Shown here piece by piece: positions 1 to 42,783 of a stretch of DNA of 42,783 bases (positions are counted from its first letter, which is position 1; the number at the start of each line of letters is the position of its first letter). The stretch covers positions 1 through 42,783 of the forward strand of contig CANHMH010000007.1 in the NCBI GenBank assembly GCA_947461635.1, written 5' to 3'. The position numbers and the translations under genes are program-made. The notes under the pieces are model-generated. The model had not been told where the DNA came from, did not search any database, and worked only from the letters and a program-made list of their open reading frames with translations. The stretch is from Flavobacteriales bacterium (GTDB taxonomy: Bacteria; Bacteroidota; Bacteroidia; Flavobacteriales_D; Crocinitomicaceae).

Positions 1-702
1 AAATACCAAGCAAGCGCTTGGGCAGAAGCAGGAAGAATGTTCGTCCCATATTACCGACAAGCACACATTCGTTCATACGAATTACTGGAGAAAGGTGGTC
101 GCGAAGCTTTACTTTTTGCTTATGAAGACATCAAAAATGCCTTTCAATATTACCTAGATCATTACAATCATGGACGTCCAATTATTCTTGCCGGACACAG
201 TCAAGGTAGTACACATTTGAGAATGATTCTTGAAGATTTTTTTGACAACAAAGAACTTCGAGGACAATTAGTTGCAGCATATATTCCTGGAATTGGGATA
301 TCCCATAATGAATTTAAAAGCATTCCCTTAATGAATTCCGCGCGTCAAACGGGTGGATTTGTTACATGGAATACCTTCAAGAAAAATGTAGACCAAGATT
401 CATACCGTCGCTGGTATAAAGGGAAAGCTGTTGTCAATCCAGTTACGTGGCAGACCTCAGGGACAGCAACAAAGGACCAACACCTCGGGTTTTTATATTC
501 CAATGATGATCTTTTTTGTCATTGTTTTGAAACCTCCGTAATGGACGGAGCTATTTGGATTTCACGTCCTTGCTCCTATCTTGGACTCGTTTCGTGGACC
601 ATGAAAAACCTTCATGTGGGCGATGTGAATTTGTTTTGGAAGGACATTCAAGAAAATGCAAAATTAAGAGCGCGAACTTATTTGCTCGAAAAAGGTTCAT
701 AA
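1..702 (+). CDS. DUF3089-family alpha/beta-hydrolase-like protein, 5'-truncated by window edge
   Basis: The reading frame is open from base 1 (KYQASAWAEAG precedes the first ATG at 37), so the N terminus lies outside the window. The visible part has a nucleophile elbow, GHSQGS, about 65 residues in, followed by a C-terminal part ending in VNLFWKDIQ, which I recognise as DUF3089. Members have a serine-hydrolase fold; no substrate is established that I can name. The ORF-track start at 37 is an internal Met. The gene ends at TAA and is followed by about 90 nt before gcvP, which has its own promoter, so the two are probably separate units. Family call fairly sure; function unknown. Confidence 0.8.
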   Translation, partial: KYQASAWAEAGRMFVPYYRQAHIRSYELLEKGGREALLFAYEDIKNAFQYYLDHYNHGRPIILAGHSQGSTHLRMILEDFFDNKELRGQLVAAYIPGIGISHNEFKSIPLMNSARQTGGFVTWNTFKKNVDQDSYRRWYKGKAVVNPVTWQTSGTATKDQHLGFLYSNDDLFCHCFETSVMDGAIWISRPCSYLGLVSWTMKNLHVGDVNLFWKDIQENAKLRARTYLLEKGS

Positions 703-739
703 GTCTAATTTTCGGTTCAAAACTTCCCCTTCCATTTCA

Positions 740-770
740 TTGACGATTCTTTTTTTGCTTTGTATATTTG
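740..770 (+). promoter_or_regulatory. Bacteroidota-type promoter of gcvP
   Basis: The -7 box TATATTTG (763-770) is a perfect TAnnTTTG match, with TTG at 740-742 and a 20-nt spacer, as expected for the Bacteroidota housekeeping sigma factor. The ORF-track TTG start of gcvP (768) lies inside the -7 box, so it cannot be in the transcript. This decides in favour of ATG 792, with a leader of roughly 15-20 nt. Confidence 0.75.
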
Positions 771-791
771 TGCACGCAAAAAAGAACATTC

Positions 792-3617
792 ATGACACCA
801 TTTTCTAGAAGACACATCGGACCGAGTGAAGCAGAGAAAAAAGCCATGTTGGCTACAATCGGCATCGACTCGATTTCAACATTGATTGACCGTACCATTC
901 CTGCCCAAATTCGTTTGGACGGCGAATTAAAAATCGCGGATGCGATGACGGAACAAGAATATTTACAGCATGTTTCAGAATTGGCGGCGAAAAACCAAGT
1001 GTTCAAGTCATTCATTGGTTTAGGTTACCATGAAACAATTGTTCCCAGTGTCATCTTGAGAAATGTTTTAGAAAATCCAGGATGGTATACGGCATATACG
1101 CCTTACCAAGCGGAGATTTCACAAGGACGTCTGGAAGCTTTATTGAATTTCCAAACCATGGTTTTGGATTTAACAGGAATGGAGATTGCTAATGCATCTT
1201 TATTGGATGAAGGAACAGCTGCTTCAGAAGCGATGATTATGTTCTACAACTCGCGTTCAAGAGCAGAAGTTCAAGCTGGAAAAAATAAATTTTTCGTCGC
1301 AGAAGATTCATTGCCTCAAAGCATTGATGTCATGCTCGGACGCGCCATTAATTTAGGCATTGAATTGGTAACAGGAAACATCGAATTATTTGAAGGTTCT
1401 GCAGAATATTTTGGTGCGTTTATCCAAAATCCAAGTGCACATGGGCACGTTCGTGACTTAACATCAAAAATTGCTCAATTGAAAGGACACGGAATTCAAG
1501 TTGCTGTAGCAGCAGATATTCTTTCAATGGTTGTCTTAAAATCACCAGGAAGCATGGGTGCTGATGTTGTTTTGGGTTCTTCCCAACGATTTGGCGTTCC
1601 AATGGGTTATGGTGGGCCTCACGCGGCGTTCTTTGCAGCTAAAGAAGAGTATAAACGAAATATTCCAGGAAGAATTATCGGTGTTTCAAAAGATGCTGAT
1701 GACAATTTCGCACTTCGCATGGCGCTTCAAACAAGAGAACAACACATCAAACGCGATAAAGCGACTTCTAATATTTGTACAGCACAAGCATTACTATCCG
1801 TAATGGCAAGTATGTACGCTGTTTACCACGGTCCAGACGGAATCCGGGAAATTGCAAATCATGTACATGAATTAGCAACGAAAACAGCAGCAGGATTAGC
1901 TGCAAAAGGAATCACATTAGGAACGGATTCTTACTTCGATACACTTTGGATAAAAGGTGTTGATTGTACAAGTGTTCGTGCAAAAGCGGAAGCGCAAAAA
2001 TTAAATTTCCGATATATCTCTGATTCAGAATTGAGCATCAGCTTTGGCGAGCCACATACAATGGATGATGTTCATGCTATTTTAGCATGTTTCGACGCTC
2101 AATCGTCAGAAGGTTCATCGAAACTTTCTTCCGATTTGAAAAGAACTGATAACGTACTAAGTCATCCGGTATTTAACAGCCATCATTCTGAATCTCAAAT
2201 GATGCGTTATTTGAAACGTTTGGAAAACAAAGACCTTTCGTTGGTTCATAGTATGATTCCTTTAGGTTCTTGCACCATGAAGTTGAATGCTGCTACTGAA
2301 TTAATGCCAATTACCAATCCGCAATTCGCGAATTTACACCCATTTGCTCCGGTTGAACAAGCCGCAGGATACCATGAGATGTTTAAACAATTGTCTTTAG
2401 ATTTATCTGAAAGTACTGGATTTGCCGGTGTTTCCCTTCAGCCAAACTCTGGTGCGCAAGGAGAATACGCAGGACTGATGGTCATCAAAGCATTCCATGA
2501 ATCAAATGGTGATACGCAACGTAAAAAAATGATTATCCCGTCATCTGCGCATGGAACCAATCCTGCTTCTGCGGTGATGGCTGGATTTGAAGTAGTTGTG
2601 ACTGGTTGCGATGAAAATGGAAACATTGACATCGAGGAGTTACGCCGCGTTGCGATTGACTTGAAAGATGTATTAGGTGGAATCATGGTGACGTATCCGT
2701 CTACACATGGTGTGTACGAAGAAGGAATTCGTGAAATTACTTCGATTATCCACGAAAACGGTGGACAAGTATACATGGATGGTGCGAATATGAATGCTCA
2801 AGTTGGATTAACAAATCCTGGGAATATCGGTGCGGACGTTTGTCACTTGAACTTACACAAGACATTCGCTATTCCACACGGTGGTGGTGGTCCAGGTATG
2901 GGGCCAATTGGCGTTGCTGCACACTTACTTCCATTCTTACCAGGAAGTCCAATCGTGAAAACAGGAGGAGAAAAAGCAATTCATGCAATTTCTGCAGCGC
3001 CATTTGGAAGTGCATTGATTCTATTAATTTCTTACGCTTACATCAAGATGTTAGGCGCAAAAGGACTTCGTGAATCTACGGAAATTGCGATTTTAAATGC
3101 GAATTACATCGCTGCAGGGTTGAAAGGTCACTACGACATTCTTTACACAGGGAAAAATGGTACTGTAGCTCACGAAATGATCTTAGACTGTCGCGATTTC
3201 AAACGCACAGCAGAAGTAGAAGTAGCCGACATGGCGAAACGCTTGATTGATTTCAACTTCCATGCACCTACGGTATCTTTCCCAGTTGCTGGAACCTTGA
3301 TGATTGAACCAACAGAATCTGAAGATAAAGAAGAATTAGATCGCTTTATCATTGCCATGATTAAAATCCGTGAGGAAATTCGTCAAATCGAAAACGGTGA
3401 AGCAGACAAAATAAATAACTTGCTCAAAAATGCGCCACATACAGCGGATTGCATCATCAACAAAGAATGGAATTACCCATACACACCTCAAGAAGCGGCT
3501 TATCCAGTTGCTTATTTGAAAGAGTGGAAATATTGGGTGCCTGTTCGACGTGTTGACAATGCATTTGGTGACCGAAATTTGGTTTGCTCTTGTCCAAGTA
3601 TTGAGAGTTACCAGTAA
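792..3617 (+). CDS. gcvP: Glycine dehydrogenase (decarboxylating), P-protein of the glycine cleavage system
   Basis: This PLP enzyme decarboxylates glycine and passes the aminomethyl group to lipoyl-GcvH; it is cytoplasmic. The protein is about 941 aa from ATG 792, the usual length of the single-chain fused form (N-terminal and C-terminal halves together). It starts MTPFSRRHIGPSE, a typical GcvP N terminus. The PLP-binding lysine is visible in NLHKTF (about Lys690), followed by the glycine-rich HGGGGPGMGP loop. The track start at TTG 768 is rejected because it overlaps the promoter. A strong intrinsic terminator follows, so the gene is monocistronic; gcvH and gcvT are not in the window. Confidence 0.97.
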   Translation: MTPFSRRHIGPSEAEKKAMLATIGIDSISTLIDRTIPAQIRLDGELKIADAMTEQEYLQHVSELAAKNQVFKSFIGLGYHETIVPSVILRNVLENPGWYTAYTPYQAEISQGRLEALLNFQTMVLDLTGMEIANASLLDEGTAASEAMIMFYNSRSRAEVQAGKNKFFVAEDSLPQSIDVMLGRAINLGIELVTGNIELFEGSAEYFGAFIQNPSAHGHVRDLTSKIAQLKGHGIQVAVAADILSMVVLKSPGSMGADVVLGSSQRFGVPMGYGGPHAAFFAAKEEYKRNIPGRIIGVSKDADDNFALRMALQTREQHIKRDKATSNICTAQALLSVMASMYAVYHGPDGIREIANHVHELATKTAAGLAAKGITLGTDSYFDTLWIKGVDCTSVRAKAEAQKLNFRYISDSELSISFGEPHTMDDVHAILACFDAQSSEGSSKLSSDLKRTDNVLSHPVFNSHHSESQMMRYLKRLENKDLSLVHSMIPLGSCTMKLNAATELMPITNPQFANLHPFAPVEQAAGYHEMFKQLSLDLSESTGFAGVSLQPNSGAQGEYAGLMVIKAFHESNGDTQRKKMIIPSSAHGTNPASAVMAGFEVVVTGCDENGNIDIEELRRVAIDLKDVLGGIMVTYPSTHGVYEEGIREITSIIHENGGQVYMDGANMNAQVGLTNPGNIGADVCHLNLHKTFAIPHGGGGPGMGPIGVAAHLLPFLPGSPIVKTGGEKAIHAISAAPFGSALILLISYAYIKMLGAKGLRESTEIAILNANYIAAGLKGHYDILYTGKNGTVAHEMILDCRDFKRTAEVEVADMAKRLIDFNFHAPTVSFPVAGTLMIEPTESEDKEELDRFIIAMIKIREEIRQIENGEADKINNLLKNAPHTADCIINKEWNYPYTPQEAAYPVAYLKEWKYWVPVRRVDNAFGDRNLVCSCPSIESYQ

Positions 3618-3626
3618 TAAATGAGT

Positions 3627-3660
3627 AAAAAGTCCCTTTCCGAAGGGACTTTTTTATTTT
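3627..3660 (+). terminator. Rho-independent terminator after gcvP
   Basis: A perfect stem AAGTCCCTT / AAGGGACTT, extendable by A-T pairs, with a TCCG loop, is followed by TTTTTATTTTT. It starts about 10 nt after the gcvP stop codon. Confidence 0.92.
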
Positions 3661-3692
3661 TAACGTAGTTTCGCACGTAAATTCCAACGAAG

Positions 3693-4409
3693 ATGAAATT
3701 AGATATTCTAGCTTTTGCTGCCCATCCCGATGATGTTGAATTATCCGCTTCTGGTACCTTGTTGCATTATGCATCACAAGGGAAGAAAATCGGAATCATT
3801 GATTTAACCGAAGGTGAATTGGGAACACGTGGATCAGTTGCTGATCGCTATGCTGAATCTGCTGCTGCTGGAAAACTCATGGGCTTAACTGTTCGCAAAA
3901 ACTTGAACATGGGCGATGGATTCTTCGAAATCAATGAAGAAAACAAGCGTAAAATCATTGAACAAATTCGCATCCATCAACCAGAAATCGTTTTGGCAAA
4001 TTGTTTGAGCGATCGACATCCGGACCATGGTCGTGGGGGAAAATTAGTTTCCGATGCCTGTTTTTTAGCTGGACTGCGTAAAATTGAAACCGTTGTTGAA
4101 GGAGTCGCGTTGACACCTCATCGGCCAAGATTGGTATTACATTATATTCAGGACCATTATGTGCATCCTGACATTGTGATGGATGTAACGGCGTTCATGG
4201 AAGAAAAAATCGAAGTGATTAAAGCGTTCCGATCACAGTTTTTCGATCCAGCTTCTACCGAACCAACGACGCCAATTTCTGGTGAAGAATTCTTTCAATT
4301 CATAAAAGGAAGAATGATGCAATATGGACGTCCAATTGGTGTTGAATATGCCGAAGGATTCACTGTTACACGCATTCTTGGGACGAAAGATATTTTTGGT
4401 TTAGTTTGA
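3693..4409 (+). CDS. bshB1: Bacillithiol biosynthesis deacetylase BshB1
   Basis: A 238-aa PIG-L/LmbE-family zinc deacetylase. In bacillithiol synthesis it removes the acetyl group from GlcNAc-malate to give GlcN-malate, the substrate for cysteine addition by BshC. The zinc motif AHPDDVE (residues 10-16) and the second motif DRHPDHGRG are visible. The stretch LTEGELGTRGS after the first motif is characteristic of BshB1 rather than of other LmbE proteins. ATG 3693 is preceded by TAGTTTCG (3666-3673), a 7/8 match to the -7 box. The stop codon is 3 nt upstream of word array A. Confidence 0.93.
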   Translation: MKLDILAFAAHPDDVELSASGTLLHYASQGKKIGIIDLTEGELGTRGSVADRYAESAAAGKLMGLTVRKNLNMGDGFFEINEENKRKIIEQIRIHQPEIVLANCLSDRHPDHGRGGKLVSDACFLAGLRKIETVVEGVALTPHRPRLVLHYIQDHYVHPDIVMDVTAFMEEKIEVIKAFRSQFFDPASTEPTTPISGEEFFQFIKGRMMQYGRPIGVEYAEGFTVTRILGTKDIFGLV

Positions 4410-4412
4410 TTT

Positions 4413-4580
4413 TAATGTGCTAGTTGCTTAATGTGCTAGTTGCTCAGTCTGCTAATGTGCTAGTTACTTAATGTGCTAATGTGTTAGTGTGAGTAAGCTA
4501 TCGGAGCGTGTCATTAGCAAATAAGTCCATTGGCAAATTAGCACATTAATGCATTAGCAAATTAGCACATTAGTTCATTA
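4413..4580. repeat. Octamer word array A with inverted arms
   Basis: The left arm (4413-4492) reads as ten consecutive 8-nt words, including TAATGTGC, TAGTTGCT, CAGTCTGC, TAGTTACT and TAATGTGT, with no register slip. A 19-nt non-word core (4493-4511, containing CTATCGGAGCG) follows. The right arm (4512-4580) is the reverse complement: read on the minus strand it gives TAATGAAC, TAATGTGC, TAATTTGC, TAATGCAT, CAATGGAC and so on. The arms could pair into a long imperfect hairpin. The array fills the gap between the bshB1 stop codon and the -7 box of the next gene. Confidence 0.9.
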
Positions 4581-4584
4581 TTCC

Positions 4585-4592
4585 TAACTTTG
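4585..4592 (+). promoter_or_regulatory. -7 box (TAACTTTG) of the HYC_CC_PP gene
   Basis: A perfect TAnnTTTG match lies 4 nt upstream of the GTG start and 4 nt downstream of array A. There is no TTG at the expected -33 position; array words occupy it. If this promoter is used, the mRNA would begin at or next to the start codon. Confidence 0.55.
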
Positions 4593-4596
4593 TCAT

Positions 4597-5010
4597 GTGA
4601 AAACGCTGATTCTTATTTTCTTAAGTGCACTATTGTTTCTAGGGAACATTGGGATTCCTGTGTTTACGCATGCTTGTGATGAAGATGGCGTTTTTACCTC
4701 GTTTTTCATCAATCAACAAAACCATTGTCGAGAAGAACAGTCAGATTTACCTCCTTGCTGCCAAAAAGAAAAAAAGAAGAATTGTTGTCACGATGAGAAA
4801 ACAGTGCTACAATTGGATGAAAAATATATTATTACACATGCTTTAGCGATTCCAATTTTTCACATTTCATTTGCAGCGAATCAGACAATTTCATTTGATC
4901 CATACATACTTCATTCTGAAATTATTTCTTTTCAAACGTGGGACGACCCTCCTCCGATAAAGAAATTCGGCAAAGAATTGCTTATTCAACAATGCGTATT
5001 TCGTATTTAA
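4597..5010 (+). CDS. Exported Cys-rich HYC_CC_PP-family protein, GTG start
   Basis: A 137-aa protein with a hydrophobic signal peptide (about residues 1-26) followed by a Cys/His-rich segment (HACDEDG, NHC, PPCCQ, NCCHDE) and a C-terminal DDPPPIKKFG. The His-x-Cys, CC and PPP pattern matches the Bacteroidota HYC_CC_PP family, whose members typically lie next to TonB receptors and HMA proteins. A role in binding or sensing soft metals such as copper is an inference from the Cys pairs and the context. The GTG start follows the -7 box directly. The TonB receptor gene begins 74 nt downstream on the same strand. Confidence 0.8.
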   Translation: MKTLILIFLSALLFLGNIGIPVFTHACDEDGVFTSFFINQQNHCREEQSDLPPCCQKEKKKNCCHDEKTVLQLDEKYIITHALAIPIFHISFAANQTISFDPYILHSEIISFQTWDDPPPIKKFGKELLIQQCVFRI

Positions 5011-5084
5011 AATTCTAATCATACGTGCCTCAAAGGACTTGTAAACTCAAGTATCTATCTAGTATTCATGATTAATTTTTAGCT

Positions 5085-7283
5085 ATGAGATATTATTTTT
5101 TAGGATTCCTCCTCATCTGGATGACTTCCAAAACCAATGCACAAATCAAAGGAGTAGTTCTACGACAAGACTCCACAAAAACTAGTCCCATTGAAAATGC
5201 AAAGATTCGTCTTTCCCATTCAAATCAAGGGGTATTTACAAACAAGGATGGACGATTTGAAATAGTTCTTCCCAAACTTTTACCGGACACCCTGATCATC
5301 AGCGCAATGGGTTACTTATCAGACTCCATTGTGGTGACAAAAAATGATCGCTTCGTCGCGTTCACTATTTTACTCATTCCGGTTTCGACAAAAACAGAAA
5401 TTGTCTATCAACTCCGGAAAAATTCCCATCAGATCTCCAAAATGGAAACATTGCACGTGGAAGAAATTGGATCAGGAGAATTGCGAAAAGCAGCTTGCTG
5501 CAATTTATCAGAGTCTTTTGAAACAAATGCTTCCGTAGATGTAAACATTACCGACGCTGTTTCGGGCGCTAAGAAAATTCAACTAATGGGACTTGATGGC
5601 GTATATACTCAAATTCAGATGGAAAACATTCCATACTTGCGTGGACTCGAAAGCTCCTATGGGCTTCAATCCATTCCTGGAACCTGGATCGAATCCATTC
5701 AAATCACAAAAGGAACGGGAAACGTGGTGAATGGCTATGAGTCCATGGCGGGATTAGTGAATTTAGAAATAAAGAAACCAAATGAGATGGAGAAATTCTA
5801 TTTTAACGCATACCAAAATCGTTTTGGCCGATCTGAAATGAATGTGAATGCGGGAACCAAAATCAATCAAAAATGGAGCACAGGAATCCTGGGGCACGCT
5901 TCATCAATGTTTGGGAACATCGATCATAATAAAGATGGATTCCGAGATATACCAATGGGTGATAATCTTGCTTTTATGAATCGTTGGGCTTATCAAGGTA
6001 AGAAAATGGAAGCGCAATTTGGTTTCAATGTATACCAAGATCGCAAAACAGGTGGACAGACAAGCTACTTTCGAGATAATCCAAACGGTTATGGAGTGGT
6101 GATGAATTCACGTCATGCAGATCTTTACGCCAAAACGGGGTTCTTCAGCAAAAAACCTTTGCGCTCATTTGGTGTCGTATACAACCTGAAATACCAATTA
6201 ATAAACGGTGCATTTGGAATTCGCGATTTTCAGGGTGAAGAAAAACGCGCCTATATCAATGCGATTTACGACGATATAATTGCAACAAGTGATCATAAGG
6301 TTAAATTTGGTGCGAGTTTCGTTGGTCTACAAATCCGTCAGCAAGTACAAAATTTGGATCAACTTCGAACAGAAATCGTCCCGGGGATTTTCGGGGAATA
6401 TACCTATACGGGTTCTCGATTAATCACAGTATTAGGAGCGCGTTACGATCAACACTTCACCTATGGCGGACAATTCTCACCTCGAATTCATGCGAAATAT
6501 GCCTTAACCCAGCGAGCAGATCTGCGCGTTACGGCGGGAAAAGGTTGGCGTGTACCAAACTACATGATTGACAATATTTCACTTTTAGCAAATTCCAAAA
6601 CCTGGATTGCTCCTTCGGAAATCAAATCAGAAATATCATGGAATGCTGGAATTTCTTTAGTGAAAGATTTTATCGTTCTCGAAAAAAATGGGAATATCAG
6701 CTTGGACTTCTATCATACACTTTTTCAAAATCAGTTGATTGTTGATCGTGATGTTGCATTGGATGCGATTGTCTTTCAAAATCTTGCAAACTCATCTTAC
6801 TCAAATAGTTTTCAGGTAGAAATGTCGTATTCACCCATTAAGAACTTCGAACTTCGATTTGCCTACAAACATTTAGATGTGAAGGCATTGTACGATGGTG
6901 TAATGCGTCAACAGGTGATGATTCCGAAGAACCGTGGATTCGTTAATCTCGCCTACCGAACGCGAAATAAACGCTGGGAATTCGATGCTACATGTACGAT
7001 TTACGGATCGGGACGTTTACCTGTCATTCTTCAAGCGTCGGGTCTAGAACAGCATGATGAACAAAGTTCAGTGTATCCTATGGTCAACTCACAAATTACG
7101 CATATTTACAAAAAATGGAATTTTTACCTTGGTGGAGAAAATTTAGCGAACTTTAGACAATTGAATCCGATTATTGATGCCCATAATCCTTTTGGAAGTT
7201 CTTTCGATGCAAATAGAGTTTGGGGTCCGATAATGGGTTGGAATGTTTATATGGGAGTTCGATATGCGATTAAACAAAAATAG
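5085..7283 (+). CDS. TonB-dependent outer-membrane receptor with carboxypeptidase-like N-terminal domain
   Basis: 732 aa. A signal peptide (about 1-19, ending TNAQ) is followed by a CarboxypepD_reg-like beta-sandwich (about 21-95), a plug domain (about 115-235) and a 22-strand-type barrel to the C terminus. The plug carries AACCNLSESFETN (Cys138-Cys139), a signature of a Bacteroidota receptor subfamily often found with HMA and HYC_CC_PP proteins. The probable role is uptake of a metal or metal chelate across the outer membrane, powered by TonB; copper is suggested by context only. The stop TAG is 6 nt upstream of array B. Confidence 0.88.
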   Translation: MRYYFLGFLLIWMTSKTNAQIKGVVLRQDSTKTSPIENAKIRLSHSNQGVFTNKDGRFEIVLPKLLPDTLIISAMGYLSDSIVVTKNDRFVAFTILLIPVSTKTEIVYQLRKNSHQISKMETLHVEEIGSGELRKAACCNLSESFETNASVDVNITDAVSGAKKIQLMGLDGVYTQIQMENIPYLRGLESSYGLQSIPGTWIESIQITKGTGNVVNGYESMAGLVNLEIKKPNEMEKFYFNAYQNRFGRSEMNVNAGTKINQKWSTGILGHASSMFGNIDHNKDGFRDIPMGDNLAFMNRWAYQGKKMEAQFGFNVYQDRKTGGQTSYFRDNPNGYGVVMNSRHADLYAKTGFFSKKPLRSFGVVYNLKYQLINGAFGIRDFQGEEKRAYINAIYDDIIATSDHKVKFGASFVGLQIRQQVQNLDQLRTEIVPGIFGEYTYTGSRLITVLGARYDQHFTYGGQFSPRIHAKYALTQRADLRVTAGKGWRVPNYMIDNISLLANSKTWIAPSEIKSEISWNAGISLVKDFIVLEKNGNISLDFYHTLFQNQLIVDRDVALDAIVFQNLANSSYSNSFQVEMSYSPIKNFELRFAYKHLDVKALYDGVMRQQVMIPKNRGFVNLAYRTRNKRWEFDATCTIYGSGRLPVILQASGLEQHDEQSSVYPMVNSQITHIYKKWNFYLGGENLANFRQLNPIIDAHNPFGSSFDANRVWGPIMGWNVYMGVRYAIKQK

Positions 7284-7289
7284 TTGGGT

Positions 7290-7511
7290 TAATGTGCTAA
7301 TGTGCTAATGGGTTAATGTGCTAATGGACCAATGTGTTAATTAACCAATGTGCTAATGTGCTAGTTACTTAATGTGCTATTGTGCCAATGGACTAATTTG
7401 CTAATGTGCTAATGGACTAATGTGCTAATGTGCTAGTTACTTAATGTGCTATTGTGCTAATGTGCTAATGTGCTAATGGACCAATGTGTTAATTAACCAA
7501 TGTGCTAATTT
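7290..7511 (+). repeat. Octamer word array B, single orientation, 27 words without an indel
   Basis: The 222 nt parse as 27 consecutive 8-nt words plus TAATTT. TAATGTGC alternates with TAATGGGT, TAATGGAC, CAATGTGT, TAATTAAC, TAGTTACT, TATTGTGC and TAATTTGC. Two multi-word phrases recur exactly: a 32-nt phrase at 7322-7353 and 7474-7505, and another at 7354-7385 and 7426-7457. No inverted arm is visible. The 7284-7556 gap otherwise holds only about 45 nt before the HMA gene. Confidence 0.92.
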
Positions 7512-7556
7512 GGAGGGGAGATAGTGAGAAATGAATACTTTTTAAATTTATATAGG

Positions 7557-7889
7557 ATGAAAACAATAACCTTAAGTCTATTCTTTGTGCTATTTAGCAC
7601 TATTAGTTTTGGGCAAAAATCAATGACGAGTCAGATTCAGACGAATGCGCAATGTGGTGATTGTAAGGAACGAATCGAAGGGAAATTAAACTATACAAAA
7701 GGAATCAAATTTGCAGAACTCGATGACCAGACGAAAATTGTTACTGTTAAATACGACCCGAGTAAAATTGAACTTCTGACGATCAAGCAAACAATAGCGA
7801 AAATTGGTTATGATGCCGACGACGTAAAAGCGGATAAAGAAGACGTGGAGAAATTACCGAAGTGTTGTCAGCCGAATGGACATGAATAA
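7557..7889 (+). CDS. Exported heavy-metal-associated (HMA) domain protein
   Basis: 110 aa from ATG 7557: a signal peptide ending ISFGQ, then one ferredoxin-like HMA domain with the metal motif QCGDC (Cys33, Cys36), and a C-terminal KCCQPNGH that could add ligands. Such proteins bind Cu(I) or similar ions; the signal peptide places this one in the periplasm. The ORF-track GTG at 7524 adds eleven residues in front of an ideal signal peptide and is less likely. It probably works with the upstream TonB receptor and HYC_CC_PP protein. Its stop codon TAA is the first three bases of array C. Confidence 0.85.
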   Translation: MKTITLSLFFVLFSTISFGQKSMTSQIQTNAQCGDCKERIEGKLNYTKGIKFAELDDQTKIVTVKYDPSKIELLTIKQTIAKIGYDADDVKADKEDVEKLPKCCQPNGHE

Positions 7890-8078
7890 TGTGCTAATGT
7901 GCTAATTAACCAATGTGCTAATTACCTAATGTGCTAATTACCTAATGTGCTAGTTGTTCAATGTGCTAGTTGTCTAATTTGCCAGATAGTCAATGTGCTG
8001 ATTGTTTTATTACGTAGCTGAAGGCCATTAGCAAATTAGTCCATTGTCACATTAATCCATTAGCTCATTACTACATTA
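7887..8078. repeat. Octamer word array C with inverted arms
   Basis: The left arm (7887-8014) reads as sixteen 8-nt words (TAATGTGC, TAATTAAC, CAATGTGC, TAATTACC, TAGTTGTT, CAGATAGT and others). A 10-nt core TAGCTGAAGG (8015-8024) follows. The right arm (8025-8078) on the minus strand reads TAATGTAG, TAATGAGC, TAATGGAT, TAATGTGA, CAATGGAC and TAATTTGC. The first word supplies the TAA stop of the HMA gene. The last word ends 4 nt before the purF -7 box. Confidence 0.9.
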
Positions 8079-8082
8079 TAAC

Positions 8083-8090
8083 TATCTTTG
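8083..8090 (+). promoter_or_regulatory. -7 box (TATCTTTG) of purF
   Basis: A perfect TAnnTTTG match 20 nt upstream of the purF ATG. No TTG is present at the -33 distance; the area is made of array C words (CATTAGC). Confidence 0.6.
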
Positions 8091-8110
8091 TCGCAAATAT
8101 ACAAAAGACC

Positions 8111-10012
8111 ATGAGTGATCCGATAAAACATGAGTGTGGAATAGCTCTTTTAAGGCTAAAAAAACCTTTGGAATATTATTTGGAAAAGTACGGGACAGCT
8201 CTGTACGGCATTAATAAAATGCACCTACTCATGGAAAAACAACACAATCGTGGACAAGATGGTGCTGGAATCGCGAACATTAAGTTCGATATGGAACCAG
8301 GTCAGCGGTACATTTCAAGAACTCGGTCAATTAAAAAGAATCCAACACAAGATATTTTTGATCAAATAAATGGGAAATTCCAACAAATTCAACAAGAAAA
8401 CCCTGATCATTTAAAAGATGTTAATTACCTAAAACAAAATGCAGGTTTCACCGGAGAATTGTTTTTAGGACACCTTCGTTATGGAACTTTTGGAAGGAAT
8501 TCAATTGAAAGTTGCCATCCATTTTTACGTCAAAACAACTGGATTACTCGCAACTTAGTTGTGGCTGGAAACTTCAATTTAACAAACGTCGACGAGTTGT
8601 TTCAAAACTTGGTCAACTTAGGTCAACATCCGAAAGAAAAAAGTGACACAGTAACGGTTTTAGAAAAAATAGGACATTTCCTTGATGTAGAGAATGAAGA
8701 CTTATATGCTCATTACAAATCACTTGGCTATTCTAAAGATCAAATATATGCTCGCATCGCGAAAGAAGTTAATTTGGTTAAGATCTTGAAAAAAGCATCC
8801 GAAGTTTGGGATGGTGGATATGCCATGGCAGGGCTACTTGGTCATGGTGACGCATTTGTCTTACGAGATCCAAATGGCATTCGTCCGGCATTTTGGTATG
8901 AAGATGATGAAATTTGTGTTGTTGCATCTGAACGACCAGTGATTCAAACTGCCTTCAACTTAACCAGTGATCAAATCCATGAACTTCAACCGGGACACGC
9001 ATTAATCGTGCGCAAAAACGGTGAAGTAAAAGAAGAGATGATTAACGCTCCTAGAGAGATTAAAAAATGTTCTTTTGAACGCATCTATTTCTCCCGCGGA
9101 TCAGATACTGACATTTACAAAGAACGAAAAGCTTTAGGAAGACTAATCGTTGATCAAGTACTAAGGACGGTTAATCACGATTTCGACAATAGTGTATTTT
9201 CATTCATTCCAAATACAGCGGAAGTTTCCTTTTACGGATTGATCAAAGGATTGGAAGAGAATTTGAATCAACAAAAAATCAAGCAAATTCAATCGCTTGG
9301 AAAAGATGCGAGTACAGAACAGCTAGCAGAAATCATCAACCGACGTGCACGTATCGAAAAGATTGCAATTAAGGATGCCAAGTTGCGTACCTTCATCACA
9401 CAAGATGACTCACGTGACGATCTTGTTGCGCATGTATATGACATCACTTATGGAAGTGTGCGTCCAGGAACAGATAACCTCATCGTAATTGATGACAGTA
9501 TCGTACGTGGAACAACTTTAAAACAAAGTATCTTACGAATTCTTGATCGTTTGTCACCGAAGAAAATCGTTGTTGTTTCGTCTGCACCGCAGATTCGTTA
9601 CCCGGATTGTTACGGAATCGACATGGCGAAAATGGGTGATTTCATCGCATTCGAAGCCGCTATTCAATTGTTACGTGACCGAAAAATGGAACGTGTAATA
9701 AAAGAAGTATACGAAAAATGCCTTGAACAAGTAAACCTTCCGAAGGAACAGGTTCGAAATTTCGTTAAAGAAATCTATGCGCCATTTAGCGACGAAGAAA
9801 TCTCAGCTAAAATCGCTGAATTATTGACTCCTCCTACAATTAAAGCAGAGGTGGAAATCGTATTTCAAACAGTAGAAAACTTACATATCGCTTGTCCAAA
9901 TCACCTTGGAGATTGGTACTTCACAGGAGATTATCCGACACCTGGTGGAAACAAAGTAGTGAATAAAGCATTTATCAATTGGGTGGAGAAAAGGAATGAG
10001 CGGGCATATTAA
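8111..10012 (+). CDS. purF: Amidophosphoribosyltransferase, long Bacteroidota form
   Basis: 633 aa, longer than the roughly 470-500 aa of classical PurF. The N-terminal Ntn-hydrolase glutaminase domain has its probable nucleophile at Cys9 in HECGIALL, so an eight-residue propeptide would have to be removed. The NRGQDGAG and HLRYGT motifs of the glutaminase follow. The PRPP-binding loop VIDDSIVRGTT lies near residues 457-470. A C-terminal extension of about 100 residues follows, ending in the GDWYFTGDYPTPGG region found in Bacteroidota homologues. The enzyme makes 5-phosphoribosylamine, the first committed step of purine synthesis. It has its own promoter; its stop TAA is part of array D. Confidence 0.9.
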   Translation: MSDPIKHECGIALLRLKKPLEYYLEKYGTALYGINKMHLLMEKQHNRGQDGAGIANIKFDMEPGQRYISRTRSIKKNPTQDIFDQINGKFQQIQQENPDHLKDVNYLKQNAGFTGELFLGHLRYGTFGRNSIESCHPFLRQNNWITRNLVVAGNFNLTNVDELFQNLVNLGQHPKEKSDTVTVLEKIGHFLDVENEDLYAHYKSLGYSKDQIYARIAKEVNLVKILKKASEVWDGGYAMAGLLGHGDAFVLRDPNGIRPAFWYEDDEICVVASERPVIQTAFNLTSDQIHELQPGHALIVRKNGEVKEEMINAPREIKKCSFERIYFSRGSDTDIYKERKALGRLIVDQVLRTVNHDFDNSVFSFIPNTAEVSFYGLIKGLEENLNQQKIKQIQSLGKDASTEQLAEIINRRARIEKIAIKDAKLRTFITQDDSRDDLVAHVYDITYGSVRPGTDNLIVIDDSIVRGTTLKQSILRILDRLSPKKIVVVSSAPQIRYPDCYGIDMAKMGDFIAFEAAIQLLRDRKMERVIKEVYEKCLEQVNLPKEQVRNFVKEIYAPFSDEEISAKIAELLTPPTIKAEVEIVFQTVENLHIACPNHLGDWYFTGDYPTPGGNKVVNKAFINWVEKRNERAY

Positions 10013-10090
10013 TGTGCTAATGATCTAATGTGCTAATGATTTAAAGTGCTAATGTGCTAATGATTCAATGTGCTGATGATTTAATGTGCT

Positions 10091-10104
10091 TCCGCTGCGG
10101 CGGA
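10091..10104 (+). other. Small GC-rich hairpin next to the left arm of element D
   Basis: TCCGC-TGCG-GCGGA, a perfect 5-bp stem directly after the last left-arm word, in otherwise AT-rich DNA. It is followed by GTTTTGATTTG rather than a clean T-run, so a terminator role is uncertain. Confidence 0.45.
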
Positions 10105-10173
10105 GTTTTGATTTGTTTTTATGATTTTGGGAGCTTGGGAGAATAAAATTCAACTTCTTGCGTTAAATGATTC

Positions 10174-10524
10174 ATGACTGATTCTAAGAACCCATTACTC
10201 ACTAAATCATTTGACTTTGCGCTACTAATTGTGTCGTTTTGTCAAGAGTTACAATCACAAAGAAGTTACGTTATTGCGCATCAACTGTTGAAATCAGGTA
10301 CTTCTGTTGGAGCAAATATTCGAGAAGCTCAGCATGCAGAGTCTAGAGCGGATTTCATTCACAAATTGAAAATTGCCTCAAAAGAATGCGAAGAAACAAC
10401 CTATTGGCTCGAAATCTGTCAAGCAAGTTATCCCATGAATTGTGATGTACTCATTAACGAATCGCTACAAATCGGCAAACTACTCAGTCGCATCATCTCC
10501 ACTGCAAAACGAAATAGATTCTAA
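10174..10524 (+). CDS. Four-helix-bundle protein, S23/IVP (Avd-like) family
   Basis: 116 aa, predominantly helical with four predicted amphipathic helices. The hallmark of the family is visible in LLKSGTSVGANIREAQHAES followed by FIHKLKIASKECEETTYWLEI. Relatives are encoded in intervening sequences of some 23S rRNA genes, and Avd of diversity-generating retroelements has the same fold; they are basic oligomeric proteins thought to bind nucleic acid. No reverse transcriptase or 23S fragment is seen here. The gene is enclosed by octamer arms with zero distance between its stop codon and the right arm. A promoter was not identified. Family call is firm; function unknown. Confidence 0.88.
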   Translation: MTDSKNPLLTKSFDFALLIVSFCQELQSQRSYVIAHQLLKSGTSVGANIREAQHAESRADFIHKLKIASKECEETTYWLEICQASYPMNCDVLINESLQIGKLLSRIISTAKRNRF

Positions 10525-10597
10525 ACTAATTAGCATATTACTCCATTAGCACCTTAGCACATTACTCCATAATCCCTACTTTTACAAAAAATTAAAT

Positions 10598-11800
10598 TTG
10601 TCACTGATCTACTCCTTTTTTATTCAATGCTATGGCTTGTTGATTCATGTAGCTTCACGGTTCAATCCGAAAGCGAAGGCCTGGATAGAAGGACGTCAGC
10701 TATGGCAAGAGAAACTTCGGAAACAAATCCCAAAGGAACGTAAGGTGTTGTGGTTTCATTGTGCTTCACTGGGCGAGTTCGACCAAGGATTGCCTCTGAT
10801 GAAGTCTATGAAGGAAGCTGAACCTAGTTTGTTCTTGTTAGTCAGTTTCTTTTCTCCATCGGGAATGGAACATTACGAGAAACGCGAAAAAATCGTTGAT
10901 GCTGCTTGCTACCTTCCGCTTGACACACTCCAGAATGCACGGACGTTTGTCAAAATAGTCCAACCACAAAAAGCGGTTTTCGTGAAATATGAATTCTGGC
11001 CAAATTTCCTTCGAGCCTTGGATGAAAAACACATCGAAACGGATGCTGTATCAGCAATTTTTCGTCCTTCGCAACTATACTTTCGTTGGTATGGAGGCTT
11101 TTTCCGAAGAGCATTAAAGCGCATTCATCATTTTTACGTGCAAAACGAAGAAAGTGCGGCACTTTTGAAATCTATTGGAATTCAGCAAATTACTATCTCA
11201 GGTGATATGCGCTACAAACGCGTTGTTCAAGCGAAGGAAATAGCGATGCAAACCTCAAATGAACTTCTAGCCTCATTTACCTCAGGTTCTACTACCCTGA
11301 TCCTCGGAAGTTCTTGGCCAAAAGAAGAAGGAATTGTACGCGATGCTCTTTTACATTTAGGAGAAATAAAGTTAATCATTGCACCGCACGATGTGAGTGA
11401 ACAGCATGTTGCATCCATTCAAGCAATGTTTCCTTCTGCATTACGCTATACAAAGTTAGAAATCGATCGTAAGGAAAAGCAACTTTTGAATGCTCAAATT
11501 CTGATCATCGATTGCATTGGACAATTAAGCGCTGCATACCGTTATGGAACAATTGCCTTTATCGGTGGAGGATTTACGGGTAGTCTGCATAATATTCTAG
11601 AACCAGCCGTTTACGGACTTCCACTCCTGTTTGGTCCAAAACACAGTAAATTCCCAGAATCAGATTTATTTCTTCAAAAAGGCTTCGCACTCGAGGTTAA
11701 CAATCATACAGATTTCACCGAAGGGTTCAACTTTCTACTTTCTAAAGTTAATTCACTGCGTACAGAAATGGAATCGTTTGTTGAGAGTCAAATTGGTTAA
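10598..11800 (+). CDS. waaA: 3-deoxy-D-manno-octulosonic acid (Kdo) transferase
   Basis: A 400-aa GT30 glycosyltransferase that adds Kdo to lipid A precursors at the inner membrane, consistent with a Gram-negative host. Visible landmarks are an N-terminal hydrophobic anchor (YSFFIQCYGLLIHVA), HCASLGEFDQG, KYEFWPNF, and the C-terminal GGGFTGSLHNILEPAVYG and FGPKHSKFPE. No ATG is available at the N terminus. TTG 10598 gives the expected family start, but it overlaps a TAAATTTG sequence. TACTTTTA (10577-10584, 7/8 match) is the better -7 candidate and leaves the TTG in the transcript. The stop TAA is the first three bases of array E. Confidence 0.9.
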   Translation: MSLIYSFFIQCYGLLIHVASRFNPKAKAWIEGRQLWQEKLRKQIPKERKVLWFHCASLGEFDQGLPLMKSMKEAEPSLFLLVSFFSPSGMEHYEKREKIVDAACYLPLDTLQNARTFVKIVQPQKAVFVKYEFWPNFLRALDEKHIETDAVSAIFRPSQLYFRWYGGFFRRALKRIHHFYVQNEESAALLKSIGIQQITISGDMRYKRVVQAKEIAMQTSNELLASFTSGSTTLILGSSWPKEEGIVRDALLHLGEIKLIIAPHDVSEQHVASIQAMFPSALRYTKLEIDRKEKQLLNAQILIIDCIGQLSAAYRYGTIAFIGGGFTGSLHNILEPAVYGLPLLFGPKHSKFPESDLFLQKGFALEVNNHTDFTEGFNFLLSKVNSLRTEMESFVESQIG

Positions 11801-12013
11801 TGTGCTAATGGACTAATGTGCTAATGTGTTAGTTAGTTAGTTAGTTAATTTGCTAATGTGCTAGTTGCTTAATTTGCTAATGGACTAATTTGCTTGTTGA
11901 TTGATGTTCTAGATACTTTCAGGCGCAGTGGAAATCCAATGGCACATTAGCACATCGAATCATTAGCACATTGAATCATTAGCACATTGAATCATTAGCA
12001 CATTAGCACATTA
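11798..12013. repeat. Octamer word array E with inverted arms between convergent genes
   Basis: The left arm (11798-11917) reads as fifteen 8-nt words (TAATGTGC, TAATGGAC, TAGTTAGT twice, TAATTTGC and others). The core is 11918-11935 (contains AGGCGCAGTG). The right arm (11936-12013) on the minus strand is TAATGTGC twice, then TAATGATT-CAATGTGC alternating, one copy as CGATGTGC. The outermost words supply the TAA stop of waaA on the left and the TAA stop of the beta-barrel gene on the right. As a long inverted repeat between convergent genes it may act as a bidirectional terminator. Confidence 0.9.
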
Positions 12014-12772
12014 ATTATAATAATAATCCTTCGGCTGCTTCGAGTAAAATGGGATGTACCAACCAATGCGAATACCTGTCTGAAGATCGAGGCGCATAGC
12101 GGTGGACACAGGAATGTCCGGTTGGTCGTAATTGACGGTGCGACGATTATACGTCAGACCTTGCTGGCAGTAAATACCTGCGTAAAAATTTAATGGTCCC
12201 CCATTGTTGAGGAAGGAATAACCTACAAACTGATGGAAGTTGATTCCGGTAGTCATTCGGTCGTAGCCACGTTTGTATGTTAATTCGATTTGAGGAACTA
12301 CCTGATCATTTGTTTCGATGCGTAAGTGATGTAATAAGTAGCCGGCACCTGCGTGTACAAGAATCCCTGAATTGGCATTTTTCTTTCCTGTTGGAAATAA
12401 GCGTCCGACACTGAAATTGGCATTAAATCCACGTGGAAAAACGAGTACTGTCGCCTTCGTTCCATTCACATCCGTGATGTTACCCTTGTCATCTAATAAA
12501 TGGTCAAAGATTCCATTCATTTTAACATTATTCCCAAAAATGAAATTCGCATCAACGCCGAAATACCATTGGTTTTGAAGTTTGTATCCTGCCGAAAAGC
12601 CAAGGTTATTGAGATAACCATACCTTGCTAATAAATCTCCACCAGGTAGATTTCCTCCCCAATGAATTCCAACTAGAGGTGTGCTTATTGATTCATTCTT
12701 CACTTCTCCTTGGGCGTTTGCCAAAACACAAACGATCATCAACAAGAACAAAAGATATTGCTTAAATTTCAT
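12011..12772 (-). CDS. Outer-membrane beta-barrel protein of the polysaccharide locus
   Basis: 253 aa. The signal peptide (about 1-20, VLANAQ) is followed by alternating amphipathic strands (GFSAGYKLQNQWYFGVDANFIF and similar), as in small outer-membrane barrels. I recognise no named family. It is the last gene of the polysaccharide unit, 6 nt downstream of the Wzc-like kinase, so an outer-membrane role in export is possible by association only. The stop TAA is formed by the outermost word of array E's right arm, and the C-terminal DYYYN is encoded right up to the array. Confidence 0.7.
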   Translation of the reverse strand: MKFKQYLLFLLMIVCVLANAQGEVKNESISTPLVGIHWGGNLPGGDLLARYGYLNNLGFSAGYKLQNQWYFGVDANFIFGNNVKMNGIFDHLLDDKGNITDVNGTKATVLVFPRGFNANFSVGRLFPTGKKNANSGILVHAGAGYLLHHLRIETNDQVVPQIELTYKRGYDRMTTGINFHQFVGYSFLNNGGPLNFYAGIYCQQGLTYNRRTVNYDQPDIPVSTAMRLDLQTGIRIGWYIPFYSKQPKDYYYN

Positions 12773-12778
12773 GAACAG

Positions 12779-15271
12779 TTATTTCTTTTTCAGAAAGATG
12801 CGTAAAAATGGGAAATAACGTTGTATGCGATTTCTCCATTTTCGTTTGTTTTTTGAAGGTTTATCAAAATACTCGTTTCCATTGGAACCATAACCATAGC
12901 CGTAGCCATAACCGTAACCGTAACCGTAGCCATAACCATAGCCAGATCCATAACCGTAGCCGTATCCATAACCTTTACCGGTAAGGTCAGTTGCGTTCAC
13001 CAAAATGGCCATGTTCGGCATTTTCTTTTCATGGTAAAGGCTAGCAGGAATGCTCAACATTCGACGATCTAAGTGCTCTGCTCTTGCCACATATACAACG
13101 ATATCAGAATACTTGTGTATATGCAAAGAATCCGCTACCAAGGCAACAGGAGCTGTATCTAGAATCACATAATCATACCTAGATTTGGCGATTTCGATTA
13201 ATTCTGCTAAACGTGGTCTTAATAGTAATTCTGATGGATTCGGAGGAATGTCCCCTGAAATGATATAATCTAAGTTCGGATTTCCTTGATCATGGATAAC
13301 CACATCATCAAAAGTTAAGTCTTCTTTTACAATGTAATTCGTTACCCCAATGGTTTTAACAACATCGACATATCGTGCAATTTTTGGAGCGCGTAAATCC
13401 AATCCAATCAACAGGACTTTTTTATCGCTATGTGAAAGTGTATGTCCAATATTGATGGAAATAAATGTTTTACCTTCACCCGCAATGGAAGAAGTGACCA
13501 TGATAACCTTAGATCCCTTTTTATCATTATCCAATAAAAAAGTCAAATTTGTTCGAATCATCCGAAATGCTTCGGCAATGTGCGTTCTTGCATTCTTTGT
13601 AGCAACAATTGTTCTATCTGAATCATCTCCTTTTGGAATTTCTCCGATAGCAGGAATCTTAAATTTAATTAAGTCGTGAAGTCCATGGACTTTACTATCC
13701 AACAAATACCTCAAATAGATGATTCCAAACGGAACTAATAAACCAATTACCGTAGCAAAAATGTAATATTTTTTGCGGTTTGGTTCAGTTGGTAATCCGT
13801 TACTACTTGCCTCATAAATTATCTTGGTATTTCCAATCGAGGAAGCTGTTTTAATTTCGTTTTCTTCCCGTTTCTGTAGAAGGAAAATATACAGTGTTTC
13901 TTTGATTTTTTGCTGACGTTCTATGTCTCTAAATTCTCTTTCATAACCAGGAACTGAAGCAATTTTATCCTTATAGCGTTGATCTACTACGTTTAATGAA
14001 TTTAAGGTAATTTTTAACCTTGACTTATTTGATTTCAATCCTTCCTCAATAGAATGTCGCAAGCCAATTAATTGATCATCAATCTTTTGAACTATTGGAT
14101 TCTTAGTGCTTGAATTCTTCATTAAACGTTGACGATCCAACAAAAGCTTGTTACACTGTGTGGTCATTGCCACGATGGAACCATCCTCAAAACCTAGATT
14201 TGAAGGCAATAATTCAGTATAATCTTGGTGTTTCTGCAGGTATTCTTGCAGATAATCATTCAAGCTCAATTGTACAGATGTCTGAATAATTTTTTCTTCA
14301 GTCGCACTTTCTTTCGCGACAAATTCACCGCCTTGGGTGGTCACATCAACGATATTATGTTTCGTTTTGAAAGCCTCAACATCCTTCTCTACCTCTGACA
14401 ACTCTTCAGAAATGTAGGACATTCTATCATTGATAAACGCACTTGTCTTGCGCGTCATTTCATTTTTATCATAGATGCTTTGAGTTTGATGCTCCGTAAT
14501 TAGCGCAGTGATGATTTCGTTGTTTTTGTCGATTACTGGTCCGTTATAAGAAATGGAGATCAAATCCGAAAATTTATCAACACGTTCAAGCGTTATATCC
14601 GACGCCAATTTTAATGCTACATCTTTAATTGGTTCAAGAAATACGATGTATTGATTTCCAACAGTAGAGCCAATAAAATTTGCGTTTTTCACAAAGGAAA
14701 TTTGACCAATTTTAGTCGAAACAGGCGTGTTAAAGGAATGTGAGCCTAAATAAGTGTTCTCATCGATGTGAAGTTCAAATCGAGTGGGAGAAATTACTTT
14801 TAATTGAAAACTAGCACTTTTATCGTAAAGCAAACTATCATTTCGAACAGATTCTAGCGTAAAAGGTGTGTTTTTGTATAACTCAGATTTTTTAATTCCA
14901 GCATTTTGGCCCACCATTAAATACCTGCAGTTTAGTTTTAGGTTTCTAGCAACACTATTCAGTATCGTAGGTGTTTTAAATAACGCTATTTCATTCTCTA
15001 ACTTCGTGCTTTTTTCTGTTAAACCAAGGTCTTGAAAAGCAGAAAGCCCTTTTAAAACATCGTCTTCTTGATTTTGAATTAATATCGTTGCCTGTGAGTT
15101 ATATATGGGTGTAGAATAACGCAAAAAGGTATACGCAACAAAACAAGAAACAAACACGCCAACAGCGAACCACAACCAAAAATGAAGGTAACGATCAATG
15201 AGTTCACGTATGTTTATCGTTGGTTCAGGTGCATCTACTTGAGACTGCTGTACGTTGAAATCCTCTTGCAT
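12779..15271 (-). CDS. Wzc-like polysaccharide co-polymerase and tyrosine autokinase with Gly-Tyr tail
   Basis: 830 aa. A Wzz-type N-terminal TM (about 34-52) precedes a periplasmic coiled-coil/GNVR region, a second TM (about residues 500-520) and a cytoplasmic BY-kinase domain. The kinase has Walker A SSIAGEGKT (near residue 598), an A' motif LLIGLDLR and Walker B YVILDTAP (near 702). The tail is a Gly-Tyr tract with 13 tyrosines, then a basic C terminus. Such proteins control chain length and export together with Wza through cycles of Tyr phosphorylation. Start and upstream stop overlap as TAATG, so translation is coupled to the Wza-like gene. Confidence 0.92.
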   Translation of the reverse strand: MQEDFNVQQSQVDAPEPTINIRELIDRYLHFWLWFAVGVFVSCFVAYTFLRYSTPIYNSQATILIQNQEDDVLKGLSAFQDLGLTEKSTKLENEIALFKTPTILNSVARNLKLNCRYLMVGQNAGIKKSELYKNTPFTLESVRNDSLLYDKSASFQLKVISPTRFELHIDENTYLGSHSFNTPVSTKIGQISFVKNANFIGSTVGNQYIVFLEPIKDVALKLASDITLERVDKFSDLISISYNGPVIDKNNEIITALITEHQTQSIYDKNEMTRKTSAFINDRMSYISEELSEVEKDVEAFKTKHNIVDVTTQGGEFVAKESATEEKIIQTSVQLSLNDYLQEYLQKHQDYTELLPSNLGFEDGSIVAMTTQCNKLLLDRQRLMKNSSTKNPIVQKIDDQLIGLRHSIEEGLKSNKSRLKITLNSLNVVDQRYKDKIASVPGYEREFRDIERQQKIKETLYIFLLQKREENEIKTASSIGNTKIIYEASSNGLPTEPNRKKYYIFATVIGLLVPFGIIYLRYLLDSKVHGLHDLIKFKIPAIGEIPKGDDSDRTIVATKNARTHIAEAFRMIRTNLTFLLDNDKKGSKVIMVTSSIAGEGKTFISINIGHTLSHSDKKVLLIGLDLRAPKIARYVDVVKTIGVTNYIVKEDLTFDDVVIHDQGNPNLDYIISGDIPPNPSELLLRPRLAELIEIAKSRYDYVILDTAPVALVADSLHIHKYSDIVVYVARAEHLDRRMLSIPASLYHEKKMPNMAILVNATDLTGKGYGYGYGYGSGYGYGYGYGYGYGYGYGYGSNGNEYFDKPSKNKRKWRNRIQRYFPFLRIFLKKK
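12884..12979 (-). repeat. Gly-Tyr codon tract in the Wzc-like kinase tail
   Basis: A 6-nt coding repeat (GGN-TAY) giving four GY, one GS, nine GY and a final GS. It is the probable autophosphorylation cluster. Synonymous codons vary between units, but the tract is still a candidate for length change by slippage in 6-nt steps, which would keep the frame. Confidence 0.85.
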
Positions 15272-16065
15272 TATTTTGTAAGGGTGATAAGTGTGAACAT
15301 TGAAAGGAAAATAGAAACAAACGTAGTTCCTAATTGCGTGTAGGTCTGAAAATTAGTGCCTTGGAAATTCGCGGAGAAATTTGGCTCTACGTAAATCACA
15401 TCGTTTTGACAAATGTAAAATGCCGGCGAGTTATAGATGCTTTTATTTGTTAAATCGAGACGATATTCGATGCGTTGACCATTCTGTTCACGAATGAGTA
15501 AAACATTATTTCGAAGTCCTGTTATTTGTAGATCGCCAGCTTTGCCAATTGCTTCTAGGATTGTCATTCGTTCAGTGGAAACCATGTGAATACCTGGAGA
15601 CTTGACTTGACCAAGTACCGTATACTTAAAGTTTTTAATCTCAATATTAACAACTGGATTATCAACATATTGTGAAAGTTGCTCCTGTAAATACTTTACA
15701 GCGTCCAAACGTGTTTTTCCTGCCAATTGCACGAATCCTAAAACGGGGAAATTAATATTCCCATTAATGTCAATCAAATAGGTAATTCCTGTTAGCAATT
15801 GTAAATTTTGACCATTGTTATTTGAACTACTTGTAGAATAAAATTGAAAAGGCGCCAATGCCTCTTGATCTGCACCTCCAACAAGAATACTTAATTGATC
15901 GTCAACGCGTAAAATGGGTGAATAGGTATTTTTCACTTGTTGAATCGTATCCGTATTTGGATTGTGTAAGTAAACCAATCGTTCACGAACCTTACAAGAT
16001 GTAAAGCCAACTAGTATAAAAAGAATACCTGCAAATAACTTTGCTAGTATAGTGATGTGTTTCAT
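15271..16065 (-). CDS. Wza-like polysaccharide export lipoprotein
   Basis: 264 aa with a lipoprotein signal (GFTSC, acylated Cys24). The polysaccharide-export (Poly_export) domain covers about residues 45-150, followed by a SLBB-type segment (VLGQVKSPGIHMV). The C terminus (FVSIFLSMFTLITL) is hydrophobic and may span the outer membrane. It should form the outer-membrane export channel partnered with the Wzc-like kinase encoded next. It shares one base with that gene (TAATG). An 87-nt gap to the WecA-like gene contains TAACTTTA, a 7/8 match to the -7 box, so an internal promoter is possible but weakly supported. Confidence 0.9.
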   Translation of the reverse strand: MKHITILAKLFAGILFILVGFTSCKVRERLVYLHNPNTDTIQQVKNTYSPILRVDDQLSILVGGADQEALAPFQFYSTSSSNNNGQNLQLLTGITYLIDINGNINFPVLGFVQLAGKTRLDAVKYLQEQLSQYVDNPVVNIEIKNFKYTVLGQVKSPGIHMVSTERMTILEAIGKAGDLQITGLRNNVLLIREQNGQRIEYRLDLTNKSIYNSPAFYICQNDVIYVEPNFSANFQGTNFQTYTQLGTTFVSIFLSMFTLITLTK

Positions 16066-16152
16066 GATCGTAATTGAACTTGTAAAGTTAAGAAATACTT
16101 GGTGAATGAACTAATCGATATAATTGTCAAGTTGGCTCATTCAAATAAGCAA

Positions 16153-17229
16153 TTAAACAACGTGGTTGGGTAATTTCATTCGAAGTTTATGCAAGGTGAT
16201 CGCTAAAATGGCACTAATGACAAGTAATACAAAAATCGATATTTTGTGATTAAAGTAATCCGTGATAAAGCCCATTATTAAAAGAATAAGCGCATTTAAA
16301 GAAACGATAACTAAAGATGTTTTTCGATGAGAAAATTTGAAATAATCCAAAATTATGTGATGAATGTGCGTGCGATCCGGTGTGAATGGACTTCGGCCAT
16401 TTTGAATGCGAATAATGAACACGCGAATCGAATCGAATACGGGCATATATAAAGCTGCGATAATCAATAAAGGTAAATTTGATATGTAGCGCATATTGAT
16501 TTCTTTATGATAATCTTTTGATAAAATATTGATCACAATTGCAGCAATCAGAAAACCAATAAACAAACTTCCTGTATCTCCGAGGAAAATTCTTTTATCC
16601 TTAGAGACGTTATACCTTAAAAACGCAACAAAGGCTCCAACCATAGAAAGACACACCGCCATCATCATGTAATCATCAAGTGAGAAATATGTCATCGCAA
16701 AGAAGGTGAAGAATAATGCGCCCAGAGAAGATGCAAGTCCATCGATCCCATCAATCAGGTTGTATGCATTGATGTAAAATACGACCACTAAAAAGGATAA
16801 TGGTATGCAAATCCAATGTGCAATCTCGTGTATGCCTAAAAATCCATGAAGATTTGTTATTTGAAAATCAGGAGATACAAACAACATGGTTGTTGCAATG
16901 ACTTGCATCATTATTTTATTCCATGGACTAATTCCGGTCATATCGTCTTTCAATCCAGTGAAAAATATCACTAAACATGAAGGTATTAAGAACACAGCTC
17001 TTGATGTAATGAAGAACTGCTCTGATATGCTTAAAGTGATAATTAAAATGATAAAAAAGGTAACTCCTCCGAAACTTGGCACATGGTGAGAATGAGAACT
17101 ACGGCCAGATAATTTCTCGAAAAGCCTCTTCAATTTGACCACCTGAATGATGACTGGAGTAACAAAGTACATGACCATGAAACTAGACACAAAAAAGAAA
17201 GCCATTAAAAAGATTAAGAAAATATTCAT
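16153..17229 (-). CDS. WecA/TagO/MraY-family polyprenyl-phosphate sugar-1-phosphate transferase
   Basis: A 358-aa polytopic membrane protein (about 10-11 TM helices). Diagnostic motifs are KDDMTG (Asp95-Asp96), NAYNLIDGIDGLA (about 154-166), GDTGS (217-221) and the HIHH motif (288-291). The enzyme transfers a (N-acetyl)hexosamine-1-phosphate from a UDP-sugar to undecaprenyl phosphate and so starts each repeat unit; the exact sugar cannot be told from sequence. WecA-type rather than MraY is supported by the HIHH motif and the polysaccharide context. A perfect -7 box lies 25 nt upstream. Confidence 0.9.
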   Translation of the reverse strand: MNIFLIFLMAFFFVSSFMVMYFVTPVIIQVVKLKRLFEKLSGRSSHSHHVPSFGGVTFFIILIITLSISEQFFITSRAVFLIPSCLVIFFTGLKDDMTGISPWNKIMMQVIATTMLFVSPDFQITNLHGFLGIHEIAHWICIPLSFLVVVFYINAYNLIDGIDGLASSLGALFFTFFAMTYFSLDDYMMMAVCLSMVGAFVAFLRYNVSKDKRIFLGDTGSLFIGFLIAAIVINILSKDYHKEINMRYISNLPLLIIAALYMPVFDSIRVFIIRIQNGRSPFTPDRTHIHHIILDYFKFSHRKTSLVIVSLNALILLIMGFITDYFNHKISIFVLLVISAILAITLHKLRMKLPNHVV

Positions 17230-17253
17230 GGTTTACAAGACGCTAATTTGCCA

Positions 17254-17261
17254 CAAAAGTA
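17254..17261 (-). promoter_or_regulatory. -7 box (TACTTTTG) of the WecA-like gene
   Basis: A perfect TAnnTTTG match on the minus strand, 24 nt upstream of the start codon in a 115-nt gap. No convincing TTG at -33 was found. Confidence 0.45.
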
Positions 17262-17344
17262 GCTTCCAATTATCATTTAAAGTGAATTTATTGCTAAAAA
17301 TATTTAGAATAGTAAGAGATGTTGTGTTTAACACTATGAAATTC

Positions 17345-18757
17345 TTATTCAGAATCAAGATCCAATTCAATGTCATCATTCCAATGTATGATTTTCATTC
17401 GTTTATCCACGCTATGTTTGGTTTCAACCAAAATCTCTTCAATGGGTTTTCTGGTCACAAGTGCGATTTTTATTCTCACATTTTTCACAAAAGTCTCTCT
17501 TCTTTTTTTCAACGTTTCATATGACAACCCAACTTCATTAAAATATTCATTTAATGCGGACAACTCCATTTCACCATGTTTATAAATCATGCACATGATT
17601 TCCCATTCGCTTTTTGTAAAGTCACTTTTAATTAATTTCTTTTGAGCCCTATGCAGGAACTTCAATTTTTGTATGCGACGTATGTAAAACAATAATGAAA
17701 ACAAAAAGAAGTTCATAATTAAGGATATCCATAAATAATCCTCTTGAGGAAATTGGTTGAAAATGGAAGATTTCTGGAAGATTTGATATTCACCAATCTT
17801 CATTTCCTTTAAATCTTGAAAATTTTGAACTCTAACTTCCAAATCTCTATTATTAGAATTAGAAAGAACATACATTAAATACTTGTTTTTTTTCGATGAT
17901 ACGATTTTACACATATTCAATGCCAAAGGATTTTCATAAGAAGACCATTTATTTTCACCTAAATTCAATTCTATCAATTTATTTGACATTCGAAAAACTC
18001 CATTAGGTAGGTTAATATTTAGGTTCACTTGATTTAAATCTTGTGACAAACGCTTATTCAATTCTCCTAGTTTTTGCCACTTTTTACTCGTTAAATCATA
18101 CATCCAAGTATCTTGTAAATACCCATCATTTAAATGATCTCTATTCATTCCTCCCAGAATGTAAAATTTATTTTTTTCCACATAAAACAATGGTGCGGAT
18201 CTTGCCGATGGCAGCTCCTTACTTTTGGTATTCACCTCAAACCATTCTTGTGCAGTCGGCACATAGCGAGTAAAAACATTTTTAACTTGAAAAAAACCAT
18301 ATCCTCCAAACATAAATACACTTCCTCTCCACGCAAACATCGGTGCGCCGTATTGATTTCTATGTGGAAAACTGCGGTCAATTCGCTTGAGTGTATCATG
18401 GGATAATTCATAAACGGTCCCGCAGCTTTCGTGTGCGAAATAATACTTGTTTTTGCTCATTGCCAAAACCCGTGTTGTGTTCATCATTTCCAGAAAAGGC
18501 ACATCGCCTAGATAAACATAGGAATGCTTGATCCAGTGTTTGCTTCCAGGTTTTTGGGTCCAATAATGCGATGAGTCATCTAATACAAAAAATTGATTTT
18601 CATGCTCATTATATACCAATTGTGCCCGTTCACTTACCTTAAACTGGCCAAAAGCGAGTTGGCTTAGTACTAAGACTAAACATAAAATGAGCATTTTTTG
18701 CATTCTTTTTAGTCGATTTAATCTTTTTTGATTAATCATTTTAATTCCATTTTTCAT
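17345..18757 (-). CDS. Kelch-like periplasmic domain, TM helix and cytoplasmic HTH-like domain; candidate membrane-bound regulator
   Basis: 470 aa. A signal peptide (best fit starting at the internal Met19, MQKMLILCLVLVLSQ) is followed by kelch-type blade repeats (MFGGYGFF, YILGGMNRDHLNDGYLQDTWMYDL). Next come one TM helix (about 343-363, LWISLIMNFFLFSLLFYI) and a basic cytoplasmic region of about 100 residues. That region contains FTKSEWEIMCMIYKHGEM and ALNEYFNEVGLSYETLKKRRETF, which looks like a winged helix. The topology suggests an outside-sensing, DNA-binding one-component regulator. It lies between pgi and the initiating transferase, so control of the polysaccharide genes is plausible but unproven. 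The start is uncertain: Met1, Met7 or Met19. Confidence 0.6.
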   Translation of the reverse strand: MKNGIKMINQKRLNRLKRMQKMLILCLVLVLSQLAFGQFKVSERAQLVYNEHENQFFVLDDSSHYWTQKPGSKHWIKHSYVYLGDVPFLEMMNTTRVLAMSKNKYYFAHESCGTVYELSHDTLKRIDRSFPHRNQYGAPMFAWRGSVFMFGGYGFFQVKNVFTRYVPTAQEWFEVNTKSKELPSARSAPLFYVEKNKFYILGGMNRDHLNDGYLQDTWMYDLTSKKWQKLGELNKRLSQDLNQVNLNINLPNGVFRMSNKLIELNLGENKWSSYENPLALNMCKIVSSKKNKYLMYVLSNSNNRDLEVRVQNFQDLKEMKIGEYQIFQKSSIFNQFPQEDYLWISLIMNFFLFSLLFYIRRIQKLKFLHRAQKKLIKSDFTKSEWEIMCMIYKHGEMELSALNEYFNEVGLSYETLKKRRETFVKNVRIKIALVTRKPIEEILVETKHSVDKRMKIIHWNDDIELDLDSE

Positions 18758-18761
18758 TCTT

Positions 18762-18792
18762 AAAAATTAGGCCTATTTATTCATGAAACAAA
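18762..18792 (-). promoter_or_regulatory. Candidate promoter of the kelch-HTH gene
   Basis: On the minus strand TTTG, a 19-nt spacer and TAATTTTT (7/8 match to TAnnTTTG), ending 5 nt before the first ATG. If real, the mRNA would start near the first ATG, which favours one of the internal Met codons as start. Confidence 0.45.
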
Positions 18793-18821
18793 CGTCAAAT
18801 TGAGATCGCTTCCAATAATAT

Positions 18822-20459
18822 TTAGTTCATGAATTTATTCAGTAAAAATATTGTGGATGCATCGTGCTCCGCGACTTCTTTGTTTTCAATCTCTTCAAGA
18901 ATACTCGTTGCCAATTGTTTGCCTAGTTCTACACCCCATTGATCGTAACTGAATATATTCCAAATCACCCCTTGAACAAATAATTTATGTTCGTAAAGTG
19001 CCACTAGTGCACCCAAACTTTCGGGTGTTAATTTTTCGATTAACAGCGTATTGGTTGGTTTGTTTCCGGTAAATACCTTGAAAGGAAGTAAAAAAGCTGC
19101 TTTTTCTTCTGAAATCTGAAGCGCATCTAATTCACTTTTCACTTGTTCAGGTGATTTACCCATCAACAATGCCTCCGTCTGTGCGAAGAAATTAGACATT
19201 AGTTTATCGTGTTGATTTTTATTTTCATACAAGGACTGCTTAAACCCTATGAAATCCGTTGGAATCAATTTGGTTCCCTGGTGAATCAACTGAAAAAAAG
19301 CATGTTGTGAATTCGTGCCAGGCTCTCCCCAAATAATGGTACCTGTTTGATAATTGACCGGTTTCCCATCTCTGGCTACTTGTTTTCCATTGCTTTCCAT
19401 GATGCCTTGTTGAAGGTAAGGCGCCAATTTTTGCAAGTATTGGGAATAGGGAATAAGTGCCTCACTTTCTGCACCAAAAAAATTGTTGTACCAAATGCTC
19501 AATAAGGCTAAAACCACCGGGATGTTCTTATTCAACGATTCATGTTTGAAATGTTGATCCATTTTGGATGCTCCCTGTAAAATGGACTCAAAATTTGGAT
19601 AACCCACCGCTAAGCTAATTGAAAGTCCGACTGAACTCCACAGTGAAAAACGTCCACCTACCCAGTCCCACATGGTGAAGATGTTTTCGGGAGAAATTCC
19701 AAATTCTTGAACCTTGTTTAAATTCGTCGATACTGCCACAAAATGTTTCGCGACATCACCCTTTGAAGCTGTTTGTAAAAACCATGTGCGAATCGTCTCC
19801 GAATTCGTTAATGTCTCTTGAGTGGTAAAGGTTTTTGAAACAATCACAAAGAGTGTCGTCTCTGGATTTAACTTTTTAATGACTTCTTGAACGTGATCGC
19901 CATCAACGTTGGATACAAAATGTACATTCAAGTGATTCTTGTAAAACTGCAATGCTTCCACCATCATGGCTGGGCCTAAATCAGAACCACCAATCCCGAT
20001 GTTCACGACATCTGTAATCGGCTTGTCTGTATACCCCTTGTGTTGACCAGAAATGATGCTTTCTGAAAAGGCTTTCATTCTTGCTTTAACTTCTTTTATT
20101 TCTGGGATGATATTTTCACCATCAACTAGAATTGCTTCCTGATCAATTGAACGCAAGGCTGTGTGCAATACCGCTCTATTTTCTGTTTGATTAATTACGT
20201 CACCTGCGAAATATTTTTCAATCGCATCGGCTAAATCCACTTCCTTTGCCAAAGAAAGCAGCAAACTCATGGTTTCGTCTGTTACTCTATTTTTGGAATA
20301 ATCCACCAAGAAATCGTTCCATTCGATGTGCATTTTTTCCGTACGTAATGGATCTACAGCAAACAAATCATGCATCTGTACACTTTCCATTTGTTCAAAG
20401 TGCGCTTGCAACTTTTGCCAAGCGGCTGTTTGGGTGGGATTAATTGTCTTTAAAGCCAT
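18822..20459 (-). CDS. pgi: Glucose-6-phosphate isomerase
   Basis: 545 aa from ATG 20459, the normal length for bacterial Pgi. It converts glucose-6-P and fructose-6-P in glycolysis and supplies hexose phosphates for nucleotide sugars. Landmarks are [23 protein letters not shown]-like [23 protein letters not shown] and [13 protein letters not shown]. The track start (MCNTNLTI) is an extension; [10 protein letters not shown] is the natural N terminus. It follows the GT2 gene with a 100-nt gap in the same direction. I saw no TAnnTTTG match there, so it may be read from the upstream unit. Confidence 0.96.
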
Positions 20460-20559
20460 TATAGTCAAATTGGTGTTGCACAATCAAGGTGCATATTTTT
20501 TTTAGGATTCGTTTTAATGATTTTTAATCAAGCTTTCATCGAAGGGAAGCTATTGAAGT

Positions 20560-21300
20560 TTAAATGAACTGTTTTAGTTTACTGCCAATCTTACGTACAA
20601 CAATCCACAAGGGGAAAGTCATCTTATTTTTGCTCAATGCACGAATATCTTCCTTCGATTTTTTGTACAGATTTTGCCATTTTGAACTGGCTCCTCCTAT
20701 TCTCATATGAGTAATGACTATGGGTATATAGGTGAATTTAAAATCCTTATTCAAAAAACAGCGCAGTAAAAAATCGTAATCTGCTGCGATTTTAAAAGAG
20801 GTGTCGAACAATCCCATTTGGGAATAAACTTCTTTCGTGAAAAAGCATGTGGGATGCGGAGGCATCCATCCTTTCCCAAGTAAATTTGGTTTAAAGTCCT
20901 CGCTTTTCCAGTGGCGAATAATACGTCCACTTTCTGAAGAGACATACTTTAAATCTCCATAAATTCCATCAGCATTTGTCGAAACCAAGGTAGCGTGAAT
21001 TTGCGCTAATATTTCTTTCGTTGCAAAAAAATCATCTGCATGAAGGAATCCAATAAAAGTTCCATTTGCGCGTCCCAAACCTTTGTTTAGTGCATCGTAA
21101 ATTCCTTTGTCTTTCTCTGATTTCCATTGAATCCGTTTATCTTCAATTGTGCTCAACCATTCTTTCGTTCCATCCGTTGATGCGCCATCGACAACCACCC
21201 ACTCCCAATCCATAAAACCTTGACTACAGAGCGATTCCCATGCCAGTTTTAAGGTTGGAAAAGAATTATATGTAGCGGTTATGATGGAAATAGAACTCAT
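20560..21300 (-). CDS. Family 2 glycosyltransferase
   Basis: 246 aa, GT-A fold. The nucleotide-sugar site SIITATYNSFPTL is at the N terminus, VVDGASTDGT follows, and the metal-binding region is seen as FLHADDFF. After this comes the acceptor part with AADYDFLLR. It resembles WcaA/WcaE-type enzymes of capsule clusters. Donor and acceptor are unknown. The start overlaps the carbamoyltransferase stop by 4 nt (ATGA), so the two are translationally coupled. Confidence 0.88.
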   Translation of the reverse strand: MSSISIITATYNSFPTLKLAWESLCSQGFMDWEWVVVDGASTDGTKEWLSTIEDKRIQWKSEKDKGIYDALNKGLGRANGTFIGFLHADDFFATKEILAQIHATLVSTNADGIYGDLKYVSSESGRIIRHWKSEDFKPNLLGKGWMPPHPTCFFTKEVYSQMGLFDTSFKIAADYDFLLRCFLNKDFKFTYIPIVITHMRIGGASSKWQNLYKKSKEDIRALSKNKMTFPLWIVVRKIGSKLKQFI

Positions 21301-23069
21301 ATTCCGGTGATTAAATTTACTGGTCCCGAAGAGCGTTCTCTAGACTCGACAAGGATATTCTCCATCACTAACATGTCCATGTTCGTGCGAAGAAAACAAT
21401 GAATTGCTTCGACGGGCGCATTCACAATTGGTTCATTCTCATTAAACGAAGTGTTCAATAATATGGGGACACCTGTTTCTTTGAAAAATGCACTGATGAG
21501 TTCATGGTAGCGCTTTGAGTAGACTTTGTCCACTGTTTGTAATCTTCCGGAACCATCGGCATGTGTGACGGCAGGGATTTCTGCTCTTTTGTCCATTTTA
21601 ATGGGAAAAACCTTCTCCATAAACGGAACTGGTTCATCAAGCTCAAACCAATTTTTAACCTCTTCTTTTAGTATGCTCGGTGCGAAAGGACGAAAACTTT
21701 CCCTACGCTTGATTTTCAAATTCAAAATTTCTTTGGCATCTTCACGTCGTGGATCTGCAATAATTGAGCGTCCACCCAATGCTCTTGGACCAAATTCTGC
21801 TCGTCCATTGAACCATCCCACTACTCCCCCATTTGTTAAGCACTTCACAATTTCTGGATAAAGTTCGGCGTCTTCCAATTCCCGATAGGATAAATTCAAA
21901 CGATTGCATTCTGACTTTATGAATTCATTACTGAATTTACTTCCGGTATTTGCATTAAAAACACTTTCACTTCTTTTTTGATTAGCAACCATATGCTCTA
22001 CCCAATAGGCACTTCCCATGGAAATTCCAGCGTCATGTCCTGCACTTGGAATATATACTTCTTTGAAAGGTGTATTTCGCGTGATTTTTCCGTTTGCCAC
22101 GCTGTTTTGAGCAACTCCACCGGCAATACACACCTTCGTTAACCCGGTGATTTTGTGTAAGTATGTCAAGACATGGAAAATGACTTCTTCCGTGAAACGT
22201 TGCACTGAAGCAGCCAAATCTTTGTGATACTGCGTTAATTCTTCCTCCTTCGCACGTGCTTTTCCGAATCGAGCCTCCATTTTCTCGTTGAATAAGGAAT
22301 GAACTAGTGGCATAAAATCCTCCGAATAATAGACATATCCTTTATGTGGTGACTGGAAATAGTTTAAGTTCAATCGAAACAATCCATCTGGAATAAGCTG
22401 AACCACATCACGGAGTAAATCTACGTATTTAGGTTCTCCGTATGGTGCGAGCCCCATTACTTTGTATTCGTCTCCGTAATATGGGAAACCAAGCAATTGC
22501 GTCATGGCCGTATAGAAAACACCTATCGAATGTGGAAAGTCAATATCTTCCAAGACTTCAATGTTCGTGCCTTTTCCTCTCGCCAACATGGTCGTTGTAA
22601 AGTCACCGGCGCCGTCGATTGATAAAATCGCTGCATCTTCATAAGGTGAAGGATAAAATGCCGATGCCAAATGACTTCTGTGGTGTTCAACATGCTGTAT
22701 TTTGGATTCTAGTTCAGAAAGAGAGATGGATGAATCAACTTTCTGTAATTCAGCCGCAATGCTTGTTACTTTTTTAGCATTGGACATCCGATTCACAGCA
22801 TACTTCATCGCATGAAATGGTGATTGAAGTAGAAATGCCACTTTTTTCTTGAATTTTGCTTTTGGATCGCGTCCAATACAAATGAAGTCCACTTCTTTCA
22901 GAGAAATATTCGCTTCTTTCAAACAAAAGTCTATCGCTTGAACTGGAAATCCAGCCCAATGTTTCGTCCGTGTAAAACGTTCTTCTTCAGTAGCGGCAAT
23001 GAGTTGACCGTTTACTAATATTGCTGCTGAAGCATCCGCATGGTAGGCGTTTATTCCTAGTATGATCAT
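21297..23069 (-). CDS. NodU/CmcH-type O-carbamoyltransferase
   Basis: 590 aa, two-domain carbamoyltransferase. The N-terminal Kae1-like domain starts MIILGINAYHADASAAIL and carries the VEHHRSHLASAFY metal motif (about 127-139) and SIDGAGDFTT. The C-terminal domain has AEFGPRALGGRSI. These enzymes move a carbamoyl group from carbamoyl phosphate via carbamoyl-AMP to a hydroxyl group, here most likely on a sugar of the surface glycan. The complete coding sequence argues for an active enzyme. Array F ends 2 nt upstream of its ATG, so its 5' region is built from repeat words. Confidence 0.92.
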   Translation of the reverse strand: MIILGINAYHADASAAILVNGQLIAATEEERFTRTKHWAGFPVQAIDFCLKEANISLKEVDFICIGRDPKAKFKKKVAFLLQSPFHAMKYAVNRMSNAKKVTSIAAELQKVDSSISLSELESKIQHVEHHRSHLASAFYPSPYEDAAILSIDGAGDFTTTMLARGKGTNIEVLEDIDFPHSIGVFYTAMTQLLGFPYYGDEYKVMGLAPYGEPKYVDLLRDVVQLIPDGLFRLNLNYFQSPHKGYVYYSEDFMPLVHSLFNEKMEARFGKARAKEEELTQYHKDLAASVQRFTEEVIFHVLTYLHKITGLTKVCIAGGVAQNSVANGKITRNTPFKEVYIPSAGHDAGISMGSAYWVEHMVANQKRSESVFNANTGSKFSNEFIKSECNRLNLSYRELEDAELYPEIVKCLTNGGVVGWFNGRAEFGPRALGGRSIIADPRREDAKEILNLKIKRRESFRPFAPSILKEEVKNWFELDEPVPFMEKVFPIKMDKRAEIPAVTHADGSGRLQTVDKVYSKRYHELISAFFKETGVPILLNTSFNENEPIVNAPVEAIHCFLRTNMDMLVMENILVESRERSSGPVNLITGI

Positions 23070-23071
23070 GA

Positions 23072-23205
23072 TAATGGGCTAATTGTTAATGTGCTAATGG
23101 TTTAATTTGCCAATTTGCTAATTGTTAATGTGCTAATGGTTTAATTTGCTAATGTGCTAATTAGTTACTGCGCTAATGATGCTATTTGATAATTTGCTAA
23201 TGGAT
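23072..23205. repeat. Octamer word array F, single orientation, upstream of the carbamoyltransferase
   Basis: The plus strand reads TAATGGGC, TAATTGT (7 nt), TAATGTGC, TAATGGTT, TAATTTGC, CAATTTGC, TAATTGT (7 nt), TAATGTGC, TAATGGTT, TAATTTGC and so on, 17 words with two 7-nt slips at the same word. A 31-nt phrase is repeated exactly (23080-23110 and 23119-23149). No inverted arm. It starts 2 nt from the carbamoyltransferase ATG and ends 44 nt from the preceding stop codon, the only array lying inside the minus-strand locus. Confidence 0.9.
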
Positions 23206-23249
23206 TGTTTATTTGACCCGAAGATCTCACACTCACCCGAAGCTAGGAA

Positions 23250-24410
23250 CTATAATACATTGATAAACATATTGTTATATCCGTTAAGTAAATCCTTTTG
23301 CGTTTCAAACACTCTTTTTTGCGCAAAAACATGTGCTCCTTTACTCCAGTTTTGGTATTCTTCGTTGTTCATGGAGACAAGTGCTTGAATGACCTTTGAA
23401 AGTTCGTTGTGATCTACATCCCAACCTGCTTGAAAATTCGTTAAGGACTTCCAAGGAGTATGTTTTGAAATGATGACTGGACGAGCCTTTGCGAAACTTT
23501 CAACGATGGCATGTCCGTAGTTTTCGCCCTCACTCGGTAGCAATAAGGCATGTGCTGCTTCTAACTTTTCTGGAACTTCTTCGCTTGGACAAACACCGTT
23601 ATAGCGAACGACAATATTTTTTGGCAACTGTTTAATAAGCTGCTCGCATTGATTCCAATAATCTGAATTATAACACGTTCCAAATAAATCGAATTCGACG
23701 TTTCCTTGTATATCCTTTAAGGCTTGAAGTCCATGCACGGTGCCTTTCTCTGGTGCGATGCGTCCGATGGAAACGAGTTTGACACTCCCCTGCTCTTTAG
23801 TAATTCCTTTAATGTCATTTGTTTCCTGTCGTGCGGCATTGGCTAAAACGGAAATCTTTGCGCGTTTGCTAATAACCGCCTCAATATCCTTTGCTTCTTC
23901 TTCCGATGTGGCATGAAAATGAACATGCGAATAAGCATTCATCCAACGCATAAAACTCAAAAAAAGTAACTTTTTAGTAGTTTTAACTGCCAATGCATGT
24001 GGACTCAACATTCCTCTTGCAGCAACAATTGTTTTTAAGCCCAAAGACTTACCGATTGTAACTGGCCATTGGGAAAACGCACGTGAATATATCCCATTGA
24101 TATACAGTGAATCTGCCTTTAAGTCACGAAGTACTTGTGTCATTTTTCTTTTCGAGATTTGCTCGTCCGAAAAATAGTACACCCAAACATTTCCTCCTAG
24201 TTTGCACCATTGATTGGCGGTGATATCGGCATAGGGCTCAGTACTGCAATAATCCGTGTTTCTTGTCAGAATGTAGAAGTCAAATTCAGGCAACGCTGCC
24301 ACTAAATTACTGACAGAACTCACTGGACCTCCGGAATTCGTCCCAGGCAAGTACCAGTCGATTGTGATGGCGATTTTTAAATGTGTCGTTGTATTGTTTT
24401 TATTATGCAT
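23250..24410 (-). CDS. GT4-family glycosyltransferase
   Basis: 386 aa, GT-B fold. The N-terminal acceptor domain has GPVSSVSNL near the start. The C-terminal donor domain has SIGRIAPEKGTVHGLQAL and the E-x7-E type motif in EGENYGHAIVESFAKARPVI. It is a probable retaining glycosyltransferase working on the inner face of the inner membrane on the repeat unit. The start overlaps the preceding gene by 8 nt. Confidence 0.88.
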   Translation of the reverse strand: MHNKNNTTTHLKIAITIDWYLPGTNSGGPVSSVSNLVAALPEFDFYILTRNTDYCSTEPYADITANQWCKLGGNVWVYYFSDEQISKRKMTQVLRDLKADSLYINGIYSRAFSQWPVTIGKSLGLKTIVAARGMLSPHALAVKTTKKLLFLSFMRWMNAYSHVHFHATSEEEAKDIEAVISKRAKISVLANAARQETNDIKGITKEQGSVKLVSIGRIAPEKGTVHGLQALKDIQGNVEFDLFGTCYNSDYWNQCEQLIKQLPKNIVVRYNGVCPSEEVPEKLEAAHALLLPSEGENYGHAIVESFAKARPVIISKHTPWKSLTNFQAGWDVDHNELSKVIQALVSMNNEEYQNWSKGAHVFAQKRVFETQKDLLNGYNNMFINVL

Positions 24411-25401
24411 GCGCTTGAAGAAGCGATTGATATAATTCTAAATACATTTCAGAAACAGTTGTTGCATCGAAACGTTTGACATTTTCAAATCCGTATTCAA
24501 TGAGTTGTTTTCTTAACAATTCATCGGAAAGTATCTTTTGCAATGCACTATGCATGGCATTGATATTTAATGGGTCGACCAATAACGCACCTTTACCAGC
24601 AACATCGGGCATTGACGAAACATTACTTGTTATCACCACTCTACCCATTGCTTGTGCTTCAATGATGGGCATTCCAAATCCTTCAAGTGTCGAACAGAGC
24701 ATTAAAATATCTGCTTGACGGTATTTATCTTGCAATGCTTCAAAGGAAATGCGTGAATCGATTTCATATGATTGTCCGGATAGAAGCTCTATTTCCTCTG
24801 CATCTAATTCCGCCACAATCGACAAATGAACAGTTAATCCTTTTGTGGCTTGCAACACGCGTTTCAAGTTTTTATTTGGAGCCGAACCAATGAGTAAAAT
24901 GGTTGGGCATTGAGTATTGAATTCTTTTTCCTCACGTGTAAATCGTGGGTCAACTACTGTTGGAATGACATGGATATTTTTTTTCCAAGTTGGGAAAAAC
25001 TGAAGAATGTCATTTTTTGTTGCTGCACTGACTGTAGTCACTGCATCAGCTTTTCTCATTGGTCCAATAAGCCAAAAAAAGGTAAAGATTGCGTGTTTCA
25101 TTCCATGTGATTCATGTAAAAAGCCAACATCGTGAATGGTTAAGACTTTTCTCTTCTTACGTGGCACGCCCCAAATTAAAAAATGGGTATCCCCGCTTAC
25201 ATGGTAGACATCTGCGATTGGTGCTTTTCGTACGGCTAAAACACTCCACAATCGTTTCAAAATTCCTTTTGAAAAATAAGGTGCATTCCACTGATGAACC
25301 ACCGCTTTTTTCGCCAATTTTTCGCCAATTGTACGAAAGTAGTTTTCTATGGAAAAATTACCATACGGACGAGGTTTTCTATGAAGAAAGGTGATTTTCA
25401 A
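24403..25401 (-). CDS. GT4-family glycosyltransferase
   Basis: 332 aa. The C-terminal GT4 donor domain shows LLIGSAPNKNLKRVLQA and EGFGMPIIEAQAMGRVVITS. It belongs to the mannosyltransferase-like group of GT4 by general appearance; the donor sugar cannot be assigned. It overlaps the downstream GT4 gene by 8 nt and follows asnB after 22 nt. Confidence 0.88.
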   Translation of the reverse strand: MKITFLHRKPRPYGNFSIENYFRTIGEKLAKKAVVHQWNAPYFSKGILKRLWSVLAVRKAPIADVYHVSGDTHFLIWGVPRKKRKVLTIHDVGFLHESHGMKHAIFTFFWLIGPMRKADAVTTVSAATKNDILQFFPTWKKNIHVIPTVVDPRFTREEKEFNTQCPTILLIGSAPNKNLKRVLQATKGLTVHLSIVAELDAEEIELLSGQSYEIDSRISFEALQDKYRQADILMLCSTLEGFGMPIIEAQAMGRVVITSNVSSMPDVAGKGALLVDPLNINAMHSALQKILSDELLRKQLIEYGFENVKRFDATTVSEMYLELYQSLLQAHA

Positions 25402-25423
25402 AGAGCTATTTTACTAATGTAGA

Positions 25424-27220
25424 TTATTCATACTTCACATTGATCCCATTTCTATCCATCCAATCTTCCAACGCGACGATTGACCACCAACGACTCCAAG
25501 AGATATCTCCTTTGCCCGAAAGAAACTGATTCCATTCTGGTAAAAGACTCGGACCATCCATTCGATCCGCAAAATTGACTATTCGGGTCTCGCAAAATCC
25601 ACGTAGTTCGATTTTCATCCACTGTTCCCATGGAAGTGTGAAACCTTTCTTCTGTCGATCATAAACAGCTCTTGGAAGTTCCGCTTCAAAGGCAGAGATT
25701 AACAAATCCTTTGGACGAGAGCCTAATTTCATTTTGTCTGGAATCGCCAATGCGTAATCGACTAAATCAGCATCCATAAAGGGAGCACGAAGTTCGAGTC
25801 CAACAGCCATGCTATACTGATCACTGTCGCGGAGCAATACGGGTTGCATGTAATATTCCCACTCTTGCAGTGAATATAATGCTTGTGAGAACGGACCTTT
25901 TTCCTTCGGCGGGAAAAGTGTTGGTTTATTTAAATGAAAATATTCTTCGATGCTAGATTGGTCGAAAAGTATGCGTTGATAAGCATAGGCATTTCCTCCG
26001 TATTTGGCGACGGCAGCTGCAATTTCCAAACCTTTTCGTTTTTCGAATGAAAAGAGTGATTGAAACTTTGCGCCTAAGCCCATCCAACTGCGTTTTTTCC
26101 AATCGGACATTTTTCGAAAGTAAGGATAACCTAAAAACCATTCATCTCCCCCAATTCCGGATAAAGCCATTTTGAATCCTGCAGCTTGGGTATATTTTGA
26201 TACTACATAGGTATTCAATCCATCACCACTAGGATGATCTGTAGCGGCAAGTCCTTCGGGTAATAGGTCCAGAAAATCATTCGGCTTCAAGTGAATTTCG
26301 TGGTGGTTCGTCTGATACCGTTTAGCCACTTCTAATGCTATGTGATGTTCACTAAAATCGGATTCATCAAAGGAAACGGTAAACGTGTTTAAGTCTGAAC
26401 CTAAACGTTGTCCTGCAATTGCTGTAATAATACTTGAATCCACTCCTCCAGAAAGGAATGACGCAAAAGGAACATCGCTCACCAAACGCTTTTCTACGGC
26501 AGCTGTGACTTTATCTTTCACTTGTTTTAACACCTCTGATCTGGATGTCAGTTGTCCCGAATATGGATTCGCACGAACAAAATTTCCTTGTTCCAGTATT
26601 TTTCCTTCTTTCAAGAGGGAATAGCTACCCGGCTTAAATTCCTGAATACCTTCTACTAGACTTCCACCTGGTATGGTTTGCCAAAACAACCAATTACTAA
26701 TTTGTTTCGTGCTAACTTGATTTAAACTTGGGAACATTTTCATGAGCACACGTACTTCACTGGCAAAACCGAAGCAACTATCCTTATGATGGTAATACAA
26801 GGGTTTTTTTCCAAAACGATCGCGTGCCAAAAGCAAGGTTTGTTCTTGTCGGTCATAAAATGCGAAGGCAAACATTCCTTCAAGATCCGACAAAGCTTGC
26901 TTTCCTTTTTGAATTAACAAAGCCATCAATACTTCCGTATCGCTGTTTGTTTTCCATGGATAACTCAAGCCACTTTTCAATTGATTGAAATTATAAATCT
27001 CACCATTGAATACGAGCACATAGCGACCGGAGAAATCAAGAAATGGTTGATTCGCTCGAATATCCGTATCGATAATACTCAAACGACTATGGTACAAGTC
27101 AATCCCCTGTTCACCCCAATGCGCTTGAGCGTCTGGTCCACGGTGAGACAACTGCGCCAAAATGCTTTCATTCGCGAAGTTTTTTTGTTGGGTTGAATTA
27201 TATCCTGCTAGGCCGCACAT
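25424..27220 (-). CDS. asnB: Glutamine-hydrolysing asparagine synthetase-type amidotransferase
   Basis: 598 aa. The Ntn glutaminase domain begins MCGLAGYN with the catalytic Cys2, then HRGPDAQ and the NGEIYN motif. The synthetase domain has the ATP-pyrophosphatase P-loop FLSGGVDSS (about residue 257), followed by SGIGGDEWFLGY. In polysaccharide loci such AsnB homologues often amidate a sugar uronic acid or another carboxylate instead of aspartate; which applies here cannot be seen. It sits inside the operon-like run, 15 nt after the FkbM gene. Confidence 0.93.
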   Translation of the reverse strand: MCGLAGYNSTQQKNFANESILAQLSHRGPDAQAHWGEQGIDLYHSRLSIIDTDIRANQPFLDFSGRYVLVFNGEIYNFNQLKSGLSYPWKTNSDTEVLMALLIQKGKQALSDLEGMFAFAFYDRQEQTLLLARDRFGKKPLYYHHKDSCFGFASEVRVLMKMFPSLNQVSTKQISNWLFWQTIPGGSLVEGIQEFKPGSYSLLKEGKILEQGNFVRANPYSGQLTSRSEVLKQVKDKVTAAVEKRLVSDVPFASFLSGGVDSSIITAIAGQRLGSDLNTFTVSFDESDFSEHHIALEVAKRYQTNHHEIHLKPNDFLDLLPEGLAATDHPSGDGLNTYVVSKYTQAAGFKMALSGIGGDEWFLGYPYFRKMSDWKKRSWMGLGAKFQSLFSFEKRKGLEIAAAVAKYGGNAYAYQRILFDQSSIEEYFHLNKPTLFPPKEKGPFSQALYSLQEWEYYMQPVLLRDSDQYSMAVGLELRAPFMDADLVDYALAIPDKMKLGSRPKDLLISAFEAELPRAVYDRQKKGFTLPWEQWMKIELRGFCETRIVNFADRMDGPSLLPEWNQFLSGKGDISWSRWWSIVALEDWMDRNGINVKYE

Positions 27221-27235
27221 GGGTTTTGATAAAGA

Positions 27236-28099
27236 TTAAATTGAATAACCTTTGATGGAAACTATTTCTGCATTTTTGATTCTATCCGAAACAAAATCAA
27301 GGTCTTTAATGTAAATCTGATTACATCCAGAATTATATCCTTGTGACAATTTCTTTAAAAATGGTTCGTAACAAAAGGGAGTGAATCCTGCCTTTGTAAG
27401 TAATTTTTTAACAAGCTCCGTATCGGATTCGATAATTAATGCTTTCAAATTTGAATCTTCAAGTGTCCTCTCTCCGCCAACAATTACATTCTCATCAAAT
27501 CCTTCCGCATCTATTTTTATGAATGTCGGTGTAGTTTCGTTTTCTTTACAATAACTGTCCAATGATACCACATCTACTTTTATTTTCCTCCCTTCATATG
27601 TTTCATTGACAATCTGATTCATCGTGTCTCGATCTGAAGTAAACCAGAGGCTATTTTCCTTATCTCCAATAGCTAAAATTTCGATTTTCCAAGTTTCATT
27701 ATTTCCATTAATCGCTTTATTGTTTTTTAGCAGTTCAACTGTAGCCGGCAAGGGCTCAAATGAAATGGTTTTGGCTCCAACATGTGCATTGGCTAGAATT
27801 GAGTAGCTACCTACATTTGCACCAATGTCAAAAAAATGATCCTGCTCGCGTAGAAAATGTAATAAAAACATCATTTCTTCAAATTCATGAAGTCCACAAT
27901 AAAGATTTCCAGTAAGACCTGTTCGGCCTTTTTTGACAATATATTTTGATCTTTCCGTGAATTTCACAACTAACTCGGACGGATTTATTAATCGCAATTT
28001 TATTTGCCAAGTAACAAAAATTAAAAGTGCTTTAACTTTGTGTTGAGCATTTAATGGGTGCTTAATAAGTGGTAAAATTATCTGTTTGATTATTTTCAC
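27236..28099 (-). CDS. FkbM-family methyltransferase, GTG start
   Basis: 287 aa. The SAM-binding motif FDIGANVGSYSILA is near residues 88-101, then FEPLPATVELL, and the FkbM-typical IKIDAEGFDENVI. It probably O-methylates a sugar of the glycan. It starts with GTG 28099, and the GTGA overlaps the stop of a 35-codon ORF just upstream, so translation is likely to be coupled. Confidence 0.88.
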   Translation of the reverse strand: MKIIKQIILPLIKHPLNAQHKVKALLIFVTWQIKLRLINPSELVVKFTERSKYIVKKGRTGLTGNLYCGLHEFEEMMFLLHFLREQDHFFDIGANVGSYSILANAHVGAKTISFEPLPATVELLKNNKAINGNNETWKIEILAIGDKENSLWFTSDRDTMNQIVNETYEGRKIKVDVVSLDSYCKENETTPTFIKIDAEGFDENVIVGGERTLEDSNLKALIIESDTELVKKLLTKAGFTPFCYEPFLKKLSQGYNSGCNQIYIKDLDFVSDRIKNAEIVSIKGYSI

Positions 28100-28203
28100 A
28101 GTGAGGTATTTAAAGCTTTTTTTTTGGTGATGATTTTATTCATCGTAAGAAATATTTTCAATTCTAAGAAAGTTTGCTTTTCATGCGACAACTCTTCAGA
28201 CAT
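28096..28203 (-). CDS. Possible 35-aa small ORF between the polymerase and FkbM genes
   Basis: ATG 28203 to TGA 28096, a 35-codon ORF starting MSEELSHEKQ and ending KKKALNTSL. It begins 8 nt after the polymerase stop codon and overlaps the FkbM GTG as GTGA, the same junction style as the other genes of the locus. Too short for the ORF track. I recognise no family. It could be a real coupling peptide, a decayed gene end or chance. Confidence 0.35.
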   Translation of the reverse strand: MSEELSHEKQTFLELKIFLTMNKIITKKKALNTSL

Positions 28204-28211
28204 TGAGAAAA

Positions 28212-29570
28212 TCACTTCATCAAATTCAAATGAGATAACTTACGCTGATTTTCGGCAGAATCCATGGAAAAGCGTTTCCTTGTTAAATAAACCAAGAAAC
28301 CGAAAAGCAAGATTCCCTTAAAAAGGTGATTAATAGTTGTTTGCAACTCGCAATCAGGACGCACCGCATAATTCAATAGCGGCAGTAATAGTAAAACATA
28401 AAAGGGTGAAACTTTTGTCCAACGTTCAACAAGTTTGAAAGTAAGGGAAAAAATCAATCCCAATGCGAATGCGAAGATATAAACGCCCGTTGCTCCGTAT
28501 GCTACATAACCATCAGCGAAAATACCAAGACCCATGGAGGTGTTTTCGTTGATTGTATGACCTGAAAATTCATTGAAAATCTCTTTATCACCTGACTGAA
28601 TTTTATTAGGCGCCAAAAAACGAGGAAGGAGAGCTGCTTCAAGGTATTTGTTGACGTTTGTCATGCCTTGAAAGTTTTTATTTCGATCCATGTTATCGAC
28701 GGTACTAGCGAAAATCCATGCCTGATTTCCGCGGTTAAGGGTCGTTAGTAAATTTTCTGATCCTATCAATTGATCTGATCCTGTTTTAGTTGACCCTACA
28801 TCGTAAACAGTTTCTAACGATGCTTCCTTATCTCCAGTCCACACTTCGTCACGGTAACTCACCTTTATCGCCTGTACAAATAAAACAATGATAATAATAA
28901 TCAATGCTCCAGTTAACTTAATCTGTAAACGTGGTTTATTTGTGTAAACATAAAACAATGCAAAAAAGACGATCCACATGATTGCATCGTGATACATCCC
29001 GATTAATAGCGCTTTCATCAATTCTATTATTAAAACTAGAAAAACCCAAAACCAGTTTCTTGCATTCATAGAAAAAAGTGCGAAGGCACCTACAAACCGT
29101 ACAAGTGAAAGTAAATAAATGAAGAAACTCAGTTCCCCACTGACTATACTCGAAAATAAGTTAAAAAGAATGCCGAAAATTGTTACATTCTTTAAGAGCC
29201 TCTCATTTACCATTGAAGAAGCATTTACCTTAGTGAAATCACTGGTAAAAACCTTTGTTTTAAGTATCGACATGCCAATGATTAAAAAAATAAATCCAGG
29301 AATTGCTAATTCAAAATATTGATCTGTTACAATCTTCATTCCGTATTTTATTTCAGAAGGCGGTAAATTATATGTGATTGCAGGAGCTGTCAAATAGTTT
29401 AAGGCATAAAGAAAAAGTGCCCACTCACGAAAAACAAAACGTTTGTTTGAGTTTATGATGATTTCAATTAACAATATGATTGTAATGCCTACTGCAATTG
29501 ATTGGTATGTATCTTGCATGAACAAGAAGCAAATAAAAAAAATGGATAACCAAAAGAAATATTTTCTCAA
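28212..29570 (-). CDS. Wzy-like oligosaccharide repeat-unit polymerase
   Basis: 452 aa with about 10-11 TM helices and a large extracytoplasmic loop (about residues 230-350, from VSYRDEVWTGDK to FSGHTINENTS). This is followed by the segment GLGIFADGYVAYGATGVYIF, which is typical of Bacteroidota O-antigen/repeat-unit polymerases. It should join lipid-linked repeat units in the periplasm. Wzy proteins are poorly conserved, so the call rests on topology, this segment and the context. ATGA overlap with the upstream glycosyltransferase. Confidence 0.75.
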   Translation of the reverse strand: MRKYFFWLSIFFICFLFMQDTYQSIAVGITIILLIEIIINSNKRFVFREWALFLYALNYLTAPAITYNLPPSEIKYGMKIVTDQYFELAIPGFIFLIIGMSILKTKVFTSDFTKVNASSMVNERLLKNVTIFGILFNLFSSIVSGELSFFIYLLSLVRFVGAFALFSMNARNWFWVFLVLIIELMKALLIGMYHDAIMWIVFFALFYVYTNKPRLQIKLTGALIIIIIVLFVQAIKVSYRDEVWTGDKEASLETVYDVGSTKTGSDQLIGSENLLTTLNRGNQAWIFASTVDNMDRNKNFQGMTNVNKYLEAALLPRFLAPNKIQSGDKEIFNEFSGHTINENTSMGLGIFADGYVAYGATGVYIFAFALGLIFSLTFKLVERWTKVSPFYVLLLLPLLNYAVRPDCELQTTINHLFKGILLFGFLVYLTRKRFSMDSAENQRKLSHLNLMK

Positions 29571-30655
29571 ATTTGATCGATTAAAGTTGGGAACTGCCTG
29601 CCATTACTACCATTCATAAAATCCTTATTTAAAAAATCTCTCAACTTCGAGATTTCATATTTTTGGATTTCTCTTAATTGAGTCAGCAAAATATCTGTGG
29701 AGTTTAATTTGCTTAAACTTATTAAACAATTGTCAGATAATACCTTATTACCGCAATATATGTACTCAAACACTTTGTTTGGCACATTGAAAACAAAATT
29801 TGGAATGTGACCATTGTAAAGGACTAAACCTATATCATGTTTTATTAATTCCTTAGGTAATATACTGTAATCTAATGCAGCATTTAAAGAAATATTTACA
29901 GATTGAAATCGCACAATTAGTTGTCTAGCACTCAAGCTAACATCTTGACTAAATAGCGTTAATTCCAATTCATTGGGATGTTGACTGACATATCGAAGCA
30001 CTTCTTCTAAATACATGGTTTCGGAATCTAATACACCCACATATACCAATTTAATTTTGCCGCCATTCCATGGTTTTTTATGTTGGCCATATTCCGTCCA
30101 CCAACTCTTTGGAGGCATGTTGGGAAAAACCAATACATTTTGTTTTTTCAATTTGAAATTGTCCTTTAAAAACAATTCCCTCCTATCCTCATTAGTTTGA
30201 CTACATGTACATTTCTGAAGTAACATGTCTTCACATTTAAATAGAAACTTCATGTATTTCGAAGCTCTATTTTTTTCCGGAATACTCAAGTATTCGTGAA
30301 AATGAATATGAATTTTTTTTTTAGGAAAAATTCTAGCAAATACATAAGCAGGTAAAACAGATAATGTTTCATAAACAATTACAACATCTGGTCTTTTTAT
30401 CAGTAGTACCAAAGTTCCAATAAAATTGTATGTAAGGTAGGAAGCGTATCGTAACATTGAATTCTTTGAAGTTGAACCTAAACGAAGGATTTTCACACCA
30501 GAGAATGATTGATTATGATAAGGGGAATTGTTTACACTTGTAATGACTGAGATTTTGAATTCTGGTTTTTGTATTAACAAATCTGAAATCAAATTCAGCG
30601 CAGGTGGATACTTTTCCAGAACATTAAAGTGCAGCATGGTTAGATTCCTTCCCAT
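29567..30655 (-). CDS. Glycosyltransferase, GT-B fold (GT4-like)
   Basis: 362 aa. A Rossmann-like N-terminal half (MLHFNVLEKYPPALNLISDL, RPDVVIVYETLSVLPAY) and a C-terminal half with KLVYVGVLD, then YCGNKVLSDN, where the usual GT4 E-x7-E motif is not obvious. The donor-binding part is degenerate, so the subfamily is uncertain. The start at 30655 shares one base with the upstream stop (TAATG). Several lines of this gene are visibly richer in A and T than the genes at 21-27 kb. Confidence 0.7.
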   Translation of the reverse strand: MGRNLTMLHFNVLEKYPPALNLISDLLIQKPEFKISVITSVNNSPYHNQSFSGVKILRLGSTSKNSMLRYASYLTYNFIGTLVLLIKRPDVVIVYETLSVLPAYVFARIFPKKKIHIHFHEYLSIPEKNRASKYMKFLFKCEDMLLQKCTCSQTNEDRRELFLKDNFKLKKQNVLVFPNMPPKSWWTEYGQHKKPWNGGKIKLVYVGVLDSETMYLEEVLRYVSQHPNELELTLFSQDVSLSARQLIVRFQSVNISLNAALDYSILPKELIKHDIGLVLYNGHIPNFVFNVPNKVFEYIYCGNKVLSDNCLISLSKLNSTDILLTQLREIQKYEISKLRDFLNKDFMNGSNGRQFPTLIDQI

Positions 30656-31656
30656 TATTTAATAAATTCTTTTGTCAAATTTGAGTAACTAAAGTTTTTT
30701 AATACTTTTTCTCTTGCATTTATTCTTATAATTTGAACTTCTTCTTCTTCTAATTCAAACATGTTTTTTACTTGTGTAATAAGTTGGTTCGAATTATCAT
30801 AAAAAAATGCCTCTTTTCCTTCTTCAAAAAATTTCCTGTGATCTCTAGTTAAAGGAGCAAGCATCAAACCGCCACAACCGGGAATTTCAATACTGCGCAT
30901 GTTATGACTATCCAAGTTATGCATCCTCATAATGTTTAATTGAACACGGTATTTTCGAAGTGTTAAATAATATTCATTTTTGTAAGCTGGTCCATGAATG
31001 GATAAATTCGGATGTTCTAAGAATTTGTTCCAACCATTTCCATAGACATGCAACAGCAATCCATTATCTAGAATGACTTTTAATATTTCAGTGCGATATG
31101 AATCTGGATTTCCAACAAAACAAACTGCTTTTATGTCTTGAACCGAATGTAAATCATCGTTAATAATAGCTTCTTGATCAAAACCAAATGGAATCAAGGA
31201 GCATTTCATCCCTAGTTCTTTCTCGATTTTTTCCTTCACTTTATGATCATATGTGAAATGCTCATCATAAAGATGCATTCCGTTTGTCACATTTTTATTT
31301 CCACTTCCCTTACCTGAAAAAATAAATGGATTGTCCGGATTAAAGTTGATGATTCTTTTTGTGTATCTCTTAAGTTCTATAAGAGTTTTAGGCTGAATTT
31401 CCATTCCCTTAAATACCCATATTAAATCAAAAGTTAATCCTTTAACCTCTGTTAAAACTCTTTGTTGAATTTTGCTTTCGATAGATGAAAGACCGATACG
31501 ACTTAATATTTTATTTAGACTGCTTTTGTAATAAAAATCGTAAAACCAATTTTGAATAGGTAAATGTACCACCTCGTGTCCCAAATTGCATAATTCTCTT
31601 TTATAAATTCGCTCTATTGACCAATTATAATCAGAACCTAAAAGAAGTATTTTCAT
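30655..31656 (-). CDS. CgeB/DUF3880-type glycosyltransferase
   Basis: 333 aa. The N-terminal segment MKILLLGSDYNWSIE with FDLIWVFKGMEI resembles the DUF3880 part of CgeB-like proteins. The C-terminal glycosyltransferase part has VCFVGNPDSYRTEIL, HNLDSHNMRSIEIPGCGGLML and ARERVL-like NAREKVLKNFSY. The HNMRSIEIPGCGG stretch is the family signature. Donor unknown. Overlaps: 1 nt with the downstream gene, 4 nt with the upstream one. Confidence 0.8.
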   Translation of the reverse strand: MKILLLGSDYNWSIERIYKRELCNLGHEVVHLPIQNWFYDFYYKSSLNKILSRIGLSSIESKIQQRVLTEVKGLTFDLIWVFKGMEIQPKTLIELKRYTKRIINFNPDNPFIFSGKGSGNKNVTNGMHLYDEHFTYDHKVKEKIEKELGMKCSLIPFGFDQEAIINDDLHSVQDIKAVCFVGNPDSYRTEILKVILDNGLLLHVYGNGWNKFLEHPNLSIHGPAYKNEYYLTLRKYRVQLNIMRMHNLDSHNMRSIEIPGCGGLMLAPLTRDHRKFFEEGKEAFFYDNSNQLITQVKNMFELEEEEVQIIRINAREKVLKNFSYSNLTKEFIK

Positions 31657-32810
31657 TTGTTATTCAGATTCTTAATCATATTTTGACACGTCAAATTATG
31701 TGAAAAATGGATGATTTTTTCTTTCGAATGTTTACTCATCAATAACCTTAATTTTGGGTCAGAAACTAACGAGCTGAGTTGGTTAGAAAGTGTAGTAATA
31801 TCTCCTTCAGAAAAAATAAAACCGTTTTTTCCCTCTTCGATTAAATCGAAAGAGGAACCACATGTAGACGAAACTAAAACGGGCAATTCGAAGTTCATCG
31901 CCTCATTTACCGATAAACCCCAAGTTTCTCCTATTCCTGAACACATGACAAACACATCTGCCATTGAGTAAATTGAAGCAATTTCAGATTGATTAATAAA
32001 ACCGGAAATAATGACATTTTCAATATTATTTTTCTGGATGTATTGTTCTAGATTAACTCGGAGTGGACCATCGCCCATATAAAATAATACGGCATTTTTT
32101 ACATGAAGTTGTTCGAATGCTTTCAGCAAATCTATCGGACGTTTTTTATCTATTAGTTTTCCGGAGTATAAAATAACTATACGATCAACATCAATCCCCC
32201 ATTTATTTCGAGCTTCTATGCCATCTGTTTTCTGTGATTGAAAGCTTTCATTATCCACCGAATAAGGTGCATAGATTAACTTTTCCTCTTTAATTCCGTG
32301 CATGGAATAATACAGTTTATTCTGCGAACCAATATACAGAAACTTATCAATGAAAAAATGAAAGATGATGTATTTAAAAAGAAAGAACTTAACACTGTGT
32401 TTTAATGATCTTGGTTTCATTAATTCTTGATTCCAAGGCATCTCTGCGCGCATCCAAACTTTTTTACCGTACAGTTTAGCTGCTAAAAAAACAAACCAGT
32501 CGCTCAGGTATGCCCAACCGTTAACGATTACAACTTCGTCATCGCTCTGTCTGAGCACATTAAATATGGACCAATTGATGGCATCTAAAAATCGTGTATT
32601 CATGCCTTTAGAACTAGAGGAGTTCTTTAAAAATACATGATCATAGCCGTCAAGCAAAGGAATATCCCAGGTAACCTTCTGACCAAAACCCTTGTCATCA
32701 TTAACGGCAGATTGCCCACCGTAATAATAAACCTTAAGTTTTGTATGCGTCGAGATTTCCCTTAGTAAGGGACTTACGTATTGTATTGGATGGGAGAGGA
32801 AGAAGAGCAA
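31653..32810 (-). CDS. GT4-family glycosyltransferase, non-ATG start
   Basis: 385 aa. The N terminus FLSHPIQYVSPLLRE is typical for GT4 enzymes that start about three residues earlier. The C-terminal domain has ILYSGKLIDKKRPIDLLKAF, FYMGDGPLR and VNEAMNFELPVLVSS. No ATG is available: the frame is open upstream without ATG or GTG, and TTG 32810 is the first usual start codon. That TTG is the end of a perfect TAATTTTG box, so promoter and start codon cannot both be right. Confidence 0.85.
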   Translation of the reverse strand: MLFFLSHPIQYVSPLLREISTHTKLKVYYYGGQSAVNDDKGFGQKVTWDIPLLDGYDHVFLKNSSSSKGMNTRFLDAINWSIFNVLRQSDDEVVIVNGWAYLSDWFVFLAAKLYGKKVWMRAEMPWNQELMKPRSLKHSVKFFLFKYIIFHFFIDKFLYIGSQNKLYYSMHGIKEEKLIYAPYSVDNESFQSQKTDGIEARNKWGIDVDRIVILYSGKLIDKKRPIDLLKAFEQLHVKNAVLFYMGDGPLRVNLEQYIQKNNIENVIISGFINQSEIASIYSMADVFVMCSGIGETWGLSVNEAMNFELPVLVSSTCGSSFDLIEEGKNGFIFSEGDITTLSNQLSSLVSDPKLRLLMSKHSKEKIIHFSHNLTCQNMIKNLNNK

Positions 32811-33106
32811 AATTATATGACCTAACTGATTATTTTTACAAGATTCTGATCGTAAGAATTTTCTTGTGAGAACATCATACGGACTTCTTGAAGATGACTA
32901 TTGTTTATTTGATTCAAAGTATTGTTTTCTTAATTACGGCATTATAAAAGTAATGAATTACCAACCTCTAAATAATTCATGTCAAACAAATTAGTAACCA
33001 CTTAATAAAGAAGAAGAGATGATAAAATATTTAGCAGTTACAAAATCAAAAATTGCTTTTAAAATGTAAACGGAATTTTATTCATAAGTGATTCAAAATA
33101 ATTTAC
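32811..33106. other. 296-nt AT-rich gap inside the locus; possible gene remnant
   Basis: No array words, hairpins or complete gene. On the minus strand the last part contains a frame of 35 codons ending TAG at 32822 (includes NNSHLQEVRMMFSQENSYD), which looks like the tail of a protein. It could be the 3' remnant of a lost glycosyltransferase gene. A perfect TAATTTTG -7-like box lies at the left end. This is the only gap of this size within an otherwise tightly packed run. Confidence 0.4.
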
Positions 33107-34228
33107 CTAATGATATAAATGATTACGAATTCTACTTATATTTCCTCTATAATTTTTCTGAATTGCATAATGGATACGTTTAGATTGCTGTTCTTTTGAA
33201 TTATAAAATTCAAAATTAATAACCACATTATCAAATAGACTTTCCAAATCATGAGTATTTGAAGAGTCTAGCATGGGAAATAAATCTAAATCAATATAAT
33301 CTGAAACTGTATTAGCAATAATAACTTTACCTGTACTTAAATATTCTAAAATCTTATGCGAATTAGACCCATTATTTGGGTCATTTTTTATGTCATAACA
33401 CATAAGAAACGCATCCAATTTAAATAGTTCATCTACTAACTTACTTGACTCAAGGACTCCATGTAATTTTACATTTGGTAGTTTTGACAACAAATTTATT
33501 TTAGAAATGCGCTCTTCATCACAGGTATCTTGAACATTATTTTCTTCTAAAAGATATGCTCCAAAAAAATGAAATTCAAGGTAAATATGTTTTGTTATTA
33601 TTTTTGTTAAAACTTGAATATTTAAATATGATAGCATTAAGTTACCAACGTACCCTATTTTTTTAATTTCTGTATTATATTTCCTCTCGTTAATTCTTTT
33701 CAGGCCTCTATTATAATGATTATTTGAAAGACCATGGCCAATAGTCAATCTAGGCACATTTGATTTACTCTTATTCTCGAGCAAACAATCGTTAACTGAA
33801 ACTAATAAATTTGTTTGTTGAGATAGTTTTATACTTTGTTGTGAGTTAGATTTATCTGCTGTAAAATACAGTTTTTTTTCTGCTCGCCATACAGATAATT
33901 CTGATGTCAAATTATCATCAAAACACCATACTTCATTTATGGGTAGATTAATCTTTTTCTTGATTGCTCGAAATTTTTGATTAATATAAAGTTGAAAAAG
34001 ATATGGTAATTGAAATTTAACATAATTCCAAAAAAGACCATTTACCGAATAATTTATTAAAGATAAGTTTTTATGATTTGAACTTTGTATCGTAGTTTGT
34101 TTATTTCCAATCTGTGGGGGGCAAATGAAATAAACATTATCTTCTTTTGATAGCTCAATCGCATAGTGATGCTTGGACACATACATTTCACCCCATTTTT
34201 GGGGAGATATTACAACAACATTCCTCAT
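33107..34228 (-). CDS. Glycosyltransferase, GT-B fold
   Basis: 373 aa. It starts MRNVVVISPQKWGEMYVSKHH; later it has EVWCFDDNLTSELSV, KKIGYVGNLMLSYLN and SHKILEYLSTGKVIIANTV. The last is the donor-site region of GT1/GT4-like enzymes such as TuaH. Donor and linkage unknown. The coding sequence is very AT-rich. It overlaps the LpxD-like gene by 4 nt. Confidence 0.75.
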   Translation of the reverse strand: MRNVVVISPQKWGEMYVSKHHYAIELSKEDNVYFICPPQIGNKQTTIQSSNHKNLSLINYSVNGLFWNYVKFQLPYLFQLYINQKFRAIKKKINLPINEVWCFDDNLTSELSVWRAEKKLYFTADKSNSQQSIKLSQQTNLLVSVNDCLLENKSKSNVPRLTIGHGLSNNHYNRGLKRINERKYNTEIKKIGYVGNLMLSYLNIQVLTKIITKHIYLEFHFFGAYLLEENNVQDTCDEERISKINLLSKLPNVKLHGVLESSKLVDELFKLDAFLMCYDIKNDPNNGSNSHKILEYLSTGKVIIANTVSDYIDLDLFPMLDSSNTHDLESLFDNVVINFEFYNSKEQQSKRIHYAIQKNYRGNISRIRNHLYH

Positions 34229-35115
34229 TTATTCAATACTTTTCCTGGATTGCCAATAATTATTTGATTTGAATCCACATTTTTCAAAACAACTGCGCCC
34301 ATTCCAATTAACGTATTGTCACCTACAAACAATTTGTTTTTTATTGAAACAGATGGTGAAATCCAACAATTTGCTCCTATCTCAACACTTCCCGCAATCA
34401 TTGAATTGGCTATTATTAAACTATTTCGACCTATAACCACACCATGAGCGATATGGACAAGATTATCTATTTTAACATTATCTTTTATAATTGTACTTCC
34501 TAAAACTGCCCGATCAATACATGTATTATTTCCGATTTCAACGCCATTTCCAATTTTAACATTGCCAATATGGGCAAGCGCAATGTATTCCTCTTTTTCA
34601 TTCTTTTCATATCCGAATCCAACACCTCCAATAGTGCAATTACTACCAATAACAGCCCCTTCACCGATAATAGTTCCATAATGAATAACTGTATTATGGC
34701 CAATAACACTTTTATCTCCAATTATGCAATTATTTTCAATTATTACGTTATGACCAACCTTAACATCTTTACCCATTTTGATAGAAGGATCTAATTTCCA
34801 ATCACTATAGGCAACTGATTGATTATTTGAGTATTCTTTAAATATCTTCAAAACCTTAGCGAACTCTAATCTAGGATTTTCAACCATTATATAAGTGCAA
34901 TAATCTTTTACTTCATTCACTCCTTTGGTTCCACAGATAATAACACCATAGTTCACTTTGTCAAGAATATTTAGATTCTTATCACTACACCATGAAATAG
35001 TACCACGTTGTTTATTGTTTTCATCTAATTGGATGATATCATGAATTTCAATATTTGAATCTCCAATAACTTGAATGACATTAAGACTTTTTAAAATATT
35101 ATTTAATTGAATCAT
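34225..35115 (-). CDS. LpxD-like N-acyltransferase of the polysaccharide locus
   Basis: 296 aa, shorter than the roughly 340 aa of LpxD. The N-terminal uridine-binding-like domain (about 1-95) is followed by a left-handed beta-helix of hexapeptide repeats. The LpxD active-site region is conserved as DRAVLGSTIIKDNVKIDN then LVHIAHGVVIG, with the catalytic-type histidine near residue 221. Being next to a PIG-L deacetylase it may add an acyl group to an amino sugar after deacetylation, rather than serve lipid A. It is one of the most AT-rich genes in the window: one 60-nt line (34681-34740) has 15 G+C. Confidence 0.82.
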   Translation of the reverse strand: MIQLNNILKSLNVIQVIGDSNIEIHDIIQLDENNKQRGTISWCSDKNLNILDKVNYGVIICGTKGVNEVKDYCTYIMVENPRLEFAKVLKIFKEYSNNQSVAYSDWKLDPSIKMGKDVKVGHNVIIENNCIIGDKSVIGHNTVIHYGTIIGEGAVIGSNCTIGGVGFGYEKNEKEEYIALAHIGNVKIGNGVEIGNNTCIDRAVLGSTIIKDNVKIDNLVHIAHGVVIGRNSLIIANSMIAGSVEIGANCWISPSVSIKNKLFVGDNTLIGMGAVVLKNVDSNQIIIGNPGKVLNK

Positions 35116-35121
35116 AACAAG

Positions 35122-35754
35122 TTAATTAATGAGTCTAATTAATTCAAATGCTTCAGCATACTCATGGCCACCTTGTACACCCCTTACCGTTGCCAATGAT
35201 GTAATAAAATTTTCATTTGCGTAGGGCCGATGAGCTTGAGATTCATATTGAGCCATTGCCAATATTTTCTTATCTAGTTGCTCTTTAGATAATGTAAAAA
35301 AACAAGAAGAGTTGAACGAAAAATTATTCCATGGTAATTCATAACAATAAATAGTAGAAAATTTGAAAGCTCTAACTCCTTCATTAGCAATTGTAAAGTG
35401 ATCCTGATGTATATCCGTGAGCGTAGGCATAAATACTATGTCTGGTGATATTGCGTTTTTTATTTTTAAAATATCATCCAAAATTTCTTGTCTTCGATAA
35501 TTGAAAGTACGAACCTCATAGTCTAATAAAATTAGATTCTCTGGTTTAATTCCTAATACAGCAGTAGCTTTTTTTACTTCGTGTGTTAAAATATCCTCAG
35601 GGAAATGAGATAACACAGATTGTATACATGCAGAAAAAGCTACATAATAAACATCATGACCTTCTTCAATAAACCTTGAGATTGTCCCACCACAACCCAA
35701 TTCACCATCATCAGTATGCGGTGCTAGAATTAGTACTTTTTTTATTTTTGACAT
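35122..35754 (-). CDS. PIG-L/LmbE-family deacetylase
   Basis: 210 aa. The zinc motif is APHTDDGELGCGG (His13, Asp15, Asp16) and the second histidine motif is TDIHQDHF. This family removes N-acetyl groups from sugars. It lies 6 nt upstream of the LpxD-like gene, so a deacetylate-then-acylate pair is a reasonable inference. It is a distant paralogue of bshB1 in the same window but lacks the BshB1-specific EGELGTRGS stretch. Confidence 0.87.
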   Translation of the reverse strand: MSKIKKVLILAPHTDDGELGCGGTISRFIEEGHDVYYVAFSACIQSVLSHFPEDILTHEVKKATAVLGIKPENLILLDYEVRTFNYRRQEILDDILKIKNAISPDIVFMPTLTDIHQDHFTIANEGVRAFKFSTIYCYELPWNNFSFNSSCFFTLSKEQLDKKILAMAQYESQAHRPYANENFITSLATVRGVQGGHEYAEAFELIRLIN

Positions 35755-35811
35755 AGGTTGTTGATTATTGGACGTATTTTAAAAACAAGAATCACTGTTT
35801 GTTTAGATAAA

Positions 35812-36933
35812 CTATTTAAATAAAAAATAATATAACCTCAACTCATCGGTAATTCTCAAACTAGAACTGAATTCCTGATGAGATACTTCAGTCGCATTAA
35901 GATACACTTCAAATGAGTCATTTGAAAAATTGAGCTTCTTAAGTACAAAATCCAAATCTTTTTTAAAAAGTAAACTAGGATAGATTTCAGAATTCAATTC
36001 CTTAAGTGCTTCCGCTTTATTTAACTGACCTGAGAAGATTAAATTAGATAAATGTGCTTTTCTTTTGTCAACTTTAAATTTGGTTGGTAAAATATATCCT
36101 TGATAAAACCGCGTGAACACAGATTCATAATGCTTGCCTCCGTAATCTACCCAATCAAGTTCTTTTTCAATTATAAGCTTTACCTCTTTCTTGTTGTAGA
36201 ACAAAAGATTAAGGGGTTTTTGAACCTCAAACTTAGTTGTTCGCGCATAGATTCTGCGAAGAATAGGATGGATTAATGGATACTTTTTAAGTTTGAGTGT
36301 GCCAAATGCTTTTTGTATAGACATTAGGTTGCTCGTATTTTTATAAGTCCATGCTTTTGGTAAAGTGTATTCTGTTACAATATTATCTCCACTTAATACA
36401 TGTTTGATTTTTTTCTCTGCTGCAATTCTATTCACAACATTAGAAATGGCAATATCCGTAACCGCCTCAATATCTATTACATTAGCCTTGAAATAAGCCA
36501 ACTGAATATCTCTGAATTCTTCCCAATCAATGACATATGTATACAAATCAAAGCCGCATTTCTCGACAATATTTTGAATGTTCTTGACCGCTAACTCTGA
36601 GTTCCAGCCGTTATCAAAATGAACACATAGCACGCGTAAACCAGCTTGTTTGGCGAGGTAGGCAAGATAAGTAGAATCTACACCCCCGCTGACACCAAGG
36701 ATGCAATCGTATTTTTTTCCTTTACCGTCTGCTAAGATTTGTGCAATGATTTCAGCGTACTTCCTCTCTCCTGCTTCGCCTTTCAAAACGTGTTGCTTCT
36801 CAGCCTCCAAATATTCATAGTAATAATTACAAATTCCATTTTCGTCGAAGGTGATGTCAGGATCGGCTATGTTGTCCATCACAGACAAACTACATTGGCG
36901 GTAATTAGGATCGTTTTTATCGCGTACCATCAT
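35812..36933 (-). CDS. WbpG/PseA-like N-acetyl sugar amidotransferase
   Basis: 373 aa. The ATP-pyrophosphatase P-loop is CILGVSGGVDSTYLAYLA (about 81-98). With the HisF- and HisH-like neighbours it should convert an acetamido to an acetamidino group on a sugar, using ammonia made by the HisH-like subunit. The N terminus has QCSLSVMD and ENGICNYY. In many homologues this region carries CxxC plus CxxC; here the second cysteine of each pair is replaced (Ser17, Tyr38). It overlaps the HisF-like gene by 4 nt. Confidence 0.85.
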   Translation of the reverse strand: MMVRDKNDPNYRQCSLSVMDNIADPDITFDENGICNYYYEYLEAEKQHVLKGEAGERKYAEIIAQILADGKGKKYDCILGVSGGVDSTYLAYLAKQAGLRVLCVHFDNGWNSELAVKNIQNIVEKCGFDLYTYVIDWEEFRDIQLAYFKANVIDIEAVTDIAISNVVNRIAAEKKIKHVLSGDNIVTEYTLPKAWTYKNTSNLMSIQKAFGTLKLKKYPLIHPILRRIYARTTKFEVQKPLNLLFYNKKEVKLIIEKELDWVDYGGKHYESVFTRFYQGYILPTKFKVDKRKAHLSNLIFSGQLNKAEALKELNSEIYPSLLFKKDLDFVLKKLNFSNDSFEVYLNATEVSHQEFSSSLRITDELRLYYFLFK

Positions 36934-37679
36934 AAGTAAAAATAATTGCTTGGATAAGAAATAAGGACCGCATTGTGTGGACGTTTGTACACAAACATGC
37001 TGCCTGCTGCCATGGCGGAAGCGCCGGCTTTTTTTGCAGCATCCAAATCATCTGTACTGCCTGCTCCACCAGATATCACAATAGGAATTTGTACTTCATT
37101 TACAATTTGCATTAGTAATTCGATGTCATAGCCTTGATAACTACCCTCATAGTCAATCGCATTCAAAATCAGCTCACCTGCGCCAAGTTGAGCCGCCATT
37201 TTTGCAAGTTCAAGAGGTGTGCAATTTGACTTTTGACTCCCATTCTTAAAGTATGCTTTGAGTCCACCAAAAAAACTTTTCTTATAGTCAATGCTGACCA
37301 CAACTGATTGCGCACCATAAATCGCCGCAATTTCTGCTAGAATTTGCGGGTTTTGAAGAAGTGCCGTATTAATAATCACTTTTTCAACACCAATTTGAAA
37401 CACTTTTTGTGCAACTTCTAAACTAGAAATTCCACCGCCATATCCTACTGGCATAAATGCTTCACTTACAATTTCTTCGATGAGTTGATAATTTGGAGAT
37501 TTGTTTTCTTTGGTGCAATCGATATCCAATATAATTAACTCGTCAACTTGTTTTTCATTAAATATACGCACCGCGTTTATCGGATCTCCAACATATGTAG
37601 GATTTTTGAACTCCTTTGTTTTATATAACCCACCTTTATGGAGTAGCAAAACCGGAATAATCCGAGGTTGTAAAGCCAT
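36930..37679 (-). CDS. HisF-like (HisF2/AglZ type) subunit of sugar acetamidino synthesis
   Basis: A 249-aa (beta-alpha)8 barrel. RIIPVLLLHKGGLYKTKEF aligns with the HisF N terminus RIIPCLDV. The catalytic Asp of histidine-pathway HisF is a leucine here, while the second Asp (SIDYKK) remains. That substitution matches the HisF2 branch, which works with WbpG-like amidotransferases and not in histidine synthesis. No other his genes are present. One-base overlap with hisH-like and 4-nt overlap with the WbpG-like gene. Confidence 0.87.
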   Translation of the reverse strand: MALQPRIIPVLLLHKGGLYKTKEFKNPTYVGDPINAVRIFNEKQVDELIILDIDCTKENKSPNYQLIEEIVSEAFMPVGYGGGISSLEVAQKVFQIGVEKVIINTALLQNPQILAEIAAIYGAQSVVVSIDYKKSFFGGLKAYFKNGSQKSNCTPLELAKMAAQLGAGELILNAIDYEGSYQGYDIELLMQIVNEVQIPIVISGGAGSTDDLDAAKKAGASAMAAGSMFVYKRPHNAVLISYPSNYFYL

Positions 37680-38287
37680 TATATTTTACAAAAATTTGCG
37701 AGTAGTTCCATGCCATATTTATGGCTTTTTTCTGGATGAAATTGTAAGCCAAATATATTGCTTTGCTGAAAACCTGATACAAATGTTTGTCCGTAATCAG
37801 TCATACAAAGTATATCCTCTTCACGAGTACATTCAACAAAATAAGAATGGACAAAATAGTAGCGTGGGTGTTCGGAAATTCCTTTTGTAATTTCAGAATT
37901 CTTACAAAACGAAACGGTATTCCATCCCATGTGCGGTATTTTCAATGTTTTATCCCTGAGCTGAAACTTTTTGGTTCGAGCATCAATATAACCTAAGCCA
38001 TCTAAATTACCTTCTTCACTATGTTTAGTCAATAACTGCATTCCTAAGCAAATACCTAAAATTGGCGTTTTTTTTTCAAGAACCACCTTATTTAATATAT
38101 CAACTAAACCTAATTTTTCTAGCTGTTCCATTCCATGTTGAAAATGACCAACACCGGGCAAAATGAGCCGGTCAGAGGAAGAAATCACTAAAGGATCTGA
38201 ACTTATTATAGAGTCAAATCCTAAATATGCTAGCATATTCTTAATCGATTTTGGATTGCCGAGATTATAGTTGATAATAGTGGTCAT
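37679..38287 (-). CDS. HisH-like glutaminase subunit of sugar acetamidino synthesis
   Basis: 202 aa, class I glutamine amidotransferase. The triad is complete: Cys80 in GICLGMQ, His184 and Glu186 in QFHPEKS. It supplies ammonia to the HisF/WbpG-like partners. The order HisH-HisF-WbpG with overlapping junctions is the standard module in O-antigen loci. It overlaps the upstream acyltransferase gene by 4 nt. Confidence 0.9.
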   Translation of the reverse strand: MTTIINYNLGNPKSIKNMLAYLGFDSIISSDPLVISSSDRLILPGVGHFQHGMEQLEKLGLVDILNKVVLEKKTPILGICLGMQLLTKHSEEGNLDGLGYIDARTKKFQLRDKTLKIPHMGWNTVSFCKNSEITKGISEHPRYYFVHSYFVECTREEDILCMTDYGQTFVSGFQQSNIFGLQFHPEKSHKYGMELLANFCKI

Positions 38288-38931
38288 ATTTTTAAGTATT
38301 TCTTACGGTATGACTCAAATCTATTAGACTCTATATAACCATTATATTTTGGCTCCAATTCATATCGATTACATTTAGAGTGATCTAAATCTTTAATTTT
38401 ATTTGCGGGTAAACCACCGATGATACAATAACCATCTGGGAAGGATTTTGTGACTACCGCGCCAGCGCCAACAATAGTAAAATCGCCTAATGTAACACCA
38501 GGCATAATCTTACAACCAGCTCCCAGCCAACAATACTTACCTATTTTAACCTTTGCCTCGATGTGCTTTCTTGAATCATAGACATCATGATTAGCACTAA
38601 CAATAATCACGTTCGGAGCAATTTGAGTATAATCTCCGATTTCAATCCCACCAATTCCTTGGATATAACATCCACCCATAATACCAGGATATGCATCTAT
38701 CCCAACTAGAATATTCTCTGGACAAACAATCCGACTTGTATAATGCACTGGCCAATAAGCACTTCTGTTACCTCCAATATTTAATACTTTTTGAATAAAC
38801 CAAAAATCAAAATTTATTGAACATTGATAATGCCTAGTTTGATATATGAATTTAAAAAAAGACAAGTATTTAACTAAGAACATTTTCGCACTCCAAATAG
38901 GATTTAAGAGAATGAATTTCAATTTTTTCAT
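38284..38931 (-). CDS. Hexapeptide-repeat acyltransferase (O-acetyltransferase type)
   Basis: 215 aa. The N-terminal region (about 1-60) is basic and hydrophobic (LLNPIWSAKMFLVKYLSFF). The left-handed beta-helix follows, with IEIGDYTQIAPNVIIVSANHD (catalytic-type His), KIGKYCWLGAGCKIMPGVTLGD and GAGAVVTKSFPDG. This is the xenobiotic/maltose-acetyltransferase type fold. It probably acetylates a sugar of the glycan. 4 nt separate it from the ABC ATPase gene. Confidence 0.85.
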   Translation of the reverse strand: MKKLKFILLNPIWSAKMFLVKYLSFFKFIYQTRHYQCSINFDFWFIQKVLNIGGNRSAYWPVHYTSRIVCPENILVGIDAYPGIMGGCYIQGIGGIEIGDYTQIAPNVIIVSANHDVYDSRKHIEAKVKIGKYCWLGAGCKIMPGVTLGDFTIVGAGAVVTKSFPDGYCIIGGLPANKIKDLDHSKCNRYELEPKYNGYIESNRFESYRKKYLKI

Positions 38932-38935
38932 TGAG

Positions 38936-40216
38936 TTACTTCCAATTTACCTTGTTGAAAATTAGGTGTCCATTTGGACGGTCATTCCAATTGGAACTTG
39001 TCAAAATACTTGTGATTTCAAATAAAGGGACATCTATTAAAAAATCATACGATAAGGATACACTATCTTGGGTAATGGCAATTTGACCGAAATAATTTCC
39101 GGAACTCAAATTATTATTTTCAATTGTGAATTGTATACTATTATTACCAGGGAAAATCGATTTCTGGAAATTTTGATCATTACTATTTAAAGTTGAAATA
39201 ATTTCACCATTGGAATTAAAAATTATTATCAATACCTCAATACTTGATCTCGTAATTTGAGAAAACAACTCTAATCCAATAGTCACATCGTCACCACTTT
39301 GTAATTTAATTATTTCTGAGGAATTTCCATTAATCGACAATTGTCTAATTTCAATATTAAAATCGACATTTTTTCTTCGATATAATTTTAATTCATCCCT
39401 TTTTCGATCATGCCTAATTGCGTTTAATTGATAACGTTTTATCGCATCTACAGTAGATAATAAGTTATGATGATTTTTTCCTGATTCTAGAATCAATGAC
39501 TTATTCGTTAATTGAAGAATACTGCCCATATTATGACTCACAAACAGCACGGTTCTTCCTTCTCCTTTACTCACTTCACCCATTTTGCCCAAGCACTTCT
39601 TTTGGAACTCGGCATCACCGACGGCTAATACTTCATCCACGATGAGGATTTCGCTTTCTAAATGTGCCGCCACCGCAAAAGCCAAACGAACATACATTCC
39701 AGATGAATAGCGTTTAACGGGGGTGTCAATGTAGCGCTCTACACCAGAAAAGTCAATGATTTCGTCGAGTTTTCGGTCAATTTCACGCTTACGCATGCCT
39801 AAAATGGCTCCGTTTAGGTAAATATTTTCGCGGCCTGTAAGTTCTGGATGGAATCCAGTTCCAACCTCTAATAAACTGGCTACTCGGCCTTTGATGTTTA
39901 TCCTACCTGTTGTTGGCGTTGTAACACGGGATAAGATTTTAAGTAAAGTGCTTTTTCCTGCACCATTTCGTCCTATGATTCCTACCGCGTCACCTTGATT
40001 GATCTCAAAATTAATATCACGTAAGCTATAAACGATATCGCTTTCTCCACGGTTAGCGCGATCATTCGTTTCACCAATTTTAAGGAATGGATCTTCTTGT
40101 TTTAATATCTTAGTCTTGAACCAACGTTCCATATCACGGGAAATAGTTCCTGTGCCAATCTCTCCGAGACGGTAGATTTTAGAGAGATTTTCAACTTTGA
40201 TCGCAGTTTGAGACAT
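38936..40216 (-). CDS. Wzt-like ABC transporter ATP-binding protein with C-terminal glycan-binding domain
   Basis: 426 aa. Walker A GRNGAGKST (82-90), signature YSSGM (about 166-170) and Walker B ILIVDEVLAVGD belong to the polysaccharide-exporter ATPases. The C-terminal beta-sandwich (about 285-426) matches the position of the Wzt carbohydrate-binding domain, which recognises the non-reducing end of the chain; its sequence is variable, as expected for serotype-specific parts. The heptamer array starts 8 nt before its ATG. Its usual neighbour, the permease, is separated by the S23-containing insertion. Confidence 0.92.
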   Translation of the reverse strand: MSQTAIKVENLSKIYRLGEIGTGTISRDMERWFKTKILKQEDPFLKIGETNDRANRGESDIVYSLRDINFEINQGDAVGIIGRNGAGKSTLLKILSRVTTPTTGRINIKGRVASLLEVGTGFHPELTGRENIYLNGAILGMRKREIDRKLDEIIDFSGVERYIDTPVKRYSSGMYVRLAFAVAAHLESEILIVDEVLAVGDAEFQKKCLGKMGEVSKGEGRTVLFVSHNMGSILQLTNKSLILESGKNHHNLLSTVDAIKRYQLNAIRHDRKRDELKLYRRKNVDFNIEIRQLSINGNSSEIIKLQSGDDVTIGLELFSQITRSSIEVLIIIFNSNGEIISTLNSNDQNFQKSIFPGNNSIQFTIENNNLSSGNYFGQIAITQDSVSLSYDFLIDVPLFEITSILTSSNWNDRPNGHLIFNKVNWK

Positions 40217-40223
40217 ATATTTT

Positions 40224-40258
40224 GTTATTCGTTTTTCGTCGTTCGATTTTCGTGTGCG
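40224..40258. repeat. Heptamer word array, short part next to the Wzt-like gene
   Basis: On the plus strand five consecutive 7-nt words: GTTATTC, GTTTTTC, GTCGTTC, GATTTTC, GTGTGCG. Same alphabet and register as the larger array at 40726-40857 on the other side of the S23-like gene. Confidence 0.75.
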
Positions 40259-40310
40259 CTTTTTTCTTTTGTCGAGAGGCGAAGTAAGATCAGTTATAGA
40301 CGTTTTATAG

Positions 40311-40655
40311 TTACTTTATAGACGAAATCAATTTATTTAACATCATCGTAATTCGATCAGATTTTGTAGAAATCATGTCATACTTTTCCAATGAAATATA
40401 TCCTAATTCTTTTGATAAAAACAAATGATATTTGGTCTCTGCATTTGAAGCTTTTGCGATGTAAAGAAATTGTCTAAATTCCTTATTGTATTGTCTCGCC
40501 TGCCCTTCAATTATATTCGTTGGAACGCTACTAGAACTTCTTTTCATTTGTGAAGTCAAATTGTATTGTTCTTTTTTTGGTAAGTCGTCAGCAACTCTAT
40601 AAACTTCCATTGTCATTTCATGAGCTAACTTCCATACTTGCAACTTGTTTTCCAT
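40311..40655 (-). CDS. Four-helix-bundle protein, S23/IVP (Avd-like) family
   Basis: 114 aa, helical. The family core is clear: YNLTSQMKRSSSSVPTNIIE, then RQYNKEFRQFLYIAKASNAE. It belongs to the larger S23 subgroup (LTSQ.RRS..S.P.NI.EG) and is clearly diverged from the copy at 10174. It lies between two heptamer arrays and between the Wzm-like and Wzt-like genes, in the direction of the operon. Function unknown; nucleic-acid binding is suggested by relatives in rRNA intervening sequences and retroelements. Confidence 0.9.
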   Translation of the reverse strand: MENKLQVWKLAHEMTMEVYRVADDLPKKEQYNLTSQMKRSSSSVPTNIIEGQARQYNKEFRQFLYIAKASNAETKYHLFLSKELGYISLEKYDMISTKSDRITMMLNKLISSIK

Positions 40656-40725
40656 AATGATTGATTTGAGGTTAAAGGATTATGTTGATCTATATCCTTA
40701 ACGCTGTCATGGAGGAAAATATTTC

Positions 40726-40857
40726 GTTGTTCGCTATTAGTTGTTCGTTGTTTGCTTTTCGTTGTTCGTTGTTCGCAGACAGTTTTTTGTTACACTTCGT
40801 GGCCTAGTCGATGGACGATTTACGAACTTCGAGAAACGAACGATGCAAAGCGACATG
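40726..40857. repeat. Heptamer word array with inverted arm, upstream of the second S23-like gene
   Basis: The forward arm (40726-40788) reads in 7-nt register GTTGTTC, GCTATTA, GTTGTTC, GTTGTTT, GCTTTTC, GTTGTTC, GTTGTTC, GCAGACA, GTTTTTT. After about 20 nt the inverted arm (40809-40843) reads CGATGGA, CGATTTA, CGAACTT, CGAGAAA, CGAACGA, the reverse-complement type of the same TTCG words, with one further CGACATG at 40851-40857. The layout copies the octamer arrays with another alphabet and word length. Confidence 0.8.
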
Positions 40858-40861
40858 CTTC

Positions 40862-41686
40862 TTAAACCGTATCTACGAACGTTTTCTCTGTTTTGTTAAA
40901 TATTACCACACCAATGATAACGGAAACGATGGTGACAATCACTGAATAACCAAGTGTATTCATCGTTAATTCCCCCTCCCCTAAGAACCCAAAACGAAAG
41001 GCCTCAATGATTCCAGTCATTGGATTTAATTCGATGATCCATTTATAGTCAGCAGGAGCTGCACTTAAAGGATAAATTACTGTTGTAGCATACATCATGA
41101 GTTGAACTCCAAAGGTGATTAAAAAAGCCAAATCGCGGTACTTTGTGGTCAATGCTGTAATAATGAGTCCTAGTCCCAGTCCCAGAAGGGCCATTAACAA
41201 GACCAACACAGGAAAGAGCAATACATAAAGATTCATATGGAAGTTCGCTCTGATAAAAGCGTAATAGCCTACCATCAGGAAGAACAAAATCATTTGTACC
41301 GAAAAACGAACAAGGTTACTCACAACAATACTCAAAGGCATAATCAAACGTGGGAAATAGACCTTTCCAAAAATATTAGCATTGTCTTTAAACACGGTCG
41401 ATGTTTTGGTTAAACAATCAGCAAAGTAGTTCCAAGCGGTGATTCCAGCCATATAAAACAAGGGTTGTGGAAGTCCGTCTGTGCTGAGTCCTGCTAGGTT
41501 ACCAAAGATGAATGTGAAGATAATCGTTGTGAACAATGGTTGAATAAAAAACCAAAGTGGACCTAAAATGGTTTGTTTGTAAAAAGAAACAAAATCACGC
41601 TTGACTAATAACCACAACAAATCTCGGTAGCGCCAAACATCTTTCAGATGTAGTTCAAAAAGGGAATTTTGAGGCTCAATTACCAA
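40862..41686 (-). CDS. Wzm-like ABC-2 permease for polysaccharide export, TTG start
   Basis: 274 aa with six predicted TM helices. It has the family N-terminal signature VWRYRDLLWLLVKRDFVSFYKQT followed by LGPLWFFIQP. It forms the membrane pore for the Wzt-like ATPase. The reading frame is open far upstream, and the residues just before the TTG (SKEWDLVIEP) fit the family, yet no in-frame ATG or GTG exists before the upstream gene. The start is therefore either this TTG or an unusual codon further up. The 122-nt gap to the upstream gene holds no other feature I can see. Confidence 0.9.
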   Translation of the reverse strand: MVIEPQNSLFELHLKDVWRYRDLLWLLVKRDFVSFYKQTILGPLWFFIQPLFTTIIFTFIFGNLAGLSTDGLPQPLFYMAGITAWNYFADCLTKTSTVFKDNANIFGKVYFPRLIMPLSIVVSNLVRFSVQMILFFLMVGYYAFIRANFHMNLYVLLFPVLVLLMALLGLGLGLIITALTTKYRDLAFLITFGVQLMMYATTVIYPLSAAPADYKWIIELNPMTGIIEAFRFGFLGEGELTMNTLGYSVIVTIVSVIIGVVIFNKTEKTFVDTV

Positions 41687-41808
41687 ATCCCATTCTTTCG
41701 AAATTAGTGTTTCGTCGTTTGTTCTGATGATTTTTTTATTAAGTGAGGGGAAATGCTCGTTATTTTTCGGTTTACTGTTTTTTCGTAATAGGAAATTTAT
41801 TGCAAATT

Positions 41809-42654
41809 TTAAATCGGATTTTCCCTTCTAAATCGTAAAAAGCCAATAATCAATATAATTAAGTATCCCGATTGCAAGGACCAAAATAATAAGGGAAAAG
41901 TGCTTAAGCGATACATGCGTAAACAAATGGTATCGGCATATTTCTTGCCATTAAAAAACTTGCTTAAAAAATAGTAGGGTTTTACAATTCCACCCCATTT
42001 ATCCCAATTAGTGTAACGAACATCATCGAATCTATATCGGTTTTTAAATTCCGATGGCATTTGAGATTTATATAAATCAAATTGCTTCGCCACTTGTTTT
42101 ACGGATGCCCAATCCCCGTTTTTTTGTCGCACAATTAATTTAAAAAGTGGATCAACAAAGACCCATTTGTGTAATGTTTTTGAATAATATTCAATGATAA
42201 TGTGACCTCCATATCCGTAACCAAGCGTTTTCAATTGACCAATTCGCACATCGAGACCCTGCAATTGCAAAGTCCTGGCCAAGACCTTCGCATATCCACC
42301 GCAGGCACCAGAACCATACATGAGGTCGATATCTACCGATTGAAACACCGTTTGTTTCCAGCTGTGTATCTCCTCACCTCTAAACAATTGGTGCCTACTT
42401 TGCATGAGGTCATTGATTGATGTCATGGCTTCTTTTACAACGCTTGTATCACTTAAATTTTCTGCATGGATGCGCGTCGTATACCCAATATTTCGATATA
42501 AGTTATTCTCATGCTGCCATTCAATCAAAATATAAATGAGTAGAATGAAAAAGAACAAATGTGCAATTTGGAGACTTCTTGTTGATATACAGGCTTTTAA
42601 AAATAAAAAAAGCTGCTTACGTTGATTTATAAAGGTTTTTCGGAGAGAATTCAT
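41809..42654 (-). CDS. Transglutaminase-like membrane protein
   Basis: 281 aa. N-terminal TM (about 30-45) and C-terminal TM (about 255-272) flank a domain with the transglutaminase-like triad: Cys118 in GSGACGGYAKVL, His151 in GYGGHIIIEYY and Asp168 in WVFVDPL. Such domains are usually thiol peptidases or acyl transferases; the target here is unknown. It is the first gene of the minus-strand locus in this window. ATG 42654 overlaps a 20-codon ORF (ATGA) and lies 4 nt from a perfect -7 box. Confidence 0.8.
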   Translation of the reverse strand: MNSLRKTFINQRKQLFLFLKACISTRSLQIAHLFFFILLIYILIEWQHENNLYRNIGYTTRIHAENLSDTSVVKEAMTSINDLMQSRHQLFRGEEIHSWKQTVFQSVDIDLMYGSGACGGYAKVLARTLQLQGLDVRIGQLKTLGYGYGGHIIIEYYSKTLHKWVFVDPLFKLIVRQKNGDWASVKQVAKQFDLYKSQMPSEFKNRYRFDDVRYTNWDKWGGIVKPYYFLSKFFNGKKYADTICLRMYRLSTFPLLFWSLQSGYLIILIIGFLRFRRENPI

Positions 42655-42713
42655 GCGGCAAAATTACTTTTTTTAGACGTTTCGCCTTTCAAATTGGTTG
42701 CTACTTGCGACAT
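42651..42713 (-). CDS. Possible 20-aa ORF overlapping the transglutaminase-like gene
   Basis: ATG 42713 to TGA 42651, reading MSQVATNLKGETSKKSNFAA, with an ATGA overlap to the next gene as in much of the locus. The frame is also open a little upstream (to a TGA), so it could be the end of a slightly longer frame. The TAATTTTG box lies inside it, so it and that promoter are competing readings. Confidence 0.25.
   Translation of the reverse strand: MSQVATNLKGETSKKSNFAA
42659..42693 (-). promoter_or_regulatory. Candidate promoter at the head of the polysaccharide locus
   Basis: On the minus strand TTTG, a 23-nt spacer (at the long end of the usual range) and a perfect -7 box TAATTTTG ending 4 nt before ATG 42654. 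If used, the mRNA would be leaderless or nearly so. Confidence 0.45.
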
Positions 42714-42783
42714 ATTTATTTGTTCAAACACTTTCTTTATAACTATTACAGAAAAATTTAATCCTCATTTAAAAATCCTCCTT

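Follow-up and report, generated by a model that had tools for sequence, protein, structure and literature searches.

Why do arrays of a short tandem repeat begin, at one protein gene after another, on the stop codon of that gene? The window considered here, that is, the whole stretch of 42,783 nucleotides that was analysed, comes from an assembly of 2.38 Mb in 217 contigs that is 83% complete. An earlier note had read the first TAA of the outermost TAATGTGC word as the stop codon of the HMA, purF, waaA and beta-barrel genes, and had placed arrays A and B 3 and 6 nt after their stops; the coordinates of the four stops are all exact, and the two spacings are confirmed, from a TGA at 4407-4409 and a TAG at 7281-7283. 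It is suggested that the arrays are probably the arms of S23p-type (TIGR02436/PF05635) stem-loop elements that enter gene 3' ends, the terminal repeat giving the stop, and they are referred to here as the intergenic form of S23p/IVS-type stem-loop elements. An HMM trained over 13 stretches of the genome refined the unit to TAAT[G/T]TG[C/T] with a strict 8-nt period and called no arrays in shuffled sequence, and the window contains 36 copies of TAATGTGC against 1.5 +/- 1.2 expected from shuffles. The features of the window are as follows.

4413-4491, plus strand: array A (TAATGTGC units), forming the left arm of a paired element; starts 3 nt past the stop of the PIG-L gene
4512-4580, minus strand: element A, right, inverted arm; outer end 16 nt ahead of the next ORF, beside a TAACTTTG box
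7290-7512, plus strand: array B, single arm, 6 nt past the stop of the TonB-receptor gene; the gap holding it measures 4 nt in G081
7887-7999, plus strand: left arm at the HMA gene; its first TAA (7887-7889) is the HMA stop codon
8022-8078, minus strand: right, inverted arm, 32 nt ahead of the purF start
10010-10090, plus strand: left arm of the S23p-carrying element; the purF stop is its first TAA (10010-10012), and the C-terminus NERAY* that it closes is conserved
10090-10105, no strand assigned: palindrome TTCCGCTGCGGCGGAG, a second repeat nested at the arm end, which recurs in the arrays of relatives
10174-10524, plus strand: ORF of the S23p / 23S rRNA-IVP family (TIGR02436 and PF05635), 116 aa, between the arms
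10524-10570, minus strand: right, inverted arm of the S23p element, upstream of waaA
11798-11911, plus strand: left arm at waaA; its first TAA (11798-11800) is the waaA stop
11940-12013, minus strand: right, inverted arm at the beta-barrel gene; its first TAA (12013-12011, minus strand) is the beta-barrel stop
23072-23202, plus strand: single array, an exception to the stop rule; its TAAT end lies 2 nt from the start codon of a NodU-like gene (minus strand)

In three of the layouts a short loop separates a plus array from the minus array that comes after it (4413-4580, 7887-8078 and 11798-12013), and in a fourth the plus/minus pair surrounds the S23p gene (10010-10570). The inverted ends of each (4413/4580, 7887/8078, 10010/10570 and 11798/12013) are able to pair as a stem, while the single arms at 7290-7512 and 23072-23202 have no inverted partner. 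Neither the inverted arms nor the enclosed S23p gene had been described in the earlier note. The predicted RNA fold is far better than that of shuffles at two ORF-less pairs, the one at 11798 (z -5.2) and element A (z -3.4), and no better than shuffles for the S23p-carrying element at 10010-10570 (z -0.85). A palindrome, TTCCGCCGCGGCGGAG, lies inside arrays or at their end at 10090-10105 of the window and at loci L049, L006 and L012, and resembles a second small nested repeat. In the relative G002, loops of 240-850 nt (L061, L062) hold other interspersed repeats and short ORFs that resemble nested repeats, with no obvious gene, and an array at L061 7332-7823 (G002:C7) has a 52-nt higher-order repeat, ends at a start codon and is far longer than its orthologues. 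An Rfam search of the window gave no match, which sets aside a known RNA family as the identity of the arrays.

The distance from array ends to the neighbouring stop codon was tabulated for a census of 20 elements at 13 loci, called by the HMM in stretches of this genome; a phylum-trained repeat model is strand-symmetric and was left out of the orientation counts. Of the 15 ends with TAAT facing out towards a gene 3' end, 13 fall within -19 to +6 nt of the stop (the 15 gaps being 3, 6, -3, -3, -3, -3, -3, 6, -3, 3, -3, 471, -19, 308 and -3 nt), and in 8 of the 15 the coincidence is exact, a gap of -3 meaning that the array TAA is the stop. In contrast, none of the six TAAT-in ends facing a stop falls in that range (47, 23, 406, 50, 19 and 87 nt; Fisher p = 5e-4). 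When each element was moved uniformly inside its own gap in 200,000 simulations, 3.7 were expected within 6 nt of the stop, compared with 11 of 13 seen, a number reached in none of the simulations, and exact abutment was expected 1.4 times and seen 7 times. Moreover, 8 of 9 array-supplied stops are located in unit 1, where one third would be expected for random frames (p = 0.001). Given the shuffles and the sliding null, chance placement is rejected as the source of the coincidence between arrays and stops. The same orientation is seen in G015, G002, G036 and G032, where 32 of 43 out ends and 6 of 33 in ends lie at stops, many of these sites being orthologous and thus not independent. Some arrays do not follow the rule. 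Two clear arrays adjoin start codons, that at 23072 among them, and an array at L006 occupies all of a stop-to-start gap; others lie well away from stops, namely those of L010 and L016, a pair at L014 and, at L007, the left end of the pair.

Arrays are missing from most genomes of the genus, including G081, a close relative with 95% purF identity that shares synteny with the first part of the window and has no repeat match genome-wide. Comparison of C-termini with those of G081, made with correctly oriented rows only since some relatives carry the loci on the opposite strand, identified three outcomes: the array begins at the ancestral stop, the stop has moved by one or two codons, or the array encodes both a tail and the stop. 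The first is seen in purF, beta-barrel, L014 and L017, where the start of the array coincides exactly with the ancestral stop and the last position is kept; for purF this is the stop of NERAY*, the ending shared by G081 and the relatives in the correct orientation. The second is seen in HMA, L012 and L013: in G000 and G015 HMA terminates at the array TAA, which lies one codon beyond the ancestral stop, and the L012 gene has lost its last residues. The third is seen in the L015 gene, which ends in RDAQ* in G081 and in RDVNGLID*, RDNNVLVC*, RDGNVLIG* or RDVNGLMC* in four array genomes, each tail being read from the array and each different, and it recurs in waaA of G015 with the array-encoded terminal INVLVT*. 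The array can therefore supply a stop and a tail, yet it often sits on the old stop.

These comparisons bear on the two alternatives that the earlier note had offered. Survival of an element whose TAA end restores a stop is backed by the array-free orthologues of L015, waaA of G015, HMA and L012. Insertion at TAA/TTAA sites is not backed as stated, given that several host stops are TGA or TAG and that in other Bacteroidota TGA stops occur with TGAT units, and a strict TAA/TTAA target is rejected on the same grounds. It is possible that insertion is random and that only copies at gene ends persist, all others breaking genes or promoters. The operon gaps of G081 are only 4-38 nt, the array has stops in all frames, and right ends stop just short of TAnnTTTG boxes, all of which would suit such a process. 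However, pure survivorship is somewhat unlikely for three reasons: first, exact abutment exceeds the expectation of the sliding test; second, the array-supplied stops are concentrated in unit 1; and third, the ancestral last position is kept in the purF, barrel, L014 and L017 proteins. The exact register of the array on the stop thus suggests that survivorship does not suffice by itself; since the start of the array falls right on the conserved ancestral stop in several genes, rescue has to be supplemented by a degree of precision at gene ends. As a separate observation, the outer right ends at 4580 and 8078 of the window and at L095 after purF lie a few nt short of the Bacteroidetes-type TAnnTTTG box of the next gene.

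Genes of the S23p/four-helix-bundle type are common in Bacteroidota. The ORF at 10174-10524 matches the S23p family (PF05635/TIGR02436) with E values of 4.4e-22 and 4.5e-27, and 2rld with 6.7e-25. Only one of the TAATGTGC elements of the window carries it, and the gene lies between inverted arms at purF in G000, G015 and G036. The loops of most ORF-less arrays are unrelated, so the evidence for their putative descent from an S23p element is confined to arm sequence and layout. In G081 purF and waaA are convergent and their stops overlap, with the purF end at 15503 and the waaA end at 15500, and in G002 this convergent order is kept with an array in between. In G000, G015 and G036 waaA is reversed between inverted arrays (window 10598-11800; L062 3308-4456; L139 15500-16744), which suggests an inversion between the inverted arms. 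A second S23p gene of the window (40311-40655, minus strand) lies upstream of an ABC-exporter-like gene; a 7-nt repeat of another sequence (CGAACAA / TTCGTTG) lies on each of its flanks, the orientation being the same, with a repeat at 40723-40776.

Among the 61 genomes of the genus there are 48 S23p matches, and many of the loci read are flanked by short-period repeats, commonly in operon gaps. The flanking repeats are mostly other sequences, often inverted, such as GAATGAGG versus TCATTCAC, TAGGCAATAG and GTTGAAA. These other families also supply stops, as in L080 (ARNYK* with TAGGCATAG) and L093 (the repeat-coded tail ELKVEN*), and the repeat starts at the stop in metH-like, sdhA-like and sufB-like gaps, the gene names having been assigned by reading the translations. 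In five genomes (L088, L092, L102, L104, L107) there are S23p genes in the rpsO-pnp gap, and their repeats follow a terminator-like hairpin instead of lying at the stop. Beyond the genus, a scan of the collection with the IVP alignment A2 (A1 being too diverse) gave 80 Bacteroidota S23p loci. Complementarity of the flanks at z > 4 was found at 48 of 79 independently fetched loci and in 6 of 307 control windows. Left arms typically begin at the upstream stop (TAATTTGAAAATG, TAATGTGCTGATT, TGATGTGCTGATT), and stop type tracks unit type, TGA occurring with TGAT and TAA/TAG with TAAT (8/5 versus 4/28, p = 0.0017 without correction for phylogeny, related loci not being independent). Stop proximity by itself is not significant across the phylum (27 of 48 within 8 nt versus 22.7 expected), because the arms usually fill the whole gap.

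The arrays might instead have grown in situ: slippage or unequal exchange would have extended a short seed at the stop, and concerted evolution would have kept stop and unit alike. Array length and unit order do differ between orthologous sites, and the match of stop type to unit type would follow from such growth. An array-free gap of G081 holds the two-unit repeat TTAGCAAGTTAGC, which may be what is left of an array or the seed of one, and because of this motif in one empty gap expansion from a seed retains some likelihood. Growth in place is nonetheless unlikely, given that one unit is common to some 20 unlinked sites, that the arms are inverted pairs, that the association with S23p genes extends across a phylum and that G081 has no array match at all. 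A host function, in which the hairpins would serve in ending transcripts or in ribosome termination and selection would set the stem at the stop, is improbable even with the strong folds at paired sites and the selection on structures right after stop codons described in many bacteria (PMC7518266), since arrays are missing in most genomes of the genus, G081 included, single arms persist without a partner and some arrays adjoin start codons. Selection on post-stop structures may, however, help such elements to persist.

The reading that is preferred, that of S23p-type stem-loop elements entering gene 3' ends, would combine site preference with survivorship. The full form would be an 8-nt direct-repeat array, the S23p ORF and an inverted array, and most copies in this genome would have lost the ORF or one arm. 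Elements would enter gene 3' ends in compact, operon-like DNA. The TonB-HMA gap measures 4 nt in G081 and 274 bp in G000. The outer strand of the array begins T(A/G)AT, and its first or early unit could act as the in-frame stop for a junction at or just before the native stop, after which the native stop and the last codons could be lost. The T(A/G)A in the terminal repeat would make a junction harmless when it falls on the stop or directly ahead of it. After transcription the two arms could pair into a long hairpin from the stop codon, and the element would reside in the mRNA with both neighbours intact, as intervening sequences of rRNA do in 23S rRNA. With regard to a MITE or insertion-sequence derivative, for which a target-site duplication and a fixed terminal inverted repeat would be expected, the arms are inverted, but at the junctions compared with G081 no duplication was visible. 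Neither a transposition event nor within-species polymorphism was seen. Mobility, the insertion chemistry, a preference for gene ends at insertion, the role of the S23p protein and processing of the RNA are inferred from these patterns.

A search of the open-access literature found no paper on these repeats or on intergenic S23p elements, and three known systems were compared. The 23S rRNA IVSs of Leptospira and Coxiella likewise have an S23p-family ORF in the loop of a stem formed from inverted ends. The Coxiella IVS also has strain-variable heptamer tandem repeats directly before the S23p ORF, and its stem is cut by RNase III (PMC4990558). In contrast to IVSs, which are sited in a 23S rRNA helix, all copies examined here adjoin protein genes, being intergenic at their 3' ends; their arms are long 8-nt arrays and most have no ORF. 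Because they lie outside rRNA, the copies are IVS-like and not IVSs. The MIRUs of mycobacteria, which insert at start codons with coupled ORFs (PMC12548453), are similarly short repeated elements at gene borders in operons that preserve host codons, and by analogy are the nearest counterpart for codon-preserving insertion. Unlike a MIRU with its coupled small ORF, inserted at start codons with -4 nt translational coupling, the elements here have a stop-bringing end, 8-nt units, inverted arms and an S23p gene, and their ends lie at stops, with few at starts and those 2 nt away. REP/BIME and other small palindromic repeats likewise form many-copy intergenic hairpins after stop codons, whereas the unit here is a non-palindromic 8-mer array associated with S23p.

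In summary, it is tentatively proposed that phylum-wide S23p hairpin elements of Bacteroidota insert at stop codons, the first unit of the terminal array replacing the host stop, and that they may be the protein-gene counterpart of rRNA intervening sequences, with the S23p protein having a role in their spread. The present analysis places the S23p genes in an element with defined ends at stop codons, array-free sites and ORF-less derivatives, which makes mobility and function testable, and repeat elements are seen to determine how core genes such as purF and waaA end, in C-terminus and in stop codon.

Follow-up and report, generated by a model that had tools for sequence, protein, structure and literature searches.

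The purF–kdtA Gap and Its S23 Gene

The window analysed in this work, by which we mean the whole stretch of 42,783 nt, belongs to a genome (G000) of 2.38 Mb in 217 contigs that is 83% complete and that, judged from its genes, is probably from Bacteroidota. An open reading frame of 633 aa on the forward strand (8111–10012), which from its sequence we take to be purF, is followed in the same direction by a second that we likewise take to be kdtA (10598–11800), and an S23 gene lies in the gap between them. These names, and those of sdhA, sufB, rpsO, pnp and scoA used below, are our own reading of the sequences. Orthologs of purF were present in 54 of the 61 genomes of the genus.

The S23 gene (23S_rRNA_IVP, four-helix bundle; P0001, 116 aa) occupies 10174–10524 of the forward strand. 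Its product belongs to this family by its matches to PF05635 (E 4.4e-22; 78.7 bits, cut-off 33.8) and TIGR02436 (E 4.5e-27; 94.4 bits, cut-off 24), and the fold was assigned on the basis of these profiles and of a match to PDB 2RLD (E 6.7e-25). PF05635 was the only match in the profile search of P0001, with no HUH/Y1 transposase returned and no known catalytic domain found in the S23 protein.

The gene is flanked by two arrays of short words. The left (5′) arm, identified by repeat search at 10010–10090 of the forward strand, is composed of about 10 octamers of the TAATGTGC/TAATGATT type, and the stop codon of purF is the TAA of its first word at 10010. Nested at the end of this arm is a palindrome, TTCCGCTGCGGCGGAG (10090–10106), which is followed by 68 nt and then by the S23 ATG at 10174. 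The right (3′) arm (10525–10575, minus strand) consists of about six reverse-complement octamers and, as an earlier note on this DNA had stated, begins at 10525 on the base directly after the S23 stop codon. The same note had described the gene as enclosed by a forward and an inverted octamer arm; both arms are indeed present, but the left one does not touch the start codon and the two are unequal, with lengths of 81 nt and about 50 nt, respectively. Repeat search around the gene gave six arm pairs of 28–41 nt that are 75–79% complementary, and TAATGTGCTAATGTGC was found 14 times in the genome against 0 occurrences for its reversed control.

With regard to the features of a classical IS or MITE, no transposase is present between the arms, and comparison of sites was precise to the stop and start codons, with no resolvable target-site duplication. 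Folding of the S23 gene and arms taken together was no better than that of shuffled sequences (z −0.5), and a special RNA fold for this unit was rejected.

Two further observations concern this gap. The kdtA gene has the same direction as purF in the window, G015 and G036. The two are convergent in relatives lacking the element, and in the majority of relatives overall, G002 and G089 among them; the change of orientation is an inversion with word arrays D and E at its ends. The octamer arrays of a locus in G015 (L181) contain many nested copies of a palindrome, TTCCGCCGCGGCGGAG, of which a variant occurs once in array D at 10090–10106, and it may represent a second small repeat family.

Gene-Less Arrays and Other S23 Genes of the Genome

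At least four more gaps in the window are occupied by S23-less arrays of the word that belongs to the resident S23 gene. Array A (4412–4580) is two-armed and lies in a stop-to-start gap; array B (7290–7512, forward strand) is one-armed; array C (7887–8078) is two-armed, its first word supplying the stop codon of the upstream gene; array E (11798–12013), also two-armed, spans both stop codons of convergent genes; and array F (23072–23202, forward strand) is one-armed with a higher-order unit of 39 nt. All five have their word in common with the resident S23 gene. Arrays A and E can form hairpins, the folding of A being better than all 200 shuffles (z −3.05) and that of E reaching a z of −5.2 against shuffles, and the word is of 8 nt here compared to 7 in most S23 loci. 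It had been claimed that arrays A, C and E possess the arms of the S23 locus around a core of 10–19 nt; their two-armed, gene-less nature holds, but the core of E is of about 40 nt.

There are three S23 genes in this genome, two of them inside the window. The second (40311–40655, minus strand; PF05635, E 4.5e-37) has 7-mer words of its own on both sides, unlike the octamers of the first: CGAACAA heptamers upstream (40723–40779, minus strand) and CGAACGACGAAAAACGAATAAC words downstream (40224–40246, minus strand), the latter in the same orientation as the upstream words. The third, situated on another contig, has no arms.

A gene-less array on contig C69 of the same genome (L318, about 1040–1180) combines the words of both S23 genes in the window, with one side made of the CGAACAA type and the opposite side of the TAATGTGC type. 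A tandem array of the hexamer AACCAT is also found in the window, within a long minus-strand coding sequence (12886–12973).

The reading that we consider probable is that the S23 gene and its two word arms form one element with gene-less derivatives, the protein keeping or copying the arrays in trans.

Words and S23 Lineages among Relatives

Array counts across genomes were taken from pattern searches, and the genomes compared are drafts. In the set of relatives, TAATGTGC arrays were found only in G000, G002, G015, G032, G036 and G047, along with one lone hit. The matching S23 type is present in G000, G015, G036 (frameshifted) and G002 (at another site), and it was not found in the array-bearing G032 (66% complete) and G047 (59% complete). 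At purF–kdtA in G036 (L090) the S23 copy is frameshifted and the arrays remain. G089, which is 99% complete and has about 95% PurF identity, possesses neither this S23 type nor its arrays. Its gaps A and B measure 33 and 12 nt, both with no array, its purF–kdtA gap is of about 35 nt, and gap E is array-free. The second word, TCATTCACTCATAA, was likewise found in the genomes carrying its own S23 lineage, where S23-less sites are included, and in one lone hit. The proposal of an autonomous element with gene-less relatives is thus well supported, arrays being almost confined to genomes or clades with the matching S23 lineage. As the TAATGTGC arrays represent one clade, the co-occurrence of gene and array there may be one historical event.

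Across phyla, and after control for GC content, the similarity of words tracks that of the S23 proteins (Mantel r 0.26, p < 0.0005). Arms of GGCAGTC are common to the S23 of a Rivularia and of alphaproteobacteria, and arms of GGGTGTA to those of one member of Fibrobacterales and one Nodularia. The S23 genes themselves are under purifying selection, with dN/dS of about 0.1 (about 0.05–0.12 in most pairs).

The arrays could instead be spread by another agent, such as an unlinked transposase, or recombination or repair by the host at hairpins, with S23 being a passenger or dependent on the arrays. Such an agent would fit with arrays that far outnumber S23 genes, with the hybrid two-word array at L318, with an S23 protein lacking a known catalytic domain and with the two genomes (G032 and G047) in which arrays were found and no S23 of the type was. 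We nevertheless think it quite improbable, given that S23 genes are associated with arrays of unrelated words in many phyla, that word relatedness follows S23 relatedness across these phyla, and that at one locus (L081) an S23 gene with minimal arms stands alone in its gap.

Arms at S23 Loci of Other Genomes

S23 loci were collected from 80 relatives, 118 genomes of the phylum, plasmids and a named multi-phylum collection. Ninety of the 118 phylum genomes carry S23, with up to 16 copies each. Plasmid loci were found with a consensus-like S23 query, and statements on these rest on the fetched loci themselves. Loci L234–L313 were found with a four-member alignment (A2) and are therefore biased towards A2 patterns. 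Short-word arms were seen at most of the S23 genes read, with each lineage having its own word.

For quantification of the arms, the upstream flank of each gene was scored against the reverse complement of its downstream flank. In the order, S23 flanks had a median score of 18, and 522 control genes from these loci one of 12 (p 3e-19); in the multi-phylum sample, a non-random one drawn by two peptide patterns, the score was 22 compared to 11 for control genes (p 4e-28). With the threshold set at the 95th percentile of control genes, arms, either inverted or direct, were present at 60 of 75 multi-phylum S23 loci against 8% of control genes, and at 45 of 86 S23 loci of the order against 7%, which bears out the suggestion that S23 genes lie beside word arrays more often than other genes do. 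The remaining 41 of the 86 order genes passed neither arm threshold, and one conserved S23 clade (C4:16381 and its orthologs) has no arms. At approximately 5–10% of S23 loci the arms are in direct orientation only, not inverted, so a stem is not obligatory. Together with the armless S23 genes and the z of −0.5 for the whole element in the window, these direct arms set limits on models that need a perfect stem.

In a set of 78 S23 loci that spans more than 15 phyla, own flank pairs scored 22 compared to 10 for mismatched pairs. Their summed score was 1848 against a maximum of 1128 in 20,000 permutations, a comparison in which phylogenetic dependence between the 78 loci partly remains. Where S23 flanks were strongly periodic, the period was almost always of 7 or 8 nt: lags 7 and 8 accounted for 47 and 10 of 57 multi-phylum loci, for 21 and 11 of a set of 36, and for 7 and 5 of 12 in Bacteroidota.

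These figures bear on another explanation of the arrays, namely coincidence combined with replication slippage in AT-rich gaps, with S23 merely lying near some of them. Short tandem words are prone to slippage, and arrays of such words, for the most part with a length of 7 or 8 nt, are also present at 10–19% of control genes in S23-bearing genomes. Arrays at control genes are to be expected if gene-less arrays are scattered through S23-bearing genomes. Slippage would also have to place the same word, inverted, on opposite sides of one gene and to keep to periods of 7 and 8 nt. With own pairs exceeding the permutation maximum and with the control genes scoring as they do, this explanation was rejected, and we give it next to no credence.

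Insertion Sites

In the order, 53 of 73 S23 genes have neighbours that both point in one direction, and the median gaps on the two sides are of 79 and 60 nt. The groups found at sdhA–sdhB, sufB–sufC, metH and purF–kdtA are each a single clade. At sdhA–sdhB, one S23 clade (support 98/85) is present in seven genomes of six families with differing words, and the arms pair well inside most of these loci.

The scoA–scoB gap allows occupied and empty sites to be compared. In twelve genomes it measures 1–11 nt and holds no element; in G003 and G005 it contains S23 elements of unrelated lineages, each with word arms of its own; and in G034 and G042 an array is present with no S23 gene. The empty sites in close species that had been sought are therefore found, both here and at gaps A, B and E of G089. 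In G003, the S23 gene at scoA–scoB (L068) nests with that at rpsO–pnp (L059), the word being common to both and the site new. The two loci align only through the S23 gene and the words, and the copies are not very recent (pS 0.58).

The main rival to a mobile element is a host-serving RNA device, in which S23 would bind the arms of its own mRNA and regulate the processing, stability or translation of the operon through autoregulation or coupling; the words would have spread by ordinary duplication and mobility would be incidental. S23 has lasted long in the same operon gaps (sdhA–sdhB, sufB–sufC, rpsO–pnp) under purifying selection, and its arms differ between orthologs yet mostly stay paired, which is in keeping with such a device. 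Rings that bind spaced repeats are known, TRAP being one, and an action on transcript stability or translational coupling has been proposed for the cyanobacterial 7-bp repeats (PMC2670836). Many close relatives, however, have no element in the same gaps, and the sites are very diverse with no common function. Insertions in rRNA, in plasmid cas operons and in methyltransferase genes are likewise ill-suited to one regulatory role, and on balance we regard the host device as unlikely.

Three S23 elements are inside DNA-methyltransferase or type IIG restriction genes (L187 in G148, L202 in G113 and L210 in G133), where the host frame is open through the whole element (752, 728, and 1103 codons, respectively) and S23 occupies another frame; a Hymenobacter homolog of the L187 host has no insert. 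On cyanobacterial plasmids (L227, L228, and L231), S23 genes with short-word arms occupy the cas6–cas4 and cmr2–cmr3 intervals.

Relation to Known Systems

No report of S23 with word arms was found in the open-access literature. S23 was first found in 23S rRNA intervening sequences (IVS), with Leptospira, Coxiella and Azospirillum named as carriers. In the Coxiella IVS, terminal inverted repeats form a 28-bp stem that is cut by RNase III, and tandem heptamers stand directly 5′ of the S23p start (PMC4990558). In Azospirillum lipoferum 4B, S23 is inside the 23S rRNA gene, as judged by its flanks, with heptamer words in both arms. The element of the window (10010–10575) resembles these IVS in having an S23 reading frame between complementary arms. 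It differs from them in sitting in a protein-operon gap, flanked by two protein genes, in having arms that are long word arrays, and in that its word also occurs in gene-less arrays scattered through the genome. The 23S rRNA context was rejected as a general rule for S23: about 200 S23 genes were checked, and L233 was the single one with 23S-like flanks.

The short tandemly repeated repetitive sequences (STRR) of cyanobacteria are 7-bp, hairpin-forming repeats in operon gaps, described with no function assigned to them (PMC2670836). Cyanobacterial S23 genes, some of them in CRISPR-Cas operons, lie between just such heptamers (GGGAACA, GGGAGTA), and the cyanobacterial repeats are probably the same thing as the S23 word arrays. 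Unlike STRR, the words of the window are of 8 nt, and no connection to S23 is drawn in that paper. S23 genes in cas loci had been noted earlier, with no mention of repeats (PMC3936711). Heptamers of TAACTGA form intergenic arrays directly before start codons in Beggiatoaceae, Cyanobacteria and Bacteroidetes, and their patchy distribution suggests transfer, with no agent named (PMC4679880). The likeness lies in the intergenic short-word arrays; unlike for those of the window, no S23 gene is mentioned for these repeats.

The comparison with RAYT transposases and REP/BIME repeats made in the earlier note is apt insofar as a single gene has short palindromic repeats at its sides and many gene-less repeats dependent on it, which are scattered through the genomes where the gene is present. 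It is an analogy only, since the S23 element has no HUH/Y1 transposase and its arms are arrays of 7- or 8-nt words that differ by lineage.

As to the link to Avd of diversity-generating retroelements (DGR), homology of S23 (PF05635) and Avd, with a common four-helix-bundle fold, is reported in the literature (PMC10053308). This homology would favour a retro-mechanism in which the words are written by a reverse transcriptase with the help of S23. Unlike the setting of Avd, however, no match to RVT_1 was found in the four genomes with the S23 type of the window and its arrays, namely G000 (83% complete) and G002, G015, and G036 (93–99% complete). A reverse-transcriptase partner was rejected for this reason, and we judge the retro-mechanism very improbable.

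Rickettsia palindromic elements are palindromic inserts able to sit in-frame in coding genes. The in-frame S23 inserts at L187, L202 and L210 are similar, and differ from them in that the S23 elements carry a gene of their own in another frame.

Proposed Mechanism

The gene-arm unit occurs in many phyla with a period of 7 or 8 nt, its protein is under selection and its word is related as the proteins are. Empty sites, array-only sites and a pair of paralogs with common words in one genome all exist. On these grounds we return to the reading of one element with gene-less derivatives. Its architecture would be that of the S23-carrying 23S rRNA IVS, but its place is in protein operons, where in most cases it fills precisely the interval from a stop codon to the start codon that follows. 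Its arms are tandem words of 7 or 8 nt, usually complementary, so that the transcript could form a long imperfect stem with the S23 frame in its loop. Each S23 lineage has its own word, and arrays A, B, C, E, and F would be gene-less derivatives bearing the word of the resident S23.

Solved relatives of S23 form a pentameric ring. The arms would offer many copies of one word, usually as an RNA stem or as cruciform DNA, and the S23 ring would most likely recognise its own words in single-stranded nucleic acid or in hairpins. Acting in trans, it would most likely preserve arrays of its own word and occasionally place copies of them in new gaps, sometimes together with the gene and sometimes not. 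As the gap is non-coding, and the stem could be excised or passed over, such insertions would be tolerated. The binding of S23 to its words, the copying of arrays and any processing or cleavage of RNA are thus activities that we infer for the protein, which would drive the spread or upkeep of the arrays.

A broader generalisation, which we put forward tentatively and regard as possible, is that a class of mobile elements exists in many bacterial phyla with S23 genes as its autonomous members. In these, a small nucleic-acid-binding ring protein with no known transposase or polymerase domain would spread and maintain lineage-specific arrays of 7- or 8-nt words, and the rRNA IVS, the cyanobacterial heptamers and the arrays of the window would be its forms. 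If true, this would add a class of selfish elements with no recognised transposase.

To our knowledge, S23 proteins have been without a known function for the roughly thirty years since they were discovered in insertions of rRNA. How short-word arrays like the 7-bp repeats of cyanobacteria arose is, as far as we know, an old open question. The function of S23 and the origin of such arrays are here tied together across many phyla; gene and arms as one element would explain where the word arrays come from. Each S23 protein gains a candidate cognate word, which makes both questions testable by ordinary binding and deletion experiments.

The octamer word of the window may have been taken from the region upstream of purF. 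In G089, a single GCACATTA word is present upstream of purF (L180), directly before a TATCTTTG promoter-like motif and with no arrays.

Follow-up and report, generated by a model that had tools for sequence, protein, structure and literature searches.

Two S23 genes and their short-word arrays

The window, the whole stretch of 42,783 nt analysed here, is contig C7 of G000, a Bacteroidota genome of 2.38 Mb in 217 contigs (83% complete), and it holds two of the three S23 (PF05635) genes of that genome. S23 no. 2 (40311-40655, minus strand) is located in the gap that separates a Wzt-like polysaccharide ABC transporter ATPase gene (38936-40216, minus strand; PF00005 and Wzt_C) from a Wzm-like ABC-2 permease gene (40862-41686, minus strand; PF01061), the 3' end of which borders the S23 element. 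It encodes a 23S rRNA IVS protein (four helix bundle) of 114 aa, here called type A, with the motif SVPTNIIEG (PF05635, E = 1.8e-37; TIGR02436), and its profile score of 128.2 bits against a curated cut-off of 33.8 places it in the PF05635 family. With the Wzm- and Wzt-like genes on its two sides, S23 no. 2 does not lie in a 23S rRNA gene; of its relatives, only that at locus L396 does.

Both sides of S23 no. 2 carry 7-nt words. The left array (40221-40252, plus strand) consists of TTTGTTA, TTCGTTT, TTCGTCG, TTCGATT and TTCG and has a lag-7 score of 11, weaker than that of the right array (40723-40775, plus strand; TTCGTTG..., TTCGTTGTTCGCTATTAGTTGTTCG...), to which TRF assigns period 7 and whose score of 22 exceeds that of all shuffles. 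Lag-7 matches reach 71% in the best 48-nt window of these arrays, compared with a mean of 54% and a maximum of 60% in 60 Markov shuffles. Chance or low complexity as the source of the arrays was excluded by the lag controls and shuffles. The same words appear on the minus strand at 40817-40853 (CGAACTT, CGAGAAA, CGAACGA), where 40830-40853 pairs with the left arm at 40229-40252 around the S23 gene (24 nt, 79%) and 40827-40851 pairs with the right array at 40754-40778 (25 nt, 76%). The sequence-only reading of this locus, an S23-like gene amid 7-nt words with an inverted arm, was borne out by the PF05635 match, the lag-7 scores above shuffles and the pairing of the arm. The layout it gave needs correction in one respect. 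The two TTCG arrays run in the same direction, and the inverted arm, which pairs with both but whose words are too few for an array by themselves, is located beyond the right array; the copy is therefore less tidy than that of S23 no. 1.

S23 no. 1 (10174-10524, plus strand; type B, motif KQLLKSGTSVGANIREA; 116 aa; PF05635, E = 4.4e-22, 78.7 bits; nearest solved structure 2rld) lies downstream of a purF-like gene (8111-10012). Upstream of S23 no. 1 is an arm of 8-nt words (TAATGTGC and TAATGATC; 10010-10090, plus strand, called by TRF), the first TAA of which terminates the purF-like reading frame. The same words return in inverted orientation in the downstream arm (10524-10564, minus strand), which forms a clean inverted pair with 10042-10082 (41 nt, 76%). 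Two S23 genes with two word lengths and one architecture, as had been claimed, are indeed present, with 8-nt words in an inverted pair at S23 no. 1 and 7-nt words with an inverted arm at S23 no. 2. No word arrays occur in the gaps around the third S23 gene of G000 (G000:C4:16381-16692, L003), which neighbours a glutamine synthetase-like gene. Genes of this third type (also L057 and L059) occupy one conserved site in the clade, with a glutamine synthetase-like neighbour and no word arrays, and possibly represent a domesticated S23.

G000 and its congeners were searched genome-wide with patterns and in sampled stretches. The 8-nt word is far commoner in G000 than the 7-nt word, with 97 matches against 2 for a control pattern, and TAATGTGC arrays that contain no S23 gene occupy five or more further gaps of the window, some being hairpins (forward arm, loop, reverse arm) and others bare arrays. 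Hairpins, which have no assigned strand, lie at 4412-4580 (also in G015, G002 and G036), at 7887-8078 (starting at a stop codon) and at 11798-12013 (starting at the waaA stop codon). Bare arrays lie on the plus strand at 7290-7509, within a 240-nt gap (7284-7523) whose ortholog in G002 is 12 nt long and empty, and at 23072-23202, where G036 has an array too. For the 7-nt alphabet of S23 no. 2, orphan arrays were found in G000 on contig C69 (score 30, cosine 0.76) and, with related CGAAAAA words, on contig C128 (score 33).

Three further features of the repeats were seen. Many TAATGTGC arrays contain, in register, a GC-rich palindrome, CTTCCGCCGCGGCGGAG, at loops and between words (window 10089-10105; L399 at 2023, 2156, 5513, 7956 and 10571). 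On contig C69 a TTCGTTG array, cognate to S23 no. 2, and a TAATGTGC array, cognate to S23 no. 1, are adjacent in one gap (L405, 1055-1170), as if one element had landed beside the other. The period-6/18 repeat at 12886-12973 of the window is in frame, encodes the GYGYG-rich tail of a tyrosine-kinase-like protein and is an ordinary coding repeat.

Generality of the arrays and pairing of genes with words

S23 loci were collected from 60 relatives and 80 named genomes, and an array was counted if it had period 7 or 8, a score of at least 12 and a distance of at most 200 nt from the gene. The architecture is general: 67% of the 182 S23 genes with both flanks had such an array, compared with 18.6% of 242 control genes from the same loci, and arrays of other periods occurred at about 1% of S23 genes. 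The lag spectrum of the S23 flanks peaks only at 7, 14 and 21 and at 8 and 16, and the upstream and downstream arrays agreed in period at 49 (7/7) and 16 (8/8) genes and were discordant at 7. We used shared 9- to 11-mers to detect inverted arms because 7-mers, which were dropped, have too high a background; 10-mers common to both flanks were inverted at 55% of loci, direct at 22% and permuted at 6%. Named genera with array-flanked S23 genes include Flavobacterium, Pontibacter, Mucilaginibacter, Hymenobacter and Vreelandella; several records from other phyla are MAGs and call for caution, as contigs can be misbinned. The 33% of S23 genes at which no array was detectable include the glnA-side copies.

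To our knowledge S23, with a structure solved since 2006, is still without a function, and the origin of rRNA intervening sequences is open. The relation between gene and word was followed in G054, a single 4.1-Mb contig with eight S23 genes, from which 20 evenly spaced stretches (394 kb) avoiding the S23 loci were sampled. The 45 period-7/8 arrays in this sample had a mean best match of 0.50 to the genome's own eight S23 words, against a mean of 0.12 (maximum 0.19 in 1000 draws) for random sets of eight foreign S23 and 0.17 (maximum 0.28) for the own words scrambled within the unit. For 40 of the 45 arrays an own S23 was a better match than every one of the 113 foreign S23, and the sole period-8 array matched the sole period-8 S23 of the genome. 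The eight genes have eight different words (P = 1.7e-4 for random draws from the genome's array families), and at all eight the upstream arm best matches the reverse complement of the gene's own downstream arm. Across 21 genomes the own inverted arm was the best match in 60 of 86 cases, with 21 expected.

Orphan arrays elsewhere behave similarly, if unevenly. All four arrays matched own S23 words in G015, and two of the four found in 397 kb of G038 were closest to an own S23; array load among S23-bearing genomes ranges from 12.4 per 100 kb in G054 to 1.0 in G038. No intergenic period-7/8 array with a score of at least 18 was found in 400 kb of an S23-free congener, G017. Taken within a genome, S23 gene and word are almost certainly paired, as judged from these matches. 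Three intact S23 genes and a broken one lie within 5 kb at locus L107 (G042:C4), and each intact gene has a different word.

These comparisons bear on the possibility that ordinary slippage repeats or landing pads, unconnected with S23, account for the arrays, S23 merely inserting or surviving nearby. We consider this quite improbable. Such repeats are already difficult to reconcile with the one-to-one words of G054, with the inverted arms around the S23 gene, with period-8 orphans that occur only with a period-8 S23 and with the array-free state of G017, although arrays do outnumber S23 genes and occur without them, and the papers that describe heptamer repeats of Xanthomonas, Nostoc and Beggiatoaceae (GGGNATC, PMC4692102; TAACTGA, PMC4679880) make no mention of S23.

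The sequence-only reading had gone further and suggested that each S23 lineage is matched to its own word type. That claim stands inside a genome, where pairing is one to one, but fails in its strong form, since across genomes an alphabet is common to close S23 relatives only. For S23 pairs with non-homologous neighbours, the 5-mer cosine of the words fell from 0.71 where the proteins are at least 80% identical to 0.29 (65-80%), 0.11 (55-65%) and about 0.05 (lower identity). Close S23 relatives with unrelated flanks, an observation that the reading had set against itself, do occur (L207 versus L164 and L166, 72-73% identical), and there is therefore no deep lineage-to-word code. Word length (7 or 8) changed 15 times on the S23 tree compared with 26 times in shuffles, but after removal of homologous sites the counts were 9 versus 11.7 (p = 0.035) and 10 versus 12.5 (p = 0.055). 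The correlation of S23 tree and array words is thus present among close relatives and absent at depth, and word length tracks the tree only weakly. By these comparisons S23 and its words move together strongly above about 65-80% protein identity, and below about 65% the words drift. Two candidate rules were rejected: a deep lineage-to-alphabet code, as the correlation ends near 65% identity, and lineage-locked word length, as its signal is weak once homologous sites are removed. Single-linkage clustering of the words chained into one cluster and was discarded.

Sites, turnover and pairing of the arms

Doublets of TAATGTGC were found in five of the 41 congeners searched (G000, G002, G015, G032 and G036) and, apart from one match in G003, in none of the other 36. 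The cognate S23 is present in four of the five; the fifth, G032, is 66% complete. CACTGAG words occur only in G002, G015 and G032, with the cognate S23 found in G002 and G015 (L049, L051), and a third word, GAGTGTT, was seen at the G007 S23 and, as a single weak match, in G031. The five TAATGTGC species form one clade, so that these occurrences represent few independent events and come close to a single evolutionary one.

At the purF site, G000, G015 and G036 have array, S23 and array; G002 and G032 have an array with no S23 detected, and outgroups have neither. In G002 the TAATGTGC S23/word unit adjoins the Wzm gene instead. The window gap at 16066-16152 has no array, as is the case in G036, and G002 holds a 265-nt word hairpin there. 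Judging from such orthologous gaps, arrays are gained or lost between congeners. No target-site duplication was recognisable at filled versus empty gaps, the flanks being too diverged. A separate observation concerns waaA (window 8111-12013), which is co-directional with purF in G000, G015 and G036 and convergent in G002 and the outgroups; its bracketing by oppositely oriented TAATGTGC arrays suggests an array-mediated inversion.

For 100 S23 loci whose upstream gene is co-directional, the start of the array was placed relative to the stop codon of that gene: 59 fall between -10 and +5 nt and 77 between -10 and +15 nt. That stop codon is TAG at 32 of the 59 loci but at 122 of 502 control genes (Fisher p = 4e-6), an excess that fits words supplying the stop codon themselves. 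The GGGNATC repeats of Xanthomonas and Nostoc are likewise placed at stop codons (Rehm et al., PMC4692102). We think it probable that S23 gene and word arrays form one genetic element, composed of a word arm, S23 and an inverted word arm directly behind the upstream stop codon.

An inverted pair in an operon transcript might instead serve the host. The arms would then form a stem in operon mRNA, as in the rRNA IVS, which RNase III cuts or which stabilises or terminates the transcript, with S23 binding and tuning it and any spread being incidental. The arms do pair as RNA: their mean duplex energy is -31.4 kcal/mol, compared with -29.1 when the words are shuffled (Wilcoxon p = 9e-5) and -16.2 for non-inverted pairing. 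The gain over what word content alone gives is modest (22 of 89 reach p <= 0.05). S23 sites recur in operons (fad, cas, nrd) and the protein is under purifying selection (see below); excision of the IVS by RNase III is known in Coxiella (PMC4990558). The sites are nevertheless sporadic: among 30 order-mates, nine have S23 with arms in the fadB-fadA gap and a few have word hairpins lacking S23, the gap being otherwise short or of unrelated sequence. Word alphabets also vary freely at the same site, and arrays come and go between congeners. A host RNA-processing or regulatory element appears unlikely, though it deserves to be taken seriously. Gaps of the fatty-acid oxidation operon (fadB-fadA and fadA-fadE; L153-L232, L263-L292) are recurrent S23 sites across Bacteroidota, each with a different word.

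A tie to rRNA comes from Azospirillum, in which an S23 gene (L396) lies inside the 23S rRNA gene (Rfam LSU match 283-3318) and bears arms of 7-mer words (GAGGACG, GATGACA, GAGGACG, GAGGACA / CTGTCTT, CTGTCAT, CCGTCTT). This locus links the intergenic elements to the classical IVS; it speaks for the host-element explanation too.

The S23 protein, its possible partners and known repeat families

The AlphaFold model of S23 no. 2 has four helices (pLDDT 96.5); a run on the lone sequence gave pLDDT 50 and was discarded. With this model, Foldseek returned 2gsc as the best match (TM 0.92, rmsd 0.9), then 2RLD and then Avd of diversity-generating retroelements (DGRs), to which, in the DGR ribonucleoprotein (8ub7, 4dwl), the TM was about 0.8. 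2GSC is reported, as cited from Lin et al. 2006 in PMC4990558, to be a homopentamer. The S23 protein is under strong purifying selection, as estimated from dN/dS values of 0.04-0.12 in nine of ten computable pairs (the exception, L041/L047, has 9 differences); S23 no. 1 gave 0.10-0.12 against the G015 and G002 copies.

The likeness to Avd raises the possibility of a retroelement in which S23 and a reverse transcriptase write word arrays from RNA, as Avd functions in DGRs. S23 shares the pentameric four-helix fold of Avd/bAvd, but S23 no. 2 matches the Avd families weakly, below their cut-offs (NF033474, 29.2 bits versus 80; bAvd, 29.7 versus 40). No RVT_1 match was found in the array-rich G015 (99% complete), G002, G036 or G000, whereas the S23-free G017 has one. 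This absence sets the elements apart from DGRs and makes a retroelement extremely improbable; a reverse-transcriptase partner was rejected as unsupported.

A single-strand transposase of the Y1 (HUH) type might alternatively move the hairpins as in REP/RAYT systems, with S23 as an accessory. Diverged Y1_Tnp (PF01797) matches occur once each in G002, G015, G036 and G038 and weakly in G054, with none in S23-free G017, and the population of autonomous and non-autonomous copies is like that of REP/RAYT. Against this, no match was found in G000 (83% complete) despite its 8-mer arrays, a single weak Y1 gene could not explain the eight private words of G054, and no Y1 gene adjoins the S23 loci examined; the gene of the S23 no. 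2 element has PF05635 and bAvd as its Pfam matches and no Y1 transposase. We regard such an agent as very unlikely.

We favour, as the more probable reading of the sequence comparisons, minimal mobile elements consisting of arm-S23-arm units and S23-less derivatives. The word that the S23 homopentamer would recognise is its own, read most probably in single-stranded form, either in the hairpin of the transcribed RNA or in the corresponding DNA hairpin of the lagging strand. S23 and host enzymes would then promote the copying of word arrays into new intergenic sites; as S23 has no known catalytic domain, a host partner enzyme must be assumed. In this scheme the arm-S23-arm form would be autonomous; arm-loop-arm hairpins and bare arrays, which lack S23, would depend on it and, we propose, be tolerated because they occupy gaps that are not translated. 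An element of this kind, once landed in rRNA, would be what is known as the 23S rRNA intervening sequence.

Heptamer repeats of bacteria have been puzzled over since 1990 and catalogued for decades without an agent. Self-spreading S23 elements may explain them, and the one-to-one pairing of S23 and word joins this puzzle to those of S23 function and rRNA IVS origin and makes all three testable. A genome with eight S23 genes and eight words offers, ready-made, an 8 by 8 matrix in which to gauge the specificity of a small protein proposed to read short words; if recognition is real, S23 would be a naturally diversified set of nucleic-acid readers. We found no open-access paper that links S23 genes to short-word arrays, and calling the system undescribed is provisional.

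Several known systems share parts of this picture. The 23S rRNA IVS of Leptospira and Coxiella likewise carries an S23 ORF flanked by inverted arms that pair into a stem, but the elements here are intergenic, in mRNA operons, their arms are arrays of private short words and they have S23-less copies scattered genome-wide. REP/BIME sequences with RAYT, and REPINs, likewise combine a single-copy gene flanked by inverted repeats with many gene-less inverted repeats dispersed in intergenic gaps. S23, in contrast to the RAYT transposase, is an unrelated four-helix bundle without a catalytic site, and its repeats are 7/8-nt tandem words in several private families per genome rather than REP palindromes. 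The cyanobacterial STRR heptamers and the TAACTGA (PMC4679880) and GGGNATC (PMC4692102) repeats are, like S23 words, intergenic tandem heptamers, sometimes inverted, whose coding-strand copies stand at stop codons and whose opposite-strand copies precede the next gene. We advance tentatively, as something quite possible that falls somewhat short of probable, that S23 proteins are sequence-specific readers of private 7-/8-nt words that drive one widespread class of mobile elements lacking a transposase or reverse transcriptase of their own, and that 23S rRNA intervening sequences and the STRR, TAACTGA and GGGNATC heptamers all stem from this class.

Cyanobacterial plasmids carry S23 genes with heptamer arms: GTAGGGA/TCCCTAC and GGGAACA/TGTTCCC in Nostoc, GGGTGTA/TACACCC in Calothrix and GGTGACA/TGTCACC in Anabaena. 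In 250 kb of the Nostoc edaphicum plasmid pNe_5, three S23 genes each have a private word, of 7, 8 and 7 nt. Close matches to these words (0.80-0.94) were found among several orphan arrays, and the three period-8 arrays outside the flanks all match the period-8 S23 best; several other period-7 arrays match none of the three. Plasmid S23 genes are often inside operons (cas6-S23-cas4, Cas10/Cmr2-S23-Cmr3, nrd genes), those at L384, L385 and L391 being amid CRISPR genes (cas6/cas4; Cas10-Cmr2/Cmr3). The Pseudanabaena S23 (L385, around 1390-1960) has long AAAGCTA/AAAGCCA arrays on its two sides, in direct rather than inverted orientation.
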